64,000 nt of DNA from Myxococcus stipitatus (lineage in GTDB: Bacteria > Myxococcota > Myxococcia > Myxococcales > Myxococcaceae). This document shows positions 1 through 64,000 of the stretch, piece by piece. How positions within the stretch are numbered: the first letter of the stretch is position 1; every line of letters starts with the position of its first letter. Position numbers and translations under genes: made by a program. The DNA is taken from NCBI RefSeq assembly GCF_037414475.1, contig NZ_CP147913.1:1364001-1428000 (forward strand), in the 5' to 3' direction. The notes under the pieces are model-generated. The model saw only the letters and a list, made by a program, of their open reading frames with translations, did not search any database and had not been told where the DNA came from.

Positions 1-856
1 CGGGGGCCCACGCCGGCTGCGCCCCCGGGGTGAAGATCTCCGTGGTGCGGACAACGTCCTTTCCATCCGAGCCGCCCGTCACCAACACCTTCCCGCTGCG
101 AAGGAGGACCGCGGCGTGGCCGTGACGGCCCGTCACCAGCGGCGGCATGCTCTCCCAGGTGCGCGAGTCCGGATTGAAAAGCTCCGCGTTCTTGAGAGAG
201 CCGCTCGTATTGCGTCCCCCCGTCACCAGCACGAAGCCCGAATCAAGCCGGACGGCGGCATGCTCCACGCGCGGCGAGGTCAACTCGACCGAGGGAGACC
301 ACGCCTGGTCCCTGGGCGAATACTGCTCCGCGCTGTTGAGCACCGTGCCCCCGGCCTCGCCCCCCAACACCAGCACATAGCCCGAGTACAGCAGCGTCGC
401 CGTATGGCCCGAACGCCCCGTCGCCAGCCGCCCCGAGGCGCTCAGCGTCGGACACTCCGGCATGCCGATGGCGGAGAACGTCACGCTGGCGGTGGCCTCG
501 CGGGTGCTGCTCGCGGTGAGCGTGAGCGCCGCGGCGGGAGCCGGCACACAGTCGGGCGCCGTCCAGGTGATGTCCGTCGTGGTTCCCGTATCGGTCGGCG
601 CGCTGAAGGTCCCCGCATTCGCGGACCAGGTGAACTTGAGCGCGTCCCCCACGGGGTCCTTCGCCTGCACGCGCAACCGCACGGCCCCCTTCTTCTCGAC
701 GTAGACCACCGAGGCCGGCGTCTCCTCGAAGGTGGGCGCGCAGCGGTCCGGATGCTGCTTGCACCACACCTTCTGGTCCTCGTCGAAGTCGAAGCAACCT
801 CCGAGGACCACCAGCGCCCCCACGAGCAGGGGCATGACTCCACGTGCCGTCTTCAT
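1..856 (-). CDS. Kelch-repeat lipoprotein, C-terminus outside window
   Basis: Reading leftward from ATG at 856, the frame stays open to base 1, so at least 285 residues are present and the end is missing. The N-terminus is a lipoprotein signal: positive MKTAR, a hydrophobic stretch, then a VLGGC lipobox at about residue 21. Residues about 45-130 form an Ig-like or cadherin-like beta domain. From about 140 there are at least three kelch blades, each with a GR.GH(T/A)A.LL..G.VLV.GG pattern. A kelch propeller after an Ig-like domain is a common layout of surface-attached proteins in myxobacteria; the ligand is unknown. The start overlaps the stop of the upstream gene as ATGA, which suggests translational coupling. 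Confidence 0.85.
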   Translation of the reverse strand, partial: MKTARGVMPLLVGALVVLGGCFDFDEDQKVWCKQHPDRCAPTFEETPASVVYVEKKGAVRLRVQAKDPVGDALKFTWSANAGTFSAPTDTGTTTDITWTAPDCVPAPAAALTLTASSTREATASVTFSAIGMPECPTLSASGRLATGRSGHTATLLYSGYVLVLGGEAGGTVLNSAEQYSPRDQAWSPSVELTSPRVEHAAVRLDSGFVLVTGGRNTSGSLKNAELFNPDSRTWESMPPLVTGRHGHAAVLLRSGKVLVTGGSDGKDVVRTTEIFTPGAQPAWAP

Positions 857-1668
857 GGCCACCTCCCGGACACGAAGGCGGATGAACCGTCGGTCCCTAA
901 CGAGAGCGCCACGCCCTCCGTGTCGGACGAACCGCCCCACAGGTACATCCCCGCGGCCACGCCCAGCCCCACCACGCCCGCGCCCGCGAGCACCGCGCTC
1001 ACCGTCTGGATTCCCTTCCCCTTCGAGGCCGCGTCCTGCATCTCCTGGACACTGCCCGCGCCCCCGCTCTTGCGGGTCAGCTTCGAATGCTGCCCGTTCG
1101 CCATCAGCCACGTCACACCCGAGCCCGCGAGCAGCCCCCCTCCAATCGCCGCGGGCAGCCACGCCTTGCTCGACGCGCGAGGCGGCGGCTCCTGCAAGGG
1201 AGGAACGGGAGGGACGACCGGGGCCTCGATGATGGGCGGTGGGGCGACTTCCCGTTGCCGCGCGGCCGTCGCGTCCAGCTCACGCTTCACCTGCCCCCGC
1301 AGCGTCTCGAACCGCTCGGAGACCTTGGGAGAGACGGTCAGCGGAAGCTTCGCGTCCGGCTTCAGGAACAGGGCGGCCTTGAAGGCCGCGTCGGACAAGT
1401 CCGCCTCGCCGAGGTCGGCCTGGATGATGCCCTCGTAGAGCGACAACACCGTGTCATCCGCCTGCCCTTGGGAAAGGCGCTTGCCTCGGGAGACCTGCTC
1501 CAACGCCTGTTCGTATTGAAGGTCGTTATAGAGGCGCTTCGCGGCCAGCACATAAGGCTGCACCACGCGCGACTCCTGCGCCAGGGCCAGGCCGGGCGAG
1601 ACGCCACCCACCAACGCCAGGCTCATCACCACTCCCCGAATGAAACGTGTCAGCTCGGAAGTCTTCAT
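853..1668 (-). CDS. Secreted/membrane protein with TPR-like region and two C-terminal membrane helices
   Basis: A protein of about 271 residues. ATG at 1668 gives a clean signal peptide (MKTSELTRF, a hydrophobic core, then an ALA cleavage site); an in-frame ATG at 1677 and a TTG further upstream are alternatives. Residues about 35-120 resemble a helical repeat unit (LYNDLQYEQAL and ..AAFKAALFLKPDAKLP), a pattern common in myxobacterial proteins that count paired helices. A proline-rich linker (about 150-170) leads to two hydrophobic segments near residues 170-195 and 230-255. The gene overlaps the kelch lipoprotein by ATGA, so the two are probably made together and may form one envelope complex. 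No enzymatic motif is visible. Confidence 0.75.
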   Translation of the reverse strand: MKTSELTRFIRGVVMSLALVGGVSPGLALAQESRVVQPYVLAAKRLYNDLQYEQALEQVSRGKRLSQGQADDTVLSLYEGIIQADLGEADLSDAAFKAALFLKPDAKLPLTVSPKVSERFETLRGQVKRELDATAARQREVAPPPIIEAPVVPPVPPLQEPPPRASSKAWLPAAIGGGLLAGSGVTWLMANGQHSKLTRKSGGAGSVQEMQDAASKGKGIQTVSAVLAGAGVVGLGVAAGMYLWGGSSDTEGVALSLGTDGSSAFVSGRWP

Positions 1669-1844
1669 GGGCTCCATGGGCAATCAGTCTGTCGTGTACC
1701 GCCAGATGAAGACAGACGCCGCCAATCTAGACCCATGGATTCCTGAGACTGTCGGACTTTCGACATAGCTCAGGCTTTCACGCTTCCGCTTTGTCAAAGC
1801 CAACTCATGGGAACCATGAAGCCGGGGCACCGGACCTCACACCT

Positions 1845-1879
1845 GGCTGGAGTCCGCACCAGGGCGGCGGACTCCAGCC
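1845..1879 (-). terminator. Strong hairpin after the aldo/keto reductase gene
   Basis: GGCTGGAGTCCGC (1845-1857) pairs perfectly with GCGGACTCCAGCC (1867-1879) across a 9-nt loop, 22 nt past the reductase stop on the minus strand. There is no clear U-tract, so it is a stem-type terminator candidate by position and strength. Confidence 0.6.
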
Positions 1880-1900
1880 GGGAGGCCGCGGTGTGATGCC

Positions 1901-2986
1901 TCAGTAGGGCTTCTCGCCCTTCGCCACCCCGAAGGGGGACGGCTCGGCGAAGACGCCGTTCACCATCGTGCCGCCGTTGTGGATGGCGGGGAAGATGGGC
2001 TGCATGCTCTGGGGGAAGCCGAAGGTCGGCTGGGTGAGCGCGTTGAGGCGGGCGAGTTGGTCGCCGGTCAGCTTCACGTCGAGCGCCCCCACGTTGTCCT
2101 CCAGCTGAGCCAGGCGCCGCGCCCCGATGATGATGGAGCTCACGCCCGGCTGCGCGTGGACCCACGCCAGCGCCACACGCGCCACGGAGCTGCCCTGCTC
2201 GCGGGCGATGAGCTCGAGCGCGTCGATGAGGGCGTAGGTCTTCTCGTTGAGGAACGACTCCAGGAAGACGCCCCGGTCGCCCTTCTGCTTTCCGGCGTTC
2301 GCGCGGGTGTACTTGCCGCTGAGCGCGCCGCTCTTGAGCGGAGACCACGGCGTGATGCCCAGCCCGAACTCCAGCGCCATGGGCACCAGCTCCTGCTCCA
2401 CGCTGCGCTCCAGCAGGGAGTACTCAATCTGGAGGCCGACGAAGGAGGACCATCCTCGGAAGTGCGCCATCACATTGGCCTGGGCAATCTTCCACGCGGG
2501 CGTATCCGAGACGCCGATGTAGCGGACCTTGCCGGCCCGCACGAGGTCCTCGAGCGCCGCCATCGTCTCCTCGATGGGCGTGTGGACGTCCCAGTTGTGG
2601 AGCCAGTAGAGGTCGATGTAGTCCGTCTGCAGACGGCGGAGCGAATTCTCGCAGGCCGAGACGATGGACTTGCGGCCCGAGCCACCGCCATTCGGGTCCC
2701 CCGGGTAGAGATTCCCGCTGAACTTCGTCGCGAGCACCAGCCTGTCCCGGCGCGCCGGGTGACGCCCGACATGGTCCCCGAGGATCTTCTCGGAGTGGCT
2801 CTTCGTGTAGAAGTTCGCCGTGTCGATGAAGTTGCCGCCGAGCTCGATGTACCGGTCGATGATTTTCTGGGACTCCTCGACGCTGGACCCCCAGCCGAGG
2901 TCTTCACCGAACGTCATGGCTCCAAGACAGAGGGGACTCACGCGCAGGCCGGAGCGGCCCAGCGTCACGTAGTGGTTGAGCGGCAT
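1901..2986 (-). CDS. Aldo/keto reductase
   Basis: 361 residues, the usual length for the longer AKR subfamily (AKR11/12, YajO and similar). It has the family N-terminus (GRSGLRVSPLCLGAMTFG). The catalytic tetrad is visible: Asp and Tyr in FIDTANFY, Lys in LVLATKFSG and His in LYWLHNWD. The C-terminal cofactor region has a PGVSSIIIGARR motif. The expected activity is NADPH-dependent reduction of an aldehyde or ketone; the substrate is unknown. ATG at 2986 follows GGGAG. It is divergent from a MarR regulator 92 bp away, so repression by that regulator, released by a small electrophile or aromatic, is the natural hypothesis. Confidence 0.93.
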   Translation of the reverse strand: MPLNHYVTLGRSGLRVSPLCLGAMTFGEDLGWGSSVEESQKIIDRYIELGGNFIDTANFYTKSHSEKILGDHVGRHPARRDRLVLATKFSGNLYPGDPNGGGSGRKSIVSACENSLRRLQTDYIDLYWLHNWDVHTPIEETMAALEDLVRAGKVRYIGVSDTPAWKIAQANVMAHFRGWSSFVGLQIEYSLLERSVEQELVPMALEFGLGITPWSPLKSGALSGKYTRANAGKQKGDRGVFLESFLNEKTYALIDALELIAREQGSSVARVALAWVHAQPGVSSIIIGARRLAQLEDNVGALDVKLTGDQLARLNALTQPTFGFPQSMQPIFPAIHNGGTMVNGVFAEPSPFGVAKGEKPY

Positions 2987-3028
2987 GGTGGGCTCCCATG
3001 GGTGCTACATTGTGAGGACGGCGAACTC

Positions 3029-3061
3029 GTTCAACTTGGAACTTGGTTAATCCTGAACCAA
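3029..3061. promoter_or_regulatory. Operator-like inverted repeats between the reductase and marR genes
   Basis: TTGGTT-N7-AACCAA (3043-3061) is a 6-bp-arm inverted repeat of the size MarR dimers bind. It abuts a second imperfect repeat, GTTC-N6-GAAC (3029-3042). Both lie in the 92-bp divergent gap, just upstream of the marR ribosome site. Confidence 0.5.
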
Positions 3062-3078
3062 TTTCCACGCAAGGAGCC

Positions 3079-3486
3079 ATGTCGAAAATCGACCCCGCGA
3101 GAATCTGGAGTCTCAACCACCGGCTGTTGATGTCGGTGATAGCCAGTGTCGCCTCCGACATCACCGCGTTGGGCCTTGAGACGAAGGAGCTGTTCGTGCT
3201 CTCGGAGGTAGACGACCACCCCTACCCGGCCGAGCTGGCGGCGTCGCTCTGCATCCCCAAGCCCTCGGTGACGCTGTACGTGAAGCGGCTCGAGGCCGCG
3301 GGCTTCCTGCGTCGTGAAATTGACACCGCGGACCTGCGGCGGCACCGGCTGCACCTGACCTCGGCCGGCCGCAAGGTGATGCAGCAGGGCAACGCCCTGC
3401 TGTCCGAGGCGTTCGCCCTCAAGCTCGGACGCCTGAGTGCCGCGCAGCAAGCGGAGCTGCGAGCCCTTCTCGAGAAGATGAGCTGA
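3079..3486 (+). CDS. MarR-family transcriptional regulator
   Basis: 135 residues from ATG at 3079, which follows AAGGAG by 2-3 nt; an upstream in-frame start at 3043 would read through the operator and is less likely. The protein is a single winged-helix unit: dimer helices at the N-terminus, a recognition helix near residues 60-75 (IPKPSVTLYVKRLEAAG), then the wing (RREIDTADLRRHRLHLT) with the conserved D.R...L.LT signature. It is probably an autorepressor that also controls the divergent aldo/keto reductase. Confidence 0.9.
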   Translation: MSKIDPARIWSLNHRLLMSVIASVASDITALGLETKELFVLSEVDDHPYPAELAASLCIPKPSVTLYVKRLEAAGFLRREIDTADLRRHRLHLTSAGRKVMQQGNALLSEAFALKLGRLSAAQQAELRALLEKMS

Positions 3487-3530
3487 GGCACCCAGGCGCC
3501 GGAGTCAGGCCCTGCCCGAGGGAGCGCCCG

Positions 3531-3890
3531 CTACTTGCGCAGCTCCACCACGGGCACGAACCCACCGTAGATGACGCGCTGGCCATCGAACGGCATGGGG
3601 TTGTGCTCCGGACTGACGCGCGGGTCCTTCATCACGCGCGCCATGCCGGCGTCACGCGTGGCCTTGTCCGGCCACTCCACCCACGAGAACACCACCGTCT
3701 CGTCGTCCTTGGCCTGAACGGCCCGGCGCAAGTCGGTGACCTTGCCGACCGGCACTTCGTCCCCCCAGCACTCGAGGACCCGCGTGGCCCCGCACTCGAT
3801 GAAGACGGAGTCGCCCTTGCGAGCGTGCTCCAGGAACTTCTCCTTGTTCGCGGTCGGAACAGCGGCAACGAAACCATCGATGTAGGACAT
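3531..3890 (-). CDS. DUF1428 family protein (YbaA-like)
   Basis: 119 residues from ATG at 3890, which has GGAGG 6 nt upstream; the longer open frame to 4001 is not needed. The sequence starts MSYIDGFVAAVPTANKEKF and ends with MPFDGQRVIYGGFVPVVEL, both hallmarks of DUF1428, a ferredoxin-like dimeric fold related to antibiotic monooxygenase/DUF1330 proteins. In between are VLECWGDEVP and FSWVEWPDKATRD. The biochemical role of the family is unknown. It stands alone and converges on marR with 44 bp between the stops. Confidence 0.9.
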   Translation of the reverse strand: MSYIDGFVAAVPTANKEKFLEHARKGDSVFIECGATRVLECWGDEVPVGKVTDLRRAVQAKDDETVVFSWVEWPDKATRDAGMARVMKDPRVSPEHNPMPFDGQRVIYGGFVPVVELRK

Positions 3891-3915
3891 GTGAACCTCC
3901 GGGAATAGGTTGAGC

Positions 3916-3940
3916 CAGGAGGTGCCCTGGGCACCTCCTG
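3916..3940. repeat. 25-bp near-perfect palindrome upstream of the DUF1428 gene
   Basis: CAGGAGGTGCCC (3916-3927), one T, then GGGCACCTCCTG (3929-3940): 12-bp arms around a single base. It lies 26 bp upstream of the DUF1428 start. A regulator dimer site or, if transcribed, a tight hairpin are both possible. Confidence 0.5.
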
Positions 3941-3971
3941 AGCCGCGACGACCCTGGAGGTCAGAGATCGA

Positions 3972-4002
3972 CATGGCCCCCGCGGAAATCCACGGGGCCA
4001 TG
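3972..4002 (-). terminator. Hairpin after the Vps62-domain gene
   Basis: CATGGCCCC (3972-3980) pairs with GGGGCCATG (3994-4002), beginning 14 nt past the stop of the minus-strand gene. No U-tract is seen. Confidence 0.55.
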
Positions 4003-4015
4003 CACGCTCTTCAGG

Positions 4016-6073
4016 TCAGCGGGGGTCCGCCCTCAGCAGGCCCAGGTCCGTCGTCGGTATCTCATAGTCGTACCGATAGATGTTCTGGCTGTACGTATGG
4101 AGCGAGTCGATGCTCCAGTTCGTGCAGGTGAGTCCCATGTCCGTATAGCCGGAGCGGCACTGGGAGTGGCAGCTCGTGCCATCATCGCGGTCGCCCATCT
4201 TGCACTGGCTGCGGGTCCACGTCGGGGTCTCGGCCGCCCAGCTGGCCGCGTTCATCGTGCAGGTGGGGGCCTTCTGCGTCGGATGGGTCCCCACGCCGTC
4301 GGTCCCGTTCGGTCCCCACTCCCCGAAGCGGGAGTTCCAGTCGGCCTCCATCCACGGCTCCTGTCCGACCTCAAGCCGCACCAGCTTCGACCACGAATCC
4401 AGCCGGGTTCCCGTCGTGTTGTTCCGGTACTCCTCCATGGGCAGGCAGTTGTCGAAGGCTCCCCCGCTTCCCCCCTGGTTGTTGAACGCCGCATGCGAGT
4501 TCTTTCCCACGTAGACCACCGGGTGTGAGCCGTTCTCCAGCTCGAAGCCTCCGCGAGACGCGAGCCGGGTGTAATCCAAGCCGTGCATCGTGTAGGTGAC
4601 CGCCGCGATGGAAGACCGGTCCTCGCTCAGCGTGACGACGATGTTCTCCCAGTCCCCGTGGTGTGAGCCTTTCCCGCCCGCATCGCAGGGGCTCTGGTAG
4701 CCATAGAACCACCAGTACTTGATGCGCACCTGATCTCCACACTGAATCTCCTGGTAGTACGTGGGCAGGTTGCCCGACCCCAGGGTGGAGACATCCACGT
4801 TCTCCATTCTTCCCGCCGGGGTCGTCGCGCGGATGACGGCGTCGTAATACGTCTGCGCCGACATGGGATAGCCGTTGCCTTCTCCGTCGAAGCGCAGCCG
4901 GGGCGCGAACTTCATGGCGACAGGCTCGCAGTAGAACACCGGGTAGTCGGCATTGAAGGTCCCCAGGACCTGCGTCTTCGAAAAGCCGCTCGGGCACGAC
5001 GGGGCGCCCGTCGCCGGGTTCGCCACCTGCTGCGCGTCCACGTAACCCCACGCACCCGCGAAGGGATACGGAGGCGTCGTCCCCGCCACGTGGGGCTTGT
5101 AGCAGACATGCATGTCATAATCGGTGCCATACACCCCCAGCACCCGCTGGTCCGTGTAGCCCGGCGCGCAGCCGCCTGTCTGGGTGATGGGATTGGCCAC
5201 CAGCTTGCCGTCGGCATAACCCCACATGCCGCCGAAGTCATAGAGCGGCTCGCGGCCGAACCGGTACGGACGGGAGCAGACGAACACCGCCCAGTCCACG
5301 TTGGACGTCCCCAGGATCTTCGTCGTCGTGTATCCGGCCGGGCACGACGCGCCCCCCGTCGAGGGGTTGGGCACGAGCACGCCCCCGTTGATGTATCCAA
5401 ACGCACCGCCGAAGTCCCAGCGCGGCGCGGGGGAGATGCAATAGAACATGGCGTAGTCGACCCCCACCGTGCCCAGGACCTTGGCGGTCGTGAAACCCGC
5501 CGGGCATGAGCCGGAGCCCGTCGCGGGATTCGGGACCTCGCGTGTGTCGACGTATCCCCACGCGCCTCCAAAGTAATACGCCGGAGCAGTCCCCGCGGCG
5601 TGCGGCGTGTAGCAGGTGTGCAGCTCGCGGTCCGTCCCCGGCTGACCGAGGATTCGCTGGTCCGTGTAGCCCTTCGGGCACGCGCCCTGCCGGGTGATGG
5701 GATTCACAGCCAGCTTGGCGTCGACGTAACCCCACATGCCGCCAAAGTCATAGAGCGGCTCGACACCGGACTGGGTCGGCCGCGAGCAGATGAAAGCGGC
5801 CCAATCCACCCCCGTGGTTCCCAGCACCTTCGTCGCGGAGTATCCGGACGGACACGACGCGCCGCCCGTCGCTGGGTTCGGCGCGAGGGTGCCCCCGTCG
5901 ATGTATCCGAAGGCACCGCCGTAGTCCCTCCCGAGGAGGGGGTCGACGTGCTGCTCGGCGACCGCGAGCGGTTCGGCTTCTTCCAACGTCGTGCTGGAGC
6001 ACCCCGCGACGAGTCCCGCCGCGAGCAGACAACGACAAACACCGAGGAGGCGTAACAGTTTCATGGTTTCCAT
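4016..6073 (-). CDS. Lipoprotein with six ~50-residue repeats and a C-terminal Vps62-like domain
   Basis: 685 residues from ATG at 6073 (a second ATG at 6064 is equally usable). The lipobox LVAGC has Cys at about residue 25. Residues about 50-350 hold six repeats of about 50 residues, each built as FGG.WGY(V/I)D...NP.TG...CP.G(Y/F)...LG..G.D....C. Repeats 1 and 4, 2 and 5, and 3 and 6 resemble each other most, so a three-repeat block has duplicated. Residues about 365-600 match the Vps62 (DUF946) family: HHGDWENIVV, VYVGKNSHAAF and WGPNGTDGVG-like elements. The last part is Cys-rich. Vps62-like domains occur in fungi, plants and some secreted bacterial proteins; a membrane- or glycan-binding role is plausible but unproven. 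Confidence 0.8.
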   Translation of the reverse strand: METMKLLRLLGVCRCLLAAGLVAGCSSTTLEEAEPLAVAEQHVDPLLGRDYGGAFGYIDGGTLAPNPATGGASCPSGYSATKVLGTTGVDWAAFICSRPTQSGVEPLYDFGGMWGYVDAKLAVNPITRQGACPKGYTDQRILGQPGTDRELHTCYTPHAAGTAPAYYFGGAWGYVDTREVPNPATGSGSCPAGFTTAKVLGTVGVDYAMFYCISPAPRWDFGGAFGYINGGVLVPNPSTGGASCPAGYTTTKILGTSNVDWAVFVCSRPYRFGREPLYDFGGMWGYADGKLVANPITQTGGCAPGYTDQRVLGVYGTDYDMHVCYKPHVAGTTPPYPFAGAWGYVDAQQVANPATGAPSCPSGFSKTQVLGTFNADYPVFYCEPVAMKFAPRLRFDGEGNGYPMSAQTYYDAVIRATTPAGRMENVDVSTLGSGNLPTYYQEIQCGDQVRIKYWWFYGYQSPCDAGGKGSHHGDWENIVVTLSEDRSSIAAVTYTMHGLDYTRLASRGGFELENGSHPVVYVGKNSHAAFNNQGGSGGAFDNCLPMEEYRNNTTGTRLDSWSKLVRLEVGQEPWMEADWNSRFGEWGPNGTDGVGTHPTQKAPTCTMNAASWAAETPTWTRSQCKMGDRDDGTSCHSQCRSGYTDMGLTCTNWSIDSLHTYSQNIYRYDYEIPTTDLGLLRADPR

Positions 6074-6222
6074 CCGAGGGGGAGAATGGGCTGACAGCGG
6101 CCTGACGAACCGGAGTGGCCTCCAGGGTTCACTGCAGGCAGCGTGCCGCACGCACGCATCGCATGGGATGGCTTGGATTGTCTCGGTGGGGCCTCGCGCT
6201 TCATCGCGCGAGGAGCCAAAGG

Positions 6223-6261
6223 ACGCGTTCAGGGCGAACGTGCACGCGTTCCGAGCGAACG
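6223..6261. promoter_or_regulatory. Two tandem inverted repeats, 21-bp period, upstream of the Vps62-domain gene
   Basis: The 554-bp gap between 6073 and 6628 contains no credible gene. Within it ACGCGTTC-N3-GCGAACG occurs twice (6223-6240 and 6244-6261). Each copy is itself a GCGTTC-N5-GAACG(C/T) inverted repeat, and the copies are 21 bp apart, two helical turns. That suits two regulator dimers on one face of the DNA, 150-190 bp upstream of the ATG at 6073. Confidence 0.45.
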
Positions 6262-6558
6262 CGGACTCACCGCGCGCCCGACCCGCGGGAACCGATTCGT
6301 GGCCAACGCGCGCATCCGCTCGGCAATCGGCGGAGGCAGGTCTACCGCGCGGCGTGGACGGATTGCTTGTGCGCCCGGATGGGCATGTGGCCTGGGCCAG
6401 GGCGTCATTCCCGCCACGAGAGGCGTGACGACTCCGCCTGTCAGCGCCCTGGAGCTCGAGCACCCCACCCTCGCTCATGGCACCGCCGACGAACACTGGA
6501 TGCGCCTGAAGCGCGCCCTGCTTCGGGGTTCGATGACGCTGCCCCGCCAAGAGCGACA

Positions 6559-6591
6559 TCCCCTCGATGCCCGCATGGGTCCTCGAGGGGA
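6559..6591 (-). terminator. Hairpin after the GNAT gene
   Basis: TCCCCTCGA (6559-6567) pairs with TCGAGGGGA (6583-6591), 37 nt past the stop of the minus-strand acetyltransferase gene. Confidence 0.45.
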
Positions 6592-6627
6592 CGTTCGCAC
6601 CGAGGCTCTACAGGAAGACAGCGGGCA

Positions 6628-7260
6628 TCAGCTGCCCTGCTTCCGCGCGGAGCGGCGGAGCACCAGCGACTTGCGCATGCGCTGCTTTCCCTGGGGCCGC
6701 TCGGCGACGCTCTTGAAGCCTTGCTTCTCGAAGAACGGCACGGTCCCCGTGTACGCGGACGAATTGGCGACACGCGTGGCCCCCGCGGGCACCTTCACGG
6801 GGTATCCCTCCAGCGTGCTCACGCCACGTTGGCGCAAGGTGTCCATCGCGAACTTCAGCAACGCCGTGGCGACGCCCTGGTTCCGGAAGTCCTTGTGGAT
6901 GAAGAAGCAAGGCAACGACCAGACCTCGTCCGCGTCGTCACACTTGAGGCTGGGTGCCCGGTCCAGGCGAGGAAAGCTCCGGCGCGGACCGAAGGTGAGC
7001 CACCCCACGGGCTCGCCTTCTACGTAGGCCAGGAGCCCCCGCGCCTGGCCCTGCGCCACCAGGGCCTTCATGCGCTGCTTCGCGGAGGCGCCCTTCACGT
7101 CCTGGAAGCGCTCGCCTTCCTCCAATCGCCAGAACATGCACCAACAGCCCACACAGGCGCCGTTCTTCCCGAAGAGCTTCTCGAGCGCGGGCCACTGGAC
7201 AGGGGTCAACTCCTGGATGTCGATGTCGAGGGACATGCCGGGAAAGGTAGTGGCCTTCAT
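6628..7260 (-). CDS. GNAT-family N-acetyltransferase
   Basis: About 210 residues from ATG at 7260; a TTG at 7278 and an ATG at 7236 are alternatives, and none has a strong ribosome site. The N-terminal half carries a Cys-rich signature (CVGCWCMFWR) seen in a GNAT subgroup. The acetyl-CoA site is the conserved strand-loop-helix FFIHKDFRNQGVATALLKFA (beta4-V/I-x-R-x-x-G-x-G/A). The tail VPFFEKQGFKSVAERPQGKQ is the usual beta5-alpha4 end. It should acetylate an amine; substrate unknown. It stands alone. Confidence 0.85.
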   Translation of the reverse strand: MKATTFPGMSLDIDIQELTPVQWPALEKLFGKNGACVGCWCMFWRLEEGERFQDVKGASAKQRMKALVAQGQARGLLAYVEGEPVGWLTFGPRRSFPRLDRAPSLKCDDADEVWSLPCFFIHKDFRNQGVATALLKFAMDTLRQRGVSTLEGYPVKVPAGATRVANSSAYTGTVPFFEKQGFKSVAERPQGKQRMRKSLVLRRSARKQGS

Positions 7261-7395
7261 CGCGCGAGGCTCGTCCAATCGAGCAGGTCCACGTCACCTG
7301 GTTCCTCCGTGCTCACGGGTTCACGCATCCCGCGAGAAGGTGCGTGCTGGCGGCGAGCATCGAGGCGCTGTCCTTCGTGGAGGATAGTCGCGCGG

Positions 7396-7997
7396 ATGCT
7401 CATCGGGATTCCCGCCCTCGACGCGACGGATGGGTCGAAGCTGTTGCATGCCTACGGCCGCGCCACGGACACGTGCGTGCGCTGCTCGCCGAGGACGCGA
7501 AAGGCCGACACGAGGCCATGGAGCATCCATGGTCGGCCATCATCCACCAGGGCATGGAGGACGATGACGCGCTCTACGAGGACGAAGACGCGTCCAATGC
7601 CCTCTTCGCGCAGTCCCTGCTCGCCTGTGCCCAGGTCGCGGCGGCCATCAACGACTGGTTCACCGAAAAGCCGCCACAGCTTCCGATGCAGCCGCGCTTC
7701 ACCGTCGTCCAGCGGCTCCTGGAGCGAGTCCATGACTTCGAGCCCCTGGCCGAAGCGGCCCTGGCCGTCGCGCGGACCACGAAGAAGGCCTGGGTAGATT
7801 CCGAGTGGGGGCTGCCGGTGGCGCGAGCCTTCCCTCAAGGAGATGGCGTGGTGACGACCGCGGCGCAACGCCGCTTTCTCACCGCGCTCGTCGGCAATAA
7901 GGACCTCTGGGACCCGCGCTTCGGCAACCCCGGGAAGCACTTCCGGGAGGCGGGGCTCCCCTATGAGCGGGAGGCATGCGCGAGACTCGTGGAGTGA
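7396..7997 (+). pseudogene. HEAT-type repeat protein gene broken by a frameshift near 7471
   Basis: ATG at 7396 opens LDATDGSKLLHAYGRATD, which matches the N-terminus of a family of HEAT-repeat-like proteins (LDAVDW..L.HAYGPATDVP.HLRAL). After codon GAC (7468-7470) the match continues in another frame from 7473 as VRALLAEDAKGRHEAMEH and then IIHQG. Two bases (AC) stand where the family has about four residues, so a loss of about 10 nt, possibly between short AC repeats, explains the shift. The rest stays open to TGA at 7997. Either a recent pseudogene or an assembly error. The family function is not established. Confidence 0.6.
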
Positions 7998-8106
7998 CAT
8001 CCCGCCCCGTCACCGGGCTCGGAGGAGAGCAGGTGCCTCTCCATGTCTCACGAAGACGCCGCACACGCAGGGTGAATACAGCGCAAAGGTGTCCGTCACC
8101 AGGTGC

Positions 8107-9333
8107 ATGCACGACATCTTGAGCCGCACGGTGCTCACGGCACTGCTGGCCGCGTCCGCGACGGCATGGGCCGAATCCTCGAAGCCTTCCGAAGCCACGG
8201 TGTCCCCGGTGCCATTGATTGCATGGGTGCCTGGAAAGGTCGTCTACGTCGACGCGCAGGGTTCTCGAACGCTGGCGGACTGCGAGCAGGTGGAGGAGCG
8301 CCGGATGCTGGGCGGCCCCGATAAAGGCAAGCTGTTTCAGGAGACCCAGCCGTGCTCCCTGTGGTTCCTCGCGGTGCACGCCCCCACGGGGAGATGGGCC
8401 CTGTCCGCATCCGTCAAGGGCGATACCGACAGGAGCCGGCTGGTGAGCATGACGCTGTCGGGGCAGCGACTCGAGGTCCCCACCGACAAGAGGGGACGCG
8501 TCAAGGAGGGGAGCCTGCTCGTGATGGGTGACCTCGACGGCGTCATCTCCACCACCCCGGGGGTCCCATCACAGTGGACCCACAATCACGTCATCCACTC
8601 ACAGCGACCCGAGCTATTCACGGCGGACGGCTCGCGCGTGCTCGTCTCGAACGGGACGGTGACCACTTCGGAGTGGTGGAGCTGGAGCTTCGGACGCCGG
8701 CCCGAGGGAGTGCGCGTGTTGCCGCCGCATGTGACGGACACCGCGGGCAATCCCCTGCTGCTGGGAGAAGCGCGCACCGTGATGCGACATGAGCGCGGTG
8801 GAGTCCGCATCGCCACGATGGACCCCACGGGCACCCGGCCGTGGAGGCTCGGCCCGGCGATGAAACAGAAGCGGCGCGGGATGCTGTCCCCCATGGTGCT
8901 GCGAGACACGATGGTCTTCTACCGAGAGGGAGTGTTCGATGACGGAGGCTGCGACGAGTCGAATCCCGGCACCTATCGCCGCGTCGACCTGCGCACGGGA
9001 CAGGAGAAGGCCTGGCGGATTCACGAGACCTACTGCAGCGGTTTCGAGTTCGTGGCGGCGAGCGCGCGGCGTGCGACGGTGTACTTCATCGAGAGCAACT
9101 CCTACTCCGATGGTGTCTCCCGGTTGTACGAGTACTCGGTCGACCACGATGAGGTCCGCCCGCTGAAGCCCTCGGGCTTCGAGGGCGCGCACGACCTCAG
9201 CGCGGACGGGCGGACGCTCCTCCTGCACTCCAGGGGCGGCGGGGTCAGCGTGTATGACATCGACTCGGACGAATCGGTCTGGTTGAGGGGGCTCGAGAAC
9301 ATCACCGACGCGGGGCTGCTCGACCCTCACTGA
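8107..9333 (+). CDS. Exported beta-propeller-like protein of unknown function
   Basis: About 408 residues from ATG at 8107, which gives a Sec signal (MHDILSRTVLTALLAASATAWAE); a longer frame begins at 7963 but overlaps the preceding gene. No catalytic motif is seen. The mature part has repeated short strands ending in VYVDAQG, LFTADGSRVLVSNG, VYFIESNSY..GVSRLYEYS and HDLSADGRTLLLHSRGGG, a TolB/WD40-like rhythm. Four or more cysteines suggest periplasmic disulphides. Propellers of this kind bind ligands or partners; none is indicated here. It converges on the aspartyl protease gene. Confidence 0.75.
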   Translation: MHDILSRTVLTALLAASATAWAESSKPSEATVSPVPLIAWVPGKVVYVDAQGSRTLADCEQVEERRMLGGPDKGKLFQETQPCSLWFLAVHAPTGRWALSASVKGDTDRSRLVSMTLSGQRLEVPTDKRGRVKEGSLLVMGDLDGVISTTPGVPSQWTHNHVIHSQRPELFTADGSRVLVSNGTVTTSEWWSWSFGRRPEGVRVLPPHVTDTAGNPLLLGEARTVMRHERGGVRIATMDPTGTRPWRLGPAMKQKRRGMLSPMVLRDTMVFYREGVFDDGGCDESNPGTYRRVDLRTGQEKAWRIHETYCSGFEFVAASARRATVYFIESNSYSDGVSRLYEYSVDHDEVRPLKPSGFEGAHDLSADGRTLLLHSRGGGVSVYDIDSDESVWLRGLENITDAGLLDPH

Positions 9334-9336
9334 GGC

Positions 9337-9360
9337 CGCGAGCGCCCGTGCGCGCTCGCG
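9337..9360. terminator. Bidirectional hairpin between convergent genes
   Basis: CGCGAGCGC (9337-9345) and GCGCTCGCG (9352-9360) form a 9-bp stem with a 6-nt loop in the 63-bp gap between convergent stops. Confidence 0.55.
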
Positions 9361-9396
9361 AGCTCCGAACTACCCCGGTGGGTGGAGGCGGGTTCC

Positions 9397-11226
9397 TCAG
9401 TAGTAGTCGCTCAGGGTGAGCCGGCGCTTGGTGCCGTCCTTCAACGTGAGCACCACCGTCTGTCCCGCCGGGCGATACCGCCACAGAGAGAGCTCCGAGC
9501 GCGAGTAGTCAGGCCCGATGGCCTTGCCATCGATGGCCACGATTTCATCGCCCTGCTTCCAATCGGTGGTGGCGGCGGGGCTCCCCGGAGCCACGAGCTT
9601 CACCACGAGCTGGCCCTCGGAAGGGATGGCAATCAGTCCGGACCGGTCCCTGCGGAACGGCTGCCGCAGCGCGCGGGCATCGGGGACGAGCATCAGCGTG
9701 TCGGTCGCATAGTCCGTGATCATCCGGAACCGGGCGAGGACGGCGAGCCCCACGTTGCCAGAGAGGCGATCCGAGGTGGAGATGCTGTTACCCGCGTCGT
9801 CGAACACCGTGGGCACGTTGCGCAGGGTGACACCCGCGAACTGGATGCTCTTCAGAATCGCGACATCTCGCTCGCGAAGCCCGCCCACCGCGCCAGACAG
9901 CGTCTTGGAGCTGCGGCGGCCCTTCAGCAGCTCTGCCTGCTGCCAGTACGCGGGGAAGAGCGAGAGCGCGCCGCCATTGCCCACGTCGAACAACACCGGG
10001 ACGGCGGGCCGGCCCTCGACGGAGAGTTGGACCGCGCGCTGCCCACCCGCGGACTCGACCAGCGGGAGGCGCACCGCTCGTGGCGGGGCCTTGAAGCTCG
10101 CGGATTCGTGGAAGGCGACGCGCCGGTTCGGGAAGTCCACATCCACGACGAGCTGATTGAAGGCCTCCTTGCCCAGGATGATGGGCAGCGGGTGTCCCAT
10201 CTGCCGCGCGACATCGGCCAGGTCGATGACAACCACCGTCAGCCCCGTCAGCCGCAGGTCACCCAAGATGATATCCACGCCGCTCGCGAACTGGGCCGGC
10301 GCCTGTCCGCCGCTGCCGACCGCCGCGATCTGCCCGTGCGTCTTCAGCCCCAGCTCACGCGCATAGGACGCGTCGACCACCGTCATCGCGGCGCCACTGT
10401 CCAGCAGCACCTGCGTCGCCTTGCCGTTCACCTGGGCCGGGATGAAGACGCGGTTCTCGTTGAAGAACTCGAAGGGCATGAAACCGGTGGTGCGCCGCCC
10501 CTTCGCGAACGTCGCCTTGCGGGTGTCCTCGGGGCGCGCGAAGACCGTGGGCGCGATGGGAGCGTTCAGCTCCAGCGTCTCCACCACCGTCCGCGAGTCC
10601 GAGTCCGGGTTGTCCGTGAGCTCCTCTTCGAGGAAGGGCATGCGGACACCTTGCACCTGACGCCAGTCTCCCAACCGCACGAAGCGCGTGACGTTGTCCT
10701 CCCGGATGCGAAGGCCGTGGAGCGCTCCATCGGCGTCATTGAGGAACAAGTCATAGAGGTCCTCGTCGCCGAAGGTGACTCGCACCACCTTCCAGCCGCG
10801 GCCGTCATGCTGTTCATCGGGTTGCGCGACGACCTTCGCGCCGGCGCCGCCTCGCAGGGCCGTCCCGAAATCCAAGGCCACCCGGTGCCGCGCATCACGA
10901 ACGTCGGTGGGCGACGAATCCTCGACCTGGCCGCTGGGGTTCACCTTCCAGCCGCCCTCGGCGGTGACGGCCATCACGTCACGCATCACGCCGTAATCCA
11001 CATCCACGCGGATTCGTCCGTCCCGAAGGCTCCAGACCTCAATGGGGCCCTGGAGACCACCCGTCGCGGTCTTCCCCTTGCCGTGGATGCTCTCCAGGCG
11101 CGCGAAGGCGTCACCACCGCGCCACGCGAGATGGCGCGCGAGGAGCGACTCCAGCGTGTCCGCCCTGGACAAGCCCGGGAGGAGGACGAGGGTCAGGGCC
11201 ATCAAGAGGGGGATGAGGCGTTTCAT
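9397..11226 (-). CDS. Exported retropepsin-like aspartyl protease with C-terminal PDZ domain
   Basis: 609 residues from ATG at 11226 (signal MKRLIPLLMALTLVLLPGLSRA). Residues about 25-250 are an outer-membrane lipoprotein-carrier-like beta region (HLAWRGGDAFARLESI). At about 270-285 lies the retropepsin active-site loop VLLDSGAAMTVVDA, and at about 410-425 a second related loop, LFDVGNGGALSLF, in which the Ser/Thr is replaced by Val-Gly. This two-lobe aspartyl-protease-family layout ends in a PDZ domain (GSPAATTDWKQGDEIVAIDG) at about 530-600. It likely acts on or binds periplasmic peptides. Its ATG overlaps the stop of the upstream TrmB-type regulator, so regulator and protease are cotranslated. 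Confidence 0.88.
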   Translation of the reverse strand: MKRLIPLLMALTLVLLPGLSRADTLESLLARHLAWRGGDAFARLESIHGKGKTATGGLQGPIEVWSLRDGRIRVDVDYGVMRDVMAVTAEGGWKVNPSGQVEDSSPTDVRDARHRVALDFGTALRGGAGAKVVAQPDEQHDGRGWKVVRVTFGDEDLYDLFLNDADGALHGLRIREDNVTRFVRLGDWRQVQGVRMPFLEEELTDNPDSDSRTVVETLELNAPIAPTVFARPEDTRKATFAKGRRTTGFMPFEFFNENRVFIPAQVNGKATQVLLDSGAAMTVVDASYARELGLKTHGQIAAVGSGGQAPAQFASGVDIILGDLRLTGLTVVVIDLADVARQMGHPLPIILGKEAFNQLVVDVDFPNRRVAFHESASFKAPPRAVRLPLVESAGGQRAVQLSVEGRPAVPVLFDVGNGGALSLFPAYWQQAELLKGRRSSKTLSGAVGGLRERDVAILKSIQFAGVTLRNVPTVFDDAGNSISTSDRLSGNVGLAVLARFRMITDYATDTLMLVPDARALRQPFRRDRSGLIAIPSEGQLVVKLVAPGSPAATTDWKQGDEIVAIDGKAIGPDYSRSELSLWRYRPAGQTVVLTLKDGTKRRLTLSDYY

Positions 11227-12056
11227 GAGGGGTCTCCACGCTTGGAGGAAGAAGGGGGCTTTCCCACGAGCTGGCGCAGGCCAGGGGGGCTCGAGCCGAT
11301 GAGGGAACTGGACCGCGCCAGCCGTGCGCGCGCGGAAGGGGGAGCACTCAAGCGGACCTCCGCGGACAGCCCGCTGTGCTGCAAGCACGCGAGATAAACA
11401 CTGTCGCTCCAGATGGCCTGCTTGATGCCCGTGCCATCGGCCGTGAGCAAGGCCACCAGGAACTCGCGAGCGTCGACCACGAGCGTGAGCTGCGCGCCCG
11501 GCCAGCGCTCCCGCACGAAGGCCGCGTCGGACGAGCGCACACAGTCGAACGGCATCTTCGGCGTCTCGTCATAGACGAGCCCCGCGATGGAGATGCCCCG
11601 AGCGCTCGCTTGCGTGAGCACGGGGGCCAGCGCATCGAAGGGGGGCGGGAACAGATCGAAGAGCAGCTGCTCGGTCGCGCCGGAGATCATCGCGCGAGCG
11701 CGCTCCATCACCTGCGCGGTGCTCTTGAGATGGTAGATGCGGTCGCCCTGCGAGGGGGCATGCAGCTTGCGCAGCGCATCCGCGGCCTCGCGGCTTCGCG
11801 ACTCGAAGCCCCGCTGGAGCGCGGCGAGCACCTCGTCCGGAGGAACGGGCCGGAAGGAGCGGGGCTCTCCCTCCTCGACGAGCACCGCGCCCTTGAGCTC
11901 GAGCGAGGCGAGCGCCTGATAGATGCTCGGAGGCGCCTTGCCCAGCGTCTGCGCGAGCCGGTACCCGGTGGCGGGCGAGCCCTTCAGCAACTCGCAGTAC
12001 ACCCGCGCTTCGACCTCCGTGAATCCAAGGGCCACGAGCCCTTCATCCGCGTCCAT
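11223..12056 (-). CDS. TrmB-family transcriptional regulator
   Basis: 277 residues from ATG at 12056. The N-terminus is the TrmB winged helix (LGFTEVEARVYCELLKGSPATGYRLAQTLGK, then PPSIYQALASLELKGAVLVEE). Residues about 110-240 form the sensor domain typical of TrmB proteins, with EQLLFDLFPPPF and FLVALLTADGTGIKQAIWSDS. TrmB proteins sense sugars or other small ligands; the effector here is unknown. It overlaps the aspartyl protease gene by ATGA, and a 24-bp palindrome sits directly in front of its start, pointing to autoregulation. Confidence 0.9.
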   Translation of the reverse strand: MDADEGLVALGFTEVEARVYCELLKGSPATGYRLAQTLGKAPPSIYQALASLELKGAVLVEEGEPRSFRPVPPDEVLAALQRGFESRSREAADALRKLHAPSQGDRIYHLKSTAQVMERARAMISGATEQLLFDLFPPPFDALAPVLTQASARGISIAGLVYDETPKMPFDCVRSSDAAFVRERWPGAQLTLVVDAREFLVALLTADGTGIKQAIWSDSVYLACLQHSGLSAEVRLSAPPSARARLARSSSLIGSSPPGLRQLVGKPPSSSKRGDPS

Positions 12057-12063
12057 GGGTTCT

Positions 12064-12087
12064 TGTTATTACTCGAAGATAATAACA
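12064..12087. promoter_or_regulatory. 24-bp operator-like palindrome in front of the trmB-type gene
   Basis: TGTTATTA (12064-12071), eight spacer bases, TAATAACA (12080-12087): perfect 8-bp arms, AT-rich against a GC-rich background, 7 bp upstream of the regulator's ATG. It lies in the 192-bp gap that also serves the divergent methyltransferase gene. Confidence 0.6.
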
Positions 12088-12248
12088 GTCAAGCGATTGA
12101 GCTCGGAGCCCCGCGGCTCGATTCACGCTTGCCGTGGATTGTCAGAAAGGCTGCTCGGCCGGTCTGGTGCTCTGGACCTGAAGGAGCAGTAGACTGGCGG
12201 CCCTCTCCAAGAGGGGCGCAGGCATCTCGACAGGCGCAGGGGGCTTCG

Positions 12249-13004
12249 ATGGGAATCACGATGTCACCGCAGGAGTACGCCATGGCCTTCCGGTTGGTGG
12301 CGGCCACGGCTCGTCATCCGGAGAACATCGCGCGAGTCGTCGAGGAGCGGATGCTTCCGGGGCTCGTCCCCCGCCCTTCCCTGCTGGACGTGGGCGCGGG
12401 GTCGGGCAAGGTCGCCGAGCGGCTCGCGCCACACTTCGGCTCCCTCACGCTGCTCGAGCCCAATCGCGAGCAGATCGCCAACCTGCGGCTCGACAAGGCC
12501 AAGGTCCTCATCGAGCCCCTGGAGCGCTACGACTCCACGGAGCAGCACGAACTGGTCCTGTGCTCCCACGTCCTGTACCACGTGCCCCCTTCCGACTGGG
12601 GCGGGTTCATCGACAGGCTGCTCTCGTTCGTCCGGCCCGGAGGGTATTGTCTGCTCATCATGGCCGCGGGCCGTGGCCCCGCGTATGAGCTGTGCCGCGA
12701 CTTCGCGGAGACCCTCAACTTCGGCGAGATGTTGCTGGACACCGTGCGAGGCAAACACCTGCCGCACGAGGTCCTCCCCACGATGAGTGGCTTCGCCGCA
12801 CGGACCTTCGAGGAGATGTACACACTCTGCCGCTTCTTCGTGCTCGAAGGCTGCTTCACCGCGGAGCAGCTCGCGGCCATGGACGCGGACACGGCGCGCG
12901 AGCTCGACAGGAAGCTCCGCGTTCATGCCGAGCGGTGCCTCGGCCCTGACGGCGTCTATCGCCTGGAGCAGGATGAGGAGATGATCCTCATCCCCAAGTC
13001 CTGA
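12249..13004 (+). CDS. SAM-dependent class I methyltransferase
   Basis: 251 residues from ATG at 12249, preceded by AGGGGG. SAM-binding motif I is LLDVGAGSGKVAERLAPHF at about residue 40; motif II ends at LLEPN, motif III is LVLCSHVLYHVPPSDW, and the motif near RPGGYCLLIMA follows. The C-terminal half is helical with a possible lid. It is a small-molecule-type methyltransferase; the substrate is unknown. It is divergent from the TrmB-type regulator and may share its control. It converges with only 7 bp to the next gene. Confidence 0.88.
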   Translation: MGITMSPQEYAMAFRLVAATARHPENIARVVEERMLPGLVPRPSLLDVGAGSGKVAERLAPHFGSLTLLEPNREQIANLRLDKAKVLIEPLERYDSTEQHELVLCSHVLYHVPPSDWGGFIDRLLSFVRPGGYCLLIMAAGRGPAYELCRDFAETLNFGEMLLDTVRGKHLPHEVLPTMSGFAARTFEEMYTLCRFFVLEGCFTAEQLAAMDADTARELDRKLRVHAERCLGPDGVYRLEQDEEMILIPKS

Positions 13005-13011
13005 GGCGGGC

Positions 13012-13518
13012 CTACAGCGTCGTCGCGTCACTCATGGGCGCGGCGACAGGGGCCGCGTCCTGGCTGACCTGCGAGTTGAGGACCCAGCCGACGTTGTAGG
13101 TCGTCCCCACCTTCCGGTAGCTCGCGCGCTTCGAACAGCCCGCGACGCCCACCGTGAACTTGTCGATGTTCGACGTCGTGAGCTGTGCCCGCGGACAGCC
13201 CATGTCGAACTCGGCGCGGGCCCTGACGTCGGGAACCCAGCCGCACTGCCCCATCCGGCAGTTCAGCTCGTAGACGCCCTCGGCTCCACAGCCGCTCATC
13301 TGGTACTGGTTCTCCCCCAGATAGGTGGGCTTGAGCTCCCCGGCGCACTTGAGGTCCTGGGCAGCCAGCTTCTCCAGGTTCGCGTAGCGTTTGTCATTCA
13401 TGGATGGCCCCATCTTGGACAGGTCCACCCTGGAGTTCCCCTGACGGCCACCGCAACCCGAGACAAGGACTGCCAGGCCCACACCAGCGAGCAACCATCG
13501 CGAGAGGTTCATGGGCAT
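13012..13518 (-). CDS. Small Cys-rich lipoprotein
   Basis: About 168 residues from ATG at 13518 (ATG at 13512 is also possible). Signal MNLSRWLLAGVGLAVLVSGC gives a clear lipobox. The mature part has paired cysteines (KCAGELKP, MSGCGAEG, ELNCRMGQCGW, MGCPRAQL, AGCSKRASY), so disulphide-bonded strands are likely. The spacing resembles small lipoproteins found in many copies in myxobacteria, whose function is unknown. Confidence 0.75.
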   Translation of the reverse strand: MPMNLSRWLLAGVGLAVLVSGCGGRQGNSRVDLSKMGPSMNDKRYANLEKLAAQDLKCAGELKPTYLGENQYQMSGCGAEGVYELNCRMGQCGWVPDVRARAEFDMGCPRAQLTTSNIDKFTVGVAGCSKRASYRKVGTTYNVGWVLNSQVSQDAAPVAAPMSDATTL

Positions 13519-13607
13519 CCACTTACCACGCTTCTCGTTCATTGTAGCGCGAGCAGGCGGCGTGCGTTGGTGGAACACCCTCGTTCCATTTCCCAGCGGG
13601 GCATCAC

Positions 13608-13814
13608 CTCAGCGAGCCCGTGTTCGCGCCAGCCCCGAAGAGCGCGTGGAAGAACCCGGAGTCCGGGTGGCTGCTGGTCCCTGTCTTCGAGCAAGCGCGC
13701 CAGGCCAGCTCACTCGCCATCTTCCGCTCGGAGGCACCGGACGACGGCCCCATCGCCGCCGTGCGGCTGGAGGACCACGACCCCTTCACGTTCCATGGCT
13801 GGTGGCAGCCCTGA
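13608..13814 (+). pseudogene. C-terminal remnant of a carotenoid oxygenase
   Basis: The frame reads HHLSEPVFAPAP, then SGWLLVPVFEQARQASSLAIF, then DDGPIAAVRLEDHDPFTFHG and WW. This is the conserved end of carotenoid/lignostilbene oxygenases: EPVFVP, WLL..VYD, L.IFDA...GP.A...LPH..PFGFHG.W. The final His is an iron ligand in the family. No N-terminal part precedes it: upstream is the promoter side of another gene. It is therefore a gene tail left by deletion or rearrangement, and the match is by recalled family pattern. Confidence 0.6.
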
Positions 13815-13946
13815 AGAAGTCCCACGCGCATCGACGCCAGTCCTCCTGAGAGGAATTGCCGAAAATGCATTGAAAAACAGGCGATGTCGGCAGGGCATGA
13901 TAGGAGCCAGCCAGGTTCTTCACAGAGGACCCGTCTGAACTCCACC

Positions 13947-16397
13947 ATGAAAAAACTTCTGCTGCCGCTGTTGATGTCAAGCATGGCTTGCACCCAAGCC
14001 ACCCCTCCGTCTGAACCCGCCGCGACGGCCCAGCGCCGCGATGCCGTCTTGACAGACGCGCAGCTCGGGGATGCCTGGACGGACCCTCCCGTGCCCTACC
14101 GGACCGTCTCCCTCACGTTCGATGACGGCCCGGACGACAATCCATCCAGCAGCTTCAATACCAGCTGGATGATTGCCGACTACCTGCGCCAGCAAGGGAT
14201 TCGAGCGACGTTCTTCATCAACGGCTGCCGGATTGACGGCTCATGCCCTCGCTTCCCGAACGACCCGGGCAACACCACGTACCTCTCGGAGCTCGTCAGG
14301 ATGGGCCACCGGGTGGCCAGTCACACGTACAAGCATGACGCGCTGCCATCGCAGACCCCGGCGCAACAGATTGCGGCCCTGAAGGTCAACCAGGACATCC
14401 TGGACCCCTACATCACCGACGGCATGTACCTCTTCCGAGCCCCTGGCGACAACTGGGGACAGAGCCCCATCGGGGGAATCGACGCGTGCGGCAGTGCCTC
14501 CGTGGTCGCCAACAGCCTCCGGAGCGAGCCCGCGCTGTCCAAGCTGAGTGGCCCGTTCTGTTTCGACTGGGACGCCCACGATTGGGTCTGCACGGACAAC
14601 CACTGGACCCCCGAGGCGTGCGCGGACAACTACATCGGAATGGGTGCCTATCTGGATCCAACCGGGTCCCGGACCGTGAATGGCCTCGAGCGAGGCATCA
14701 TCCAGATGCATGACTTGAGTCCTTCGCCCGGCTATGGCGGGACGGACTGGGCCTACCTCTTCGTGGTGTCCCTGGTCGAAAAGCTCAAGGCGATGCCCGG
14801 CACTCCGTATGTCTTCGTCCCGCTCGACGCCTATCCAGGCGTCCGGGGGATGTTCAGCTTTCCCTCCCCGACGCCTTGGACGACGACCTATCTGTCCGAC
14901 GCGGACAACTGGAACAACGACGTCGGATACTACGGGACGATTCGGCTGGGAGACATCAACGGCGACGGCAAGGCGGACGTCTGCGGGCGTGGCGGTTCCG
15001 GCCTGAGGTGCGCCGTGTCCAAGGCGGATGGCTCCATGGACACCGAGGCCCTTTGGCTGAGCACGGTGTCGGACATGGATGGCTACAAGCCCGCGCAGTA
15101 CAGCACGACGTTCCAGCTCGCGGACATCGACCATGACGGCAAGGCCGATGCCTGCATCCGCGGAGGCGCGGGCTACATGTGCTACCGGTCGCTCGGGACG
15201 TCGTTCTCCCCGTCCCCCTGGCTTGCCTCGGAGTTCTCCGATGCGAATGGGTGGGGAGGCTCGGAGGCGCGTCATGGCTCGATTCGCGTCGGCAACGTCG
15301 ACGGGGACGCCAATGGCTATGGCGACGTCTGTGGCCGGAACGCGACGGGCCAGATTGTATGCAGCCTCTTCAACGGCTCGGGCTTCAGTGCCGCGACGAC
15401 CTGGAGCACTGCCTTCACCGCCTCGATGTGGGACTCGGCACAGTACGCCACGACGTTTCAGCTCGGGGACCTGAACGCGGACGGAAAGGCCGACCTCTGC
15501 GTGCGGGGGCCTGATGGAATCCGGTGCGGCCGCTCCAGCGGCACCCGGTTCGCGACGCCGACGATCTGGACCCAGATGGCCTTCGACAATGCGCAGGGAT
15601 GGGGGACCTCGGCGGCGCGCTACAAGTCCATCAAGCTCGGCGATGTCGACGGCGACGGGCGGGCGGATGTCTGCGGCAGGCATTCGACGGGGCTCGTCTG
15701 CGCCTTCTCGACGTCGACCGCATTCAACAACTACCGCTATGTCACCAACACGCACTTCGGTGATGCCCAGGGTTGGTCCGCCGAGGAGTATGGCTCCACG
15801 CTGATGCTCGGAGACGTCAACGGGGATGGACGGGCCGACCTCTGTGCTCGCGCGAGCACGGGGCTGAGCTGCGCGATGGCTCCCGCCCTGCTGGCCACGT
15901 ACGACGCGACGCTGAAGACGGGCCGTTGCTCCACGGCGCAGCCCTCCTGTGACTCCGGCATGTTCTACGAGGGCCGAGGCACGATGCATCCCGAGGCTCA
16001 GCACCCCAACACGTTGAACAACTCCTGCGCGGATGGCTCCTCCGTCTCGCTGGGATACCTCAAGGATGCCTCCATCGAGCGCGTCCGGGTGATGACGGTC
16101 GACAGGAGCACGCTCGCGGCGGGCAAGACGGTGCGCGTGGAGGTCAGCGCCCGCGCGTCCGGGGCTGGAGAGCAGTTGGAGATCTTCACGGCGTCCAACG
16201 CGGCCAGCCCGACGTGGGTGAGCCTGGGGACGACCTCCTTGCCGAGCGCGGGGTTCGCGTGGGTGACGAAGACATACACGCTTCCGTCGGGCGCGCAGCA
16301 AGCGGTGCGAGCCGTCATCCGCGCCACCAGCCTCTCCGGCTCGTGCCCGGGTGGCGGATTCACGGACGTGGACGACCTGGCTTTCACGGTGCAGTGA
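13947..16397 (+). CDS. Polysaccharide deacetylase fused to FG-GAP repeats
   Basis: About 816 residues from ATG at 13947, with an N-terminal signal (MKKLLLPLLMSSMACTQ; a weak lipobox). Residues about 50-290 are a NodB/CE4 domain: TFDDGPDD (metal Asp), SHTYKHD (the two His) and RAPGDNWG. CE4 enzymes de-N-acetylate chitin-like or peptidoglycan sugars. Residues about 310-650 contain six FG-GAP/VCBS-type blades with D.(D/N).DG calcium loops and a conserved Cys pair (DVCGR.......C). The C-terminal about 160 residues are a beta-sandwich domain recurrent in myxobacterial secreted proteins. The whole is likely an exported cell-wall- or glycan-acting enzyme with a carbohydrate-binding propeller. Confidence 0.88.
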   Translation: MKKLLLPLLMSSMACTQATPPSEPAATAQRRDAVLTDAQLGDAWTDPPVPYRTVSLTFDDGPDDNPSSSFNTSWMIADYLRQQGIRATFFINGCRIDGSCPRFPNDPGNTTYLSELVRMGHRVASHTYKHDALPSQTPAQQIAALKVNQDILDPYITDGMYLFRAPGDNWGQSPIGGIDACGSASVVANSLRSEPALSKLSGPFCFDWDAHDWVCTDNHWTPEACADNYIGMGAYLDPTGSRTVNGLERGIIQMHDLSPSPGYGGTDWAYLFVVSLVEKLKAMPGTPYVFVPLDAYPGVRGMFSFPSPTPWTTTYLSDADNWNNDVGYYGTIRLGDINGDGKADVCGRGGSGLRCAVSKADGSMDTEALWLSTVSDMDGYKPAQYSTTFQLADIDHDGKADACIRGGAGYMCYRSLGTSFSPSPWLASEFSDANGWGGSEARHGSIRVGNVDGDANGYGDVCGRNATGQIVCSLFNGSGFSAATTWSTAFTASMWDSAQYATTFQLGDLNADGKADLCVRGPDGIRCGRSSGTRFATPTIWTQMAFDNAQGWGTSAARYKSIKLGDVDGDGRADVCGRHSTGLVCAFSTSTAFNNYRYVTNTHFGDAQGWSAEEYGSTLMLGDVNGDGRADLCARASTGLSCAMAPALLATYDATLKTGRCSTAQPSCDSGMFYEGRGTMHPEAQHPNTLNNSCADGSSVSLGYLKDASIERVRVMTVDRSTLAAGKTVRVEVSARASGAGEQLEIFTASNAASPTWVSLGTTSLPSAGFAWVTKTYTLPSGAQQAVRAVIRATSLSGSCPGGGFTDVDDLAFTVQ

Positions 16398-16423
16398 CGT
16401 GAACGCCTGAGCCGTCAGGGAGG

Positions 16424-16464
16424 AGGAAGGCCGAGCCAACGCCCGGAAGGGACTCGGCCTTCCT
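16424..16464 (+). terminator. Hairpin after the deacetylase gene
   Basis: AGGAAGGCCGAG (16424-16435) pairs perfectly with CTCGGCCTTCCT (16453-16464), 27 nt after the stop. It is a long 12-bp stem without a clear U-tract. Confidence 0.6.
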
Positions 16465-16476
16465 CGTCCACCTCTT

Positions 16477-16844
16477 TCAGTTCCCCAGGGTCCTGGGCAT
16501 CGTCCTGACCTCATTGGCCGACGGGCCCGTGGGCTCCAGTCTCAGATACTTCCCCTTCACGATGCCGGGTTCGGTGTTGAAGCCTCGCGGCTCGCGAGCC
16601 TTGGAGATGCCGAAGTCGACAATCTTCACCGGATGATCTGGATGAAGCCTTCATCCCGCGCGTACTCGGGCAGCACTTTCTTGATGAGCACGGGCCGCGT
16701 CACCCCCGCCTCCGCCACCAGGCGCGCGCGCCACGTCTCGGCCATGCCGCCCTTCCCAAGCCTTGACACCAATGCGTAACGCCCGAACGACCTGGAGGGC
16801 TGGAGTCCATGAGATGCACAATGTAGCCCTGACGGACGCCGCAT
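16477..16844 (-). pseudogene. Collapsed serine/threonine protein kinase gene
   Basis: Reading leftward, the first frame gives a kinase N-lobe: YALVSRLGKGGMAETWRARL (glycine loop) and RPVLIKKVLPEY (ATP-binding Lys), ending DEGFIQII then a stop. From about 16630 another frame reads HPVKIVDFGISKAREPRG (DFG motif) and GIVKGKYLRLEP (activation segment), ending at TGA 16479-16477. The segment that should lie between them (about 80 residues with the HRD catalytic loop) is missing, and everything after the activation segment is gone. The order and spacing fit one kinase gene that lost its middle and end. Confidence 0.65.
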
Positions 16845-16870
16845 CCCAGCCCCGTCCCCCGTTCATGGGG

Positions 16871-17638
16871 TCACGTCCTGCCGTGCAGATACCGCCTGGG
16901 CGTCTCGCCGGTCATCTGACGGAAGAAGGCGATGAAGGCGCTGTCGCTGGCGAAGCCCAGCTCGGAGGCCACCTCGGTCACGCGCGCTCCCGAAGCCAGC
17001 AAGTCCACCGCCTTCAAGAGCCGCCAGCTCTGCCGCCAGGATTGGTAGTTCATTCCCGTCTCGCGCCGGAAGATGCGGGTGAGCGTACGTGCACTGGCGC
17101 CCACCAGGTCCGCGAGCTCGGCGAGTTCGGGCGGCAACGCGTCCAGATTGAGCCGCGAGAGCCGCGCATCGCCCGGCACGGGCAAGAGCATCGGCTCGCG
17201 CCGCGCCGTCCGCAGCTCATCGAGACAGACCGCCAGCAGGTTCGCCGCCACCCCCTTGTCCCAGTCGGTGTTGAAAGGCGCATGGCTGATTCGCTCGAAC
17301 ACCTCACGCAGGAGCGGTGTCATCGACAGGATTGCGGCGCCCTCGGTCGGAGGCACGATGCGGGTCGTGTCGAGGTAGATCGAGCGATACTCCACCTCAC
17401 CGCGAATCAACACGCGGTGCGGGGTCGCCGGCGGAATCCATGCCACCCGGATGGGCGGCACCATCGAAATCATCCCGGGGAGTGCCATGCGGATGGAGCC
17501 GGCATAGGCGAAGAGGAGCTGCCCCCGTTGATGGCTGTGCAGACCCGAATCATGGCGCACCAACCTCGAGGCGATGCCGCTGACCGGCGCCGCCTGCTGG
17601 TCGGGGTCGAAAGGGTCACTGGGCGCTAGCCAGGGCAC
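16871..17638 (-). CDS. AraC-family transcriptional regulator with cupin-like sensor
   Basis: 255 residues from GTG at 17638. Residues about 15-120 are a cupin-type ligand domain (SGLHSHQRGQLLFAYAG and PPIRVAWIPPATPHRV). Residues about 160-250 carry the two AraC helix-turn-helix units: LADLVGASARTLTRIFRRET and VASELGFASDSAFIAFFRQM, ending in TGETPRRYL. It is divergent from an MFS efflux gene 92 bp away, a common pairing in which the regulator senses the exported compound. Confidence 0.92.
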   Translation of the reverse strand: MPWLAPSDPFDPDQQAAPVSGIASRLVRHDSGLHSHQRGQLLFAYAGSIRMALPGMISMVPPIRVAWIPPATPHRVLIRGEVEYRSIYLDTTRIVPPTEGAAILSMTPLLREVFERISHAPFNTDWDKGVAANLLAVCLDELRTARREPMLLPVPGDARLSRLNLDALPPELAELADLVGASARTLTRIFRRETGMNYQSWRQSWRLLKAVDLLASGARVTEVASELGFASDSAFIAFFRQMTGETPRRYLHGRT

Positions 17639-17645
17639 GTGTCCG

Positions 17646-17660
17646 ATTTCCGATGGAAAT
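17646..17660. promoter_or_regulatory. Inverted repeat in the araC/MFS divergent gap
   Basis: ATTTCC-GAT-GGAAAT: perfect 6-bp arms immediately upstream of the regulator start. It is a candidate control site shared by both divergent genes. Confidence 0.4.
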
Positions 17661-17730
17661 TGTCCTTCTGTTTGTAATACCCGCAGGCCCGAAGGGCTAG
17701 AGCTGAGGGCGACTCGTCGTTGAGGTTGCC

Positions 17731-18870
17731 ATGTCTCGCCGTCCGCCGCTCCTGCTCGCCCTCCTGCTCCTGAGCTTTCCGCAGTTCGTTGAGACCATCT
17801 ACAGCCCGGCCTTGCCGCTCATCGCCGCGAGCTATCGCGTCCCCCCCGCCGAGGCGGGACAGACGCTGTCACTCTGGTTCGCGGCGTTCGCTTTCGGCGT
17901 GGTGGCCTGGGGCCGGCTCGCGGACCTCTGGGGCCGCCGCCCGGCGCTGCTCGCGGGCCTGGCGCTCTATGCGACAGGTGCGGTGTGGGCGATGGTCACC
18001 GATGATTTTTCACAGGTGCTGGCCGCACGGCTCGTGTCCGCCTTCGGGGCGGCGGTGGGTTCAATCATCACCCAGACCGCGCTGCGTGACAGCCATGCGG
18101 GGCCGGAGCTGGGCCGGGTCTTCGCGGTGCTGGGGCTGGCGCTGGCCATCAGCCCCGCGGTCGGCCTGTTCGCGGGCCAGCTGCTCGCGGCCAAGGCCGG
18201 TCACAGCGGCGTCTTCGCGGCGCTCGGCCTGCTCGCGGTGCTCGTCCTCGGGTTGAGCCTGTGGCGCTGGCCAGAGACCCGCCCCGCGACCGTGGCTGTC
18301 GCCCCGTTCTGGCCCACCTTCAGGGTCATGCTCCGCGACCCTGGAATCTGGCGAAGCACCCTGCTGATCGCCTCGTTCAATGCCGCGATCTTCTCCTGGT
18401 ACCAGCTTGGCCCCTTCCGCTTCGCCGGGATGGAGTCCCCCTGGCTCTCATTCGGCCAGAGCGGCTTCCTGCTCGCCGCCGGTGCGCTGACAGGCGCACT
18501 GCTGAACCGTGCCCTGTTGCGACGCGGCTGGTCGGCGCAAGCGCTGATCTCGTTCGGCGTCCTCCTCCTGGCAGCGGGAGCCGTGCTCGTCGTCCTCCTC
18601 GCGGCGCTTCTGCCGCGAAGCCTGGCATTCCTGAGCGGCGTGACGCTGATTTCAGCCGCCTATGCCCTCGCGATTCCCAATGTGCTGGCCATCGCCCTGC
18701 GCGCCTATGCGGATCGGCTCGGGACCGCGGGCGCAATCCTGAGTCTCGTCTACTACAACCTCCTCGGCGCGGGACTCGTGCTCGCCGGCTACGGCCAGCG
18801 GCTTGACCTGGCCTTGGCGGTCTGCGCGTTGCTGGCGGTGTTCGTGAAAGCGGCCCCTCGCCCGTCTTGA
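17731..18870 (+). CDS. MFS transporter, Bcr/CflA-like drug efflux type
   Basis: 379 residues, with about 12 hydrophobic segments across the whole length. The MFS motif A between helices 2 and 3 is RLADLWGRRPALLAG (G.LADR.GRR). The DHA1/Bcr N-terminus (QFVETIYSPALPLIAASYRV) and the helix-5 region SPAVGLFAGQLLAA are present. It would export a small toxic compound using the proton gradient. ATG at 17731 has GAGG upstream. Divergent from the AraC regulator, which probably controls it. Confidence 0.9.
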   Translation: MSRRPPLLLALLLLSFPQFVETIYSPALPLIAASYRVPPAEAGQTLSLWFAAFAFGVVAWGRLADLWGRRPALLAGLALYATGAVWAMVTDDFSQVLAARLVSAFGAAVGSIITQTALRDSHAGPELGRVFAVLGLALAISPAVGLFAGQLLAAKAGHSGVFAALGLLAVLVLGLSLWRWPETRPATVAVAPFWPTFRVMLRDPGIWRSTLLIASFNAAIFSWYQLGPFRFAGMESPWLSFGQSGFLLAAGALTGALLNRALLRRGWSAQALISFGVLLLAAGAVLVVLLAALLPRSLAFLSGVTLISAAYALAIPNVLAIALRAYADRLGTAGAILSLVYYNLLGAGLVLAGYGQRLDLALAVCALLAVFVKAAPRPS

Positions 18871-18879
18871 AACGTGACA

Positions 18880-18909
18880 GCCCGCGCCCGGGAGTGCTCC
18901 GGGGCGGGC
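18880..18909. terminator. GC-rich hairpin between convergent genes
   Basis: GCCCG..CCCGG pairs with CCGGG.CGGGC across a 6-7-nt loop, in the 71-bp gap between the MFS stop and the stop of the minus-strand lipoprotein gene. Confidence 0.45.
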
Positions 18910-18941
18910 CGTCTCCGTTCACCGCGGACGCCAGGCTCGCG

Positions 18942-19217
18942 CTACCAACAGGTGTCACTGACGTAGTCGTGGAACTCCGTAATCCGCCCCCACGCCGACC
19001 AGAAGTAACAATCACAGCCTCGCGCGCCCACGACCGTGGAGTGCGTCGCGTCGCTGTAATACGTGTACTCGTAATTGCGCCCCTCGCAGTTGGGGAGGGC
19101 GCCCTCTTGAGAGGTGAGGTCTGGTGCCTCGGTGTCTTCCACCACGGGGCCACCACAGCCCACCATCATCAATCCTGTCGCAAGCAACGCACCGCTGATA
19201 GCCCTTCCAGCCCGCAT
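18942..19217 (-). CDS. Small lipoprotein, DUF6289-like
   Basis: 91 residues from ATG at 19217 with GGAGG upstream. Lipobox GLMMVGC is at about residue 21. The mature part has YTYYSDATHSTVVGARGCDC and ends VSDTCW, the Y(Y)SD....VVG...C signature of short secreted proteins (DUF6289-type by recall) that are abundant in myxobacteria. Function unknown. The open frame continues upstream to 19391, but the lipoprotein start is far better. Confidence 0.75.
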   Translation of the reverse strand: MRAGRAISGALLATGLMMVGCGGPVVEDTEAPDLTSQEGALPNCEGRNYEYTYYSDATHSTVVGARGCDCYFWSAWGRITEFHDYVSDTCW

Positions 19218-19550
19218 TCCTGCCTCCAAAGACAGCCTATGAGGTATACGACTTGTCCAGGATAACACGACAAACAAACCAGGAGTGAAGTCCCACACCT
19301 GAGAGTAGATGGCGCGTGGAGTCACGACCCCACATGCGACGGGCTGCGCCAAGCAGCACTCCGGGGCGTGCCGCATTCCCTCCATTACCATTCATGACGA
19401 CATCTGCTGATTCAGGGCCCCCTCGCCTTGGCGCCCTGATGACTTGCCGAGAAAGACCACTTGCCCAGGTTCAGACGCCCCTCCCGGACCCGACGTCCGA
19501 AGGATTGGAGCCCTCCATGACGCACGTTCCGGCGTCGCGCATCATCCCCG

Positions 19551-19760
19551 GGCGCGGACGGAGCAATCGGGTTCACCCTCAACCAGACGAATGCCCTGGG
19601 AAGGATGACCCGGGACCGCGCCGACACCGTCTTCCCGCTCCCGACAGCCCATGCGGCTTCCGTGGGCGCAACCGCCGGGCCGGATGCCATCTGGTTCACG
19701 GAATGAGGTGGCAACCGCGTTGGCAGCATCACCTCAGCCAAGGTCATTTCAACGAGTCCG
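19551..19760 (+). pseudogene. Fragment of a streptogramin-lyase (Vgb)-like beta-propeller
   Basis: The frame reads ADGAIGFTLNQTNALGRM, then DTVFPLPTAHAASVG, then AGPDAIWFTE, an internal TGA, then GGNRVGSIT. These are consecutive Vgb/NHL-type blades (PDGA.WFT...N.IGRI......FPLPT...P.GI..GPDGA.WF.E..GN.IGRIT). Only about one and a half blades remain and the stop lies inside a blade, so this is a remnant, not a gene. The rest of 19218-19550 shows nothing I can support. Confidence 0.6.
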
Positions 19761-19762
19761 CC

Positions 19763-20910
19763 ATGGATGTGCTCCATGCACGGAAGCAGATTGAAGGGTC
19801 GGTCTTCGCGGACCACATCGCACGACTCCGGGAGAGCCTGTACGGAGAGCCGTCCGCGAAGGACAGACCCATCCCGTGGAGCTTCGACCCCCTGCGGGCT
19901 CGGCGTCTCAGTCGAGATGACCCACGCGCCCTCGGGGAGGCATTCGAGGAGAGGACACGGGGTACCGAGGCAGGCGCCTCTCCGGGAAGGGGCCCTGCCT
20001 GGCTCGTCGCCGTGTCTGGCGAGGATGGGCTCGTCCGAGACATCCGGAACCGGGCGAAGGCAGGTGCCAACCACGGCAGGAGTACCAAGTCCGCGGCGCT
20101 CGCTGGCTGCCTCCATCCTTTGTGGATTCAGCTCATGAACGAGTATGGGCTGCGAGGTGCGGCGGCGTATCCCATCTTCGGGTCTGGTGTGTGGCTCGCC
20201 GGACTCAGCAGCGGTGAGTTCAGAGACTGGCGACAAGACTATCTCTGCACCCTGATCTACGGCTTCTATCTCGAGTACAACCTGGATGTGCTGGAGGGCC
20301 TCACCGCAACCATTTCCTCCGTGACTTCGCATGTCTGTGGGAGGTGCCCGAGTTCCCCGCGGAGCTGCGCGCCAGGCAAACCCACCTGCTGGCGGAGATG
20401 GCCTATGTCGACGTGAAGCGAAGGAGCGAGGCCACGCTTCGCTTCGTGCCAACCACCGGGTTGATGGCGTCGGTGTTCGGAGACCGAGACACCTGGCGCG
20501 ACGTCAAGGCCTGTGACTCGAGCATGTTCGGCCACTACCTGTCTTGTGTCCCCGGAAACACCGGCCGCGATGACCTGATGCTGACGGGGATGACCCAGGA
20601 CTGGGCAGACATTGGACCCGACCTCAGGAAGTTCGTGGAGTACCAATATGTCATCCCGAAGCGCTACGTCATGAAGGCGCTGACTGCGTCCGAGTTCATC
20701 TTGCACATGGACCGCCTCTATTGCGAACAACACGCCATCATCATGGGTGCCGCGCACCGGGCTGACTTCAGCGAAGCATTCGCCACGGCGCTCATTCTCT
20801 TTGTGATGGAGCAATGGTGGTTTGGCATCAACCATGCCATCGGGCTGGGCAGTCTGATTGAGGCCCAGCCTGGGCACACCGCCAATGATCGGATGCACTC
20901 GGAGCAATGA
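19763..20910 (+). pseudogene. Unrecognised gene split by a frameshift near 20304
   Basis: The first part, from ATG at 19763, ends in LEYNLDVLEGLT. The natural continuation, NHFLRDFACLWEVPEFPAEL, is in the next frame and runs to TGA at 20910 (DVKRRSEATLRFVP..., TGMTQDWADIGPDL). One missing base near 20304 would join them into a protein of about 380 residues, mostly helical with several Trp/Tyr-rich helices. I do not recognise the family. Overlapping independent genes (second start at about 20344) are less likely, because coding character crosses the shift without a gap. A sequencing error cannot be excluded. Confidence 0.5.
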
Positions 20911-21084
20911 CCCGGCCCCGGCCTCATGCATGGATGGGTTCAACCTCAGAGGCGCGTGCAACGGGACGCCCGCGGACCCGCGAGGACTCCTCGCGGTTGG
21001 GGACAATGGGACACTCCGAGCGACGCAACGCCCTTCGAAGGCAGCACATGCCACACTGGGAGCTCCTTCTCCCGAGGTTCCCTG

Positions 21085-22425
21085 ATGCCTTCTGCCTTTC
21101 AGTCGTATGCAAGCCGCGGGATGTTGCTCGCGGCCTTGAGCTGGACTCTCGCGGCCTGCGATTCCTCCAGCGAGCCGGAGCCCACGGACTACACGCACCC
21201 GCTGGCCGAGGGCACGCCCATCTGTGGCCGGGCGGACTTCGACACGATGTTCCCCTACTCCGTGCGCTCCGAGCGGCTCCCCGTCCTGGTCCACTACTAC
21301 AAGGAGGTCGAACGAGAGACGGCGCTGCAGGTGCTGGCCGCGGTGGAGAAAGGCTGGAACTACCACGTCCACCAGCTTCGGATGCGGCCCGCGCTGTTGG
21401 ACGGTGGAGAGTGTGGCCCCGACGACGCGTTCGACGTCTTCGTGTGGAAGGGGCACCGCAGTTGCCTGGTCAACGTCCTGTCGAGTGACCCCAACACGGC
21501 GTGGGACGACCGGCGTGGCTTCATGGTCGTGGACGCCTGGGGGCCCTACGGCGGCCCGGAGCTCGAGGAGACCGTGGTCCACGAGATGGCCCACGCCTCG
21601 CAGGCGGCGGACGACTGGTTCGAGACGCCCATCACCTTCGAGATGTCCGCCGTCTTCACCGACCAGGTGTATGCCAATCGCTACATCAAGACCTACCTCA
21701 ACGACTTCCAGGCGCATCCGGACTGGGCGCTCGACTACTACGACGACTACGAGACCTGGTATATGTATGGCTCATCCTTGTACCTGCTCTATCTCAAGGA
21801 CCGCTTCTTCGACGGGCAGCCGCAATTCCTGTCACTCATGTGGGAGGGCTCCCGAAACCCGCCGAGCGCTGAGAACGACCCGTCACTGAACGAGCCGGAC
21901 TTCGCGGACGCGCTCGACGACCTGCTCGCGAACAAGGGCTCCAGCTACGTCGACACCGTTCCGGAGTTCTCGCGCTGGCGCTGGTACACGGGGGACCACG
22001 TCGACGACCGGCACTTCCGCCACTTCCGGGACGGACTGGAGAACCTCCGCGCCGCGAAGCTCGCGCTGGCCGTGGACGTGGAGGCGCGGCCCGGCACGCT
22101 GGCCGTCACGACGGACGCGCCGATGATGCTGGGAAGCAGCTATCTCTCACTGCGAAAGGGGCCAGGGACGCCGGACACCATCTACGTGTCGCTCACGGCT
22201 CCGGCCGACACGCGGCGCCGCTTCGTGGTCCAGGCCGTGCCGGGACTGACGCCCGACTCGGATGGAGAGACGCTGGACCTGGCATCTGGCCCCAAGCTCC
22301 TGCGCTTCGCCGCGGATGCGACGCGGACACTCATCGTCACCGTCATGCCCACCGGGCCCTACGACCCAGACCTCCGGGACAACGACCGCCACCCCTTCTC
22401 CCTGGTCCTCTCCGCACAGCCGTGA
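21085..22425 (+). CDS. Lipoprotein with HExxH metalloprotease-like motif
   Basis: 446 residues from ATG at 21085, lipobox TLAAC at about residue 24. At about residue 170 is VVHEMAHASQAADDW, an HExxH zinc motif, followed about 16 residues later by FEMSAVFTDQVY, whose Glu could be the third ligand as in gluzincins. The N-terminal part has YYKEVERETALQVLAAVEKG, like the pro-region of secreted metallopeptidases. The C-terminal about 110 residues are beta-rich. Probably a surface-tethered peptidase or a relative; activity is not proven by the motif alone. It stands alone. Confidence 0.75.
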   Translation: MPSAFQSYASRGMLLAALSWTLAACDSSSEPEPTDYTHPLAEGTPICGRADFDTMFPYSVRSERLPVLVHYYKEVERETALQVLAAVEKGWNYHVHQLRMRPALLDGGECGPDDAFDVFVWKGHRSCLVNVLSSDPNTAWDDRRGFMVVDAWGPYGGPELEETVVHEMAHASQAADDWFETPITFEMSAVFTDQVYANRYIKTYLNDFQAHPDWALDYYDDYETWYMYGSSLYLLYLKDRFFDGQPQFLSLMWEGSRNPPSAENDPSLNEPDFADALDDLLANKGSSYVDTVPEFSRWRWYTGDHVDDRHFRHFRDGLENLRAAKLALAVDVEARPGTLAVTTDAPMMLGSSYLSLRKGPGTPDTIYVSLTAPADTRRRFVVQAVPGLTPDSDGETLDLASGPKLLRFAADATRTLIVTVMPTGPYDPDLRDNDRHPFSLVLSAQP

Positions 22426-22442
22426 CGCGCGGAGTTCATCCC

Positions 22443-22755
22443 AGTCAGAGAACTTCGACAGACGCATCGAGCTGGAACACGAAGTCCGTGAGCAGGAAGA
22501 GGTGGTCGCCACCCGGCGGCTCATCAACGCGGACTACGAGCGCCTCATTTCCAACGAGCACCTCTCGCTGCTGCGCGGCAACAACTGGGATGTCGATGCC
22601 CCCTCGAGCAACTCCGCCGATACAGCTCTCCGAAATCACTCAACAGCAACGAATACTCACAGACGCTCGACGAGACCGTTCGCGGGCTGTTCTCCTCACT
22701 CTCGGACAAGAAGAAGCAGCAGCCTCGTCATCGCCGAGCGCCATGGGCCTCCTGA
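22443..22755 (+). pseudogene. Possible degenerate ORF, unknown family
   Basis: The frame from about 22443 reads ENFDRRIELEHEVREQEEVV and then YERLISNEHLSLLRGNNWDV, coding-like and charged. Around 22620 the sense moves to a second frame: SPKSLNSNEYSQTLDETV and RGLFSSLSDKKKQQ, ending at TGA 22755. No start with a ribosome site is seen. It looks like a decayed gene with one frameshift. The remainder of the 22426-22996 gap holds nothing I can support. Confidence 0.35.
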
Positions 22756-22996
22756 AGCTCCCCCCGGAAGGGCCCTCCCGCGACGTCTGCGCTTTGTTCG
22801 CCGGCAAGGTGAACTTTCCGGCCGCCTCCGGTGTCGCGCCTCCAGGCGAAATGACAGAGGTCCCGCGGCGCCCTTTCATGGGAGTCACCACTTTCTGTAA
22901 GCCTTTCTGAATCGACATCCGTTGATGGTGGCCCGGAGCAGCCACTGCTCCGAGCCGGCGGGCCCGACTCGCCAGCCACCATGAATGGGAGTTCTT

Positions 22997-24397
22997 GTGA
23001 ATTGGAAGAAGGGAATGGTCGCGGGGTTTCTCCTGGCGGGCACGCTGCTCGCCGCGTGTGACCGTGAGCCGAAGCGCGTGGAGGTCATCGACTCGCATGG
23101 CCCCGGCGCCGTGGCGCTGCTCATCGAGCGTGAAGGCCGGGAAGGGCCCTACGTCGAGGGGACAACGGAGCACTTCAAGGTCACCGCCTCCGGCGAGGTC
23201 TTCAAGTCGGTGCGCTGGAGCGCCACCGCGGGCAACCTGGAAACCGACGCGGAGCAGGTCTCCTGGACGCTGCCAGCGAAGGGCTCCGCGTCCCTGTCCG
23301 TCACCGTGGAGACGCAGTCCGGGAAGACGGCGGAGGGCGCGTTCAACTTCAACGTGGTGGCCGCCGCTGCGGTCGCGAGCACGGCCATCGACCCGGGGCC
23401 CGATGTGACGGGCGTCACGTGTGAGCTGGCCTTCGACAGCGCGGGCACAGGGCATGCGCTCTACTCGAACGACACCCACCGCGGCCTCTGGTACGGGACG
23501 TGGGACGGGACGTCGTGGAAGACAGAGCAGGTGGATGGACCAGGCCTCAACAATGGCGGAACCTACGTCTGGAACTTCGCGCTGACGCTCGATGTCGCGA
23601 CGGGGACGCCGCACATCACCTATCTGAAGGGACCGGGACTGCCCACCTCGCCGAGCGCGCCCTGGCGCATCACCTACGCCACGCGCAGCAACGGGGCCTG
23701 GATTCGCGAGGAAGTCGACCCCGCGAACCGCTCGCCTTGGACGCGGGTGAGCGTTGCGCTCAATCCCGCGCAGGGCTCGCAGCCCGTCGTTGTCTTCAGT
23801 GATGGCGCGGCGGCCTCTGGCATCCGCGTCGCCACCCGGACGGCACCCAATACCTGGAGCATCGCGCAGTTCAACACCGCCATCCTCATGGGGGACGTCA
23901 CCTTCGACGCCTCGGGCACGCTCTACATCCCCTTCAACCCCAACTCCGGCACGGAGACCTACGTGGGCACTCGACCGGGAGCGGCCACGGACCGCATCCG
24001 CCTGGAGAGCGTGGCCATCGACTCCACGCAGTGGCTCGCGGCGGTCTGGGGCCCCAGCCAGCACCTGCTGCTCGTGTCGAGCGACGGACTGGAGAGCGCG
24101 AAGAGCGCCTTCCATGACCTCACCGTCGCCACGCCCTTCACGTCCAGCACCCAGCGGGGCTCGCCGCTCGACTACAGGAATGACGCCAGTGACCTGGCCT
24201 ATGGCGCGGGCAAGCCCTTCATCGCCCATCGCCATGGGACGACGCTGGAGCTCATCACTCCGGACGCGGTGGGGTTCTGGACATACACCCAGTTGGGCAC
24301 GGTGCAGGACGGCTCGCGCCCGAGCGTGGCGGTCCGCCCCACCGACGGCACACCGCATGTCTGTTATCAGCGCGACGGCAAGGTGAGCTTCCAGTAG
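22997..24397 (+). CDS. Lipoprotein with Ig-like domain and beta-propeller
   Basis: 466 residues from GTG at 22997, preceded by GGGAG at good spacing (ATG at 22985 or 23015 are alternatives). Lipobox TLLAAC. Residues about 40-120 form an Ig-like domain (FKVTASGEVFKSVRWSATAG). From about 140 a propeller of about six blades follows, with HALYSND..GLWYGTWDG, FALTLDVATGTPHITYL and PSVAVRPTDGTPHVCYQ, resembling sialidase/BNR-like Asp-box propellers without catalytic residues I can identify. Function unknown; surface location expected. Confidence 0.8.
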   Translation: MNWKKGMVAGFLLAGTLLAACDREPKRVEVIDSHGPGAVALLIEREGREGPYVEGTTEHFKVTASGEVFKSVRWSATAGNLETDAEQVSWTLPAKGSASLSVTVETQSGKTAEGAFNFNVVAAAAVASTAIDPGPDVTGVTCELAFDSAGTGHALYSNDTHRGLWYGTWDGTSWKTEQVDGPGLNNGGTYVWNFALTLDVATGTPHITYLKGPGLPTSPSAPWRITYATRSNGAWIREEVDPANRSPWTRVSVALNPAQGSQPVVVFSDGAAASGIRVATRTAPNTWSIAQFNTAILMGDVTFDASGTLYIPFNPNSGTETYVGTRPGAATDRIRLESVAIDSTQWLAAVWGPSQHLLLVSSDGLESAKSAFHDLTVATPFTSSTQRGSPLDYRNDASDLAYGAGKPFIAHRHGTTLELITPDAVGFWTYTQLGTVQDGSRPSVAVRPTDGTPHVCYQRDGKVSFQ

Positions 24398-24458
24398 GCC
24401 GGGACTGGCATGGACGGCCGTGTAGCCCACGGGGCCGCGCGGCCTGTCCACCGGCAGG

Positions 24459-24490
24459 GAGGCGCTCGATGACGACTCCGACAGCGCCTC
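24459..24490 (+). terminator. Hairpin after the propeller lipoprotein gene
   Basis: GAGGCGCT (24459-24466) pairs with AGCGCCTC (24483-24490), about 60 nt past the stop. Confidence 0.35.
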
Positions 24491-24569
24491 TTCGCTGCCC
24501 CCTCTACAGCCCCTTGGGCCTCCGCGAGGGGCCCGCCAGGGTGGCAGGCATGCGCGGGGGCTGACCGCC

Positions 24570-24592
24570 GGGATGGTCTCGAGAACCATCCC
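24570..24592 (+). promoter_or_regulatory. Inverted repeat just upstream of the TMTC-like gene
   Basis: GGGATGGT-N7-ACCATCCC lies 21 nt before the ATG at 24614. It could be an operator, or a hairpin in the leader that affects translation. Confidence 0.35.
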
Positions 24593-24613
24593 ACGGCATG
24601 CTCGCACTTCGCC

Positions 24614-26443
24614 ATGTCGTCACCCTCCCCGTCCAGCCCGTCCACCCCCGTCCCCTTGGCTCCTGATGGAGGCACCTCGACCGGGGGAGACTCGGTGTCC
24701 GAGGCGTCCCCGCTCCGTCCCAGCCTCCAGGCCCTGCTCGTCGTGCTGGCGGCGCTCGCGGTGTACGCCCCGTCGCTGGGGCTGGGCTTCGTCTACGACG
24801 ACTTCCCGCTGGTGGAGGCCAATCCCTGGATTCGCTCTCCCGCGTGGCTGGGGGACATCTTCACGCAGCAGGTCTTCGGCTTCGTTCCGAACGCCGAGGG
24901 AAGCCAGGCCTTCTACCGGCCTCTCGTGCACGTCCTCCTGATGGCCATCCACGGCGTGGCGGGGATGGCGACGTGGGCCTACCACCTGGCCCCCGTCCTG
25001 CTTCACGCCACGGCCTCGCTCACGGTGTGGGCGCTGGCGCGGCGGCTGGCCACGGGCTCGGTGGCCCCGACGCTCGTCGCGGGACTGCTCTTCGCCGTCC
25101 ACCCCGTGCATGTAGAGCCCGTGGCGTGGGTGAGCGCGCTCATGGACGTGTCCGCTGCGACGGCGGGGCTGGGCATGTTGTGGATGCTCACGGCTCGTCC
25201 CCTGACGCCACGCCGCGCGGTGGCGGGGGCGGCGCTGTGGCTGGCGGCGGCGCTCTTCAAGGAGCCGGCGGTGATGCTGCTGCCCATGCTGGCCGCGTGG
25301 GAGCTGATGACCCAGGGTCCGCCGCACGCGGGGGTATGGCGGGAGCGAGCCCTGCGGTTCGGACCTCTCGGCGTCGCGGTGCTGCTCTACGCCGTGCTCC
25401 GGCTCAACGCGGTGGGCTGGGCCAGCGTGAACAGCGGCTGGGACACCATCCCGAGGGGAATCGCCGTCCTCAACGCCTTCCCCCTGTTGGCCCACCACGC
25501 GAACCTCCTCTTGTGGCCCTCGGTGCTGAGCGTCTTCCATGAGTTCGAGCCGGCGACATCGGTGCTCGACGGGCGAGTGCTCGCGGGAGTCGCGGTGGCG
25601 CTGGGAATGGGCGCCGGGCTCGTCCTGCTCCGGCGGCGCGCGCCGGCCGCGTGGTTGAGCCTCGCGTGGCTGGTGCTGCCTCTGTTGCCGGCGCTCCACC
25701 TCCGTGCGCTGAGCGAAAGCGCGGTGGCCGAGCGCTACCTGTATCTCCCCTCGGCGGGACTCTGTCTGCTCGTCGCCTTCGCATGGGGGACCGTGACGCG
25801 ACTCGCACGCCCCGCGGTCGCGTGGGCCTTCGGGCTCGCCGTGTTCCTGGGGGCCACGGCCCGGACGGAGGCCCAGCTCGGCACGTGGAAGAGCGACGTG
25901 AGCTTGTGGGTGAACGCGGTGGAGTCCTCGCCCGGGGCGGTGACGCCGCTCCTCCAACTCGGAGATGCCCTGCTGCGGGCAGGCGAACCGGAGGAGGCCA
26001 TCCTCGCCCTCGAGCGCGCACGCGTGCTCAAGCCCGAACACCAGAACGCCGCGAGCCAGCTCGCTCGAGCATACGTGGACGCGGGCCGGCCCGCCGAGGC
26101 ACGGGAACTCATGAAGGCGGCGGTGCGAGCCCACCCGAAAGCCTCCGGGTTCCACTTCGTCCTGGGCCTCGCGCACAAGCGCCTGGGTGAGATGGAAGCG
26201 GCTCGCGCGTCCTTCCAGGAGACGGCGCGCCTGGCCCCGTCCACAGGCGTTGCGTGGCTGGAGCTGGGAGAGGTCCTCGTCGAACTCGGCCGCGCGGCCG
26301 AGGCACTGCCCCCGCTCGAGGAGGCACTGAAGAATCGCGCGGATGCGCCTCGCGCTCACCGGGCATTGGCCCAGGCCCACCGGGCGCTGAACCATGAGGA
26401 GCAGGCGCGCGCGCACGAACAGCGAGCACAAGGCATTCCTTAG
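24614..26443 (+). CDS. TMTC-like polytopic membrane protein with C-terminal TPRs
   Basis: 609 residues. A Pro/Ser-rich N-terminus leads into about 10-12 membrane segments (about 40-420). The loop after the first helix, GLGFVYDDFPLVEANPWIRS, carries the (D)D motif of GT-C glycosyltransferases, and FYRPLVHVLLMAIHG and FAVHPVHVEPVAWVSALMD are diagnostic of TMTC/O-mannosyltransferase-like proteins. From about 430 at least four TPRs follow (LLQLGDALLRAGEPEEAILA, ASQLARAYVDAGRPAEA, FVLGLAHKRLGEMEAA, WLELGEVLVELGRAAEA). Bacterial members are presumed lipid-linked-sugar transferases; acceptor unknown. Confidence 0.88.
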   Translation: MSSPSPSSPSTPVPLAPDGGTSTGGDSVSEASPLRPSLQALLVVLAALAVYAPSLGLGFVYDDFPLVEANPWIRSPAWLGDIFTQQVFGFVPNAEGSQAFYRPLVHVLLMAIHGVAGMATWAYHLAPVLLHATASLTVWALARRLATGSVAPTLVAGLLFAVHPVHVEPVAWVSALMDVSAATAGLGMLWMLTARPLTPRRAVAGAALWLAAALFKEPAVMLLPMLAAWELMTQGPPHAGVWRERALRFGPLGVAVLLYAVLRLNAVGWASVNSGWDTIPRGIAVLNAFPLLAHHANLLLWPSVLSVFHEFEPATSVLDGRVLAGVAVALGMGAGLVLLRRRAPAAWLSLAWLVLPLLPALHLRALSESAVAERYLYLPSAGLCLLVAFAWGTVTRLARPAVAWAFGLAVFLGATARTEAQLGTWKSDVSLWVNAVESSPGAVTPLLQLGDALLRAGEPEEAILALERARVLKPEHQNAASQLARAYVDAGRPAEARELMKAAVRAHPKASGFHFVLGLAHKRLGEMEAARASFQETARLAPSTGVAWLELGEVLVELGRAAEALPPLEEALKNRADAPRAHRALAQAHRALNHEEQARAHEQRAQGIP

Positions 26444-26588
26444 CCAGGCGCTCCCTCAAGCCCGCTGCACGGCACCAGGACCTACCCGCACGCCAATGAC
26501 ATGCAGCCTTGGGGACCCTTCAGCGAGCGCGCGGCCCGCGCCCCGCCGCGGTCCCAGGAGCTTCATCTTCGGCTCGCGGGGACGACCC

Positions 26589-26615
26589 GCCTCACGGACC
26601 TGCTCACCGTGAGGC
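26589..26615. terminator. Hairpin between convergent genes
   Basis: GCCTCACGG (26589-26597) pairs perfectly with CCGTGAGGC (26607-26615), 9-nt loop, in the 190-bp gap between convergent stops. Confidence 0.55.
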
Positions 26616-26633
26616 AGGCATCCGGTGCACGGA

Positions 26634-27371
26634 CTACGGCGCGCAGTAGACAGCGCGCTCGAACTTGCCCGTCACGGTGACGACGGACGTGGCACGGACC
26701 ACGAACTCGCTGGCGCCGACATGCGTTTCGGCATTGCACCAGTCATACGTGTACCCAAGCCCGGTCCACGGGTACTGCGTCTTCTGCCAGAACCCATAGC
26801 TGGAGGCGAAGTACGCGTTCATCCAGTTCTTGTGCTCGGTGGTGGCCGACTCGGGGAACTGGAGGCCACACGTGTTGTCGTTGATCTCCGAGTCCGGACA
26901 GGGGCGGAACATGTCCGCCGGCCGCACCCACAGCTCGACGATGTAGCGCGAGTTGTCGCTCTCACCCGCGGGGGGCAATCCCAGGTACTGGTTGACGCGC
27001 GCGACCAGCTTGTCCTGCGGCACCGTCTTGCAGAACTTCTGGAGCTGCGGCGCGGGAGTGACCCACACCTCACGGGAGAGCGTGTTCTGCCCGAGCGTGT
27101 AGCCCGCGAAGGTCGTCCAGATGGCCATGCGCACGGCGGTCTTGTCCTCATTCCAGACAAGGTCCGGGTTGGACGGGCTGATGGCCCACAACGCCGTCGA
27201 GACATCCGTGCCCGTGGGCTCCGCCGCATCGCGGACGGCCTCCACGTAGGTCTGGGCGTCACACGCGAGCGGCTCGGGAGTCGGGTCTTTGTCATCGCCG
27301 CAGGCGGTCAGGGACAGGAGCGCGGCGGTGGTGGTGATGCATCGCAGGGTGCGCGAGAAGGCGCTGGACAT
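26634..27371 (-). CDS. Lipoprotein of unknown function
   Basis: 245 residues from ATG at 27371 (GGAG upstream). Lipobox SLTAC at about residue 24, then an acidic/Pro linker. The mature part has five Cys and a run of aromatic residues (NWMNAYFASSYGFWQKTQYP, GLGYTYDWCNAE). I see no known domain. Residues near the end (VVRATSVVTVTGKFERAVYC) are a beta hairpin. It stands alone. Confidence 0.75.
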   Translation of the reverse strand: MSSAFSRTLRCITTTAALLSLTACGDDKDPTPEPLACDAQTYVEAVRDAAEPTGTDVSTALWAISPSNPDLVWNEDKTAVRMAIWTTFAGYTLGQNTLSREVWVTPAPQLQKFCKTVPQDKLVARVNQYLGLPPAGESDNSRYIVELWVRPADMFRPCPDSEINDNTCGLQFPESATTEHKNWMNAYFASSYGFWQKTQYPWTGLGYTYDWCNAETHVGASEFVVRATSVVTVTGKFERAVYCAP

Positions 27372-27482
27372 CGTTCATCTCCAACTGGGTGTCAGGTCTC
27401 CCCGAAATGTAGTCGAACCTGGGATTTTGAGCATCAACCTAAACCTCTGAGAGACATGGGACTCCCGCGCTGGACTCTCCAC

Positions 27483-27516
27483 ACGAGGCGGCCCCCTGGA
27501 GCACTCTCCGCCTCGT
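27483..27516 (-). terminator. Hairpin after the vWA gene
   Basis: ACGAGGCGG (27483-27491) pairs with CCGCCTCGT (27508-27516), about 63 nt past the stop on the minus strand. Confidence 0.5.
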
Positions 27517-27578
27517 CCCAAGGGGCACACGGTGTGGGCTGCCCCCGATGCCCTCTGATGTGACGCGGACCTGCCCGC

Positions 27579-29675
27579 TCAAGACTCCGAGGGCGGGCGG
27601 TCGAAGTCCATGTTCTTCACGGGCGCGAAGGACTCGAACGGGTCCTGGCGCTGGTCCAGGCTGCTGGCCTGGCGGATGAGGGCACCCAGCTCGCTCACCT
27701 CTTCGCGCTGCTTCAGCTCCGAGCCCACTCCATCCCACAGCTCGAGCAGCGCGGCGTACGTCAGCGGTCGGGTCCAGTACGAGCCCCGCAGCTTCTCCGC
27801 GAAGGCGGACGACACGTAGGCCAACCGGGTGGACTCACTGGCCTGGCCGTAGCTCGGACGCAGAGAGGCCCGGGGCAGCGGTGTCGCCAGCTCCTTCGAT
27901 GCCCCGCCTTCCGGCGCCTTGTAGCGGATGCGCAGCGTGCCCAGCTTCCGGCCGCCCTCCCTCGGCTTCACCTCGTAGAGCGCGGTGACGGAGTGGCCCG
28001 CTCCCACCTCGCCCGCGTCCACCCGGTCATCCCGGAACTGCTGCGCCGTCAGCGCGCGGTTCTCGTACCCCAGCAGGCGGTACAGCGCGACCTCCTTCGG
28101 GTCGAACTCCACCTGGAGCTTCACGTCCTTGGCCACCACCTGGAGTGTCCCGGTGAGGTTGCGCACGAAGACGCGGTGGGCCTCCTTCAGCTCGTCCACA
28201 TAGGCGTAGTTGCCCTCGCCCACCTGGGACAGCCGCTCCATCAGCACGTCGTTGTAGTTGCCCATGCCAAAGCCCACCGTGGACAGGGTGATGCCCCGCG
28301 CCGCGAGGGACTTCACCTGGGCCCAGATGCCGTCCGCATTCGAGACGCCCACATTGGCCACACCGTCCGAGCAGAGGATGACGCGGTTGATGCCCCCCTC
28401 GCGCAGATGTTCGACGGCGATGCGGTACCCCAGCTCCAGCCCCGCCTGGGCATTCGTCGAACCCTCGGTGTGGAGTCCATCGATGGCGCTCAGCAGCCGC
28501 TCCTTCTCGAGTGCGCTCGTGGGCGGCAGCACCTGCCGGGCCTCCGAGCCATACACGACGAGCGACACCCGGTCCCGCTCGTCCAGTTCCATCACCAGCA
28601 TGCGCAGCGCCTTCTTCACCAACCCCAGACGGTTCTCCATCTCCATCGAGCCCGACACGTCGATGACGAAGACGAGATGGCTGGGCTTGCGCCTGGCCGG
28701 AGGCACCTCGCGCGCCTTCACGCCGATGCGCAGCACCTGGTAGCCCTTGCGCACCGGAGAGGGGAAGCCCTCCACGTGGATACCGAACGGTGCATCCTCC
28801 GCGTCGGCGTAGTCGTAGTCGAAGCTGTTGACGAACTCCTCCACGCGCACGGCGCGCTCATCCGGCATGGCGTTGCGCTTGAGGTAGCTGCGCGTGAGCG
28901 AGTACGAGGCGGTGTCCGTGTCCACGGAGAACGTGGAGAAGCGCTCCTCCTCGGGGTTCACCGTGGGGTTCACCCCGTACCCCTTGAAGTACATGGCGGG
29001 GAAGTTCGTGCGGGTCGGCGGCTCGACTCGCGTGGGCGGAATGGAGGGCGGCTGGGACGGAATGGGGTGCAGCCGCAGCGTCATCGACATGCCGGGCATC
29101 GCGGGGGAGCCAGTGTACCGGGGCTGTGCGGCCACGACGGTGTGTTCTGTCCCGATGGATACGCCGTAGGCATCGTGCTGGGCACTCGGCGTCGAGGAGG
29201 CCAGCGACTCAAACGAGCGCTGCGCCGTACCGGTTCCCTGGGGGAGTCGCTGGATGAACTCCGGGTTCACGTTGAAGCCTGTCGTCGTGGAGCCCACGTC
29301 GATGGTCGGGGGGGCACCGACGATCTCCACCACCTCGGTAAAGGATTCGGGGAGAAGCTCGACGTTGACGCGGATGGTGCGGTTGAGCCGCAGTTGCACA
29401 TCCATGCGCGCATAGGGCTTGTACGACTCCCGCTCGTATCGAAGGACATACACCCCTGGAGGAAGCTGGGGGATGCGGTATTCCCCCTGCGCGTTGGTGA
29501 CGACCACCTGCTCTTTTTCGAGGTTGGGAGATATCGCGGTGACCAGTACGTCGGCCACGGGCTGACGGCTCTGGGCATCGATGACCGTGCCCAGGATGGT
29601 GCTGCTCTGGGCGAGCGCCTGTGAGGCCAGCAGCACCAGGAGCCCGCACACCACGCGGGAGATGACAGTGTTCAT
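27579..29675 (-). CDS. Exported vWA (YfbK-type) protein with Oar-like N-terminus
   Basis: 698 residues from ATG at 29675; signal peptide about 1-22. Residues about 24-105 are a carboxypeptidase-regulatory-like domain (GTVIDAQSRQPVADVLVTA, YRIPQLPPGVYVLRYERESY). Residues about 110-160 copy the start of Oar-type TonB-dependent receptors (EVVEIVGAPPTIDVGSTTTG, PEFIQRLP, RSFESLA). From about 230 come the YfbK/vWF N-terminal region and a vWA domain with the MIDAS motif DVSGSM near residue 338, STNAQAGLELGY and SDGVANVG, and a DUF3520-type C-terminus. So a receptor-like N-terminus has been joined to a metal-ion-dependent adhesion domain. Likely periplasmic or surface scaffold. Confidence 0.9.
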   Translation of the reverse strand: MNTVISRVVCGLLVLLASQALAQSSTILGTVIDAQSRQPVADVLVTAISPNLEKEQVVVTNAQGEYRIPQLPPGVYVLRYERESYKPYARMDVQLRLNRTIRVNVELLPESFTEVVEIVGAPPTIDVGSTTTGFNVNPEFIQRLPQGTGTAQRSFESLASSTPSAQHDAYGVSIGTEHTVVAAQPRYTGSPAMPGMSMTLRLHPIPSQPPSIPPTRVEPPTRTNFPAMYFKGYGVNPTVNPEEERFSTFSVDTDTASYSLTRSYLKRNAMPDERAVRVEEFVNSFDYDYADAEDAPFGIHVEGFPSPVRKGYQVLRIGVKAREVPPARRKPSHLVFVIDVSGSMEMENRLGLVKKALRMLVMELDERDRVSLVVYGSEARQVLPPTSALEKERLLSAIDGLHTEGSTNAQAGLELGYRIAVEHLREGGINRVILCSDGVANVGVSNADGIWAQVKSLAARGITLSTVGFGMGNYNDVLMERLSQVGEGNYAYVDELKEAHRVFVRNLTGTLQVVAKDVKLQVEFDPKEVALYRLLGYENRALTAQQFRDDRVDAGEVGAGHSVTALYEVKPREGGRKLGTLRIRYKAPEGGASKELATPLPRASLRPSYGQASESTRLAYVSSAFAEKLRGSYWTRPLTYAALLELWDGVGSELKQREEVSELGALIRQASSLDQRQDPFESFAPVKNMDFDRPPSES

Positions 29676-29828
29676 GAGGACCACCTCGGACCTTCGAGAG
29701 GTGGCCATCATCCAGACAGAGCGGGCTCCGCATCTCACGCGAGGCTCCTGGCTCCATCACGGTTTCAGCATGGCCCGCGCAACCGGGTGCCGCCGGGGCT
29801 TGGAAGTGGCCCGGCGGCTCGCATGGCG

Positions 29829-31478
29829 CTAGCGATTGAGCAGACCGTCCACCACCCCGTTCACCGCGCCCTTCATCTTGTCCTTCGCCTTGTCGACGTA
29901 CTTGCCTGGGTCCTCCTTGATGTCCACCGCGACGTTCACCGCCTTGTCGATGCCCTCCTTGACGACCCTGCTGGGGTTCTCCAGAGCGGTCTCCTTGAGG
30001 TCGATCATCCCCGCGATGCCCAGGTCCTTGAGCTTGTTCTCGGCGTTCTCCACGCTGTCGCCCGTGAACGTGTTCCCTCTCCAGATGGAGATGGGTCCCA
30101 GCCTCTGCAGCTGGGCGACCATCTCGGGCGTGTTGGGGTGGCTGCCGTACTCGAAGACGAAGTTGACGGGCTGCGTGATTTCGCCGCTCGCGACCAGGCG
30201 CTCCATCTGGTCGACCTTCTCCTGGAGGGTGCCCTCGGAAGGCGGGTTGATGGCAATCATGGCATTGGGGAACATCTCGCGCGTCTTCGGCCCCTGCTTG
30301 CGCACCTCGTCGAAGCCGTAGTTGAACATGAGGAGCCCATCCGGAACGCCCGCGGCCCGGACCTCCTCCAGGAAGCCATGGTCGAAGGCCGCGCCGTCCT
30401 TCACGTCCAGCTTGAGGCCCGTGCCCAGCTCCTTCCCCTTGTTCAGCCACTCCGTGAGCGTGAGGTTGTCGCCCTTCTCATGGGTCCCGTCGTGCCGCAT
30501 CTCGATGCGACCCGTGTCATTGAGCTCCATGCTCACGTCTCCCTCCAGCCAGTTGTATTTCCCCTTCACCGCGTCGTTGAAGTCGCCGCGGGTGTTGGTG
30601 GAGTGGGCGTTGTGGGCTTCCGACAGAGGCCGCCCCGGCGTCCACTGCCACTCCCGCGCGGGAGGGGAAGACGGAGGCGGAAGCTCCGCGAGCGACGTGT
30701 GCTCCTTGCGCAGCTCCTTCGCGGCCTTGCCCTTGCCGGAGGCCTCGAGCTCCGTCACCAGAGAGCCCGCGAGCTTGTCCAAGCCGGGCATCTTCTCGTC
30801 CTTGAGCTCCGCGAGCTTGTCATCGAACTGGTTGAGCTCCGACTTGTCCGGAGTCGCCGCGGCCAGGGTCTGCCCGAGGAGCTTGACGCCCTCGGGGCCG
30901 ACACTGTTGGCGACCGTGGACAGGTTCTTCAGCGTCTCGTGCGTGGTGTTGAGCTTGCCGTGAGCGTCCTTCTTGTCGTCGTCGAGCTTGCCATTGCCGG
31001 CCCGCTCGCCCAGGGTGTTGGCCATGGCTTGAAGCGTCGGGGTGGCGGCCTTGAGCAGCTCGTCGGCGAAGCCCGGGGGGTATCGAGGGTCCGTGACGAG
31101 GTTCGCCAGACGCTTGGAGGCCGCCGAAGGGCCTCCGTCCGCGAGCTTGTTCGCGACCGACTGAGCGGCGACGTCCAAGGTGAGGATGGGTTCCTGCACG
31201 GACACCGCCCCGGGCGGCAGCGGTGGCAATCGCTCCGGAGGGACGAGCATGGGGAGCGGCATGGGGGACGCGTTCGACAAGTCATCCGGGAGCGGAGGTG
31301 GCATGGGCGCCCCCGTCAGGTCGGGGCCCTTGGGCAGCGAGCCCCCGACGAAATCGTCCTTCTTGCGCATGCCCACCTCCGGCGGAGGGGAAGGCGGCTG
31401 CGGGGGCGGCTGGAGTTCCTGCTTCGGCGTCGTCGTGGCGGGGGGGCGGCGAAACGCGATATCGAGCCAACTGGCCAT
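29829..31478 (-). CDS. Large protein with C-terminal FAM151/menorin-like (DUF2181) domain
   Basis: 549 residues from ATG at 31478 (MASWLDIAFRRPP); no signal peptide. Residues about 20-110 are proline-rich and disordered; about 115-270 are charged helices with DDDKKDAHGK and LDKLAGSLVTELEASGKG. From about 285: LSEAHNAHSTNTRGDFNDAV, YNWLEGDVSMEL, MRHDGTHEKG, LTLTEWLNKGKELGTGLKLD and VKD match the FAM151/menorin fold, a TIM-barrel relative of glycerophosphodiester phosphodiesterases (metal His/Glu/Asp in HNAHS, EGDV, RHDG). No leader suggests delivery by a dedicated system or a cytoplasmic role. Substrate unknown. Confidence 0.8.
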   Translation of the reverse strand: MASWLDIAFRRPPATTTPKQELQPPPQPPSPPPEVGMRKKDDFVGGSLPKGPDLTGAPMPPPLPDDLSNASPMPLPMLVPPERLPPLPPGAVSVQEPILTLDVAAQSVANKLADGGPSAASKRLANLVTDPRYPPGFADELLKAATPTLQAMANTLGERAGNGKLDDDKKDAHGKLNTTHETLKNLSTVANSVGPEGVKLLGQTLAAATPDKSELNQFDDKLAELKDEKMPGLDKLAGSLVTELEASGKGKAAKELRKEHTSLAELPPPSSPPAREWQWTPGRPLSEAHNAHSTNTRGDFNDAVKGKYNWLEGDVSMELNDTGRIEMRHDGTHEKGDNLTLTEWLNKGKELGTGLKLDVKDGAAFDHGFLEEVRAAGVPDGLLMFNYGFDEVRKQGPKTREMFPNAMIAINPPSEGTLQEKVDQMERLVASGEITQPVNFVFEYGSHPNTPEMVAQLQRLGPISIWRGNTFTGDSVENAENKLKDLGIAGMIDLKETALENPSRVVKEGIDKAVNVAVDIKEDPGKYVDKAKDKMKGAVNGVVDGLLNR

Positions 31479-31582
31479 GGGAGTGCTCCGGGGAGTGCGG
31501 ATGAGGGCTTCATCCGGTCGAGCGCCCCTCACGCCCGATGGCGCATTTCCCCGTCACTTTTCTCCCGGTTCTTCCCGGGGAG

Positions 31583-31606
31583 ACCTTCCCGCTGGGTGCG
31601 GGAGGT
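31583..31606 (-). terminator. Hairpin after the TrmJ-like gene
   Basis: ACCTTCCCGC pairs with GCGGGAGGT (one-base bulge) across TGGGT, 29 nt past the stop on the minus strand. The rest of the 156-bp gap to 31479 shows nothing else. Confidence 0.45.
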
Positions 31607-31634
31607 TCGTGTCGTCACGCCTGGGCGGCAGGGG

Positions 31635-32384
31635 TCAGCCGGGCTTGGTGGGCTCCGGAGGCGTCGCCGGGCGAGCCCCCCAGCGCGCGAGGTGCTTGAA
31701 GGCGTTGAGCCACAGCTCCACCTCGCGCTTCGACAGCGCCGCGCGGGAGAGCGAGTGGATCATCTCCGAGAGCACGGCGTCGGGTCCCTGCCGGTTGAGG
31801 AAGTCCGCGTCCAGGAGGACCTGCCGCATGCGCGCCTGGAGCGCCTGCACGAGTTGCAGGGGAGCGCCTTCCGCGACGCCCGGCGACGGTGTCTCCACTT
31901 GCTCGCGTGCGCAGAGATACATGAGGACGGCCGCCGCCTGGGCCAGGTTCATGGAGGGCTGCTCGGGCCGGGTGGGGATGACGAGCGCCTGCTGGCAGTG
32001 GCTGAGGTCCTCATCGGACATGCCTCGCTTCTCGCCTCCGAGGACCAGCGCGACCTTCCCGCGCTGGGCGTTGCGCGCCAGGAGCGCCACCGCCTCCTCG
32101 GGCGAGAGGGTCGGCATGCCGCGCAGGTTCTGCCGCGAGGTCGTCCCCACCGCGAGCACCACGTCCTCGAGTGCTTCGGGAAGGGTGGGCACGATGCGCG
32201 CCGACTCGAGGACGTGGCTGGCGTGTACGGCCATGCGCCGTGCGCCGTCCATCTCCTGCAGTTGGGGGTCTGAGAGCACGAGGTCCGCCACACCGAAGTT
32301 GGCGGCCAGGCGCGCCACGGCGCCGAGATTGTCCGGGCCCTGCGTCTGGTGCAGCACGACACGCAGGTGGGAAACGAGAGACAT
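31635..32384 (-). CDS. TrmH/SpoU-family RNA 2'-O-methyltransferase, TrmJ-like
   Basis: 249 residues. SPOUT motifs in order: QGPDNLGAVARLAANFGV (motif 1), LVLGGEKRGMSDEDL (motif 2; G-x-E-x-x-G) and IPTRPEQPSMNLAQAAAVLM (motif 3, the SAM-binding knot). The N-terminal TrmH domain plus a helical tail fits TrmJ, which methylates position 32 of tRNAs; closely related rRNA enzymes cannot be excluded. It is on the same strand as the DISARM operon, 113 bp after drmC, but has its own start region. Confidence 0.9.
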   Translation of the reverse strand: MSLVSHLRVVLHQTQGPDNLGAVARLAANFGVADLVLSDPQLQEMDGARRMAVHASHVLESARIVPTLPEALEDVVLAVGTTSRQNLRGMPTLSPEEAVALLARNAQRGKVALVLGGEKRGMSDEDLSHCQQALVIPTRPEQPSMNLAQAAAVLMYLCAREQVETPSPGVAEGAPLQLVQALQARMRQVLLDADFLNRQGPDAVLSEMIHSLSRAALSKREVELWLNAFKHLARWGARPATPPEPTKPG

Positions 32385-32439
32385 GTGGTCACCTTACCGG
32401 CCGCACACGCTTCCGTCTCGGCTCAAGATGCCCCCTCCC

Positions 32440-32469
32440 CCGCCTCTTCCTGGGTGCCCACTGAGGCGG
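32440..32469 (-). terminator. Hairpin after drmC (end of DISARM operon)
   Basis: CCGCCTC (32440-32446) and GAGGCGG (32463-32469) form a 7-bp stem, 29 nt past the drmC stop on the minus strand. Confidence 0.4.
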
Positions 32470-32497
32470 CTCAGGCCCAATCCTGCGCCATGTCGAC

Positions 32498-33184
32498 TCA
32501 CGCGACCCGTGAGAACCACTCCCCCGTGGAGAACTGGGACTCGAGCACCGCGGCCAGGTGCGTGTCCTCCAGTAACACGCCTACTTCGATGTTCCGTGTC
32601 TGTCCCCGGTTCGTGAAGTTCGCGGACGTCACGAAGACCCACCGTGCATCCACCACGACGCATTTCGCATGCAGGCTGGCGAAGACCCCCCTCCTGGGCG
32701 TGAAGCCGTGGCACTCCGGAAAGGGCGGACCGAAGGGCCAGTGCTCCCTCAGGAACGCCGAGGCCATCGGTGCGCTCGCATAGAGCCTGCAACTCACGCC
32801 TCGCTGGAGGGCTTGGTGCAGCGGCCCCAACACGTCCGCGGCGTGGTCGAACGTGAACCCCGCCACCAGCACCGTGCTCGTGGCCTTGTGGAACAGGTCC
32901 GCCAGCACCACCGCCGTGTCGCGAGCGCCGCTCCAGCGGGCCTCTGGCCCCGTCCAGACCAACTCCGGCCGCCGGGCACCCGCGCGCCGCTCCGCGAGCA
33001 CCGTGTCCAGCAGCACCAGCGTTCCCTCCCGCCCCAGCGCGTTCAACGCCGCGACCTCCCCCGTCAGCCGCTCCAGCCCCTCTCCCTGGAGCGCCAGTCG
33101 GGACAACGGAAACTCCAGCCGCCGCGTGCCCACCACGGCCTTCAGCCGCTCCAGGTCCAACGTCGCCACGCCGCTCAGGTCCAC
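32498..33184 (-). CDS. drmC: DISARM protein DrmC, phospholipase D-like
   Basis: About 228 residues from GTG at 33184, inside the end of drmB (10-nt overlap). The single HKD motif is HAKCVVVD near residues 170-178 with the following N (SANFTNRGQ), and AGFTFDHAADVLGPL lies before it. One PLD half per chain is usual for DrmC, which is thought to be a nuclease/phosphodiesterase accessory and has been reported dispensable in some DISARM systems. The last gene of the operon. Confidence 0.92.
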   Translation of the reverse strand: MDLSGVATLDLERLKAVVGTRRLEFPLSRLALQGEGLERLTGEVAALNALGREGTLVLLDTVLAERRAGARRPELVWTGPEARWSGARDTAVVLADLFHKATSTVLVAGFTFDHAADVLGPLHQALQRGVSCRLYASAPMASAFLREHWPFGPPFPECHGFTPRRGVFASLHAKCVVVDARWVFVTSANFTNRGQTRNIEVGVLLEDTHLAAVLESQFSTGEWFSRVA

Positions 33185-35022
33185 GGCGTCTTCAGGAAGG
33201 CCACGTCCTCGTGGCCCAGCGTGGGCACGACGAGCGCGCGATCCAGGTACTGGTTGAAGCGCTCGCAGGAGCACTCGGGGAGGAAGAGGCACCCGTGGCA
33301 CGCGGCCCCCTCCAGCTCTCGGTCATCACGGCCCGTGGGTTCGTGATGCGCGCAGACGGGGTCGTTGGAGCAGAGGCGCGCGTCCTCCAGCGCCCGGGCA
33401 AGGTGCTGCCCCAGTCGCCGGCCCTCCTCCACCAGGCCGCCCAGCGTGCCTTCCGCACCCGTGGTGCCCGTCATCAACAGGATGCCCGCCATGGGGACGG
33501 CGTCGCTGTGCGGCGCGCAGTAGAGCCGCTCGCGGATGGAGCTCGCGGGATAGCCACACTCCAGCGCCACCTCCGTCATCACCAGATGCGCCAGCGAATG
33601 GAGCAGGTAGAGCCGCACGCCCGGGAAGGGGAGCTTCGAGCCGGAGCCCTGCTTCCAGCGCTCATATCCAGCCCTGAGCACCTCCTCACGCCGCAGCACG
33701 GGCTCGGATATCTCCCAGGCATGCACCTGCTGCTCATTGAGCACCAGCAGCATGCCCTCGCCCTGCATCTCCGTGACGGGTACCCAGTCCCGGTGGAGCG
33801 ACATCGGCGCGAGCGCCACGTCCAGGTCGTAGCGGCCCTGGAGGTCCTTTGACAGCGGCTCCAGCCGCGTAAAGCCGACCTGGGCCTGGACCTCCCGCAG
33901 CCGTCGCGCCAGCACCACGCGTTCGACGAGCAAGGGCAGCCCCTGGGGCCGAGCGATGCGCCGGGCCCAGAAGACCTCGGTGCGATCCCGGGGCATCTCG
34001 CCAGGCTTCTCCTGTGGCTGCGCGAGGAATTGGAGCCACTCCGCGGTGCGGATCTCCGGGACGGCTTCGGGCGTGTGCTCGCGCTCCGCGGTGATGGCCG
34101 CCAGCACCTCCGCGTCGGAGGCGGAGCCGAGCGCCGCCTGCACCTGGGCAATGGTCCGGAAGGCCGGCAGGGTCTCCGCGGTGGCGGACTGGAGGATGCT
34201 CCACGCGGACTGCACCTTGCGCCGGAGCGACTCCGGCTCCGGGATGGTGATGGCACTGGTGGTCTGCGCGAAGTAGCCGTTGCTGGCGGTGCGGACCAGC
34301 AGCCGCTGCTTCTCGTCACAGCGCTCCCGCGCCTCCAACCCCAGCCAGGGCCGCTCCCCGTCGCAGCGGTCCTGCTGCTCCTTGTGTGTCATGTCGATGA
34401 GGCGCCGGCGCTTGCCGCACGTCGAGCACATGACCTCGATGTCACTGAAGTCACCGCTCACTCCCTCCTCGAGCTTGAGTTGTGGGGCGTCGCAAGGTTT
34501 GCGCTCGTGCATCCACCAGCTCCAGTCGATGTCCGACAGGTGCCCCCGTGGACAGGCCGCGACGAAGCGCACCGGCACGCAGCGCTCGGGCTTCGCGTCC
34601 ACCCCCGCGCAGCGGTGGCGGTACTCCTGGTTCACGCGCTCCAAGCTGTTGGCCCGCACCAGCGTGCGGCAGTGAGGGTTCTGGCAGACAAACCAGCGCG
34701 GAAACTCATACACCTGAATGCCGCAGGACTCCGTCGGCTCCCGCTCATCCCCGGCGGGGGGCTTGCGGAAGGGGGCCTCCTTGCTGAGCGGCCACTTGTT
34801 GCGGTGATAGAGCGGTTCGACGATCTCCAGCAGCCGTGGCTCGTTGACCACCTCGCCGTGCCCCTTGAGACGCCAGAAGTCCAGGCCGCCCACGAGGACT
34901 GCGTCGTTCAGCAGGTCCAGCATGCTGCCTGGACCGAAGGTGGAGACCACCTGGCTCTGGCGCACGCGCCCATCCGGTGGCCGCGTCGAGCGGGCCTTGG
35001 TCCACTTCCTACGGTTCGTCAT
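33175..35022 (-). CDS. drmB: DISARM protein DrmB (DUF1998)
   Basis: 615 residues from ATG at 35022, overlapping the drmA stop by 14 nt. The N-terminus has RQSQVVSTFGPGSMLDLLND, diagnostic of DrmB. Several Zn-type Cys pairs follow (CQNPHCRTLV, HRCAGVD, CSTCGKRRRL). The C-terminal DUF1998 domain (about 480-600) has LYLLHSLAHLVMTEVALECG and ACHGCLFLPECSCERFNQYLD. DrmB partners the DrmA helicase to load on and block unmodified foreign DNA. Confidence 0.96.
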   Translation of the reverse strand: MTNRRKWTKARSTRPPDGRVRQSQVVSTFGPGSMLDLLNDAVLVGGLDFWRLKGHGEVVNEPRLLEIVEPLYHRNKWPLSKEAPFRKPPAGDEREPTESCGIQVYEFPRWFVCQNPHCRTLVRANSLERVNQEYRHRCAGVDAKPERCVPVRFVAACPRGHLSDIDWSWWMHERKPCDAPQLKLEEGVSGDFSDIEVMCSTCGKRRRLIDMTHKEQQDRCDGERPWLGLEARERCDEKQRLLVRTASNGYFAQTTSAITIPEPESLRRKVQSAWSILQSATAETLPAFRTIAQVQAALGSASDAEVLAAITAEREHTPEAVPEIRTAEWLQFLAQPQEKPGEMPRDRTEVFWARRIARPQGLPLLVERVVLARRLREVQAQVGFTRLEPLSKDLQGRYDLDVALAPMSLHRDWVPVTEMQGEGMLLVLNEQQVHAWEISEPVLRREEVLRAGYERWKQGSGSKLPFPGVRLYLLHSLAHLVMTEVALECGYPASSIRERLYCAPHSDAVPMAGILLMTGTTGAEGTLGGLVEEGRRLGQHLARALEDARLCSNDPVCAHHEPTGRDDRELEGAACHGCLFLPECSCERFNQYLDRALVVPTLGHEDVAFLKTPWT

Positions 35023-38000
35023 GCGCCACCTCCTCCGCCGCGGCCTTCGGGGCGCGGTAGCCCCCCAGGGGTTGACGTGAAATCCACAGGTGCACCGAGG
35101 ACTCCACGTCACGCATGGACGTGGGCGCGTCGAACTTGAGTTCGTCCTGGGTGAGATTGTCGGTGGGGTCCAGGAAACCGCGCAGCAGGGGCTTGAGCCC
35201 CTTTCCCTTCGGGTCATAGGGCGAGTACGCGCGCTGGGCGGCGTCCTTCTTCGCCTGCTCGATGATGTTGCGCCACGAGTCGAGGAGGCTTCGCGCGCGC
35301 TGCATCACGATGCCGCTGGCGCGCTCCGACTCTTCCTTGGGCAGCCCTCGACCCGCGCGCTTCGCCAGGGTCTCGAGCGCCTGTTCCAGTCGGTCCCGGT
35401 GCGCCTGCAGGGACTTCCACTCCAGGGGCGCGGTCATGGAGGTGTCCAGCAGCCGTCCCAGTGCCACCACCACGCCCGCGAGCCCCCGGTCGAGCGCCGG
35501 TGCCGAAAAGGGTGTCACCGAGGTGGCTTCGACGAAGCGATAGAACGACTCGTGGTACGTCCCGAAGCGCTCGTAGTGGCTTCGGTCGCGGGGCTTGGCC
35601 GCGTTGAGGCACGTCACCACGAGGCCGGGCTTGTTCATCTTGCGGCCCACGCGGCTGGACGCCTGGATGTACTCGCTGGTCGTCTTGGGCTGTCCCGCCA
35701 CGACCATGAGTCCCAACCGGTCGATGTCCACGCCGACGGAGATCATGTTGCTGGCGAGCACGACGTCGATGCTCTGAGGCTGACCGTGCGTGAGCTCCAG
35801 ACGGTTCTTCGACGCCTTGATGTCGGCGGTCTTCTCCCGGCTGGTCAGTTCGATGGGCTCGCCGCGGATGGTCCTGCCCCGATACCAGGGATGCTCGGCC
35901 TCTCTGTCGAAGTCCTCTGGACGACGGCGGACGCGGTCCATCACCAATCGTCGCACCTCGTCCTCGACGAGCCGGCGCATGCCGCCCAGTTCGCGCAGGC
36001 TGTTGAAGTAGCCGACGAGCGTCAGGTACGGGTCCGCGCTCGCCGTGCCGTGAAGTTGTTCGCCACGCGCGGCGGCGGCGAGCAGGCTGACATAGACGCG
36101 CAACAGGATGGCCTTCATGGGCCGCCCGGGGGCCGCCACGCCCATGTATTGACGCGCGCCCTTCTTGCCCACGGAGGCGAAGAACGTCTCGGAGGCATCC
36201 ACGCCTGGCGGCGGGAAGAGCGCGACGTCGCGTCCATAAAGGCGACTCACCTGTTGCCGCGAGCGGCGGACGGTGGCGGTGGAGGCCACCAACTTCGCCC
36301 GGGGCGCAAGCGTCAGGATGGCGCCTTCGTAGAGGCCCACCATCGAGCCCAATGGGCCGGAGATGAGGTGCAGTTCGTCCTGCACGATGAGCTCCGGGGG
36401 AGGCAGCCCCTTCGGGAGCGTCACGGGCGCCGCCTTCACGTCCGCGGCATCATCGCATGGGCCGACGAAGCGCTTCCCGGCGCGCCCCAGGACGCGACCG
36501 AAGAGCAGCCCCGTCTCTCCACGCCACGGCAGCATGGCGAATTTGTCCACGGTGGCGACGAGGAAGCACGGCAGCTCCCGGTAGATCTGCTCGTCGACGA
36601 AGAGGACGGGGAGTCCTTCCGCGTTGCGGCCCAGATTGAAGGCGCATGCGATGTTGGCGCAGCCGACGAGCACTTCCTCGGGTTTGGATTTGGACGGCCG
36701 GAGGATGAAGCACTCCCGCTCGAACGGCGTGGCGCACCAGGGGCAGTTGGCGAGCGGGAATGGAGATTGTGCTCGGGCGCTGTTGTCGTTCTTGTACTCG
36801 GTAATCTGCGTGGAGGCTTGCTCCAGCGTGTTGGCGGTCGCGGAGCGGCCGACCCACAGTCCGATGGAGAAGCGAACGGCTCCCAGGCGTTTTGGCTCTT
36901 GTTGGCGGAGCACCTCGAGCGCGCAGATGAGTGTTGCTGCGCGGCCGAGTTGGTCGAGTGTGAGCAGCCGCAGCGTGTAGCGCAGCAGCACGGCCACGCC
37001 CAGGCCGCCGTGGAGGTGGTTTTGCCCACGGAGGCGGCGCAGGAGCAGGGTGAAGGCGATGAGTCCCAGATAGGCCTGCGTCTTTCCGCCTCCGGTGGGA
37101 AAGAAGATGAGCTCCACGAGCTCACGGTCCGCGTGGCCTTCGTGCTCGACGGAGGGGAGGTTGAGCAGGATGAAGGCGAGCTGGAAGAGCCGCCATCGAG
37201 GCGCCTCTTCTTGCCGCACCTTGCGTTCCGACTGGGCCATGACGCGGTTCATCCAGCGGAAGGCGTCGAAGGCGAGAGGTTCTCGTGTCAGGAGTTGGAT
37301 GCCCTCCTCGATGCGGTCGGCCGCGCGTCGAGCCCTGCGGATGAGCTCATCCCGTGTCTCCTCGCGGCGTTCGCTACCGACAGCGACAGCGGCCTGGGTG
37401 GCCACCCATTCACGGTAGGTCCGGCCCAGGGGCATCAGGGCCGCTACGGCCTCCGCGGGTGTCGTGAACGCGGCGAGCTGCTCCATGCCCACCGCGACTT
37501 CGTCAATCTGCCGCGCTTCGACAGGGAGCACCTCGACGCGTGGTAGCCAGTCCGTTTCCACGCGGGTGACGGGGACGGAGGGGGATGGGACACGCACGGA
37601 GATGCCATGACCCACAGCCCACCGCTGGCGGTCGCGGAACTGGAGGTCGTTGACGCGGTCGTCGTCGTCCTCGCTGCTGGTGTCGCTGGAGTCCTGTCGG
37701 CTGACGAAGCCCTGCTCGCATTCCAGGGCGAGGTGGGTCTGGAAGGCATAGGCCTCGTCCCGGTCGGCGGCGGTGCTGGTGGGCGGGCGCGCGTTGACGA
37801 GGAAGATGGCGACAGCGAGCTCGCCTTCGCGCGTCTTCTCTACGTGGCCTTCCAGGCGCAGGCCCCCGCTGTCCTGGAGGAAGAAGCCTTCCCGCAGAGC
37901 CGCGTCGTTCAGGGACAGGTTGATGGAGCGTTGGTGGAAGGTGCGGCGCCAGTGCTTGCGCCCCTCTGCTTCGAGGCGCTGGTAGTCCGCCCAGCAGACA

Positions 38001-38347
38001 TGGGCGGTGAGCTGGGTCGTACCCGCGGGGGCGAAGACGGACAGGCCCATGGACGCGGGAAGGCGGCGCACCTTCTTGGCGGTCGGGTCGGGTCGGGAGG
38101 CGTCCTCATGGTCCTCGTCATTGCCCGCGGCCAGGTCGTCCTCCTCGTCATCGGGGTCGTCGTCGATGACGCCCTGGTCGAGAGGGACGAGGAATCCCGT
38201 CAGGTACCAGCGGGATGGTGGTGTGCGGAGAACTTCCGGGGCGTCCGAGACAGGAGCACCTGGAGGCTTGTGGAACGGACCCACGAGGTCCGCTTCGAGC
38301 GCATCGATGAGGTGGGAGCGAACCGCTCCCGTGTCAGGGACATTCAT
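35009..38347 (-). CDS. drmA: DISARM helicase DrmA
   Basis: 1112 residues from ATG at 38347, 8 bp after drmMI. SF2 helicase motifs: Walker A FFPTGGGKTQAYLGL near residue 417, Walker B/DExH QDELHLISGPLGS near 657, SATVRRS (motif III), VASNMISVGVDIDRLGLM-type motif V, and QASSRVGRKMNKPG (motif VI) near 900. The extended N-terminal region precedes the helicase core as usual for DrmA. With DrmB it forms the core complex of DISARM. Confidence 0.97.
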   Translation of the reverse strand: MNVPDTGAVRSHLIDALEADLVGPFHKPPGAPVSDAPEVLRTPPSRWYLTGFLVPLDQGVIDDDPDDEEDDLAAGNDEDHEDASRPDPTAKKVRRLPASMGLSVFAPAGTTQLTAHVCWADYQRLEAEGRKHWRRTFHQRSINLSLNDAALREGFFLQDSGGLRLEGHVEKTREGELAVAIFLVNARPPTSTAADRDEAYAFQTHLALECEQGFVSRQDSSDTSSEDDDDRVNDLQFRDRQRWAVGHGISVRVPSPSVPVTRVETDWLPRVEVLPVEARQIDEVAVGMEQLAAFTTPAEAVAALMPLGRTYREWVATQAAVAVGSERREETRDELIRRARRAADRIEEGIQLLTREPLAFDAFRWMNRVMAQSERKVRQEEAPRWRLFQLAFILLNLPSVEHEGHADRELVELIFFPTGGGKTQAYLGLIAFTLLLRRLRGQNHLHGGLGVAVLLRYTLRLLTLDQLGRAATLICALEVLRQQEPKRLGAVRFSIGLWVGRSATANTLEQASTQITEYKNDNSARAQSPFPLANCPWCATPFERECFILRPSKSKPEEVLVGCANIACAFNLGRNAEGLPVLFVDEQIYRELPCFLVATVDKFAMLPWRGETGLLFGRVLGRAGKRFVGPCDDAADVKAAPVTLPKGLPPPELIVQDELHLISGPLGSMVGLYEGAILTLAPRAKLVASTATVRRSRQQVSRLYGRDVALFPPPGVDASETFFASVGKKGARQYMGVAAPGRPMKAILLRVYVSLLAAAARGEQLHGTASADPYLTLVGYFNSLRELGGMRRLVEDEVRRLVMDRVRRRPEDFDREAEHPWYRGRTIRGEPIELTSREKTADIKASKNRLELTHGQPQSIDVVLASNMISVGVDIDRLGLMVVAGQPKTTSEYIQASSRVGRKMNKPGLVVTCLNAAKPRDRSHYERFGTYHESFYRFVEATSVTPFSAPALDRGLAGVVVALGRLLDTSMTAPLEWKSLQAHRDRLEQALETLAKRAGRGLPKEESERASGIVMQRARSLLDSWRNIIEQAKKDAAQRAYSPYDPKGKGLKPLLRGFLDPTDNLTQDELKFDAPTSMRDVESSVHLWISRQPLGGYRAPKAAAEEVAHDEP

Positions 38348-38355
38348 GGGAGGGC

Positions 38356-41300
38356 TCAGGCGGTCTGGGCACGGGACTTCGTGGCACGGCGGGCGGTGGG
38401 ATGGGCTTCCTCGTAGGCGCGGCGTTCGTTCAGGTCGAAGAGGCGGTCGAGAACTTCGTCCTCGAAGGCTTCGAGCTGTTTGGGAGTGGCGCCGCAGTAC
38501 GGAGGAACGTGGATGTCCTTCCAGCCGTAGGCGTCCAGGACAGCCTGGTCCACGGCCACGTGCAAGTCCCGCAGGCGCTGCGTCGCGGCGTCGGTGACGG
38601 ACCTGTCCTTGAGTCGGTTGTACGTCGTCGTCAGGCCGATGTTGTGGGCCTGCATGTACTGGCTGCGGTCGACGTGGAGCCGTTCGCCTATCGCGTTGAG
38701 CGATGAGGTGCTTGCGGAGTCCGGGAAGGGGAAGGTCTCGAAGCAATCACTAGGTGCATAACGAAGGCGGTCCTCGAGAGATGACGACAGCAACCGTGCC
38801 CAGACCTCATGCACGCGTGACTGTAGCGCCGTCAACCAGTGGGCTTGCTCGACGGGAACGACAATGACTTGTTCGCTGAATACAACAGACGATGGTTGCC
38901 ACGAAAACATCAAGTGCTTCGAAACTCGAGAGGTCGCAAGGCAACGGCTTAGCGGGCTGAGCGCATGATAGAGGGCAGGAGTGTATCGTCCATACTGCCA
39001 CCAGTATGATTTTCGCCTCTTGCCGTCGGGATTGTCCTTGAGCTTGGCGCGCTCCGGTCTAACCAAATCCTTTACGATGCCCAGAAGGTCAGGCCATAGC
39101 TCTGCCTCCTTCAGCTCCATTTGCCCGAAGTTGATGACATACCTTTCGAGTTCGGGACTCGGGTCGGAGTTGAGTTCCTCGCCACCCACGTAGCGAAAGA
39201 TGCGCGCCGCGTTCTTTGATGATTTCGAGACAAGAGTCGCGCGTTGCTCGGGGCTAAGGACAAACCCCATTCCCAAGACGTACGTCCCAACGAAGCTCTT
39301 GCCAGCATTGGCACCAATCGCCACGGGGTCCGGGCGTTCAGGTTTGTCACGCAGCCGAGAGTTGATGCACTTCACGGGCAGACGATCCAGGCGAGGCTCC
39401 AGTTTCAGGCCGGAGACGTGGCCCTTCGCCAGATGCACCACGGACACCGAGACGTTGGCGCCAGCCACCGGCCACTTCATGGAGCGCACGGCGTCGTAGA
39501 GGTGGCCGCCGTGGTCCACCAGGTACTTCAGTCCCGTGGCCCTCGTGTCTCCCTGCGCGATGGTGTTGGTCGCGATGAATCCGAAGCTGCCGTGTTCACC
39601 CAGCAGATGGAACGCACGGCGGAAGAAGTGCGCGGAGAGATCCGCGTTGCCGTGCGCCCCCTCATGAGTCGCCTGGAGCCAAGGGAGGTAGCTCTCTCCG
39701 CCCGTCTCGATGATGGCGTTCTTCCCCGCGAACGGCGGGTTCCCCACGAACCCATCGACCCATGCAGCCTTGTTGGGCTGCTCGTTGTCGAGCGGATCCG
39801 GCCGGCTCCCGTGGAAGACCTCCGGGAACTCCAGCGGCCAGTGGAACGTCCACGTCGGCGCGGAGAACGCCGCGATGTTCGCCGGCATGGGAGGCGGAAC
39901 CCCATTCTTCGCCTTGGACAGCCACGCCCCAATCAGGTCCAACCGGCGGACGCGCTCCTTCTCCCGCTCTTTGTTCGAGCCATGGGCGAAGAACGCCCCA
40001 ACGCACGCATTGGCGATCCGCTTGATGTCCTCCAACGCCGCATCCGCGTCACGGAGAAGCCCCTCCTTCACCCGGCCGGGCTCCAGGTCCAGTTGCAGCG
40101 GCTTGCGCTCCGGCCCCTCAAGGTCGAGCGCGAGCTGGAGGATCTTCTCGCGCTTCTCCAGCGAACCATTCAGCGCCTTCGAGATGAACGCCCAGGGCAG
40201 CTCCGACTGCTTCTGGCGAGTCGGGGCCCAGTGGAATGCTTGAAGCTGCTCCAGATCGAGCCCGACCAGTGAATCCCCGCACTTGAGCGCATGGTCCAGG
40301 AAGGTGAAGGGCTCCGTCTTCGCCAACGTCACGAGCCACAGCGACAGCTTCGCGAGCTTCACGGCCCATGGATTCTTGTCCACGCCGTACAGGCATCGCT
40401 GGGCCACCAGTCGGCGTGCGCGCATCACCTCGTCCTCATGCTTGTCGCGCTTCAGCACGCCCTCACGCGTCCAGGCGGCAACAACCTGGTCCGCGAGAAA
40501 GCGACAGGACTCCACCAGGAACGCACCCGACCCCATGGCCGGGTCACAGATCTTCAGGTTGAGGAGCCTTTCTGAAGACGGCTGCGGCCCCATCGTCTTG
40601 AGCAAAGGATCCAGAGCCCGGCGGACGATGCTCGCGGACAGACTTCGAGGCGTGTAGTGGCTGCTGGTCCGTCGTCGCTCGTCGCCAGGCTGGAGTACCA
40701 ACTGGGCTGCTCGCCGTGTCTCGGTCCCCTTCACGCGGTACGGCTCGAGGGCGGCCAGGACCATCTGCTGAGTGGAGGCCTGCTCCAGCGCCTTCGACAA
40801 GGCTTTCACCGCCTTCGTGTCGAGTCCCGCATCCTCTTCCAGCCATGCCGCACGTCGCTTCGGGGGCTGGGCCAGCACATCATCCGCGGAGACCCATACC
40901 TTCGAGGGCTTGAGACAGATTCCAGCACCGCTCAGGCGCTTCACGTGGAAGCCCATCAGGCCCTCGTACACGGAGCCGATCTGCTCCACGTCGAGCGACT
41001 TGAAGCTCAGTCGCTGTCCCTTGAGGAAGATGAGCCGCTCCAGGACCTGGAGGACCGTCTCGTCATCAATGGGAGGCACCCGCGCCTCCGTGTCCGCCTC
41101 GGCGGAGCCCGCGCCTCCCAGAAAGGGGAACGTGTCAGGGTCGAAGAGTTCCCCACGCCGTGCCGGCATTCGCAGCTTGTCGTGCGAGGCTCCCAGGTAG
41201 ATGCACCGGAAGAGCGCCAGCAACCGTGGCCACGCACCGAAGCGCCGGTTCATCGAATCGGGGTATTGGCTGGAGTCCTCGACGAGTTGCGCGTGAAGAG

Positions 41301-42285
41301 CTTTCACCGACAGGTCATCGCGGTAGGGCTCCTGGCCCACGGGAAGCAGGCCCTGGTCCTCCGCGTAGAGGATGAAGACGAGCCGCAAGAGCGTGGAGAG
41401 GAGCCCGCCATAGACATGCTCCTCACCTCGTGAGAGCGCCTCGTCCAGGGCCCGAGAGCCATCCCGCTCAGCGGCCGTCTCGAAACCCGCGAGAAGGATA
41501 CCGAGCGCTTCCAGCACCTGGTCGGCCAGCTCGTCGGTGACATCCGCCTGCCGGCGGCGTGACTGCTCCAGGAGTGCGGGAAGCTGATGCTCGGGAAGCA
41601 CGCCGAAGAAGCGACGTGCGTGCAGGAGCATCACCATCGCGTCGAACAGCGGACGACCACTGGCGGTGACGAGGTCCGTGAACCGGAAGGTGATGTGCCC
41701 TGACGTCTCTCCATGGGGCGCATAGACCAGACGCACGGAGTCCCCGTTGAACAGTAGACCGATGGGAACACGGGCCGCACGCAGCAGTCGGTCGAACTTG
41801 GCGGTGGGCTCGTAGAACCACGCGCCGGTGGTGTCTTCCTTCTTGTCCAGGTCCAACCCAGCCGGCAGCTCCCAGGTCAGGAGCGCGAAGCCTTCCGCGG
41901 CGCGGCTGATGGGAGTGGAGTCATCCGGCAACCCTTCCGGCTTCGCGGGAGGAGGCCCTCGTCGCAACAGCCCCCGTGTGGGCTTGAGGGTCTGTTGTCC
42001 CTCCGCGATATCGAGCTGGAGGTCCTCCGGAAACCTCGTGGTGAAATCATCCTCGGTGTAGCCCAGCACCTCCCGGAGGAAGCGCGGGACATCCGTCACG
42101 CAAGGTGACTCACGGCCCGCCAGCAGGACGAACCGCGACTGCGCGGACGCCGGCAGGCGTTGCATGCACTGCGCGTCCTCGAGGACCGGGATGGAGACCA
42201 CCAGTCCCTCGATGGGCTGCGCCATCCCCATCCATGTCTGGTGATAGCGACGCTCGACGTCCCCGCCAAGGCTCTGTCCGTTCAT
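38356..42285 (-). CDS. drmMI: DISARM class 1 adenine methyltransferase DrmMI
   Basis: 1309 residues from ATG at 42285, whose A is shared with the TGA of drmD (TGATG); a GTG at 42303 is also in frame. Methyltransferase motif I is ICDPAMGSGAFLVESCRFL near residue 580 and the catalytic motif IV is GNPPFAGKN near 848: an N6-adenine, PglX/Eco57I-like layout with a large C-terminal target-recognition region. In class 1 DISARM this enzyme marks host DNA so that the DrmAB complex does not act on it. Confidence 0.95.
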   Translation of the reverse strand: MNGQSLGGDVERRYHQTWMGMAQPIEGLVVSIPVLEDAQCMQRLPASAQSRFVLLAGRESPCVTDVPRFLREVLGYTEDDFTTRFPEDLQLDIAEGQQTLKPTRGLLRRGPPPAKPEGLPDDSTPISRAAEGFALLTWELPAGLDLDKKEDTTGAWFYEPTAKFDRLLRAARVPIGLLFNGDSVRLVYAPHGETSGHITFRFTDLVTASGRPLFDAMVMLLHARRFFGVLPEHQLPALLEQSRRRQADVTDELADQVLEALGILLAGFETAAERDGSRALDEALSRGEEHVYGGLLSTLLRLVFILYAEDQGLLPVGQEPYRDDLSVKALHAQLVEDSSQYPDSMNRRFGAWPRLLALFRCIYLGASHDKLRMPARRGELFDPDTFPFLGGAGSAEADTEARVPPIDDETVLQVLERLIFLKGQRLSFKSLDVEQIGSVYEGLMGFHVKRLSGAGICLKPSKVWVSADDVLAQPPKRRAAWLEEDAGLDTKAVKALSKALEQASTQQMVLAALEPYRVKGTETRRAAQLVLQPGDERRRTSSHYTPRSLSASIVRRALDPLLKTMGPQPSSERLLNLKICDPAMGSGAFLVESCRFLADQVVAAWTREGVLKRDKHEDEVMRARRLVAQRCLYGVDKNPWAVKLAKLSLWLVTLAKTEPFTFLDHALKCGDSLVGLDLEQLQAFHWAPTRQKQSELPWAFISKALNGSLEKREKILQLALDLEGPERKPLQLDLEPGRVKEGLLRDADAALEDIKRIANACVGAFFAHGSNKEREKERVRRLDLIGAWLSKAKNGVPPPMPANIAAFSAPTWTFHWPLEFPEVFHGSRPDPLDNEQPNKAAWVDGFVGNPPFAGKNAIIETGGESYLPWLQATHEGAHGNADLSAHFFRRAFHLLGEHGSFGFIATNTIAQGDTRATGLKYLVDHGGHLYDAVRSMKWPVAGANVSVSVVHLAKGHVSGLKLEPRLDRLPVKCINSRLRDKPERPDPVAIGANAGKSFVGTYVLGMGFVLSPEQRATLVSKSSKNAARIFRYVGGEELNSDPSPELERYVINFGQMELKEAELWPDLLGIVKDLVRPERAKLKDNPDGKRRKSYWWQYGRYTPALYHALSPLSRCLATSRVSKHLMFSWQPSSVVFSEQVIVVPVEQAHWLTALQSRVHEVWARLLSSSLEDRLRYAPSDCFETFPFPDSASTSSLNAIGERLHVDRSQYMQAHNIGLTTTYNRLKDRSVTDAATQRLRDLHVAVDQAVLDAYGWKDIHVPPYCGATPKQLEAFEDEVLDRLFDLNERRAYEEAHPTARRATKSRAQTA

Positions 42286-45200
42286 CAGCGAGCCCCCGGC
42301 CACAGATAGACCATACCCACGGGCACCAAGCGGGCGACCCGCACGGCGTAGGTGCTCTTCAAGGATTCAGGTTGTTCGACGAGTTCCCTTCCGAGCGCTG
42401 CCAATCGCTGTTCAAGGTGCACCTTGTCCCTCCTCCATTGGTCCCGCTCCACCTGCGCATCGAGCGAGAGCTCGAGCTGCGCGCCCAGGGCCTCCCGGAT
42501 GGCCTCTTGCTGCGTCAGGAGAATCTGCCTCAGCGCATTGGCTTCGGACGTCCCTCGCGCCGCCAGCTTCTTGCGCGCCCCCTGCTCTCGCACCGAGGCC
42601 TGTTCCTCGATGGCGGGCCAGAGCTTCGAGAAGTCGGACTCGGCACTGGCCAGCAGCCGTTTCTGGACGGCCTTCGGTATCGCGGAGAGCGCGGGCGCTT
42701 CCGCCAGCGTGGTCTCCAACTGGTCGATGACCTTGCGGTCCGCCTCATCCGCGAAGGGCTTCAGGTGCCCGCGGCCGCCGCCGTCCAGCCACCTTGATGA
42801 AACAGAGACCACCTCGTCATGGAGCCGCGCGGCGCCCTCGCCAAAGAGAGACAACCGGCCGAAGACGATGACGCGTGCCACTGCGTCGCGTTGGGTCTGG
42901 ACCACCGTGACACGGCTCAGGTCATTCGCGGAGAACCCCTGCGCCAGGAACCGCTGGAGCACCCGCTGGACGAGCGGATGGGACAGGTGCAGGTGGACGA
43001 GCTTGCTGGAAACACCCGGAGGTGCCTCGAAGACGACGGGAGACAGGGGGCGCTTGCGCAACTCCCACGTTGCCTCGTCGTGCTCCCGACGCGGGCGAAT
43101 GGAGTCCAGGGTCGTGTTCCACGAAGCAGGAAGTGCGGGGACCTTCCAGGCCTCCAGCGTCCGGCCCTCTTCCGTGATGACCTCCCGCTCCAAACGGCCC
43201 GCTCCGGCCAGCTCGAACCCCACGTCCAGCGCATCGCGCAGCAGGACGGGATTGAAGTCCATCACCTTGCCGCTGCGCTCGCGGAGCTCTCCAATCGCAT
43301 CCAGCTCCTTGCGCAGGGATTGGAGCGTGCGCTGGGACTCCAGTTCCCGCTTCGTCACCTCCGTGCGGGTCGAGGTCGCGGCGCGGGATACGCGCTCCAG
43401 CGTGCTCTTCGCGATGCCCGAAGCGAGGGCATCGTGCATCTGGTCCATCAGCACGCAGCCCAGGCTGCCCAACTCGCGCGTGATGGTCTCCACCTTGCGC
43501 GCGAGGGTATCGAGCACCGCATCCTCGGCGCGCTGGCCGTAGACGAAGTAGCCGCAGCGCACGGTGGACGCGGGTTGCAAGGCACGGTCGATGCGACCGT
43601 TGCGCTGCTCCATGCGTGAGGGATTCCACGGAACGTCGATGTGGAAGAGGTCCGCGCAGTGGCCTTGCAGATTGATGCCTTCGCGCGCGGCGTCGGTCGC
43701 GAGGAGGACCCGCACGGGGAACTCCTCCATCGAGCCGTTGAAGGCGGCCTGCACCTGCGCGCGCTTCACGTCATCAATGCCGCCCGTCAGCGTGAGGATG
43801 CGCTCATCCCCCCGTTGGGTCCCCTCGAAGGCGGCGGTGAGCTGCTCCTTGAGGTAGCGGAGCGTATCGCCGTACTCGGTGAAAAGGATGACCCGGCGGG
43901 GCTTCCACGCGGCGCCTCGGGTGAGCGGGCATTGGTGCTCACGAATCCAGTGGAGCAGGGCCCGCAGCTTCGCGTCCCGGGCGGCGCGGTACCGGGCGCT
44001 CAGCGCGAGCATGTCATCCAGGAGCTTGCGCGCCTGGACGCTGGCGGACAGATGCTGACTGTTCTCGAGGATGGTCTCAGCGAACGACAGCTCGAGTGCG
44101 TCGTCCGTCTCGCCGTGTTCCTCGGACTCAGGAGCCGTGTCGCCGGTGAGCGCTCCGCCGTCTGAAGCCAGCGCCCCCGCACCGAAGGCCGCCGCGTGGA
44201 TGGAGAGGGTCCGGTGGAACGCCTCGATGCTGGAGAGGAGGCGCTTCTGGAGGTTGATGAAGACCAGGCGCCCCTGCTTCGTTCCGGGCGCCATGAGCTC
44301 CGTGTAGCGCGCGAGCTTCTGGGACAGTTCCAGCTCCGGAGCGGAGGCTTCGCCCAGGTCGACACGCTGCTCGACGGTCTTTCCGTCCGGGGCGAGCCAC
44401 TCGGCGTGCCAGCATCCCGAGTCATGCATCAGCCGCACGCCCACCACGTGTCGCTCGGGGTAGCGCTGTGAACTGCCCAGGGCGCGAAGGTCGCCCTTGA
44501 GCCGGCGCACCATGACGGGAGCCAGCTGTGATTCGCGAACGCGGGTGCCCCGCGTGAAGCGCTGTGGGTCCAACATCTCCAACAGCGCGGAGAAGCTGTT
44601 GGAGTGGCCGTTGTGGGGCGTCGCGGAGAGGAAGAGTCGGTGCTCGAAGCGCTCCGCCAGGGAGCGGATGCTGCGAGTGGTCTCCGTGTCGATGGCGTAC
44701 CGGCTTGCCGAGGCGGGCGCGACAACATGTGCTTCGTCGAGCACCAACAAGGACTTGTGGTGCCCCTTCTCCTCCAGGAGTGTCTTCAGCGGCTCGAAGT
44801 ACTCGCTGCGCCGCAACGTCTGGTACGACACGATGAAGCGTGAGTGCGTGGCCCAGACGGGGACCTGGAAGCCGCGCTCTTGACGACTGCGGGAGACGAA
44901 CTCGCTGTTGAAGATTTCGAAGCGCAGACCGAAGCGCTTCTCCATCTCATCGCGCCACTGGAGCGTCACCGAGGCCGGACAGACGATGAGGACGCGGTCC
45001 ACGCGCTGGCGGAGGATGAGCTCCTGCAACACCAGCCCAGCCTCGATGGTCTTTCCGAGACCCACGTCATCGGCGATGAAGAGATTCACCCGAGGCAGCT
45101 CGAGCGCCTTCTTGAGAGGCGTGAGCTGGTGATTCATCAAGTGGATGCCCGCGCGGAACGGGGCCTGGAAGAGCCGGGCGTCGGTGGCGGTGACGGAGCT

Positions 45201-45479
45201 CCACTTGAGCGCGTGCAGATACGCGGCGAAGTGACGCGGCTCGTCGAAGCGAGGAGCAGGTCCCAGTCCACCCTGATGGGGTCGAATGACCCGAGCGGCG
45301 AGCTCACGCTCCCATAGGACAGACAGGGGCCGCCCCTGTGCATCATCATCGAGACACGTGAGACGAACGAGGGTGTGTTGCTCCCGAACATCCGAAGGAG
45401 CGATGACCTCATTGACCAGATACTGACGATGTCTGACCTGCGCGATATCACCCGCGCACGGCGTGGGAGCGATGGGCAC
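42285..45479 (-). CDS. drmD: DISARM SNF2-type helicase DrmD
   Basis: 1064 residues from GTG at 45479; no strong ribosome site, so another start nearby is possible. SNF2/SF2 motifs: ADDVGLGKTIEAGLVLQELI near residue 140, VLIVCPASVTLQWRDEM, LLVLDEAHVV near 246, LFLSATPHNGHSNSF near 288, and LLATDAAREGINLQ with RMEQRNGRIDRALQ (motifs V and VI) near 595-625. DrmD is the class 1-specific helicase. It is the first gene of the operon, so the operon promoter should lie in 45480-45700, where I see no certain element. Confidence 0.95.
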   Translation of the reverse strand: MPIAPTPCAGDIAQVRHRQYLVNEVIAPSDVREQHTLVRLTCLDDDAQGRPLSVLWERELAARVIRPHQGGLGPAPRFDEPRHFAAYLHALKWSSVTATDARLFQAPFRAGIHLMNHQLTPLKKALELPRVNLFIADDVGLGKTIEAGLVLQELILRQRVDRVLIVCPASVTLQWRDEMEKRFGLRFEIFNSEFVSRSRQERGFQVPVWATHSRFIVSYQTLRRSEYFEPLKTLLEEKGHHKSLLVLDEAHVVAPASASRYAIDTETTRSIRSLAERFEHRLFLSATPHNGHSNSFSALLEMLDPQRFTRGTRVRESQLAPVMVRRLKGDLRALGSSQRYPERHVVGVRLMHDSGCWHAEWLAPDGKTVEQRVDLGEASAPELELSQKLARYTELMAPGTKQGRLVFINLQKRLLSSIEAFHRTLSIHAAAFGAGALASDGGALTGDTAPESEEHGETDDALELSFAETILENSQHLSASVQARKLLDDMLALSARYRAARDAKLRALLHWIREHQCPLTRGAAWKPRRVILFTEYGDTLRYLKEQLTAAFEGTQRGDERILTLTGGIDDVKRAQVQAAFNGSMEEFPVRVLLATDAAREGINLQGHCADLFHIDVPWNPSRMEQRNGRIDRALQPASTVRCGYFVYGQRAEDAVLDTLARKVETITRELGSLGCVLMDQMHDALASGIAKSTLERVSRAATSTRTEVTKRELESQRTLQSLRKELDAIGELRERSGKVMDFNPVLLRDALDVGFELAGAGRLEREVITEEGRTLEAWKVPALPASWNTTLDSIRPRREHDEATWELRKRPLSPVVFEAPPGVSSKLVHLHLSHPLVQRVLQRFLAQGFSANDLSRVTVVQTQRDAVARVIVFGRLSLFGEGAARLHDEVVSVSSRWLDGGGRGHLKPFADEADRKVIDQLETTLAEAPALSAIPKAVQKRLLASAESDFSKLWPAIEEQASVREQGARKKLAARGTSEANALRQILLTQQEAIREALGAQLELSLDAQVERDQWRRDKVHLEQRLAALGRELVEQPESLKSTYAVRVARLVPVGMVYLWPGAR

Positions 45480-45889
45480 GGGTGCAACATGTCGCTACCG
45501 GGGATAGATAGAGAATACCACCCAGAAGGTAGACCCCCAGCGTCATCCGCCCCGGTTCTCAGAAGGCACCGATACATCCATCCGCGCAGTGCAGAAACCT
45601 CCGTCTGCGTGGAAGTGGCGAAGCTCCAAGTGCAGGGTGGGCATGGCCCAGGTCCGTAGACAGATTGGTCATGCGGCCAGCCTGGGCGTCATGACCACCC
45701 CTGCCCTACCTTGCGTGACCAAGGCCAACACTGCATTGAGCTATCACAGGTCAGCCTTGCCCCCCCGAGAACCGAAGAGACACGCTGACAATGGCGCAGA
45801 CCTCAAACTCAAGGGAGCCTGCAGTCACGCATTACCACCGGCCCCAGGCTTCGTGGCACATGCAATCAATCACAGTCTCCAGCGAAACA

Positions 45890-46027
45890 TCCACCGTGGA
45901 GGACCTCCGACGAGCCCTGCTGGAGTGGAGCCACCGGTACAACGCGCACTGGCTGCTGGAGCGCCACAACGTCCTCTCACCAAGTCAGGCCCGGCGAGAG
46001 TTGATGCAGGTGAAGCAGGCGACCTGA
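45890..46027 (+). pseudogene. IS3-type transposase C-terminal remnant upstream of drmD
   Basis: The frame ends VEDLRRALLEWSHRYNAHWL, then LERHNVLSPSQARREL, matching the last residues of IS3-family DDE transposases (YN..WLIERHG..TPAQVR). After the stop, CCTGGTGTCTCAACAATCC resembles the right end of such elements. The upstream DDE core is absent. The rest of 45480-45889 contains no credible gene. Mobile-element debris beside a defence operon is common. Confidence 0.55.
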
Positions 46028-46127
46028 TTACTACCAACCTGGTGTCTCAACAATCCGGTGCGATACACGCCCTGGAACCCACGGGCTTGCTCCACCCCGT
46101 CGCACGGACCGTGTCCGCGAGTACGGT

Positions 46128-47570
46128 TCACATCATTTGGCGCAAGGAGTCGCCAATCGTAATCTCGGATGGAGTGATGGCTCCCACGTATCCATCCGGC
46201 CGAATCAGCACGAAGTGCCCTTGAGGCACGTCATAGCCGTCCAAAGCCTCCACTGACAACACGCGAACCCGTTCATCTACCTTCATGTCCACGTGGCGGA
46301 AGGACAGCAGGGTGAAGTGCGTCCCGCGAAAGGCATCAAACAGCCGGCTCCCATTCGGAAGTCGCGCATCCGGGGCCCTGTCTCCCGCCCGCAATTCGCC
46401 GGGCGCGGAGCGCTCATCCACGGCCAATACACTGTCTCGGTAAGTGATATCCAGCTGGTGGATGGCCGGCGCGGGTGCGGTGGGCGGGCGGAAGTTTTGC
46501 TGGTGGAGGCTCGAGGTCAGTCCGAGGACTCGAGCCGCCACTGGCAGGCGCTCGGATTCATAGCTGTCCAGCAGCGAGGGCGGAGCGCCGCGTAATACCG
46601 CCGCCAATTTCCATCCCAGATTGTAGGCGTCCTGAATGCCGGTATTCAGCCCCTGCCCTCCCGCGGAGGAATGCACGTGCGCCGCGTCTCCCGCGAGGAA
46701 GACCCTGCCCACGCGGAATCTCGCCACCATGCGCACATTGATCTTGTAGAGCGAGCTCCAGCGCAACTCCGACAGGCGAACATCCGTGCGCCCCGTGCGC
46801 TGCTCCAGCAACTCCTGGATGGACTCCACCGTCAATGGCGGCACGTCATCCGCGGCCACCGTGGCGACGAATTGGAAGTAATCCGTGCCCGGCAGGGACC
46901 AGAGCGAGAATCGGCTCGTGACGTCCCCCGAGTGCGTGAGCATGTGGCAACCGGGTCCCTCCAGCCCCGTGGCCTTGATGTCTCCAATCAGCGTTCGCTC
47001 CGTCGTATGAGTTTCCCCCTCGAAGCTCACGCCCAGGGTCTTGCGCACGAAGCTGCGGCCACCATCCGCGCCAATGAGGTATTCCGCCCGCACTTCTTCG
47101 GAGTTCCCTTGATGCGTGAGGGTGGCCTGGACTCCGCGCTCGTCCTGCGTGAAGCCCGTGAGCTCCGTGGCCAGGTCCAGACGTCCGCCCAGCTCCATGA
47201 AATGCTCGGCGAGGATCCGGTCCGTTCTCCACTGCGGAATGAGCCATGGGCGCGTATAGGGCGTTCGTGTGGACGGAGGAATGGCCGCCGTCCCCAGCAT
47301 TTCTTCCAGGCTGCGCTCCCACAGCAGCTTCGTCCCTGAATACAGACGAAAAGGTGGGAATGGAGAGCCCTGGGCCCATATCGCGTCCAGTACGCCCATG
47401 TCCTCCAGGACCTCCAGCGTGCGGGGTTGCAAACCCTTGGCCCTGGAGCCAATGAAGAGCTCCGGCGATTTATCCACCACCCGGCAAGCCACTCCTCGCC
47501 GAGCCAATTCACACCCCAACGTCAAGCCCGTGGGCCCCGCACCCACGATGAGGACAGGAACCTTGGGCAT
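46128..47570 (-). CDS. FAD-dependent aromatic monooxygenase
   Basis: 480 residues from ATG at 47570. The FAD dinucleotide fold is VLIVGAGPTGLTLGCELARR at the N-terminus. A second FAD motif, GRVFLAGDAAHVHSSAGGQG followed by LNTGIQDAYNLGWKLA, lies near 285-315, with LIGADGGRSFVRKTLG between them. The C-terminal thioredoxin-like tail (GDRAPDARLPNGSRLFDAFR) fits the PheA/TfdB/MhpA/RdmE group, which hydroxylate phenolic or polyketide substrates. Its start overlaps the TetR stop (TGATG), so the regulator and the enzyme form one operon. Confidence 0.92.
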   Translation of the reverse strand: MPKVPVLIVGAGPTGLTLGCELARRGVACRVVDKSPELFIGSRAKGLQPRTLEVLEDMGVLDAIWAQGSPFPPFRLYSGTKLLWERSLEEMLGTAAIPPSTRTPYTRPWLIPQWRTDRILAEHFMELGGRLDLATELTGFTQDERGVQATLTHQGNSEEVRAEYLIGADGGRSFVRKTLGVSFEGETHTTERTLIGDIKATGLEGPGCHMLTHSGDVTSRFSLWSLPGTDYFQFVATVAADDVPPLTVESIQELLEQRTGRTDVRLSELRWSSLYKINVRMVARFRVGRVFLAGDAAHVHSSAGGQGLNTGIQDAYNLGWKLAAVLRGAPPSLLDSYESERLPVAARVLGLTSSLHQQNFRPPTAPAPAIHQLDITYRDSVLAVDERSAPGELRAGDRAPDARLPNGSRLFDAFRGTHFTLLSFRHVDMKVDERVRVLSVEALDGYDVPQGHFVLIRPDGYVGAITPSEITIGDSLRQMM

Positions 47571-48145
47571 CACTTGCCTCTCTTTGAATGGCCCAGCAAT
47601 GGCAATAGCGCGCCGTCCACCACCCGGTGGATGAACCTGGCGTTGAAGGGTGCGCCTATGTGCATTTGACGCAGCACCAGCGCCTCCGCCACGTCGTGCA
47701 CCAGCTCCGTATCCACCTCGCGGGGCAGCACCCCGCGCTTCACCGCTCGGTGGAGCACCTCATGGAATGGAGACAGCTCGTCATCCTTCACGTGCTCTTC
47801 CAGGAGCTTGGCCAGCACCGGGGCTCGGCGTGAGGCGGTGATGAGGTCGTTGATCATCGCGATATAGGGCTGGGTCGCCTTGGCCCGGAGGGAGTGCATC
47901 ACCGCAATCAGATCCGACCGCAGCTCGCCGGTGTCTGGAATGGCCGCGTTGTGCTCCGCGTCCAGCGAGTCGAGGGCCGCCTTGACCAATTCCGCTTTAT
48001 TGCGCCAGCGGCGATACAGCGTGGCCTTGCTGGCATGGGCCCGGGCCGCCACCTCATCCAAGGTCATGCCCTCATATCCCCGCTCCTCCAGTACCTGGAT
48101 CGCGGCGGACAAGATTGCCTCCTCGCGCTCCTTTCCTCTGGCCAT
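47570..48145 (-). CDS. TetR-family transcriptional regulator
   Basis: 191 residues from ATG at 48145 (GTGAGG upstream); the longer frame to 48271 would read through the operator. HTH: ILSAAIQVLEERGYEGMTLD, EVAARAHASKATLYRRWRNK. The C-terminal domain (LITASRRAPVLAKLLEEHVK, ELVHDVAEALVLRQMH) is of the TetR_C type. Coupled to the monooxygenase gene and preceded by a matching palindrome, so probably autorepressing and controlling the monooxygenase. Confidence 0.92.
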   Translation of the reverse strand: MARGKEREEAILSAAIQVLEERGYEGMTLDEVAARAHASKATLYRRWRNKAELVKAALDSLDAEHNAAIPDTGELRSDLIAVMHSLRAKATQPYIAMINDLITASRRAPVLAKLLEEHVKDDELSPFHEVLHRAVKRGVLPREVDTELVHDVAEALVLRQMHIGAPFNARFIHRVVDGALLPLLGHSKRGK

Positions 48146-48167
48146 CCGTGCCTCACTCTTGCCTGAA

Positions 48168-48190
48168 GTGTACGAAACGGTACCGTACAC
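48168..48190. promoter_or_regulatory. TetR-type operator in front of the tetR/monooxygenase operon
   Basis: GTGTACG (48168-48174), nine bases, CGTACAC (48184-48190), with a perfect inner palindrome ACGGTACCGT (48177-48186). It is 23 bp upstream of the regulator's ATG. Confidence 0.65.
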
Positions 48191-48346
48191 ATCCAGAACG
48201 CACGCGGCAAGTGACGTATTCTCCCCAGGTGAGTCACGCCCCGCGCGCCGGGGACACCGAGCAGGCGGCACGCACCGGCCCGGGCCGATTCAATGGGGCT
48301 CGACCGAGTGACGAACAAGATTCAAATGAGCTCGGGCGAGTGGTGA

Positions 48347-49075
48347 TCAGATGATGCCGCCGTTGACCCCCACGATCTGACCGGTGATCCACCGCGCCTC
48401 CTCCGATACAAGGAACGCGACCACATCCGCGATGTCCCTGGGCTCGCCCAGGCGTCCCAGCGGGGTGCTCTCGACGGCGCTCGCTCGGCGGGAGGGCATG
48501 AGCATCTCCGTATCCGTGGGCCCCGGGGACACGGCGTTCACCGTCACCTTCCGAGCCCCCAATTCTCGAGCCAGTCCTTTCACCAACTGCTCCACCACCG
48601 CCTTGCTGGCCGCATAGAGGGCTACGCCCGGACGCGACAGGAGGGTGAGATTGGTGGTGAAGCCGATGATGCGGCCACCGTCAGGGACACGGCGCGCGGC
48701 CTCGGAGAAGGTGAGGAACGAGCCTCGCCCATTCACCGCGAAGGCCTTTTCGTAGTCCTCTTCCGCGGCCTCGGCCATGGGCTTGACCACCAGCGTCCCC
48801 GCGTTCGCGATGACGATATGAGGCACACCCAATCCGCGCTCCACCTCGTCGAACATCCGCTTGACGTCACCGGCGGAAGAGACGTCCGCTTGCAAGGCCA
48901 GCGCTAGACCACCTTCGGCCGTGATGGCCTGGACAACCTCCTGAGCCTTGTCTCGCTGCCCCGCGTACACCACCGCCACCTTGGCGCCATCCCTCGCGAG
49001 CCGCTGGGCAATGACGCGTCCAATCCCTCGAGAGGCCCCCGTTACGATGGCCGTCTTCCCTTCCAGCTTCCTCAT
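48347..49075 (-). CDS. Short-chain dehydrogenase/reductase (SDR)
   Basis: 242 residues from ATG at 49075. Classical SDR: NAD(P) loop KTAIVTGASRGIGRVIAQRL, IANAGTLVV (NNAG variant), active-site LYAASKAVVEQLVKG (YxxxK), and the PG motif SPGPTDTEM. The substrate is unknown. It is divergent from a LysR gene 150 bp away, the usual LysR-target arrangement; that LysR is now broken by an insertion sequence, so this gene may have lost its control. Confidence 0.93.
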   Translation of the reverse strand: MRKLEGKTAIVTGASRGIGRVIAQRLARDGAKVAVVYAGQRDKAQEVVQAITAEGGLALALQADVSSAGDVKRMFDEVERGLGVPHIVIANAGTLVVKPMAEAAEEDYEKAFAVNGRGSFLTFSEAARRVPDGGRIIGFTTNLTLLSRPGVALYAASKAVVEQLVKGLARELGARKVTVNAVSPGPTDTEMLMPSRRASAVESTPLGRLGEPRDIADVVAFLVSEEARWITGQIVGVNGGII

Positions 49076-49193
49076 CACTTGCGCCTCCGGTGAATCGTCC
49101 CGCACCGGCCGTGACCACGCTCCGGGACTCCGTATGAGATGAGGAGTACGTCGGGCCTGGGTCTTTGATAATGGGCAAGACAGTCACAGCATC

Positions 49194-49210
49194 TTCAACG
49201 CCTGGTTGAA
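49194..49210. promoter_or_regulatory. LysR-type half-sites between SDR and lysR
   Basis: TTCAA-N7-TTGAA, an inverted repeat with the T-N11-A core expected for LysR proteins, 16 bp upstream of the lysR start. Confidence 0.45.
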
Positions 49211-49225
49211 AATAGGAAGCCACAC

Positions 49226-49801
49226 ATGGACCGCTTCACCCAGATGGCGGTGTTCGCCAAGGTCGTTTCCAGCGGGAGCTTCTCCGCGGCGGCTCGGCAC
49301 TTCCAGCTCACCCCAGCCGCGGTGAGCAAGCAAATCCAGGTGCTGGAGGAGTGGGCGGGGGCTCGGCTCCTGGAGCGCACCACGCGGCGGCTCAGCCTCA
49401 CGGAGGCAGGGGCCTCTTTCCACAAGCGCTGCGCTCGCATTCTCGAGGAGGTCGAGGAGGCTCGCAGCGAGACGAGCGCGCTCCATGTCTCGCCTCGGGG
49501 GCAATTGCGCGTGAGCGCCCCGCTGACCTTTGGCATTCAGCACCTGTCCCCCATCCTCTCCGATTACCTGGCGGCTTACCCCGAGGTCACCGTGGACGTG
49601 TCACTCAATGATCGACGGGTTGATTTGCTCGAGGAGGGCTTCGATGTCGCGGTGCGCATCGGTCAGTTGGAGGACTCCAGCTTGATCTCCCGGAGGCTGA
49701 CTCGAAATCGCTTCGTGGTGTGCGCATCGCCCGCTTATCTCAAACGCCACGGGACGCCTGGGCGGGCCTCCGAGCTCTCCCAGCACTCCTGCGTCATCTA
49801 C
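49226..49801 (+). pseudogene. LysR-family regulator, 5' part (interrupted by IS)
   Basis: 192 codons: wHTH (MAVFAKVVSSGSFSAAARHF, LTPAAVSKQIQVLEEWAGAR) and the start of the substrate-binding domain (GQLRVSAPLTFGIQHLSPIL, EGFDVAVRIG), ending in SQHSCVIY. The frame then runs into the inserted element and stops at 49918. Joined to 51492-51857 it would make a 313-residue CrgA-group LysR protein of normal length. Confidence 0.9.
49795..49801. repeat. Left copy of the target-site duplication
   Basis: CATCTAC here recurs at 51485-51491, flanking the IS3-type element. Seven bases match, of which the first may be by chance; IS3 elements usually make 3-5-bp duplications. Confidence 0.7.
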
Positions 49802-49881
49802 CCCCCTGTGTCAGGGAAGATGTCGCCTCGGCGGAGATGCCGAGCTGACGACGCCTTGGGGGCGAGAGCAGGCAGGAAGCA

Positions 49882-50442
49882 GTGCCGTACACGGATGCAT
49901 TCAAAACGCAGATGGTGAAGCGGATGGTGGGCCCTGGCGCGGTGAGCGCTGCAGCACTGGCCCGGCAGGTGGGCGTCTCACAGCCGACGTTGTCGCAGTG
50001 GTTGCGCGAGGCGAATAGGGTAGCGGCCATGCCGCCCCCGCCCGAGGAGAAGAAGCCCGCTCTGCCCCCTGCGCCGAAGAAGTGGACGCCCCAGGAGAAG
50101 CTGCGGGTGCTGGCTGAGGCCCAGGAGCTTGCCGACGAGGAGCTGGGGGCGCTGCTGCGGCGCGAGGGACTGCACGAGGCGCAGCTGAAGGAGTGGCAGC
50201 AGGTCGCCGCAGGAGCCCTCTCGGGTGGCGCCGCAGAGCCGCTGCCCGCGAAGGAGCGCAAGCGGCTGGCCGCCGCCGAGAAGCGGGTGAAGGAGCTCGA
50301 GCGCGAGCTGCACCGCAAGGAGAAGGCGCTGGCCGAGACGGCCGCGCTGCTGGTGCTCGAAAAAAAACTTCAGGCGATGGGCTGGGACCAGCGGCACCTG
50401 GAAGACGAGGACGACTCCGGGGACGAGAAGAGCGAGAAGTGA
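49882..50442 (+). CDS. IS3-type transposase OrfA
   Basis: 186 residues from GTG at 49882 (GGAAG upstream). N-terminal HTH (FKTQMVKRMVGPGAVSAAAL, ARQVGVSQPTLSQWLREAN), a proline-rich linker, a second helical region, and a C-terminal leucine-zipper-like coiled coil (KRLAAAEKRVKELERELHRK). It binds the IS ends and regulates transposition. It overlaps orfB. Confidence 0.85.
   Translation: MPYTDAFKTQMVKRMVGPGAVSAAALARQVGVSQPTLSQWLREANRVAAMPPPPEEKKPALPPAPKKWTPQEKLRVLAEAQELADEELGALLRREGLHEAQLKEWQQVAAGALSGGAAEPLPAKERKRLAAAEKRVKELERELHRKEKALAETAALLVLEKKLQAMGWDQRHLEDEDDSGDEKSEK
50360..50367 (+). other. A8 slippery run for programmed -1 frameshift
   Basis: Eight A's (codons GAA AAA AAA C) occur in orfA where orfB is open in the -1 frame. 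Slippage on A_AAA_AAA would give an OrfAB fusion, the normal active transposase of IS3 elements. Confidence 0.6.
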
Positions 50443-51470
50443 CGCTCGCCCACGTCGGCGAAGCCCTGGAAAAGGGCGTGCGCCTGGAGGTCGTCTGCGA
50501 GCGGCTCGGGGTGGCCCCGCGCACCATTCAACGCTGGAGGAAGCCCGCCACGGCCGAGGACCGGCGGTGCGGTCCACGTACCCGGCCCGCCAACCGGTTG
50601 TCTGAGGTGGAGCGGCGCCGCATCCTGACGGTGGCTAACAGCGAGGAGTTCCGCGACGCCTCGCCCAAGCAGATTGTCCCCCGGCTGGCAGACCGGGGCG
50701 AGTACCTGGCCAGCGAGGCGAGCTTCTACCGCGTGCTGCGCCAGGAGGGGCAGTTGGCCCACCGGGGCCGTGCCAAGGCCCCCACGCCCAGGCCTCGGGC
50801 CGAGCACTCGGCTACCGGGCCCAATCAGGTATGGAGCTGGGACATCACCTACCTGAAGGGCCCGGTGAAGGGGGCCTTCCTCTACCTGTACCTGGTGGTG
50901 GACGTATTCAGTCGGCGCATCACGGGCTTCGAAGTCCACGAGGAGGAGTCGTCCGAGCATGCCGCGGCGCTCATCCGCCGCTGCTGGCAGCAGGCCGGCT
51001 GCCCCGAGGGGCTGGTGCTGCACTCGGACAACGGCGGACCCATGAAGGGCGCCACGTTGCTGGCCACCCTGCAGTGGCTCGGCGTCACGCCCTCCTTCAG
51101 CCGGCCCCGCGTCTCAGACGACAACGCCTTTTCCGAGGCCCTCTTCCGCACGCTGAAGTACCGCCCCAGCTTCCCGCAGCGCCCCTTCGCGTCCGTCGAG
51201 GATGCGCGCTCGTGGGTGACGCGCTTCGTGGCCTGGTACAACACCGAGCATCGGCACTCCGCCATCCGATTCGTCACCCCTGATGACAGGCACTTCGGCC
51301 GCGAACTGGCGCTGCTCGCCCGGCGCCAGCAGGTGTACCAGCGCGCCAAATCCCGTCATCCCGAACGCTGGAGCCGCGACACGCGTAACTGGACGCCGGT
51401 GGGCCCAGTCCGCCTTGGGCCCTCTCCCAACCTCACCCCGCTTCCGCAGGAGGTGCGGTCCGTCGGCTGA
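50439..51470 (+). CDS. IS3-type transposase OrfB (DDE integrase)
   Basis: About 343 residues from GTG at 50439, which overlaps the orfA stop (GTGA); the frame is open upstream, so it can also be made as an OrfAB fusion. HTH_21-like region (EVERRRILTVANSEEFRDAS), then the rve core: WSWDITYLKG (first Asp), LVLHSDNGGPM (second Asp), DNAFSEALFRTLKYRP (Glu), a D-D-35-E pattern. The catalytic triad is intact. Confidence 0.92.
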   Translation: MTLAHVGEALEKGVRLEVVCERLGVAPRTIQRWRKPATAEDRRCGPRTRPANRLSEVERRRILTVANSEEFRDASPKQIVPRLADRGEYLASEASFYRVLRQEGQLAHRGRAKAPTPRPRAEHSATGPNQVWSWDITYLKGPVKGAFLYLYLVVDVFSRRITGFEVHEEESSEHAAALIRRCWQQAGCPEGLVLHSDNGGPMKGATLLATLQWLGVTPSFSRPRVSDDNAFSEALFRTLKYRPSFPQRPFASVEDARSWVTRFVAWYNTEHRHSAIRFVTPDDRHFGRELALLARRQQVYQRAKSRHPERWSRDTRNWTPVGPVRLGPSPNLTPLPQEVRSVG

Positions 51471-51484
51471 ACCCTCTCACGCGA

Positions 51485-51491
51485 CATCTAC
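51485..51491. repeat. Right copy of the target-site duplication
   Basis: CATCTAC, matching 49795-49801. Deleting 49802-51491 restores the LysR frame exactly (VIY followed by LDAHRYTLGHF). Confidence 0.7.
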
Positions 51492-51857
51492 CTTGACGCT
51501 CACCGCTACACCCTGGGCCATTTCGTGCGGGAATGGCGCTTCAGCGGACAGCATGGCGACGAGCGCGTGCCCGTATCCGGCCGCTTGATGTCCAACAACG
51601 GCGCCATGCTGCGGACAGCGATACTGAAGGGCCTGGGCATCGGGCTCATGCCCTGGTTCATCGTGGGTGAGGATGTGAAAGCGGGGCACTTGGTCCCCCT
51701 GCTCACGGAATATGAGCCTCTTGAGGTGGGGATCTACGCGGTCTATCCGCAGAACCGACAGCCAGCCGCCAAGGTGCGCAGCTTCGTGGATTTCCTGGCC
51801 ACTCGCTTTCAACAAGAACCATCCTGGGAGCCCCGCGGCCCCCCCAAACGGCGCTGA
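51492..51857 (+). pseudogene. LysR-family regulator, 3' part
   Basis: 121 codons starting LDAHRYTLGHFVREWRFSG and continuing VPVSGRLMSNNGAMLRTAIL, GLGIGLMPWFIVGEDVKAGH and VYPQNRQPAAKVRSFVDFLA. This is the C-terminal half of the LysR substrate-binding domain, in frame with the 5' part once the IS and one repeat are removed. It has no start of its own. Confidence 0.9.
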
Positions 51858-52211
51858 CACTCCTGAGCGGCGTCCCCTCGGCATTCCTGCGCGAGTTGAG
51901 CAGGGTCATGACCGAGGTCACCGAGGCTGCACTTCCAACACATCCAGGCCCCAGCCGAGTTCACCGCCGGCCCCCTTTTCCCAAGACTCCAACGGTGACA
52001 CCTGTGCTCCGGGATGACATCACCGTGGCGGTCGGCGAACAGGACGCGGGAGCCCTCCGGGGCTGCTGAGGAAGCACGACCTCACCTCTCGCGCTTCACG
52101 CGGAGCGGTGAGGCGGACAGGCTCTCCGCGGTCTGCGGCCCCAGAATCACGGGGTGCTTGCCACCTGCGCCGAGCAGGAGGACGATTCGCATCCCGCACT
52201 TGGAGGTTCGG
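51858..52211. other. Intergenic, nothing recognised
   Basis: 354 bases between the LysR 3' part and the next lipoprotein. I see no coding signal I trust, no strong hairpin and no repeat. Confidence 0.5.
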
Positions 52212-52664
52212 ATGCGGCTTCCCCTGTGGCGAGTCAGGTCCAGCGCCCGCGGTAACGCCCTGCTCGGCCCGGCCGTGGCGCTCACGCTCGTCGCCGTTGG
52301 CGGGTGTACGTCCTCGTCCGTCAGGGAGCCCGGCCCCAGCGACCTCCCGAGCGAAGAGCTCGAGAGCCGCTGCGAGCAGGCAATCGCCACATTTCAATGG
52401 GAGGCCCAGCGGCACCGGGGCTGCGTGGAGGACGACGACTGCACGGCCGAGAACCTCCACCTGCTCACGCGGGGGTGTTGCTACCCGACCTCCCGCGACT
52501 GGAGGCACGGCGCCGAGGGACGGGCCCTGCTCGACGCCGCCTTCCTCCAATGTCGACACGCCATGGGGGACGCCTATTGCCCCAAGCCCTGCACCGCCGC
52601 GTGCGTCGACCAGCTCTGTGTCGGCAGGTCCTCCTCCCCCTGGGTGCCCCCACTCTGGCAATAG
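52212..52664 (+). CDS. Cys-rich lipoprotein
   Basis: 150 residues from ATG at 52212, with GGAGG 6 nt upstream. A long signal ends in lipobox VAVGGC at about residue 32. The mature part has about nine Cys (ESRCEQAI, GCVEDDDCTAEN, RGCCYPT, QCRHAMGDAYCPKPCTAACV), a disulphide-rich fold with a Kazal- or EGF-like feel and the CV.D.DC signature of myxobacterial surface proteins. Function unknown. Confidence 0.8.
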   Translation: MRLPLWRVRSSARGNALLGPAVALTLVAVGGCTSSSVREPGPSDLPSEELESRCEQAIATFQWEAQRHRGCVEDDDCTAENLHLLTRGCCYPTSRDWRHGAEGRALLDAAFLQCRHAMGDAYCPKPCTAACVDQLCVGRSSSPWVPPLWQ

Positions 52665-52671
52665 CCCCCTG

Positions 52672-52797
52672 CATCAGGGACGTTGTCGAAGCTGCTGCGT
52701 GAGCACTCCAGCCCCTGCCGTGCCAGCACCTCGATGGCCCGCGCGAGGAACCGATGGGCGTCACGGTCGTTGTCGCGCGAGAGGATTCAGCCAGCAA
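52672..52797 (-). pseudogene. Short coding-like remnant
   Basis: The minus frame reads LSRDNDRDAHRFLARAIEVL, then ARQGLECSRSSFDNVP, directly after a stop. It has natural amino-acid composition but no start, so it may be the tail of a lost gene. The family is not recognised. Confidence 0.25.
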
Positions 52798-52851
52798 ATC
52801 GCACGTCAGGCATCACAGGGGGGGCATCGCGCGGTGACGGCGAGAAGCCCA

Positions 52852-54615
52852 TCACCGCCCCTGCTGGGCTTCCCCCGGGGGAGGACAGGTCAGGTTGGCG
52901 GGCATGGACCACAGCTGGAAGGATTGGGTCTCGTCGTAGGCGCGGAAGTAGAGCCGGTCCCCCACGAAGCGAAAGTCCGAGGGAATCGAGCCCCGGATGC
53001 CGGGCTGAATCTCCTGGAGCATGCGGGTCGTTGCCGGAGTCCCCCGGGTACACCAGAGCTCGGGCCCCGTGGTGATGGGCCCCGCGACGAAGAGGAGGGT
53101 GTCCGCTCCCAGAGGGACATAGGGGGGGACGTATTCATCCACCAGACTCAGCCCGTTCGTGAGAAGGAGCGTCCCCGCGCTCGTGCCATCCGTCACCCAC
53201 AGCGAGGCTTCGCGCCCGACAGGGCCGGTGCCGCCAATGTTGAGAGTGAAATAGAGCTTGCCGTGGATGTTCGCGACCCAGGACAGATAGGGATTTGCCC
53301 AGGGCTCGTTCGCATAGGGATTGGGGATGATCTTGACCGTGCTCTTGCCGCCCCCGCTGAGCGAGAGCCGCTCGATGCGGGACTTCTCCGTCTGAGAAAT
53401 CGTCGAGAACAGCAGCACGTTCGAGTTCTGCACCCCCATCAGTGAGACATAATGGCCGAACGTGTCCAGCCGCACCGTGCCGGCCGAGGTGCCGTCGGAC
53501 TTCCAGACCTCGGCGTTCGGCCCATCGAGGAGCACGAACAGGGCGAGATTGCCTTCACGGACCCAGTTCTCGAACGCGACGACCTGGGCGTCCAGCCGCT
53601 TGGCCAGATAGGTGCCGTTCACGGTGCCATCGGTGCGCCACAGCATGGTTCCCTGGCTTGCGGATGTCACGACGAAGAGCACGACGTCGCCCGCCGGGAA
53701 GAGCTCTTCCCGAAGTGTTTCGGGAGGACTGATGGATTTGAGCGCGAAAGTGCCATCCTCGGTGCCGTCGGTGCGCCACAGGATGTTTCCCTGGGTTGGT
53801 GTGGTCAGGACGAAATAGAAGAGGCTGTCTGTCTGAAGCCGCAGCGACCGGATTCCGAGTGTCCCCAGGGTGCCGAGCGCCTTGACGAGCACCGTGCCAT
53901 CCGTGGTGCCATCGGAGCGCCACAGCTCCAGGCTCTGTCCTGGTCGGGAGATGAAGAAATACTGGGTCTCGCCCATCCCGAACGAGATGGGCCCGAGCGT
54001 CGCGGGAGGACCGATGCTCTTGAATTGAATGGTTCCTGGATCGGTTCCATTCGTGCGCCACAGGTCGACTTGTGGGCCGGCTGGCGTGGGGGCCCCTTCA
54101 TGGAAGATCGTCAATTGACCGCCCTGCGGTATCAGGATGGGCGGCCAGGCACCACCGGGCCCCGGGGTCAGGTCCTTGACGATGTGAGTCCCGCTGTGGG
54201 TCCCATCGCTGGTCCACAGCTCCAGGCCCGTGGTTCCTGGGTCATTGAATACGAAGTAGGGCCTCTCTCCGATGGACAGCAGGACGAGCAGGCTGGGGAT
54301 GGACGCGGTGGAGGCTGGAAATGATTTCACCGGGACTGTCCCGGCCTCCGTACCGTCACTGAGCCAGAGCACCGCACTGCCGTCATAGAAGTTGGTCGCG
54401 AAGTAGAGGCGGCCCGAGGCCGTGCCGACAAGAGACTCGGGATAGGGGCCGTTGCTGGAAGAGCCGGAGCCAGGCGGAATTACGACTTTCACGCGCGAGG
54501 CCACACCGGTGAGGGACGACCGTGTCGGGGATTCGGGGCGCCCCGCATGGACTGGCAGGGCCCCGCACTGCAGTATCGCCAGACTCAACAGGGCACACCC
54601 ATACCTCATTCGCAT
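52852..54615 (-). CDS. Exported ELWxxDGT-repeat protein
   Basis: 587 residues from ATG at 54615 (AGGAGG 7 nt upstream); signal MRMRYGCALLSLAILQCGA. Nine repeats of about 50 residues with the ELW.(S/T)DGT..GT core (for example LELWTSDGTHSGT, NILWRTDGTEDGT, ASLWVTDGTSAGT); the last is degenerate (PELWCTRGTPATT). These form a beta-propeller found in many myxobacterial and cyanobacterial secreted proteins. No catalytic residue is visible. Confidence 0.88.
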   Translation of the reverse strand: MRMRYGCALLSLAILQCGALPVHAGRPESPTRSSLTGVASRVKVVIPPGSGSSSNGPYPESLVGTASGRLYFATNFYDGSAVLWLSDGTEAGTVPVKSFPASTASIPSLLVLLSIGERPYFVFNDPGTTGLELWTSDGTHSGTHIVKDLTPGPGGAWPPILIPQGGQLTIFHEGAPTPAGPQVDLWRTNGTDPGTIQFKSIGPPATLGPISFGMGETQYFFISRPGQSLELWRSDGTTDGTVLVKALGTLGTLGIRSLRLQTDSLFYFVLTTPTQGNILWRTDGTEDGTFALKSISPPETLREELFPAGDVVLFVVTSASQGTMLWRTDGTVNGTYLAKRLDAQVVAFENWVREGNLALFVLLDGPNAEVWKSDGTSAGTVRLDTFGHYVSLMGVQNSNVLLFSTISQTEKSRIERLSLSGGGKSTVKIIPNPYANEPWANPYLSWVANIHGKLYFTLNIGGTGPVGREASLWVTDGTSAGTLLLTNGLSLVDEYVPPYVPLGADTLLFVAGPITTGPELWCTRGTPATTRMLQEIQPGIRGSIPSDFRFVGDRLYFRAYDETQSFQLWSMPANLTCPPPGEAQQGR

Positions 54616-54993
54616 ATCAGCACCTCCTCAAGCGCGACAGAAGAGGGTAGCGAGGGATTGGATGTCTGGGCTACGACCCCGGAGTGCCGGGCCCTTTCAG
54701 GCCCCACAGCGTCGGAGGATGGTTCGAACCCCTGTCCGTTTGAAATGGGGGCTACACCATCATCAGAAGCCACCGCCTCGCGGAGCGCCTCGAGAATCCG
54801 TCCATACAGGGCGAAGCTTTCGGTCTCGAAACAGTTCAATCCGCATCAAAGATTTCATGAACGTGGAGACCAAGAGAGCCGGGCGCAGGAATGCGCCCCC
54901 CGTCCACTGTAACGCCGGCACTGTATGTCCGTGGGGGCTCAACGCCTCACGTTGAGGCCCGCACCCCTCAATTTTCTCGCCAGACTTCAAACC

Positions 54994-55078
54994 GACAGGA
55001 CATGACGCGGGCAAGCCTTTTCTCGCGTCAAATTTCCTCTCGCCTTTTGCCTCGTTTCGGTTAACAAAACGTCCTGTC
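54994..55078 (+). repeat. Nested inverted repeats in a long leader region
   Basis: GACAGGAC (54994-55001) pairs with GTCCTGTC (55071-55078). Directly inside it TGACGCG (55003-55009) pairs with CGCGTCA (55024-55030). The region 54616-55173 has no credible gene (a weak minus-strand frame at 54606-54839 lacks a proper start). The repeats lie about 100 bp upstream of the next gene, so a structured leader or a pair of operators is possible. Confidence 0.4.
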
Positions 55079-55173
55079 ACTTCCTGCATATCTCCATTTG
55101 TAGCCAATACCCGGCTTTCGGGCTGTCGCTTTTGCCGAAGGCCGGCATCTCGACTCACATCGAAAGGGAGAGC

Positions 55174-56799
55174 ATGTCGTCACGTTCCATGCGGTGGATG
55201 GAGAGGGGCTGTTTGTCGGCCATTTCCCTGGCGGGATTGCTCGTCGTGCTGCCAGGAGAAGCCCAGGCCGCCTGTGGTTGCTCGGGCAATCCAGGGACCA
55301 TCACCTCGGATACCACTGGGCCCTGCCTGCGCGTCACAGCTCCCTCCGGAGCCGCCAACAGCATCACCTTCCGGTTCAACCAAGCCTATGCCTGTGGCCA
55401 ATACGTCACGGGGGAATATTTCGTCAGTCCTGCCACCGTGGGAGGGAAAGTCACCCTCACTGACATCACGCCCAAGGTCACCGGGCGTCACGGCGTGGAG
55501 GTCAATCCCTCGGGCCTCAACGAGGTCCCCTGGGACAAGCGTTTGAGCAGCACGGGGTACAAGACGCTCACGTTCCCCTATGCGGCGTCCGTCGGCAGCT
55601 CCGTCGTCAAGTACGTGTCCGACAATCCCTCGGGGGATTGTGACGCGGTGGGAGAGAAGTCCTGTGGCCGTTTTGCCGCCGCGCTCACGGTGGTGGCTGC
55701 CGCGCCAGCGAATCCGGCAAAGACTTTTCGTCCACCGTATGTGGGAACCTACAAGCCCACTTTCACCACAGACCAATTGCAGACCCAGTTCCTCTCGCGA
55801 ATTCCGCGCTCGCAGTTCACAGAGGTGGTCAACCGCACGGAGGCGGAGTCCTGGGTCCGGGGCCTGCGCCTGGATTACACGAACGACTCCGTGGTGTGCG
55901 ACCTCACGCCTCCAGAGGACAACATCCCCTATGGCCGTCCTTGGGCCACGGACATGTGGATGTACGACACGCATCTGTACGCCTGGCTCAACATGGGTGA
56001 TGTCTGTGATACCGCCCCCTGCTCCGCGGCACAGGACCTGGCCGCCAAGCAGAAGGTGCTCGTCGCGCTGGTGCAGCACGGCATCGACGTCTGGGCCAAC
56101 CACAAGATGGGCAGCAGCTTCTGGCGCGGCGGTGGTGGCAACGGTGGCGGCAAGCTCCTGAACTACGCCTTCGCGGCGGCCATGCTCCAGGCTCCGGAGA
56201 TGCTCGCGGACCTGGCCCAGGCCCAGGGACAGGAGTTCTTCGAGACGGGCAGCTATTACCGTGGCGTCAACGGCGTGGCCCTGTGGGGCCAGGAGGCGGG
56301 CTCCGAGGAAGAGTATTGGGCGGACCTGGCCCAGCCCCCGGGTTCGACCAAGACCATCCGTGACCCATATGGCCTCATCGACGGCGGGGGCGAGCTGGGA
56401 GGCGCATACCAGGACAACACGGCCAAGCCCACGCAGTACACGGGGCTGTTCATGCGCCTGATGCCCGCGCTCGCCCAGGCGTGGCCCGCGGTGAACCGCG
56501 ACACCATTCTCGAGTACACCGACCGTTGGGTGTACGTGGGCGCCTGGACGCAGCCGGACGTCTGCGCCCCAGTCACCACGTGGGACCGCTACGGCGTGGA
56601 CTTCGGGCCGGATGGTCAGGGGTCCTGCATCCGCGATACCCAGGCGCCGCTGGGTCGCGCCCCGGCGAGCCATGGCGCAAACCAGAACGGCGGGAACCGC
56701 ACGGAGATGGTTGGAGAGCAGATGTGGTCTTTGCTGCGCGGGTGCGTGGACACCTGCTCGTGCTCAGGCCAGAGCTGCGCGATGCCGCCCACGCCGTAG
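55174..56799 (+). CDS. Large exported protein of unknown family
   Basis: 541 residues from ATG at 55174 (AAAGGGAG upstream). A long signal ends LVVLPGEAQAACGC. Residues about 30-170 are beta-rich with several Cys; from about 190 the protein is mainly helical and aromatic: FLSRIPRSQFTEVVNRTEAE, YGRPWATDMWMYDTHLYAWL, QHGIDVWANHKMGSSFW, RGGGGNGGGK, and PTQYTGLFMRLMPALAQAWP. The WY-rich helical part recalls (alpha/alpha)6-barrel polysaccharide lyases or glycosidases, but I cannot assign it. Converges on a deacetylase gene. Confidence 0.75.
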   Translation: MSSRSMRWMERGCLSAISLAGLLVVLPGEAQAACGCSGNPGTITSDTTGPCLRVTAPSGAANSITFRFNQAYACGQYVTGEYFVSPATVGGKVTLTDITPKVTGRHGVEVNPSGLNEVPWDKRLSSTGYKTLTFPYAASVGSSVVKYVSDNPSGDCDAVGEKSCGRFAAALTVVAAAPANPAKTFRPPYVGTYKPTFTTDQLQTQFLSRIPRSQFTEVVNRTEAESWVRGLRLDYTNDSVVCDLTPPEDNIPYGRPWATDMWMYDTHLYAWLNMGDVCDTAPCSAAQDLAAKQKVLVALVQHGIDVWANHKMGSSFWRGGGGNGGGKLLNYAFAAAMLQAPEMLADLAQAQGQEFFETGSYYRGVNGVALWGQEAGSEEEYWADLAQPPGSTKTIRDPYGLIDGGGELGGAYQDNTAKPTQYTGLFMRLMPALAQAWPAVNRDTILEYTDRWVYVGAWTQPDVCAPVTTWDRYGVDFGPDGQGSCIRDTQAPLGRAPASHGANQNGGNRTEMVGEQMWSLLRGCVDTCSCSGQSCAMPPTP

Positions 56800-56822
56800 C
56801 TCGAGCCGCACATGAAATCCGT

Positions 56823-56847
56823 GCCCTCTCTCGCGAAGAGAGAGGGC
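56823..56847. terminator. Bidirectional terminator hairpin
   Basis: GCCCTCTCTC-GCGAA-GAGAGAGGGC: a perfect 10-bp stem with a 5-nt loop in the 64-bp gap between convergent stops. Confidence 0.75.
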
Positions 56848-56863
56848 ATCGTCATGTCCGGTG

Positions 56864-57748
56864 TCAGCGATTGAGGACGGTCTTGTTGTACCAGTCCGCA
56901 ATCTCTCCACCGGTGGTCATCCACACCTCCTTGCGCGACGTGATGTGGGCGAGCGCCTGGGCGAAGTACTTGCTGCGGTGCGGATGCCCAATCAGGAACG
57001 GATGCAGGGCGATGGCCATCACGCGGCCCGTCTTCGCGCCGTCCTCGTAGAGGGTGTCAAACTGGTCGATGATGGTCCTCGCGAAGCCTTCTGCGCTCTG
57101 CCCATGCACAAGGAAGGCGCCGAAGTCGTTGAGTTCGAGCGCGTACGGTACCGACAGCATCTGGCCCGTCTTCACTCGCATGGGGTAGGGCTGCTCGTCG
57201 TTCACCCAGTCCGCGACGTACTGGATGCCCGCCTCGGCCAGGTAATCCAGCGTGTGGAGCGACTCGCTGAGCGCGGGCCCGAGCCAACCCCGAGGCGCCT
57301 TGCCGGTGCTCCTCGTGATGGTCTCCACCACGGAGAAGATGTGCTGGCGCTCCTCCTCGGGTGAGTGCTGCGGGAGCAGCATGGAGTTGGTTTTTCCGTG
57401 GCCCATCCATTCCCAGCCCAGCTGGGTTCCCGCCTCGATGATGCGAGGGTAATGCTGGGTTGCGTCCGAGTTGAGCGCCACGGTGCCCTTCACGCCGTAC
57501 TTCTGCATCACCTCCATCAGGCGCCAGATGCCCACGCGGACGCCGTAATCCCGCCAAGCATAATTCAGCACGTCCGGCGCCAGGCTCGTGGTCGAAGGGA
57601 TGAGCGAACTGGACGGCCGGTCGAAATAGAAATGCTCGACGTTAGGGATAACCCAAACAGCCACACGGGCACCGTTGGGCAGATGCAAGGGCGGCCGGTC
57701 GACGATGGGGGAATACGGGAAACGGTCATGCTCCTGAGGAACAGTCAT
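56864..57748 (-). CDS. Polysaccharide deacetylase family protein, PuuE-like
   Basis: 294 residues from ATG at 57748 (a TTG start would add four residues). CE4-like NodB homology without the secretion signal. The pattern of purine-pathway/PuuE-type members is present: YGVRVGIWRLMEVMQKYGVK, GTVALNSDATQHYP, WEWMGHGKTNS, TLDYLAEAGIQYVADWVNDE and FLIGHPHRSKYFAQAL. Such enzymes hydrolyse ring amides (for example allantoin) or other N-acyl substrates; the exact substrate is uncertain. It stands alone. Confidence 0.85.
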   Translation of the reverse strand: MTVPQEHDRFPYSPIVDRPPLHLPNGARVAVWVIPNVEHFYFDRPSSSLIPSTTSLAPDVLNYAWRDYGVRVGIWRLMEVMQKYGVKGTVALNSDATQHYPRIIEAGTQLGWEWMGHGKTNSMLLPQHSPEEERQHIFSVVETITRSTGKAPRGWLGPALSESLHTLDYLAEAGIQYVADWVNDEQPYPMRVKTGQMLSVPYALELNDFGAFLVHGQSAEGFARTIIDQFDTLYEDGAKTGRVMAIALHPFLIGHPHRSKYFAQALAHITSRKEVWMTTGGEIADWYNKTVLNR

Positions 57749-58079
57749 GGCTTGCGACAAAGTCTGTCTCCCAATGAATGGCGAGGCGAACGGGCAGACC
57801 TCGCCCAGAGGGGCGTGGCGGTTCCGCTCACCAAGTTGGCAGAAAGATAAATCCCTCCGGTTTTTTGACTAGAAGGCCTTGATTCCGAAGTCTCCGGACA
57901 CAGATGTCCGCAATGGACTCGCGGCCAGACGGTGGCCCCCCCCCTGGAAGTCACTGCCATCTGGGATGATCGCCGCTACCTCGACATGGCCCTGCGGACC
58001 TCAAACCCAGACACCGATGGATGATACCGCCAAGGAGCCCTCCCCCCCCCGTCCCCTCCGAACCAACTACACACGATTC

Positions 58080-58193
58080 GGGACTTGCCCCTTCCTTCTG
58101 CCGCAGCCCACTCGTCTCGAATTCCTCCACCAACTTCGGCCACGCATGCGGATTGGGTCGTCGCAGGCCCCAGAATCCGCGAGGCGCGCTCAA
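58080..58193 (-). pseudogene. IS66 TnpA-like N-terminal fragment
   Basis: The minus frame reads SAPRGFWGLRRPNPHAWPKL and VEEFETSGLRQKE, like the start of IS66-type TnpA (W..LVEEFE.SGL.Q.EFA). It loses the match after QKE and is far too short. The region 57749-58079 holds no further gene; a 39-codon plus-strand frame ending near 58024 (EVTAIWDDRRYLDMALRTSN) may be another scrap. Confidence 0.35.
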
Positions 58194-58252
58194 CTCAGGG
58201 CGCCCGCTGTCCGTCGGTTACGGAGGGACCCACCGAGGGTGCATGCGGCCAA

Positions 58253-58287
58253 ACAAAAAGCCCAGCAACCTCGCGGCTGCTGGGCTT
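58253..58287 (-). terminator. Rho-independent terminator after the tmRNA-like 3' end
   Basis: On the minus strand AAGCCCAGCA pairs with TGCTGGGCTT around a GC-rich loop, then TTTTTGTTT. It follows the RNA-like fragment by 7 nt and would be the native terminator of that RNA gene. Confidence 0.75.
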
Positions 58288-58294
58288 CTCACTG

Positions 58295-58315
58295 TGGAGG
58301 CGGCGGGAATCGAAC
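58295..58315 (-). other. Attachment-site candidate: 3' end of tmRNA (or tRNA), 21 nt
   Basis: The minus strand reads GTTCGATTCCCGCCGCCTCC and a final A, the T-loop and 3' acceptor strand of a tRNA-like RNA. U at the position of U70 and the CGCCUCC arm fit tmRNA (ssrA), whose acceptor stem has a G-U pair. The 5' partner of the T-stem is wrong (GTGAG), and no anticodon or tmRNA body precedes it, so only the 3' tail is left. That is what a tyrosine integrase leaves at the far end of an island inserted into the RNA gene. Confidence 0.6.
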
Positions 58316-59227
58316 TCACAGGCAGGGCGATAGAAAACCTAGGCAGGACGCGCAGTTACCCCCTATCGCCTTGAATTTCCTCGGGTTCACAATCCCGCTC
58401 GTCCCACGACGGCCCCCCAGGTGCCTCCTCGAACCACGCTGGAGGGGCACACTGGGGGCACATGGAGCCCAACTTCGCCAAAGCCGAACGACCTAAGTCT
58501 CCAGGCGTCTCTGGCCCTGCGTAGCCCCCGTGAGAACTGACCAGCGGCAGTATGCGCCCGGTCGAGGACCTGCCGGGAACATTCAGGTGAGCGAGGACAA
58601 AAGGCATGCCCGTCGGAAGTGGCCGGAGGAGCCCCTGCGGTATGAGGCGGTGCAAGAGGCCGTCTCGCCATGTTGTTCGCGAAGGCGAGTGACGTAAGGC
58701 GCGACCCGCGTCTTCGTTCTAGGAGCGAGAGTGCGGCCACTCCAGATTCCCCAGGGATGTGCGGAAGAGGGAGAGAGTGGAGCCCAAGACATCGGCCAGG
58801 AACGAGATGACACCTCGAGTTGGCAGAGCGAAGCTGAGCAGGAGGACATGCGACTTCGACATACTCACATACCAAGGAGTGGAGACAATCATCAGGGACT
58901 GGTGTCCGTGATGGGTATGGAGGGATGCACGCGACTCTGTAGCCACCAAAGAGAGCCAAGGCCCCTCCCCGCGCACCTCTTTAGAGTGCGGCCAGGGTCG
59001 GCATGTACCCCTGGGGCTGCACCGTCGCTCACCGGACCAGCGTACTGCTCAGGCGGTCTCTTCCTGCGGCCCCTCGCACTGCCGCCACTCCAGCAGGCAC
59101 TCTCATAATGGCCTCTCTCCCACCAATACGTCAAACTGACTGAGATGGGATTCAGCACTCAACCTATGCTGGGGTTGCCGAGGCGGTAGACTTCACGCCA
59201 GCAGTGCCAACTCAAAGGACACATTCG
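58316..59227. other. Island edge without a recognisable gene
   Basis: 912 bases with no ORF I trust on either strand. GGCGATAG (58326-58333) and CTATCGCC (58363-58370) form an inverted repeat next to the attachment-site candidate, which could be recombinase or excisionase binding sites. A minus frame ending at 58356 (CEPEEIQGDRG) might be the tail of an old integrase, but I cannot support that. GC begins to fall here. Confidence 0.4.
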
Positions 59228-62200
59228 ATGACGGGACGCGTGGCGCGCGCAGGCTTCTATTTCTCCGACCTAGTGCTAATCGAGAGAGTACTTCGACACT
59301 TAGTCGATTGTCGGGCTGCTCAAATCGGGGGAGCGCCGCCACCTCCTGCACCACGTTTTCGTGTCGAAACGCATATCCAACATGAGTCTACACCCGAATG
59401 GGACCTTCTTGAGGAGCGGGCAGGTGAACGACCCGCCAAAGTACTAGAAGAAGTAAAGAGTGGACGGGTCGATGCAGATGACCGACGGGCACTATGGCAT
59501 CGTATTCGGCGCACCGTGGTCGCGCTGGATAGGTCCGGCATGTCCACAGTTATCCCTAGACTCACGGTGAATTCCGAGGACCCTCCAGACAACCCTGACA
59601 GGTGGAAGGACCTCTCTAACCTCGCTAAGACCGCATCAGCCAATGTTCGACCGCACCAGGTGAGATCCGCTGCAAACCTCGCCGAAGAAGCACTCTATTT
59701 CCTGACACATCCGCTCTCGGCAGACGGGGCGAAAACGAACATCTCAGAGCCTGTGCTTTCCAACACACGGGCACGCGAAATCCTATCCCTATTCGAATAC
59801 AATGACTCACCGAGCAAGCCCAGCCTCGAACAAAGCACAAAAAACCTAATCGAACTACTATCCCCAGAGCTCTCACTGGAGACACTGGGAGACACTCTGG
59901 TTGGAGAAGTTGTCCGGCGCGCCCAATCGCCCGATGCGACACTGCATACTTTTCTTCCTGGCGATCTCTGGGCGAACGTCAAGATACTGCAACGACTCAG
60001 CTCGGTTTCACCCGCCGCTGCCGGTTGCTGGCAGCAACTCGTGCGACTGGGGACAGAAGAAAATCTATCATATACATCAGAGAACAGCACTGCGCTAGCA
60101 TACCAAGACTGGCGCATGGTTCAGCCACAGATAGCGTCTAGTCTTCACGCGGCAAGTGCATCACGAGTGGCACTCACCGGGAGCGGAGGGCTCGGGAAAA
60201 GCGTTCTTCTTCTGGAGTTAGCCCGAGAAGCTCGCGAAAGAACCGCCAATCTCGTGCTCCAGTTTAGCGGAAGCGCACTGCGAGCACATGCGCAGGAGAG
60301 GCTGGGAGAGGGGCTTGAGTTGGGTCGTTTTCTGGCGTCTGCAAGGGGCCATGCGATTGAGATCTTCATCGACTCTTTTGAGGATATTGCCGATACGGTA
60401 GAGGAGAGGAGAAACTATCTTGCCGAGATTGGCAAAATCGCAGAGAAGGGGCGGGCCCGTGTCGTCCTTACCGCTCGCGCCACAACATGGAAGTCCGTCG
60501 CCGTTTCTCTGGGGCAAGTAGCAGGCTGGCAAGAAGCAGAACTTGCGGAGTGGAATGAGGCAATAGTCGAAAGGCTGGTTGGAGCGAGCCAGCGACCCCA
60601 ATTGCCATCCGACGTTCTTGGTCTGTTGCGCACTCCTCTGTTGCTAGACCTGTTCCTGCGGACGTTTGGCAACAACGACATCATTCCGGCAACACTCCAT
60701 ACACGCCATGCAATTCTAAGCGCCTTCTGGGCTCGACGGGTGTTGCCTCCTGACCAGCAAGAGTCGAGCGTGCGCAGAAGGGAGTTACTAAGATGCGCAC
60801 GCGAGGAAGCATCAGGAATACGCGAACATGCAGACCCCAACCAGATATTGCTTCGACTGGCCGGGGACGGAGTATTTCTGGTGCGGGGAGGCGTCTTTCT
60901 CTTTCGCCATCCACTCCTTCGTGACTTCGCTCTTGCACATTGGGCGATTGCGCCAGAAAGCGAAGCCGCCTCCCCAGCTCAAGCGCTTATGCAGATCCAG
61001 AGCGGACTGGCCCAATGGGGTGCGATGCGCGCTTTGATTGAGGCGGCATACGATGCCCTTGCTGAGAACCAAGCTGTTGCGACTGGATTTCCAAGTCCCA
61101 CAGAGTTGATCCGTAGCATTGATTCGCATGCCCCTAGCCTCCTTCCTATCCTCGCCGAGGTTTTAGGTGAATTGGGGGCTCCCAACAATGTGCGGACAGA
61201 AGTCATATTAGACTCCTTCGCATCCCCAGATGCTGCTTCGCGCTTTCTAGACCGGCTATTGAGCTTGGCGCAGCTCTCAACGAACGTATGCTGGTTGCGT
61301 TGGCTTTCCCAGTTGCCCGACAGCACTGCCTGGTTCGATGAGATTCCATGGGCTCGAACTGAGTTCGTTGTTAGAGCTGGATTGCTCCTTGATGCAACTT
61401 GGAAAGATACACCACAGAGGAACAGAGTCGACCTTTTCCCTGTCGCTCAGGCAGTAGCGCGGCGGATTCGCGAGTGGTCGATGGCCAGAACAGTTCAAGC
61501 CAATCCAGACGACCTAAACAACCGATTGCCCCTGCTTATGCCGTTGGTGGCGCGCCTCGCGCCTGGGACACGCACGCTAGAGTGGCTCGCATCCCACGCG
61601 ACGCGCTCTTCAAGCGGTCGCATGGCTGTTATGGAGTCATTGCCGAACCTGGCAAGCACGGCTCAAGAGCTAGGCCAGCATCTGGATGCAAACGATGTGG
61701 CAAAGTTATTTGTTTCTACTGGAGGACTCAAGTGGATGGACAACCTCTTGATCACAAATAGCGAGGCCCCAAACATCCCCATTGAAGAATACCTACGTAC
61801 AACCATTGCGCTCTTAGGTCAGCATTCCAACTCTACCCGTCCTCAAGGGCTGCTGGAACTGATGCCGGAGACCTTCTTACCTGTCGTATTTGGCTTTCTC
61901 GCCGGGCTTGGCTTTCAACGGCAAAAAACAGAGTGGCGGCAAAAAAACTCCAGTGAGGTAGTCGACTTCAAGAGAGACGGCGCAACACTCACAGCAGACA
62001 CCACAGAAGCTGGCCGCCTGGAGCAGGAGCTAAATGAGAATTCACCGCCAAACCTCTCCATCGAAGAAGTGATGGGCCAACTTGTCGACGACACATACGA
62101 CGGGAGTATCGAGGCTGGCGGCCACGAGCGAGCCCTACTGTTATCTACACTGAAAAGCCGTCTCCACGAAGCACTGTCGAATGGCGATGTGAAGTTTGCA

Positions 62201-64000
62201 CATCAGTTCTGGACATCAGCAAAAACTTCCCGCTCTGCATTTTCATGGATATTGCTACTTGAAAGCCTCGTTCAAGAACGCATCTGGGAGCCAACACTTG
62301 TCGATGAGTTGATCACGAAGAGGCCACTCTACCATCTATTTCCAGCACAGGAGATTCTTCACCGGGCAATCAGTTTGCGCTGGCAGTCCGCCCACATTGA
62401 AGTGCGCGAGGACATTCTCAAGCGAATCTCGGAGATAGCCAAATCCCCTCTACTAAATGGACTTTATGCCGTTGCGCCAATTCTCACGGCAATTCCGCAA
62501 GCATCTCAACCCGAGGCGCTTCGCGTTTACGACAAACTGTACCATCTGCGCGGATGGAATCCGCGGCCACAAAGAAAACAATCACACCATCCTGAATGGG
62601 GCCTTGACTCTTCGGATATTATTGGGCTTGGCAAAGCTTCATGTACCGAGAAGGAATGGGAGGACATTCTCTCGCGCTCCGCTCTCAGCAGTGTGCATGG
62701 GAGTGACGAAGCGGCATTCTCCCAATTTTTCGGCATTCTGCGACTGGCTATTTCACGGGGGCTCCCTTCTGCCGTCGAGACAAAGACGCATGTCGATATT
62801 CTATCGATACTTCGGAGCGTGTTCGAGCGTATCGAAAGTCGTCGAAATGTCTCGCACTCAAGAGTGGTCACGGATTCGAAAGTTGCCAGCGTGCTGGCAC
62901 CAACGGTGGATTTCGAACGCGAGGAAGTTGAGGCCATTGCAACCTGGGCGTTAGGGATTATGTGTTCGGTTGATGCTACGGCTCTCAATTCCGATCTAAA
63001 GCCTGTTCCAGTCGACGACACGCCAACAGCCACAACTCTTGAACCATGGAGGTCTGGATTATGGCTGATAGACGCAGCACTCGTTCATCCAGGGGCAATT
63101 GACAACTCTTGCTTGAGGGCTGCGCTTTTCGAAGAAGTACAACGGGTGACTGTTCAGCCATCCCCATCTGTTGCCTGGTACCTATTTTCAGCCTTGCGTC
63201 CATGGCACTGGCTTAGGCCTGACGACAGCAAGGCCTCCCTGGTCTGGGGGCTTTTGTCACAGAAGGTTACTGATCCCGGCGTTCTTCGTGTTGCGAGCAA
63301 GAATTTGATACCTCGCCTGTCTCCGGAACAGGGTGAGCAATTGGTGAGGCGGTGGCTGTCACTGGATAGAGATCCTGCCTCCCCCGACGCCGCAAAGTTT
63401 GTAGTGAGCCTCGGTGAGTTGATTGGAGCGTATTCTCTTCACCGCATCAATGGGGAACGCATGTTCTGGGCAGTTCTGCTTGAGGAGCTATTGGTCGCTT
63501 CACCTAGAACTGGAGTTCTTTCCGAACCCGAAACCTATGCTAAATATGTCTCGCAGTTGATGTTTGGCGCCAAGAGGTACTTCCTTGGGCAACCGCCTTC
63601 ATCAGCTCTTATTTCAGACTATGCGAATATGTTTGCAGCTTGTGCTCGCCAGTTCATGAAGGCTCTAGCCCGAGAACATATGGAGCACCTAATAATATGG
63701 GCCTTGGAGCCAGTGCTGCGCATGGCCAGTGAGGGGAAGAGTGAGTATCTGATGGAGTTCTGGAGTCAAATGAACCCAACCGTGTGCCGGATCATCCGGG
63801 ATGGACAATGGACAGACGCGCAATGGACAATCTTCAGGCTCCGCGACAGTCAACTGGCCGCCCGCTTGGGGGCTGACACCTTGATGGGAGTCGTGGAGGC
63901 CATTGCGGCCAAACATGTCGACCTGAGTACTCACTCAACTCATCTGCGCGAGAATGAAGAGATTGGACAGAGTTATCACTATGCAATGGAGTATGCTGTT
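59228..64000 (+). CDS. Giant STAND-type NTPase with N-terminal nuclease-like domain, 3' end outside window
   Basis: ATG at 59228 (AAAGGA upstream) opens 1591 codons to the window end without a stop. Residues 1-100: GFYFSDLVLIERVLRHLVD, then PEWDLLEERAGERPAKVLEE and VKSGRVD; Asp59 and Glu75-Val-Lys77 fit a PD-(D/E)xK nuclease core of the Mrr/Cap4 kind. At 318-325 is the P-loop GSGGLGKS in VALTGSGGLGKSVLLLELAR; a Walker B candidate, AIEIFIDSFEDI, is near 377, and RARVVLTARATTWKS (a NACHT/STAND-like sensor) near 405. From about 600 the protein is a long string of helices. GC is about 50-55%, far below its neighbours. The order nuclease-STAND-helical sensor is that of Avs anti-phage proteins; no named family is assigned. 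Confidence 0.85.
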   Translation, partial: MTGRVARAGFYFSDLVLIERVLRHLVDCRAAQIGGAPPPPAPRFRVETHIQHESTPEWDLLEERAGERPAKVLEEVKSGRVDADDRRALWHRIRRTVVALDRSGMSTVIPRLTVNSEDPPDNPDRWKDLSNLAKTASANVRPHQVRSAANLAEEALYFLTHPLSADGAKTNISEPVLSNTRAREILSLFEYNDSPSKPSLEQSTKNLIELLSPELSLETLGDTLVGEVVRRAQSPDATLHTFLPGDLWANVKILQRLSSVSPAAAGCWQQLVRLGTEENLSYTSENSTALAYQDWRMVQPQIASSLHAASASRVALTGSGGLGKSVLLLELAREARERTANLVLQFSGSALRAHAQERLGEGLELGRFLASARGHAIEIFIDSFEDIADTVEERRNYLAEIGKIAEKGRARVVLTARATTWKSVAVSLGQVAGWQEAELAEWNEAIVERLVGASQRPQLPSDVLGLLRTPLLLDLFLRTFGNNDIIPATLHTRHAILSAFWARRVLPPDQQESSVRRRELLRCAREEASGIREHADPNQILLRLAGDGVFLVRGGVFLFRHPLLRDFALAHWAIAPESEAASPAQALMQIQSGLAQWGAMRALIEAAYDALAENQAVATGFPSPTELIRSIDSHAPSLLPILAEVLGELGAPNNVRTEVILDSFASPDAASRFLDRLLSLAQLSTNVCWLRWLSQLPDSTAWFDEIPWARTEFVVRAGLLLDATWKDTPQRNRVDLFPVAQAVARRIREWSMARTVQANPDDLNNRLPLLMPLVARLAPGTRTLEWLASHATRSSSGRMAVMESLPNLASTAQELGQHLDANDVAKLFVSTGGLKWMDNLLITNSEAPNIPIEEYLRTTIALLGQHSNSTRPQGLLELMPETFLPVVFGFLAGLGFQRQKTEWRQKNSSEVVDFKRDGATLTADTTEAGRLEQELNENSPPNLSIEEVMGQLVDDTYDGSIEAGGHERALLLSTLKSRLHEALSNGDVKFAHQFWTSAKTSRSAFSWILLLESLVQERIWEPTLVDELITKRPLYHLFPAQEILHRAISLRWQSAHIEVREDILKRISEIAKSPLLNGLYAVAPILTAIPQASQPEALRVYDKLYHLRGWNPRPQRKQSHHPEWGLDSSDIIGLGKASCTEKEWEDILSRSALSSVHGSDEAAFSQFFGILRLAISRGLPSAVETKTHVDILSILRSVFERIESRRNVSHSRVVTDSKVASVLAPTVDFEREEVEAIATWALGIMCSVDATALNSDLKPVPVDDTPTATTLEPWRSGLWLIDAALVHPGAIDNSCLRAALFEEVQRVTVQPSPSVAWYLFSALRPWHWLRPDDSKASLVWGLLSQKVTDPGVLRVASKNLIPRLSPEQGEQLVRRWLSLDRDPASPDAAKFVVSLGELIGAYSLHRINGERMFWAVLLEELLVASPRTGVLSEPETYAKYVSQLMFGAKRYFLGQPPSSALISDYANMFAACARQFMKALAREHMEHLIIWALEPVLRMASEGKSEYLMEFWSQMNPTVCRIIRDGQWTDAQWTIFRLRDSQLAARLGADTLMGVVEAIAAKHVDLSTHSTHLRENEEIGQSYHYAMEYAV

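What the first reader, a model, noticed from the sequence alone, without database searches (positions are those of the whole stretch)
58253..58400. Genomic-island boundary in a tmRNA-like 3' end
Seen: a 21-nt fragment with T-loop and acceptor arm followed by a Rho-independent terminator; the T-stem is broken and nothing 5' of it resembles an RNA gene; GC falls from about two thirds to about one half to the right. Known: tyrosine integrases insert into ssrA and tRNA 3' ends, leaving a repaired gene at one end and a tail fragment at the other. Inferred: the island starts here and extends right, past the window, where the intact RNA gene and the integrase should be.
Basis: partly seen in the sequence, partly recalled or inferred. 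Interest (0 to 1): 0.75.

Follow-up and report, generated by a model that had tools for sequence, protein, structure and literature searches.

The report
Mobile island docked in tmRNA gene
A 20-kb mobile DNA island has inserted into the end of a Myxococcus-group bacterium's tmRNA gene and repaired the gene as it entered; the insertion trick is well known, but the element family seems undescribed and in several relatives carries different immune-type genes next to one end.

Summary
Confirmed. The 21 nt at 58295-58315 (minus strand) exactly copy the 3' end of the genome's intact tmRNA gene, 20,085 bp to the right. A 407-aa tyrosine integrase and an excisionase-like gene lie directly beside that intact gene. 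Joining the two flanks in silico regenerates a complete tmRNA gene. The motif ATGTGCCC-N3-GTGTGCCC occurs exactly twice in the 10.3-Mb chromosome, just inside each island end, as expected of integrase arm sites. Two relatives share the left flank (94%); both carry other islands starting within 4 nt of the same base. The GC drop is one cargo gene (59204-64138, 54% GC), not the whole island.

Next to the distal arm, 5 of 9 ssrA-type ends read carry a low-GC STAND- or Shedu-type, defence-like gene; of 19 arm-bearing distal ends of all targets read, these same 5 do. The insertion is textbook; the possible defence slot is a lead.

The parts
58295..58315 (-). attL core: displaced 3' end of ssrA (T-loop to A73), exact 21-nt repeat of the intact gene's end at G000:C1:1442380-1442400
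   Evidence: two perfect copies in the genome; joining the flanks restores a complete tmRNA
58251..58287 (-). Displaced native ssrA terminator (hairpin 58258-58287 plus A/U run)
   Evidence: read directly; its 60-nt flank matches the ssrA 3' flank of G017 at 55/60, against 46/62 for the flank beside the intact gene
58316..58463 (-). Island end, inner attachment arm (P'-like); right edge of chromosome-derived DNA is 58315
   Evidence: aligned with three arms of G024, 84% mean column identity including the core
58445..58463 (-). Arm motif ATGTGCCC-N3-GTGTGCCC, candidate integrase arm sites; partner at G000:C1:1442301-1442319
   Evidence: only two sites in the genome, no reversed-control site; fixed distance from the core. 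Binding is inferred
58326..58370 (.). Inverted repeat GGCGATAG / CTATCGCC (58326-58333 and 58363-58370) beside the core; role unknown
   Evidence: read directly; kept in two of three G024 arms, changed in the third
59204..64000 (+). Cargo gene, 1644 aa, STAND-like NTPase (ends at 64138 in window frame, beyond the window); 54.4% GC; candidate defence gene
   Evidence: nSTAND_NTPase5 24.3 bits, below its cut-off of 34; Avs4 17.4 bits; P-loop at residue 326, GC
56864..57760 (-). Polysaccharide-deacetylase gene in the native flank left of the island
   Evidence: Pfam; 97% and 95% identical in G008 and G019

Best explanation
A 20-kb integrative genomic island occupies the 3' end of ssrA (tmRNA gene, minus strand). 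Its tyrosine integrase recombined an attP site, which carries a copy of the ssrA 3' end plus a terminator, with the chromosomal ssrA 3' end (attB). The chromosome's own 3' end and terminator were pushed to the far side (58251-58315), and the island's copy completed the gene at its right end. Shown: both repeats, the intact gene, the adjacent integrase and excisionase-like gene, the paired arm motifs at both inner ends, in-silico regeneration of ssrA, and other islands at the same site in two relatives. Inferred: that this integrase did it, that the arm motifs bind it, that the Prim-Pol/helicase protein replicates the excised circle, and that the STAND-like cargo is an anti-phage gene.
For: Exact 21-nt repeat, two copies in 10.3 Mb, 20,085 bp apart. 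Complete tmRNA at 1442379-1442742 (Rfam 176 bits). Integrase 1441088-1442311 with PF00589 at 114.6 bits and excisionase-family HTH protein (TIGR01764, 41.0 bits over cut-off 28.8). Arm motif exactly twice in the genome, at both inner ends; 42 sites in 19 of 27 genomes and 0 for the reversed pattern. Left-flank identity with G008 and G019 stops at 58319 and 58315. Displaced flank resembles ssrA flanks without an intact family integrase (G017, G005, G006, G003); the flank beside the intact gene resembles family-occupied ssrA (G024, G013, G015).
Against: No clean empty site with the same left flank was found. G007's flank does not separate the two origins (54/62 and 53/62), and the G008 and G019 flanks fit neither well. 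Excision, circle and integrase activity are untested. The GC drop covers one gene only.
Confidence: 0.96

Rival explanations
1. Composite: the left fragment was left by an older, different ssrA island and the present integrase element joined or replaced it, so the 20 kb is not one mobile unit.
For: Tandem arrays at ssrA exist in relatives (G008, G024), and remnants of family integrases occur.
Against: The left inner end carries the same arm motif as the integrase side, and these are the only two in the genome; its arm resembles those of elements in G024 whose ssrA-side integrase is 85% identical. No third core copy lies between them.
Confidence: 0.05
2. A prophage or phage satellite rather than a stand-alone integrative element.
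For: Integrase, excisionase-like gene and a primase/helicase with PHROG matches resemble satellite cores.
Against: Of 8 island proteins scanned against PHROGs, none matched a structural or packaging family. Small ORFs were not all scanned.
Confidence: 0.2
3. A chance or decayed ssrA fragment without an island.
For: The T-stem is broken and nothing 5' of it is tmRNA.
Against: Intact copy, adjacent integrase, paired arm motifs, flank comparison.
Confidence: 0.005

Closest known systems
Genomic islands in tRNA/tmRNA genes (Islander, PMC4383910; abstract, passages and section 5 seen)
   Same: Regenerated target gene, displaced 3' fragment, integrase between them; that paper states tmRNA is the most enriched target and counts tandem arrays.
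   Different: Nothing in principle; the element family itself was not found described in my searches.
P4-like satellites with a defence hotspot (PMC9122126, passages seen; tmRNA hotspot of E. coli in PMC10121019, passages seen)
   Same: Integrase, primase/helicase core, integration in tRNA/tmRNA genes, variable defence genes at a fixed place.
   Different: No PHROG structural or packaging match in 8 proteins; backbone has DUF2381 and two Ser/Thr kinases; cargo lies at the end far from the integrase.
Cch replicative helicases of staphylococcal cassette chromosomes
   Same: The 931-aa protein has an HTH_56 (Cch) domain and a match to NCBIfam SCCmet_Cch1.
   Different: That NCBIfam match (35.9 bits) is far below its cut-off (700); here a Prim-Pol domain is fused in front and the recombinase is a tyrosine integrase (that SCC uses serine recombinases is recalled).
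Avs/STAND anti-phage receptors
   Same: Large protein with a P-loop and a weak nSTAND/Avs4 match.
   Different: Matches are below curated cut-offs and no effector domain was recognised in the G000 protein.

Membership tests
tDNA-integrated genomic island | Intact tRNA/tmRNA gene at one end | tested here: met
   Complete tmRNA 1442379-1442742
tDNA-integrated genomic island | Displaced 3' fragment of the same gene in the same orientation at the other end | tested here: met
   Exact 21-nt copy, same strand, 20,085 bp away
tDNA-integrated genomic island | Integrase gene between the two ends | tested here: met
   PF00589 integrase beside ssrA
tDNA-integrated genomic island | Absent from some relatives at the same site (empty site) | tested here: inconclusive
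   Both relatives with the same flank carry other islands there
tDNA-integrated genomic island | Excision and integration by the encoded integrase | not testable with these tools
   Needs reads or an assay
Phage satellite (P4-like, PICI) | Capsid-remodelling, packaging or helper-hijacking genes | tested here: not met
   No such PHROG match in 8 proteins scanned; small ORFs not all scanned
Integrative conjugative element | Conjugation genes | tested here: not met
   No conjugation family among the island ORFs scanned with Pfam; small ORFs not all scanned
Avs/STAND defence protein (1644-aa cargo) | STAND NTPase domain at curated cut-off | tested here: inconclusive
   24.3 bits against a cut-off of 34; P-loop present
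Avs/STAND defence protein (1644-aa cargo) | Protects against phage | not testable with these tools
   Needs an assay

The most novel reading that the evidence does not exclude
The island belongs to an undescribed family of self-replicating myxobacterial integrative elements that dock at ssrA and several tRNA genes, keep the same integrase arm sites while switching target, and at ssrA carry, beside the distal attachment arm, an interchangeable immune system (giant STAND receptors with different N-terminal effectors, or ATPase plus Shedu). The ssrA locus would then be an exchange port for immune genes in predatory social bacteria.
Probability: 0.35. Interest if true: 0.58.

Novelty: new member of a known kind. 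Interest (0 to 1): 0.4.

Why it matters
It gives exact ends, a candidate attP and arm sites for a mobile element family in Myxococcus-group bacteria. One 19-bp pattern finds ends of such elements across the genus, and some of those ends border unfamiliar large immune-type genes, so it is a place to look for new anti-phage receptors. The integrase tree, with repeated changes between ssrA and tRNA genes under conserved arm sites, makes the question of how integrases change target testable within one family.

Tried and rejected
Empty site: 2 of 26 relatives (G008, G019) keep the left-flank gene at high identity; both are occupied. G017 has a native-like flank after ssrA but a second core copy (2 mismatches) 2.3 kb on, and the alignment to the window's flank goes no further left than 58209 there, so it is not a clean empty site.

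Rfam matches of short stretches as positions '1-374' suggested that element ends might mimic a whole tRNA-like domain. Reading them showed the ssrA 3' core behind element arm sequence; dropped, except that ARAGORN calls a tRNA-Ala over one of them (L094).

Defence slot as a general rule: weakened by my own check. After reading 7 arm-bearing distal ends with an ssrA core (5 with defence-like genes), I fetched 11 further arm-bearing sites: 2 have an ssrA core (G011, G016), and neither shows a low-GC giant gene; the other 9 have other or no recognised cores. Together with G003 C113 (backbone only) that is 19 ends, 5 positive. Of the first 7, the two other negative ends (G024 at 2461893 and 5056505) were scanned with PADLOC, 5 ORFs each: one Cas3-HD-like ORF about 1.9 kb from the core and one weak JetC match, not counted.

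The large cargo protein has no significant match among solved structures (best E 0.23); no structure prediction was run. Rows dropped: one search used 17 of 19 distal core copies known then (the two in L094 left out). One search used 25 full-length integrases with fetched neighbourhoods, not all hits. The integrase scan used a profile of this family and distant relatives, so other integrase types may be missed.

Full report
Place. The window is G000:C1:1364001-1428000 of a one-contig genome of 10,311,252 bp, unnamed. Named holders of close relatives of its integrase are Myxococcus, Pyxidicoccus, Corallococcus, Archangium and Hyalangium. The genus search covered 27 genomes, itself included.

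Observation. The fragment is real and lies on the minus strand. ARAGORN and Rfam (gathering score) find no RNA gene in the window. A 181-bp query finds one other place, 20 kb to the right. There ARAGORN finds a complete tmRNA gene with tag ANDNVELALAA, scored 176 bits by Rfam.

Island anatomy (genome coordinates; ORFs). From right to left: intact ssrA 1442379-1442742 (-); integrase 1441088-1442311 (+), PF00589; 82-aa excisionase-family HTH protein 1440843-1441091 (+); 931-aa Prim-Pol/DUF927/HTH_56 protein 1438051-1440846 (+); DUF2381 protein 1435936-1436931 (-); Ser/Thr kinases 1434092-1435924 and 1432623-1433912 (-); an ORF without family match 1431152-1432546 (-); a 567-aa ORF 1429627-1431330 (-), part of which matches DUF2380; small ORFs; and the 1644-aa STAND-like gene 1423204-1428138 (+), window 59204-64138. 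The GC drop is that gene: 54.4%, against 65.7% for 1429084-1442311.

Attachment sites. Inside each end lies ATGTGCCC-N3-GTGTGCCC: 1422445-1422463 and 1442301-1442319, and nowhere else in the genome. In the 27 genomes there are 42 sites in 19 genomes, and none for the reversed pattern. The two repeats start 59 and 70 nt beyond the core at 6 of 26 ssrA genes (63 and 74 at a seventh), and 148-151 and 137-140 nt before the core at 7 of 17 distal core copies. That is what arm-type integrase sites on both sides of attP should look like; binding is inferred. The left arm aligns with three arms of G024 at 84% mean column identity, core included.

Which end is whose. The 60-nt flank of the displaced fragment matches the ssrA flank of G017 at 55/60, against 46/62 for the flank beside the intact gene; G005, G006 and G003 lean the same way. 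The flank beside the intact gene matches family-occupied ssrA genes instead (G024, G013 54/60; G015 53/60). G007 does not separate the two, and the flanks of G008 and G019, which hold other islands, fit neither well. So the chromosome's own terminator was displaced and the element brought a new one. Joining the flanks in silico gives a complete tmRNA.

Relatives. The left flank (54762-58093) is 94% identical in G008 and G019; matching through the fragment ends at 58319 and 58315, and different DNA follows. Core copies in G019 lie 13.3 kb apart; G008 has cores 35 and 79 kb from ssrA, and G024 20 and 84 kb from ssrA: tandem arrays. An integrase-like ORF directly follows ssrA in 10 of 26 genomes with an intact ssrA (G000 included): 6 full-length members of this family, 2 remnants, 2 of a more distant type; 16 of 26 show none in the stretch read (up to 16 kb, less at contig ends). 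Integrase, HTH protein, DUF2381 and kinases are shared with G019, G013, G024 and G015; the Prim-Pol fusion was found only in G015 among the stretches compared. G019 has other ORFs there, one with DUF5906.

Targets. Of 25 family integrases with neighbourhoods, 10 lie beside ssrA or an ssrA fragment, 11 beside a tRNA gene (Glu, Val, Asp, and Leu of three anticodons), and 4 beside no RNA gene found. On the tree the ssrA label needs 5 changes, at least 4 forced by well-supported branches; shuffled labels need 8.0 on average, and 12 of 500 shuffles are as low. So targets were switched repeatedly, and labels are also clustered.

Cargo. Next to the arm-bearing distal core: G000, 1644-aa STAND-like; G024, 1742 aa, PNP_UDP_1 N-terminus (54.9 bits) plus AAA/STAND; G012, 1740 aa, 72% identical to that; G013, 2001 aa, endonuclease-type effector match plus AAA_16 and Avs1b-like matches; G015, an ATPase (HEC-04 match) beside a Shedu SduA protein. 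The four giant genes have 54-58% GC. G000 and G024 proteins align significantly only over the NTPase region (26% of 220 aa). That is 5 of the 9 arm-bearing distal ends with an ssrA core that I read. Against it: two G024 ends, G011 and G016 lack such a gene; a further 9 arm-bearing sites and G003 C113, at other targets, show none, so 5 of 19 in all; and G019's ssrA element has no large gene there. The ends without family scans were judged by GC, length and comparison only. In G012, G013 and G015 the two element ends lie on different contigs, so their link to the ssrA-side integrase is inferred; in G000 and G024 it is shown. The 1644-aa protein matches 2 of 145 genomes of the order, itself included. 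'Defence gene' for G000 is a reading, not a result.

Known or new. The insertion principle is described in PMC4383910 (abstract, passages, section 5). Defence hotspots in P4-like satellites are in PMC9122126, and the E. coli tmRNA hotspot in PMC10121019 (passages). Searches of an open-access library listed no paper that I recognised as describing this element family; that is not proof of absence.

Verdict. It is a clean new example of a known kind; the added interest is the family, its arm sites, its target switching and a possible defence slot at ssrA.

Noticed in passing
window 57942-58222: Two adjacent stretches (57942-58091 and 58092-58222) left of the fragment recur at many places in other genomes of the genus (74-92% identity): dispersed repeats of unknown kind.
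   Followed up: no
window 49802-51506: A 1.7-kb stretch is found in several copies at 82-91% identity in several relatives, likely a mobile or repeated element.
   Followed up: no
L092 (G024:C1, cores at 5056505 and 5059958); L096 and L097 (G026:C11, cores at 144670 and 122314): Perfect ssrA 3'-end cores far from the intact ssrA gene of those genomes, with a family integrase or a piece of one beside one core of each pair: moved or secondary insertions.
   Followed up: partly
L243, L244, L251 (G010, G019), near the arm sites: Arms of some family members lead into a shared non-RNA sequence containing GGTGACGCTCA instead of a tRNA end; it may be a protein-gene target for the integrases with no RNA gene beside them.
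   Followed up: no
L094:1250-1326 (G004:C709): ARAGORN calls a tRNA-Ala(TGC) that ends in the 21-nt ssrA core: perhaps a chance tRNA-like fold formed by an element arm and the core.
   Followed up: no
L135:7338-7985 (G024:C1 about 2459338-2459985): Cas3-HD-like ORF about 1.9 kb inside an older tandem ssrA element end.
   Followed up: no
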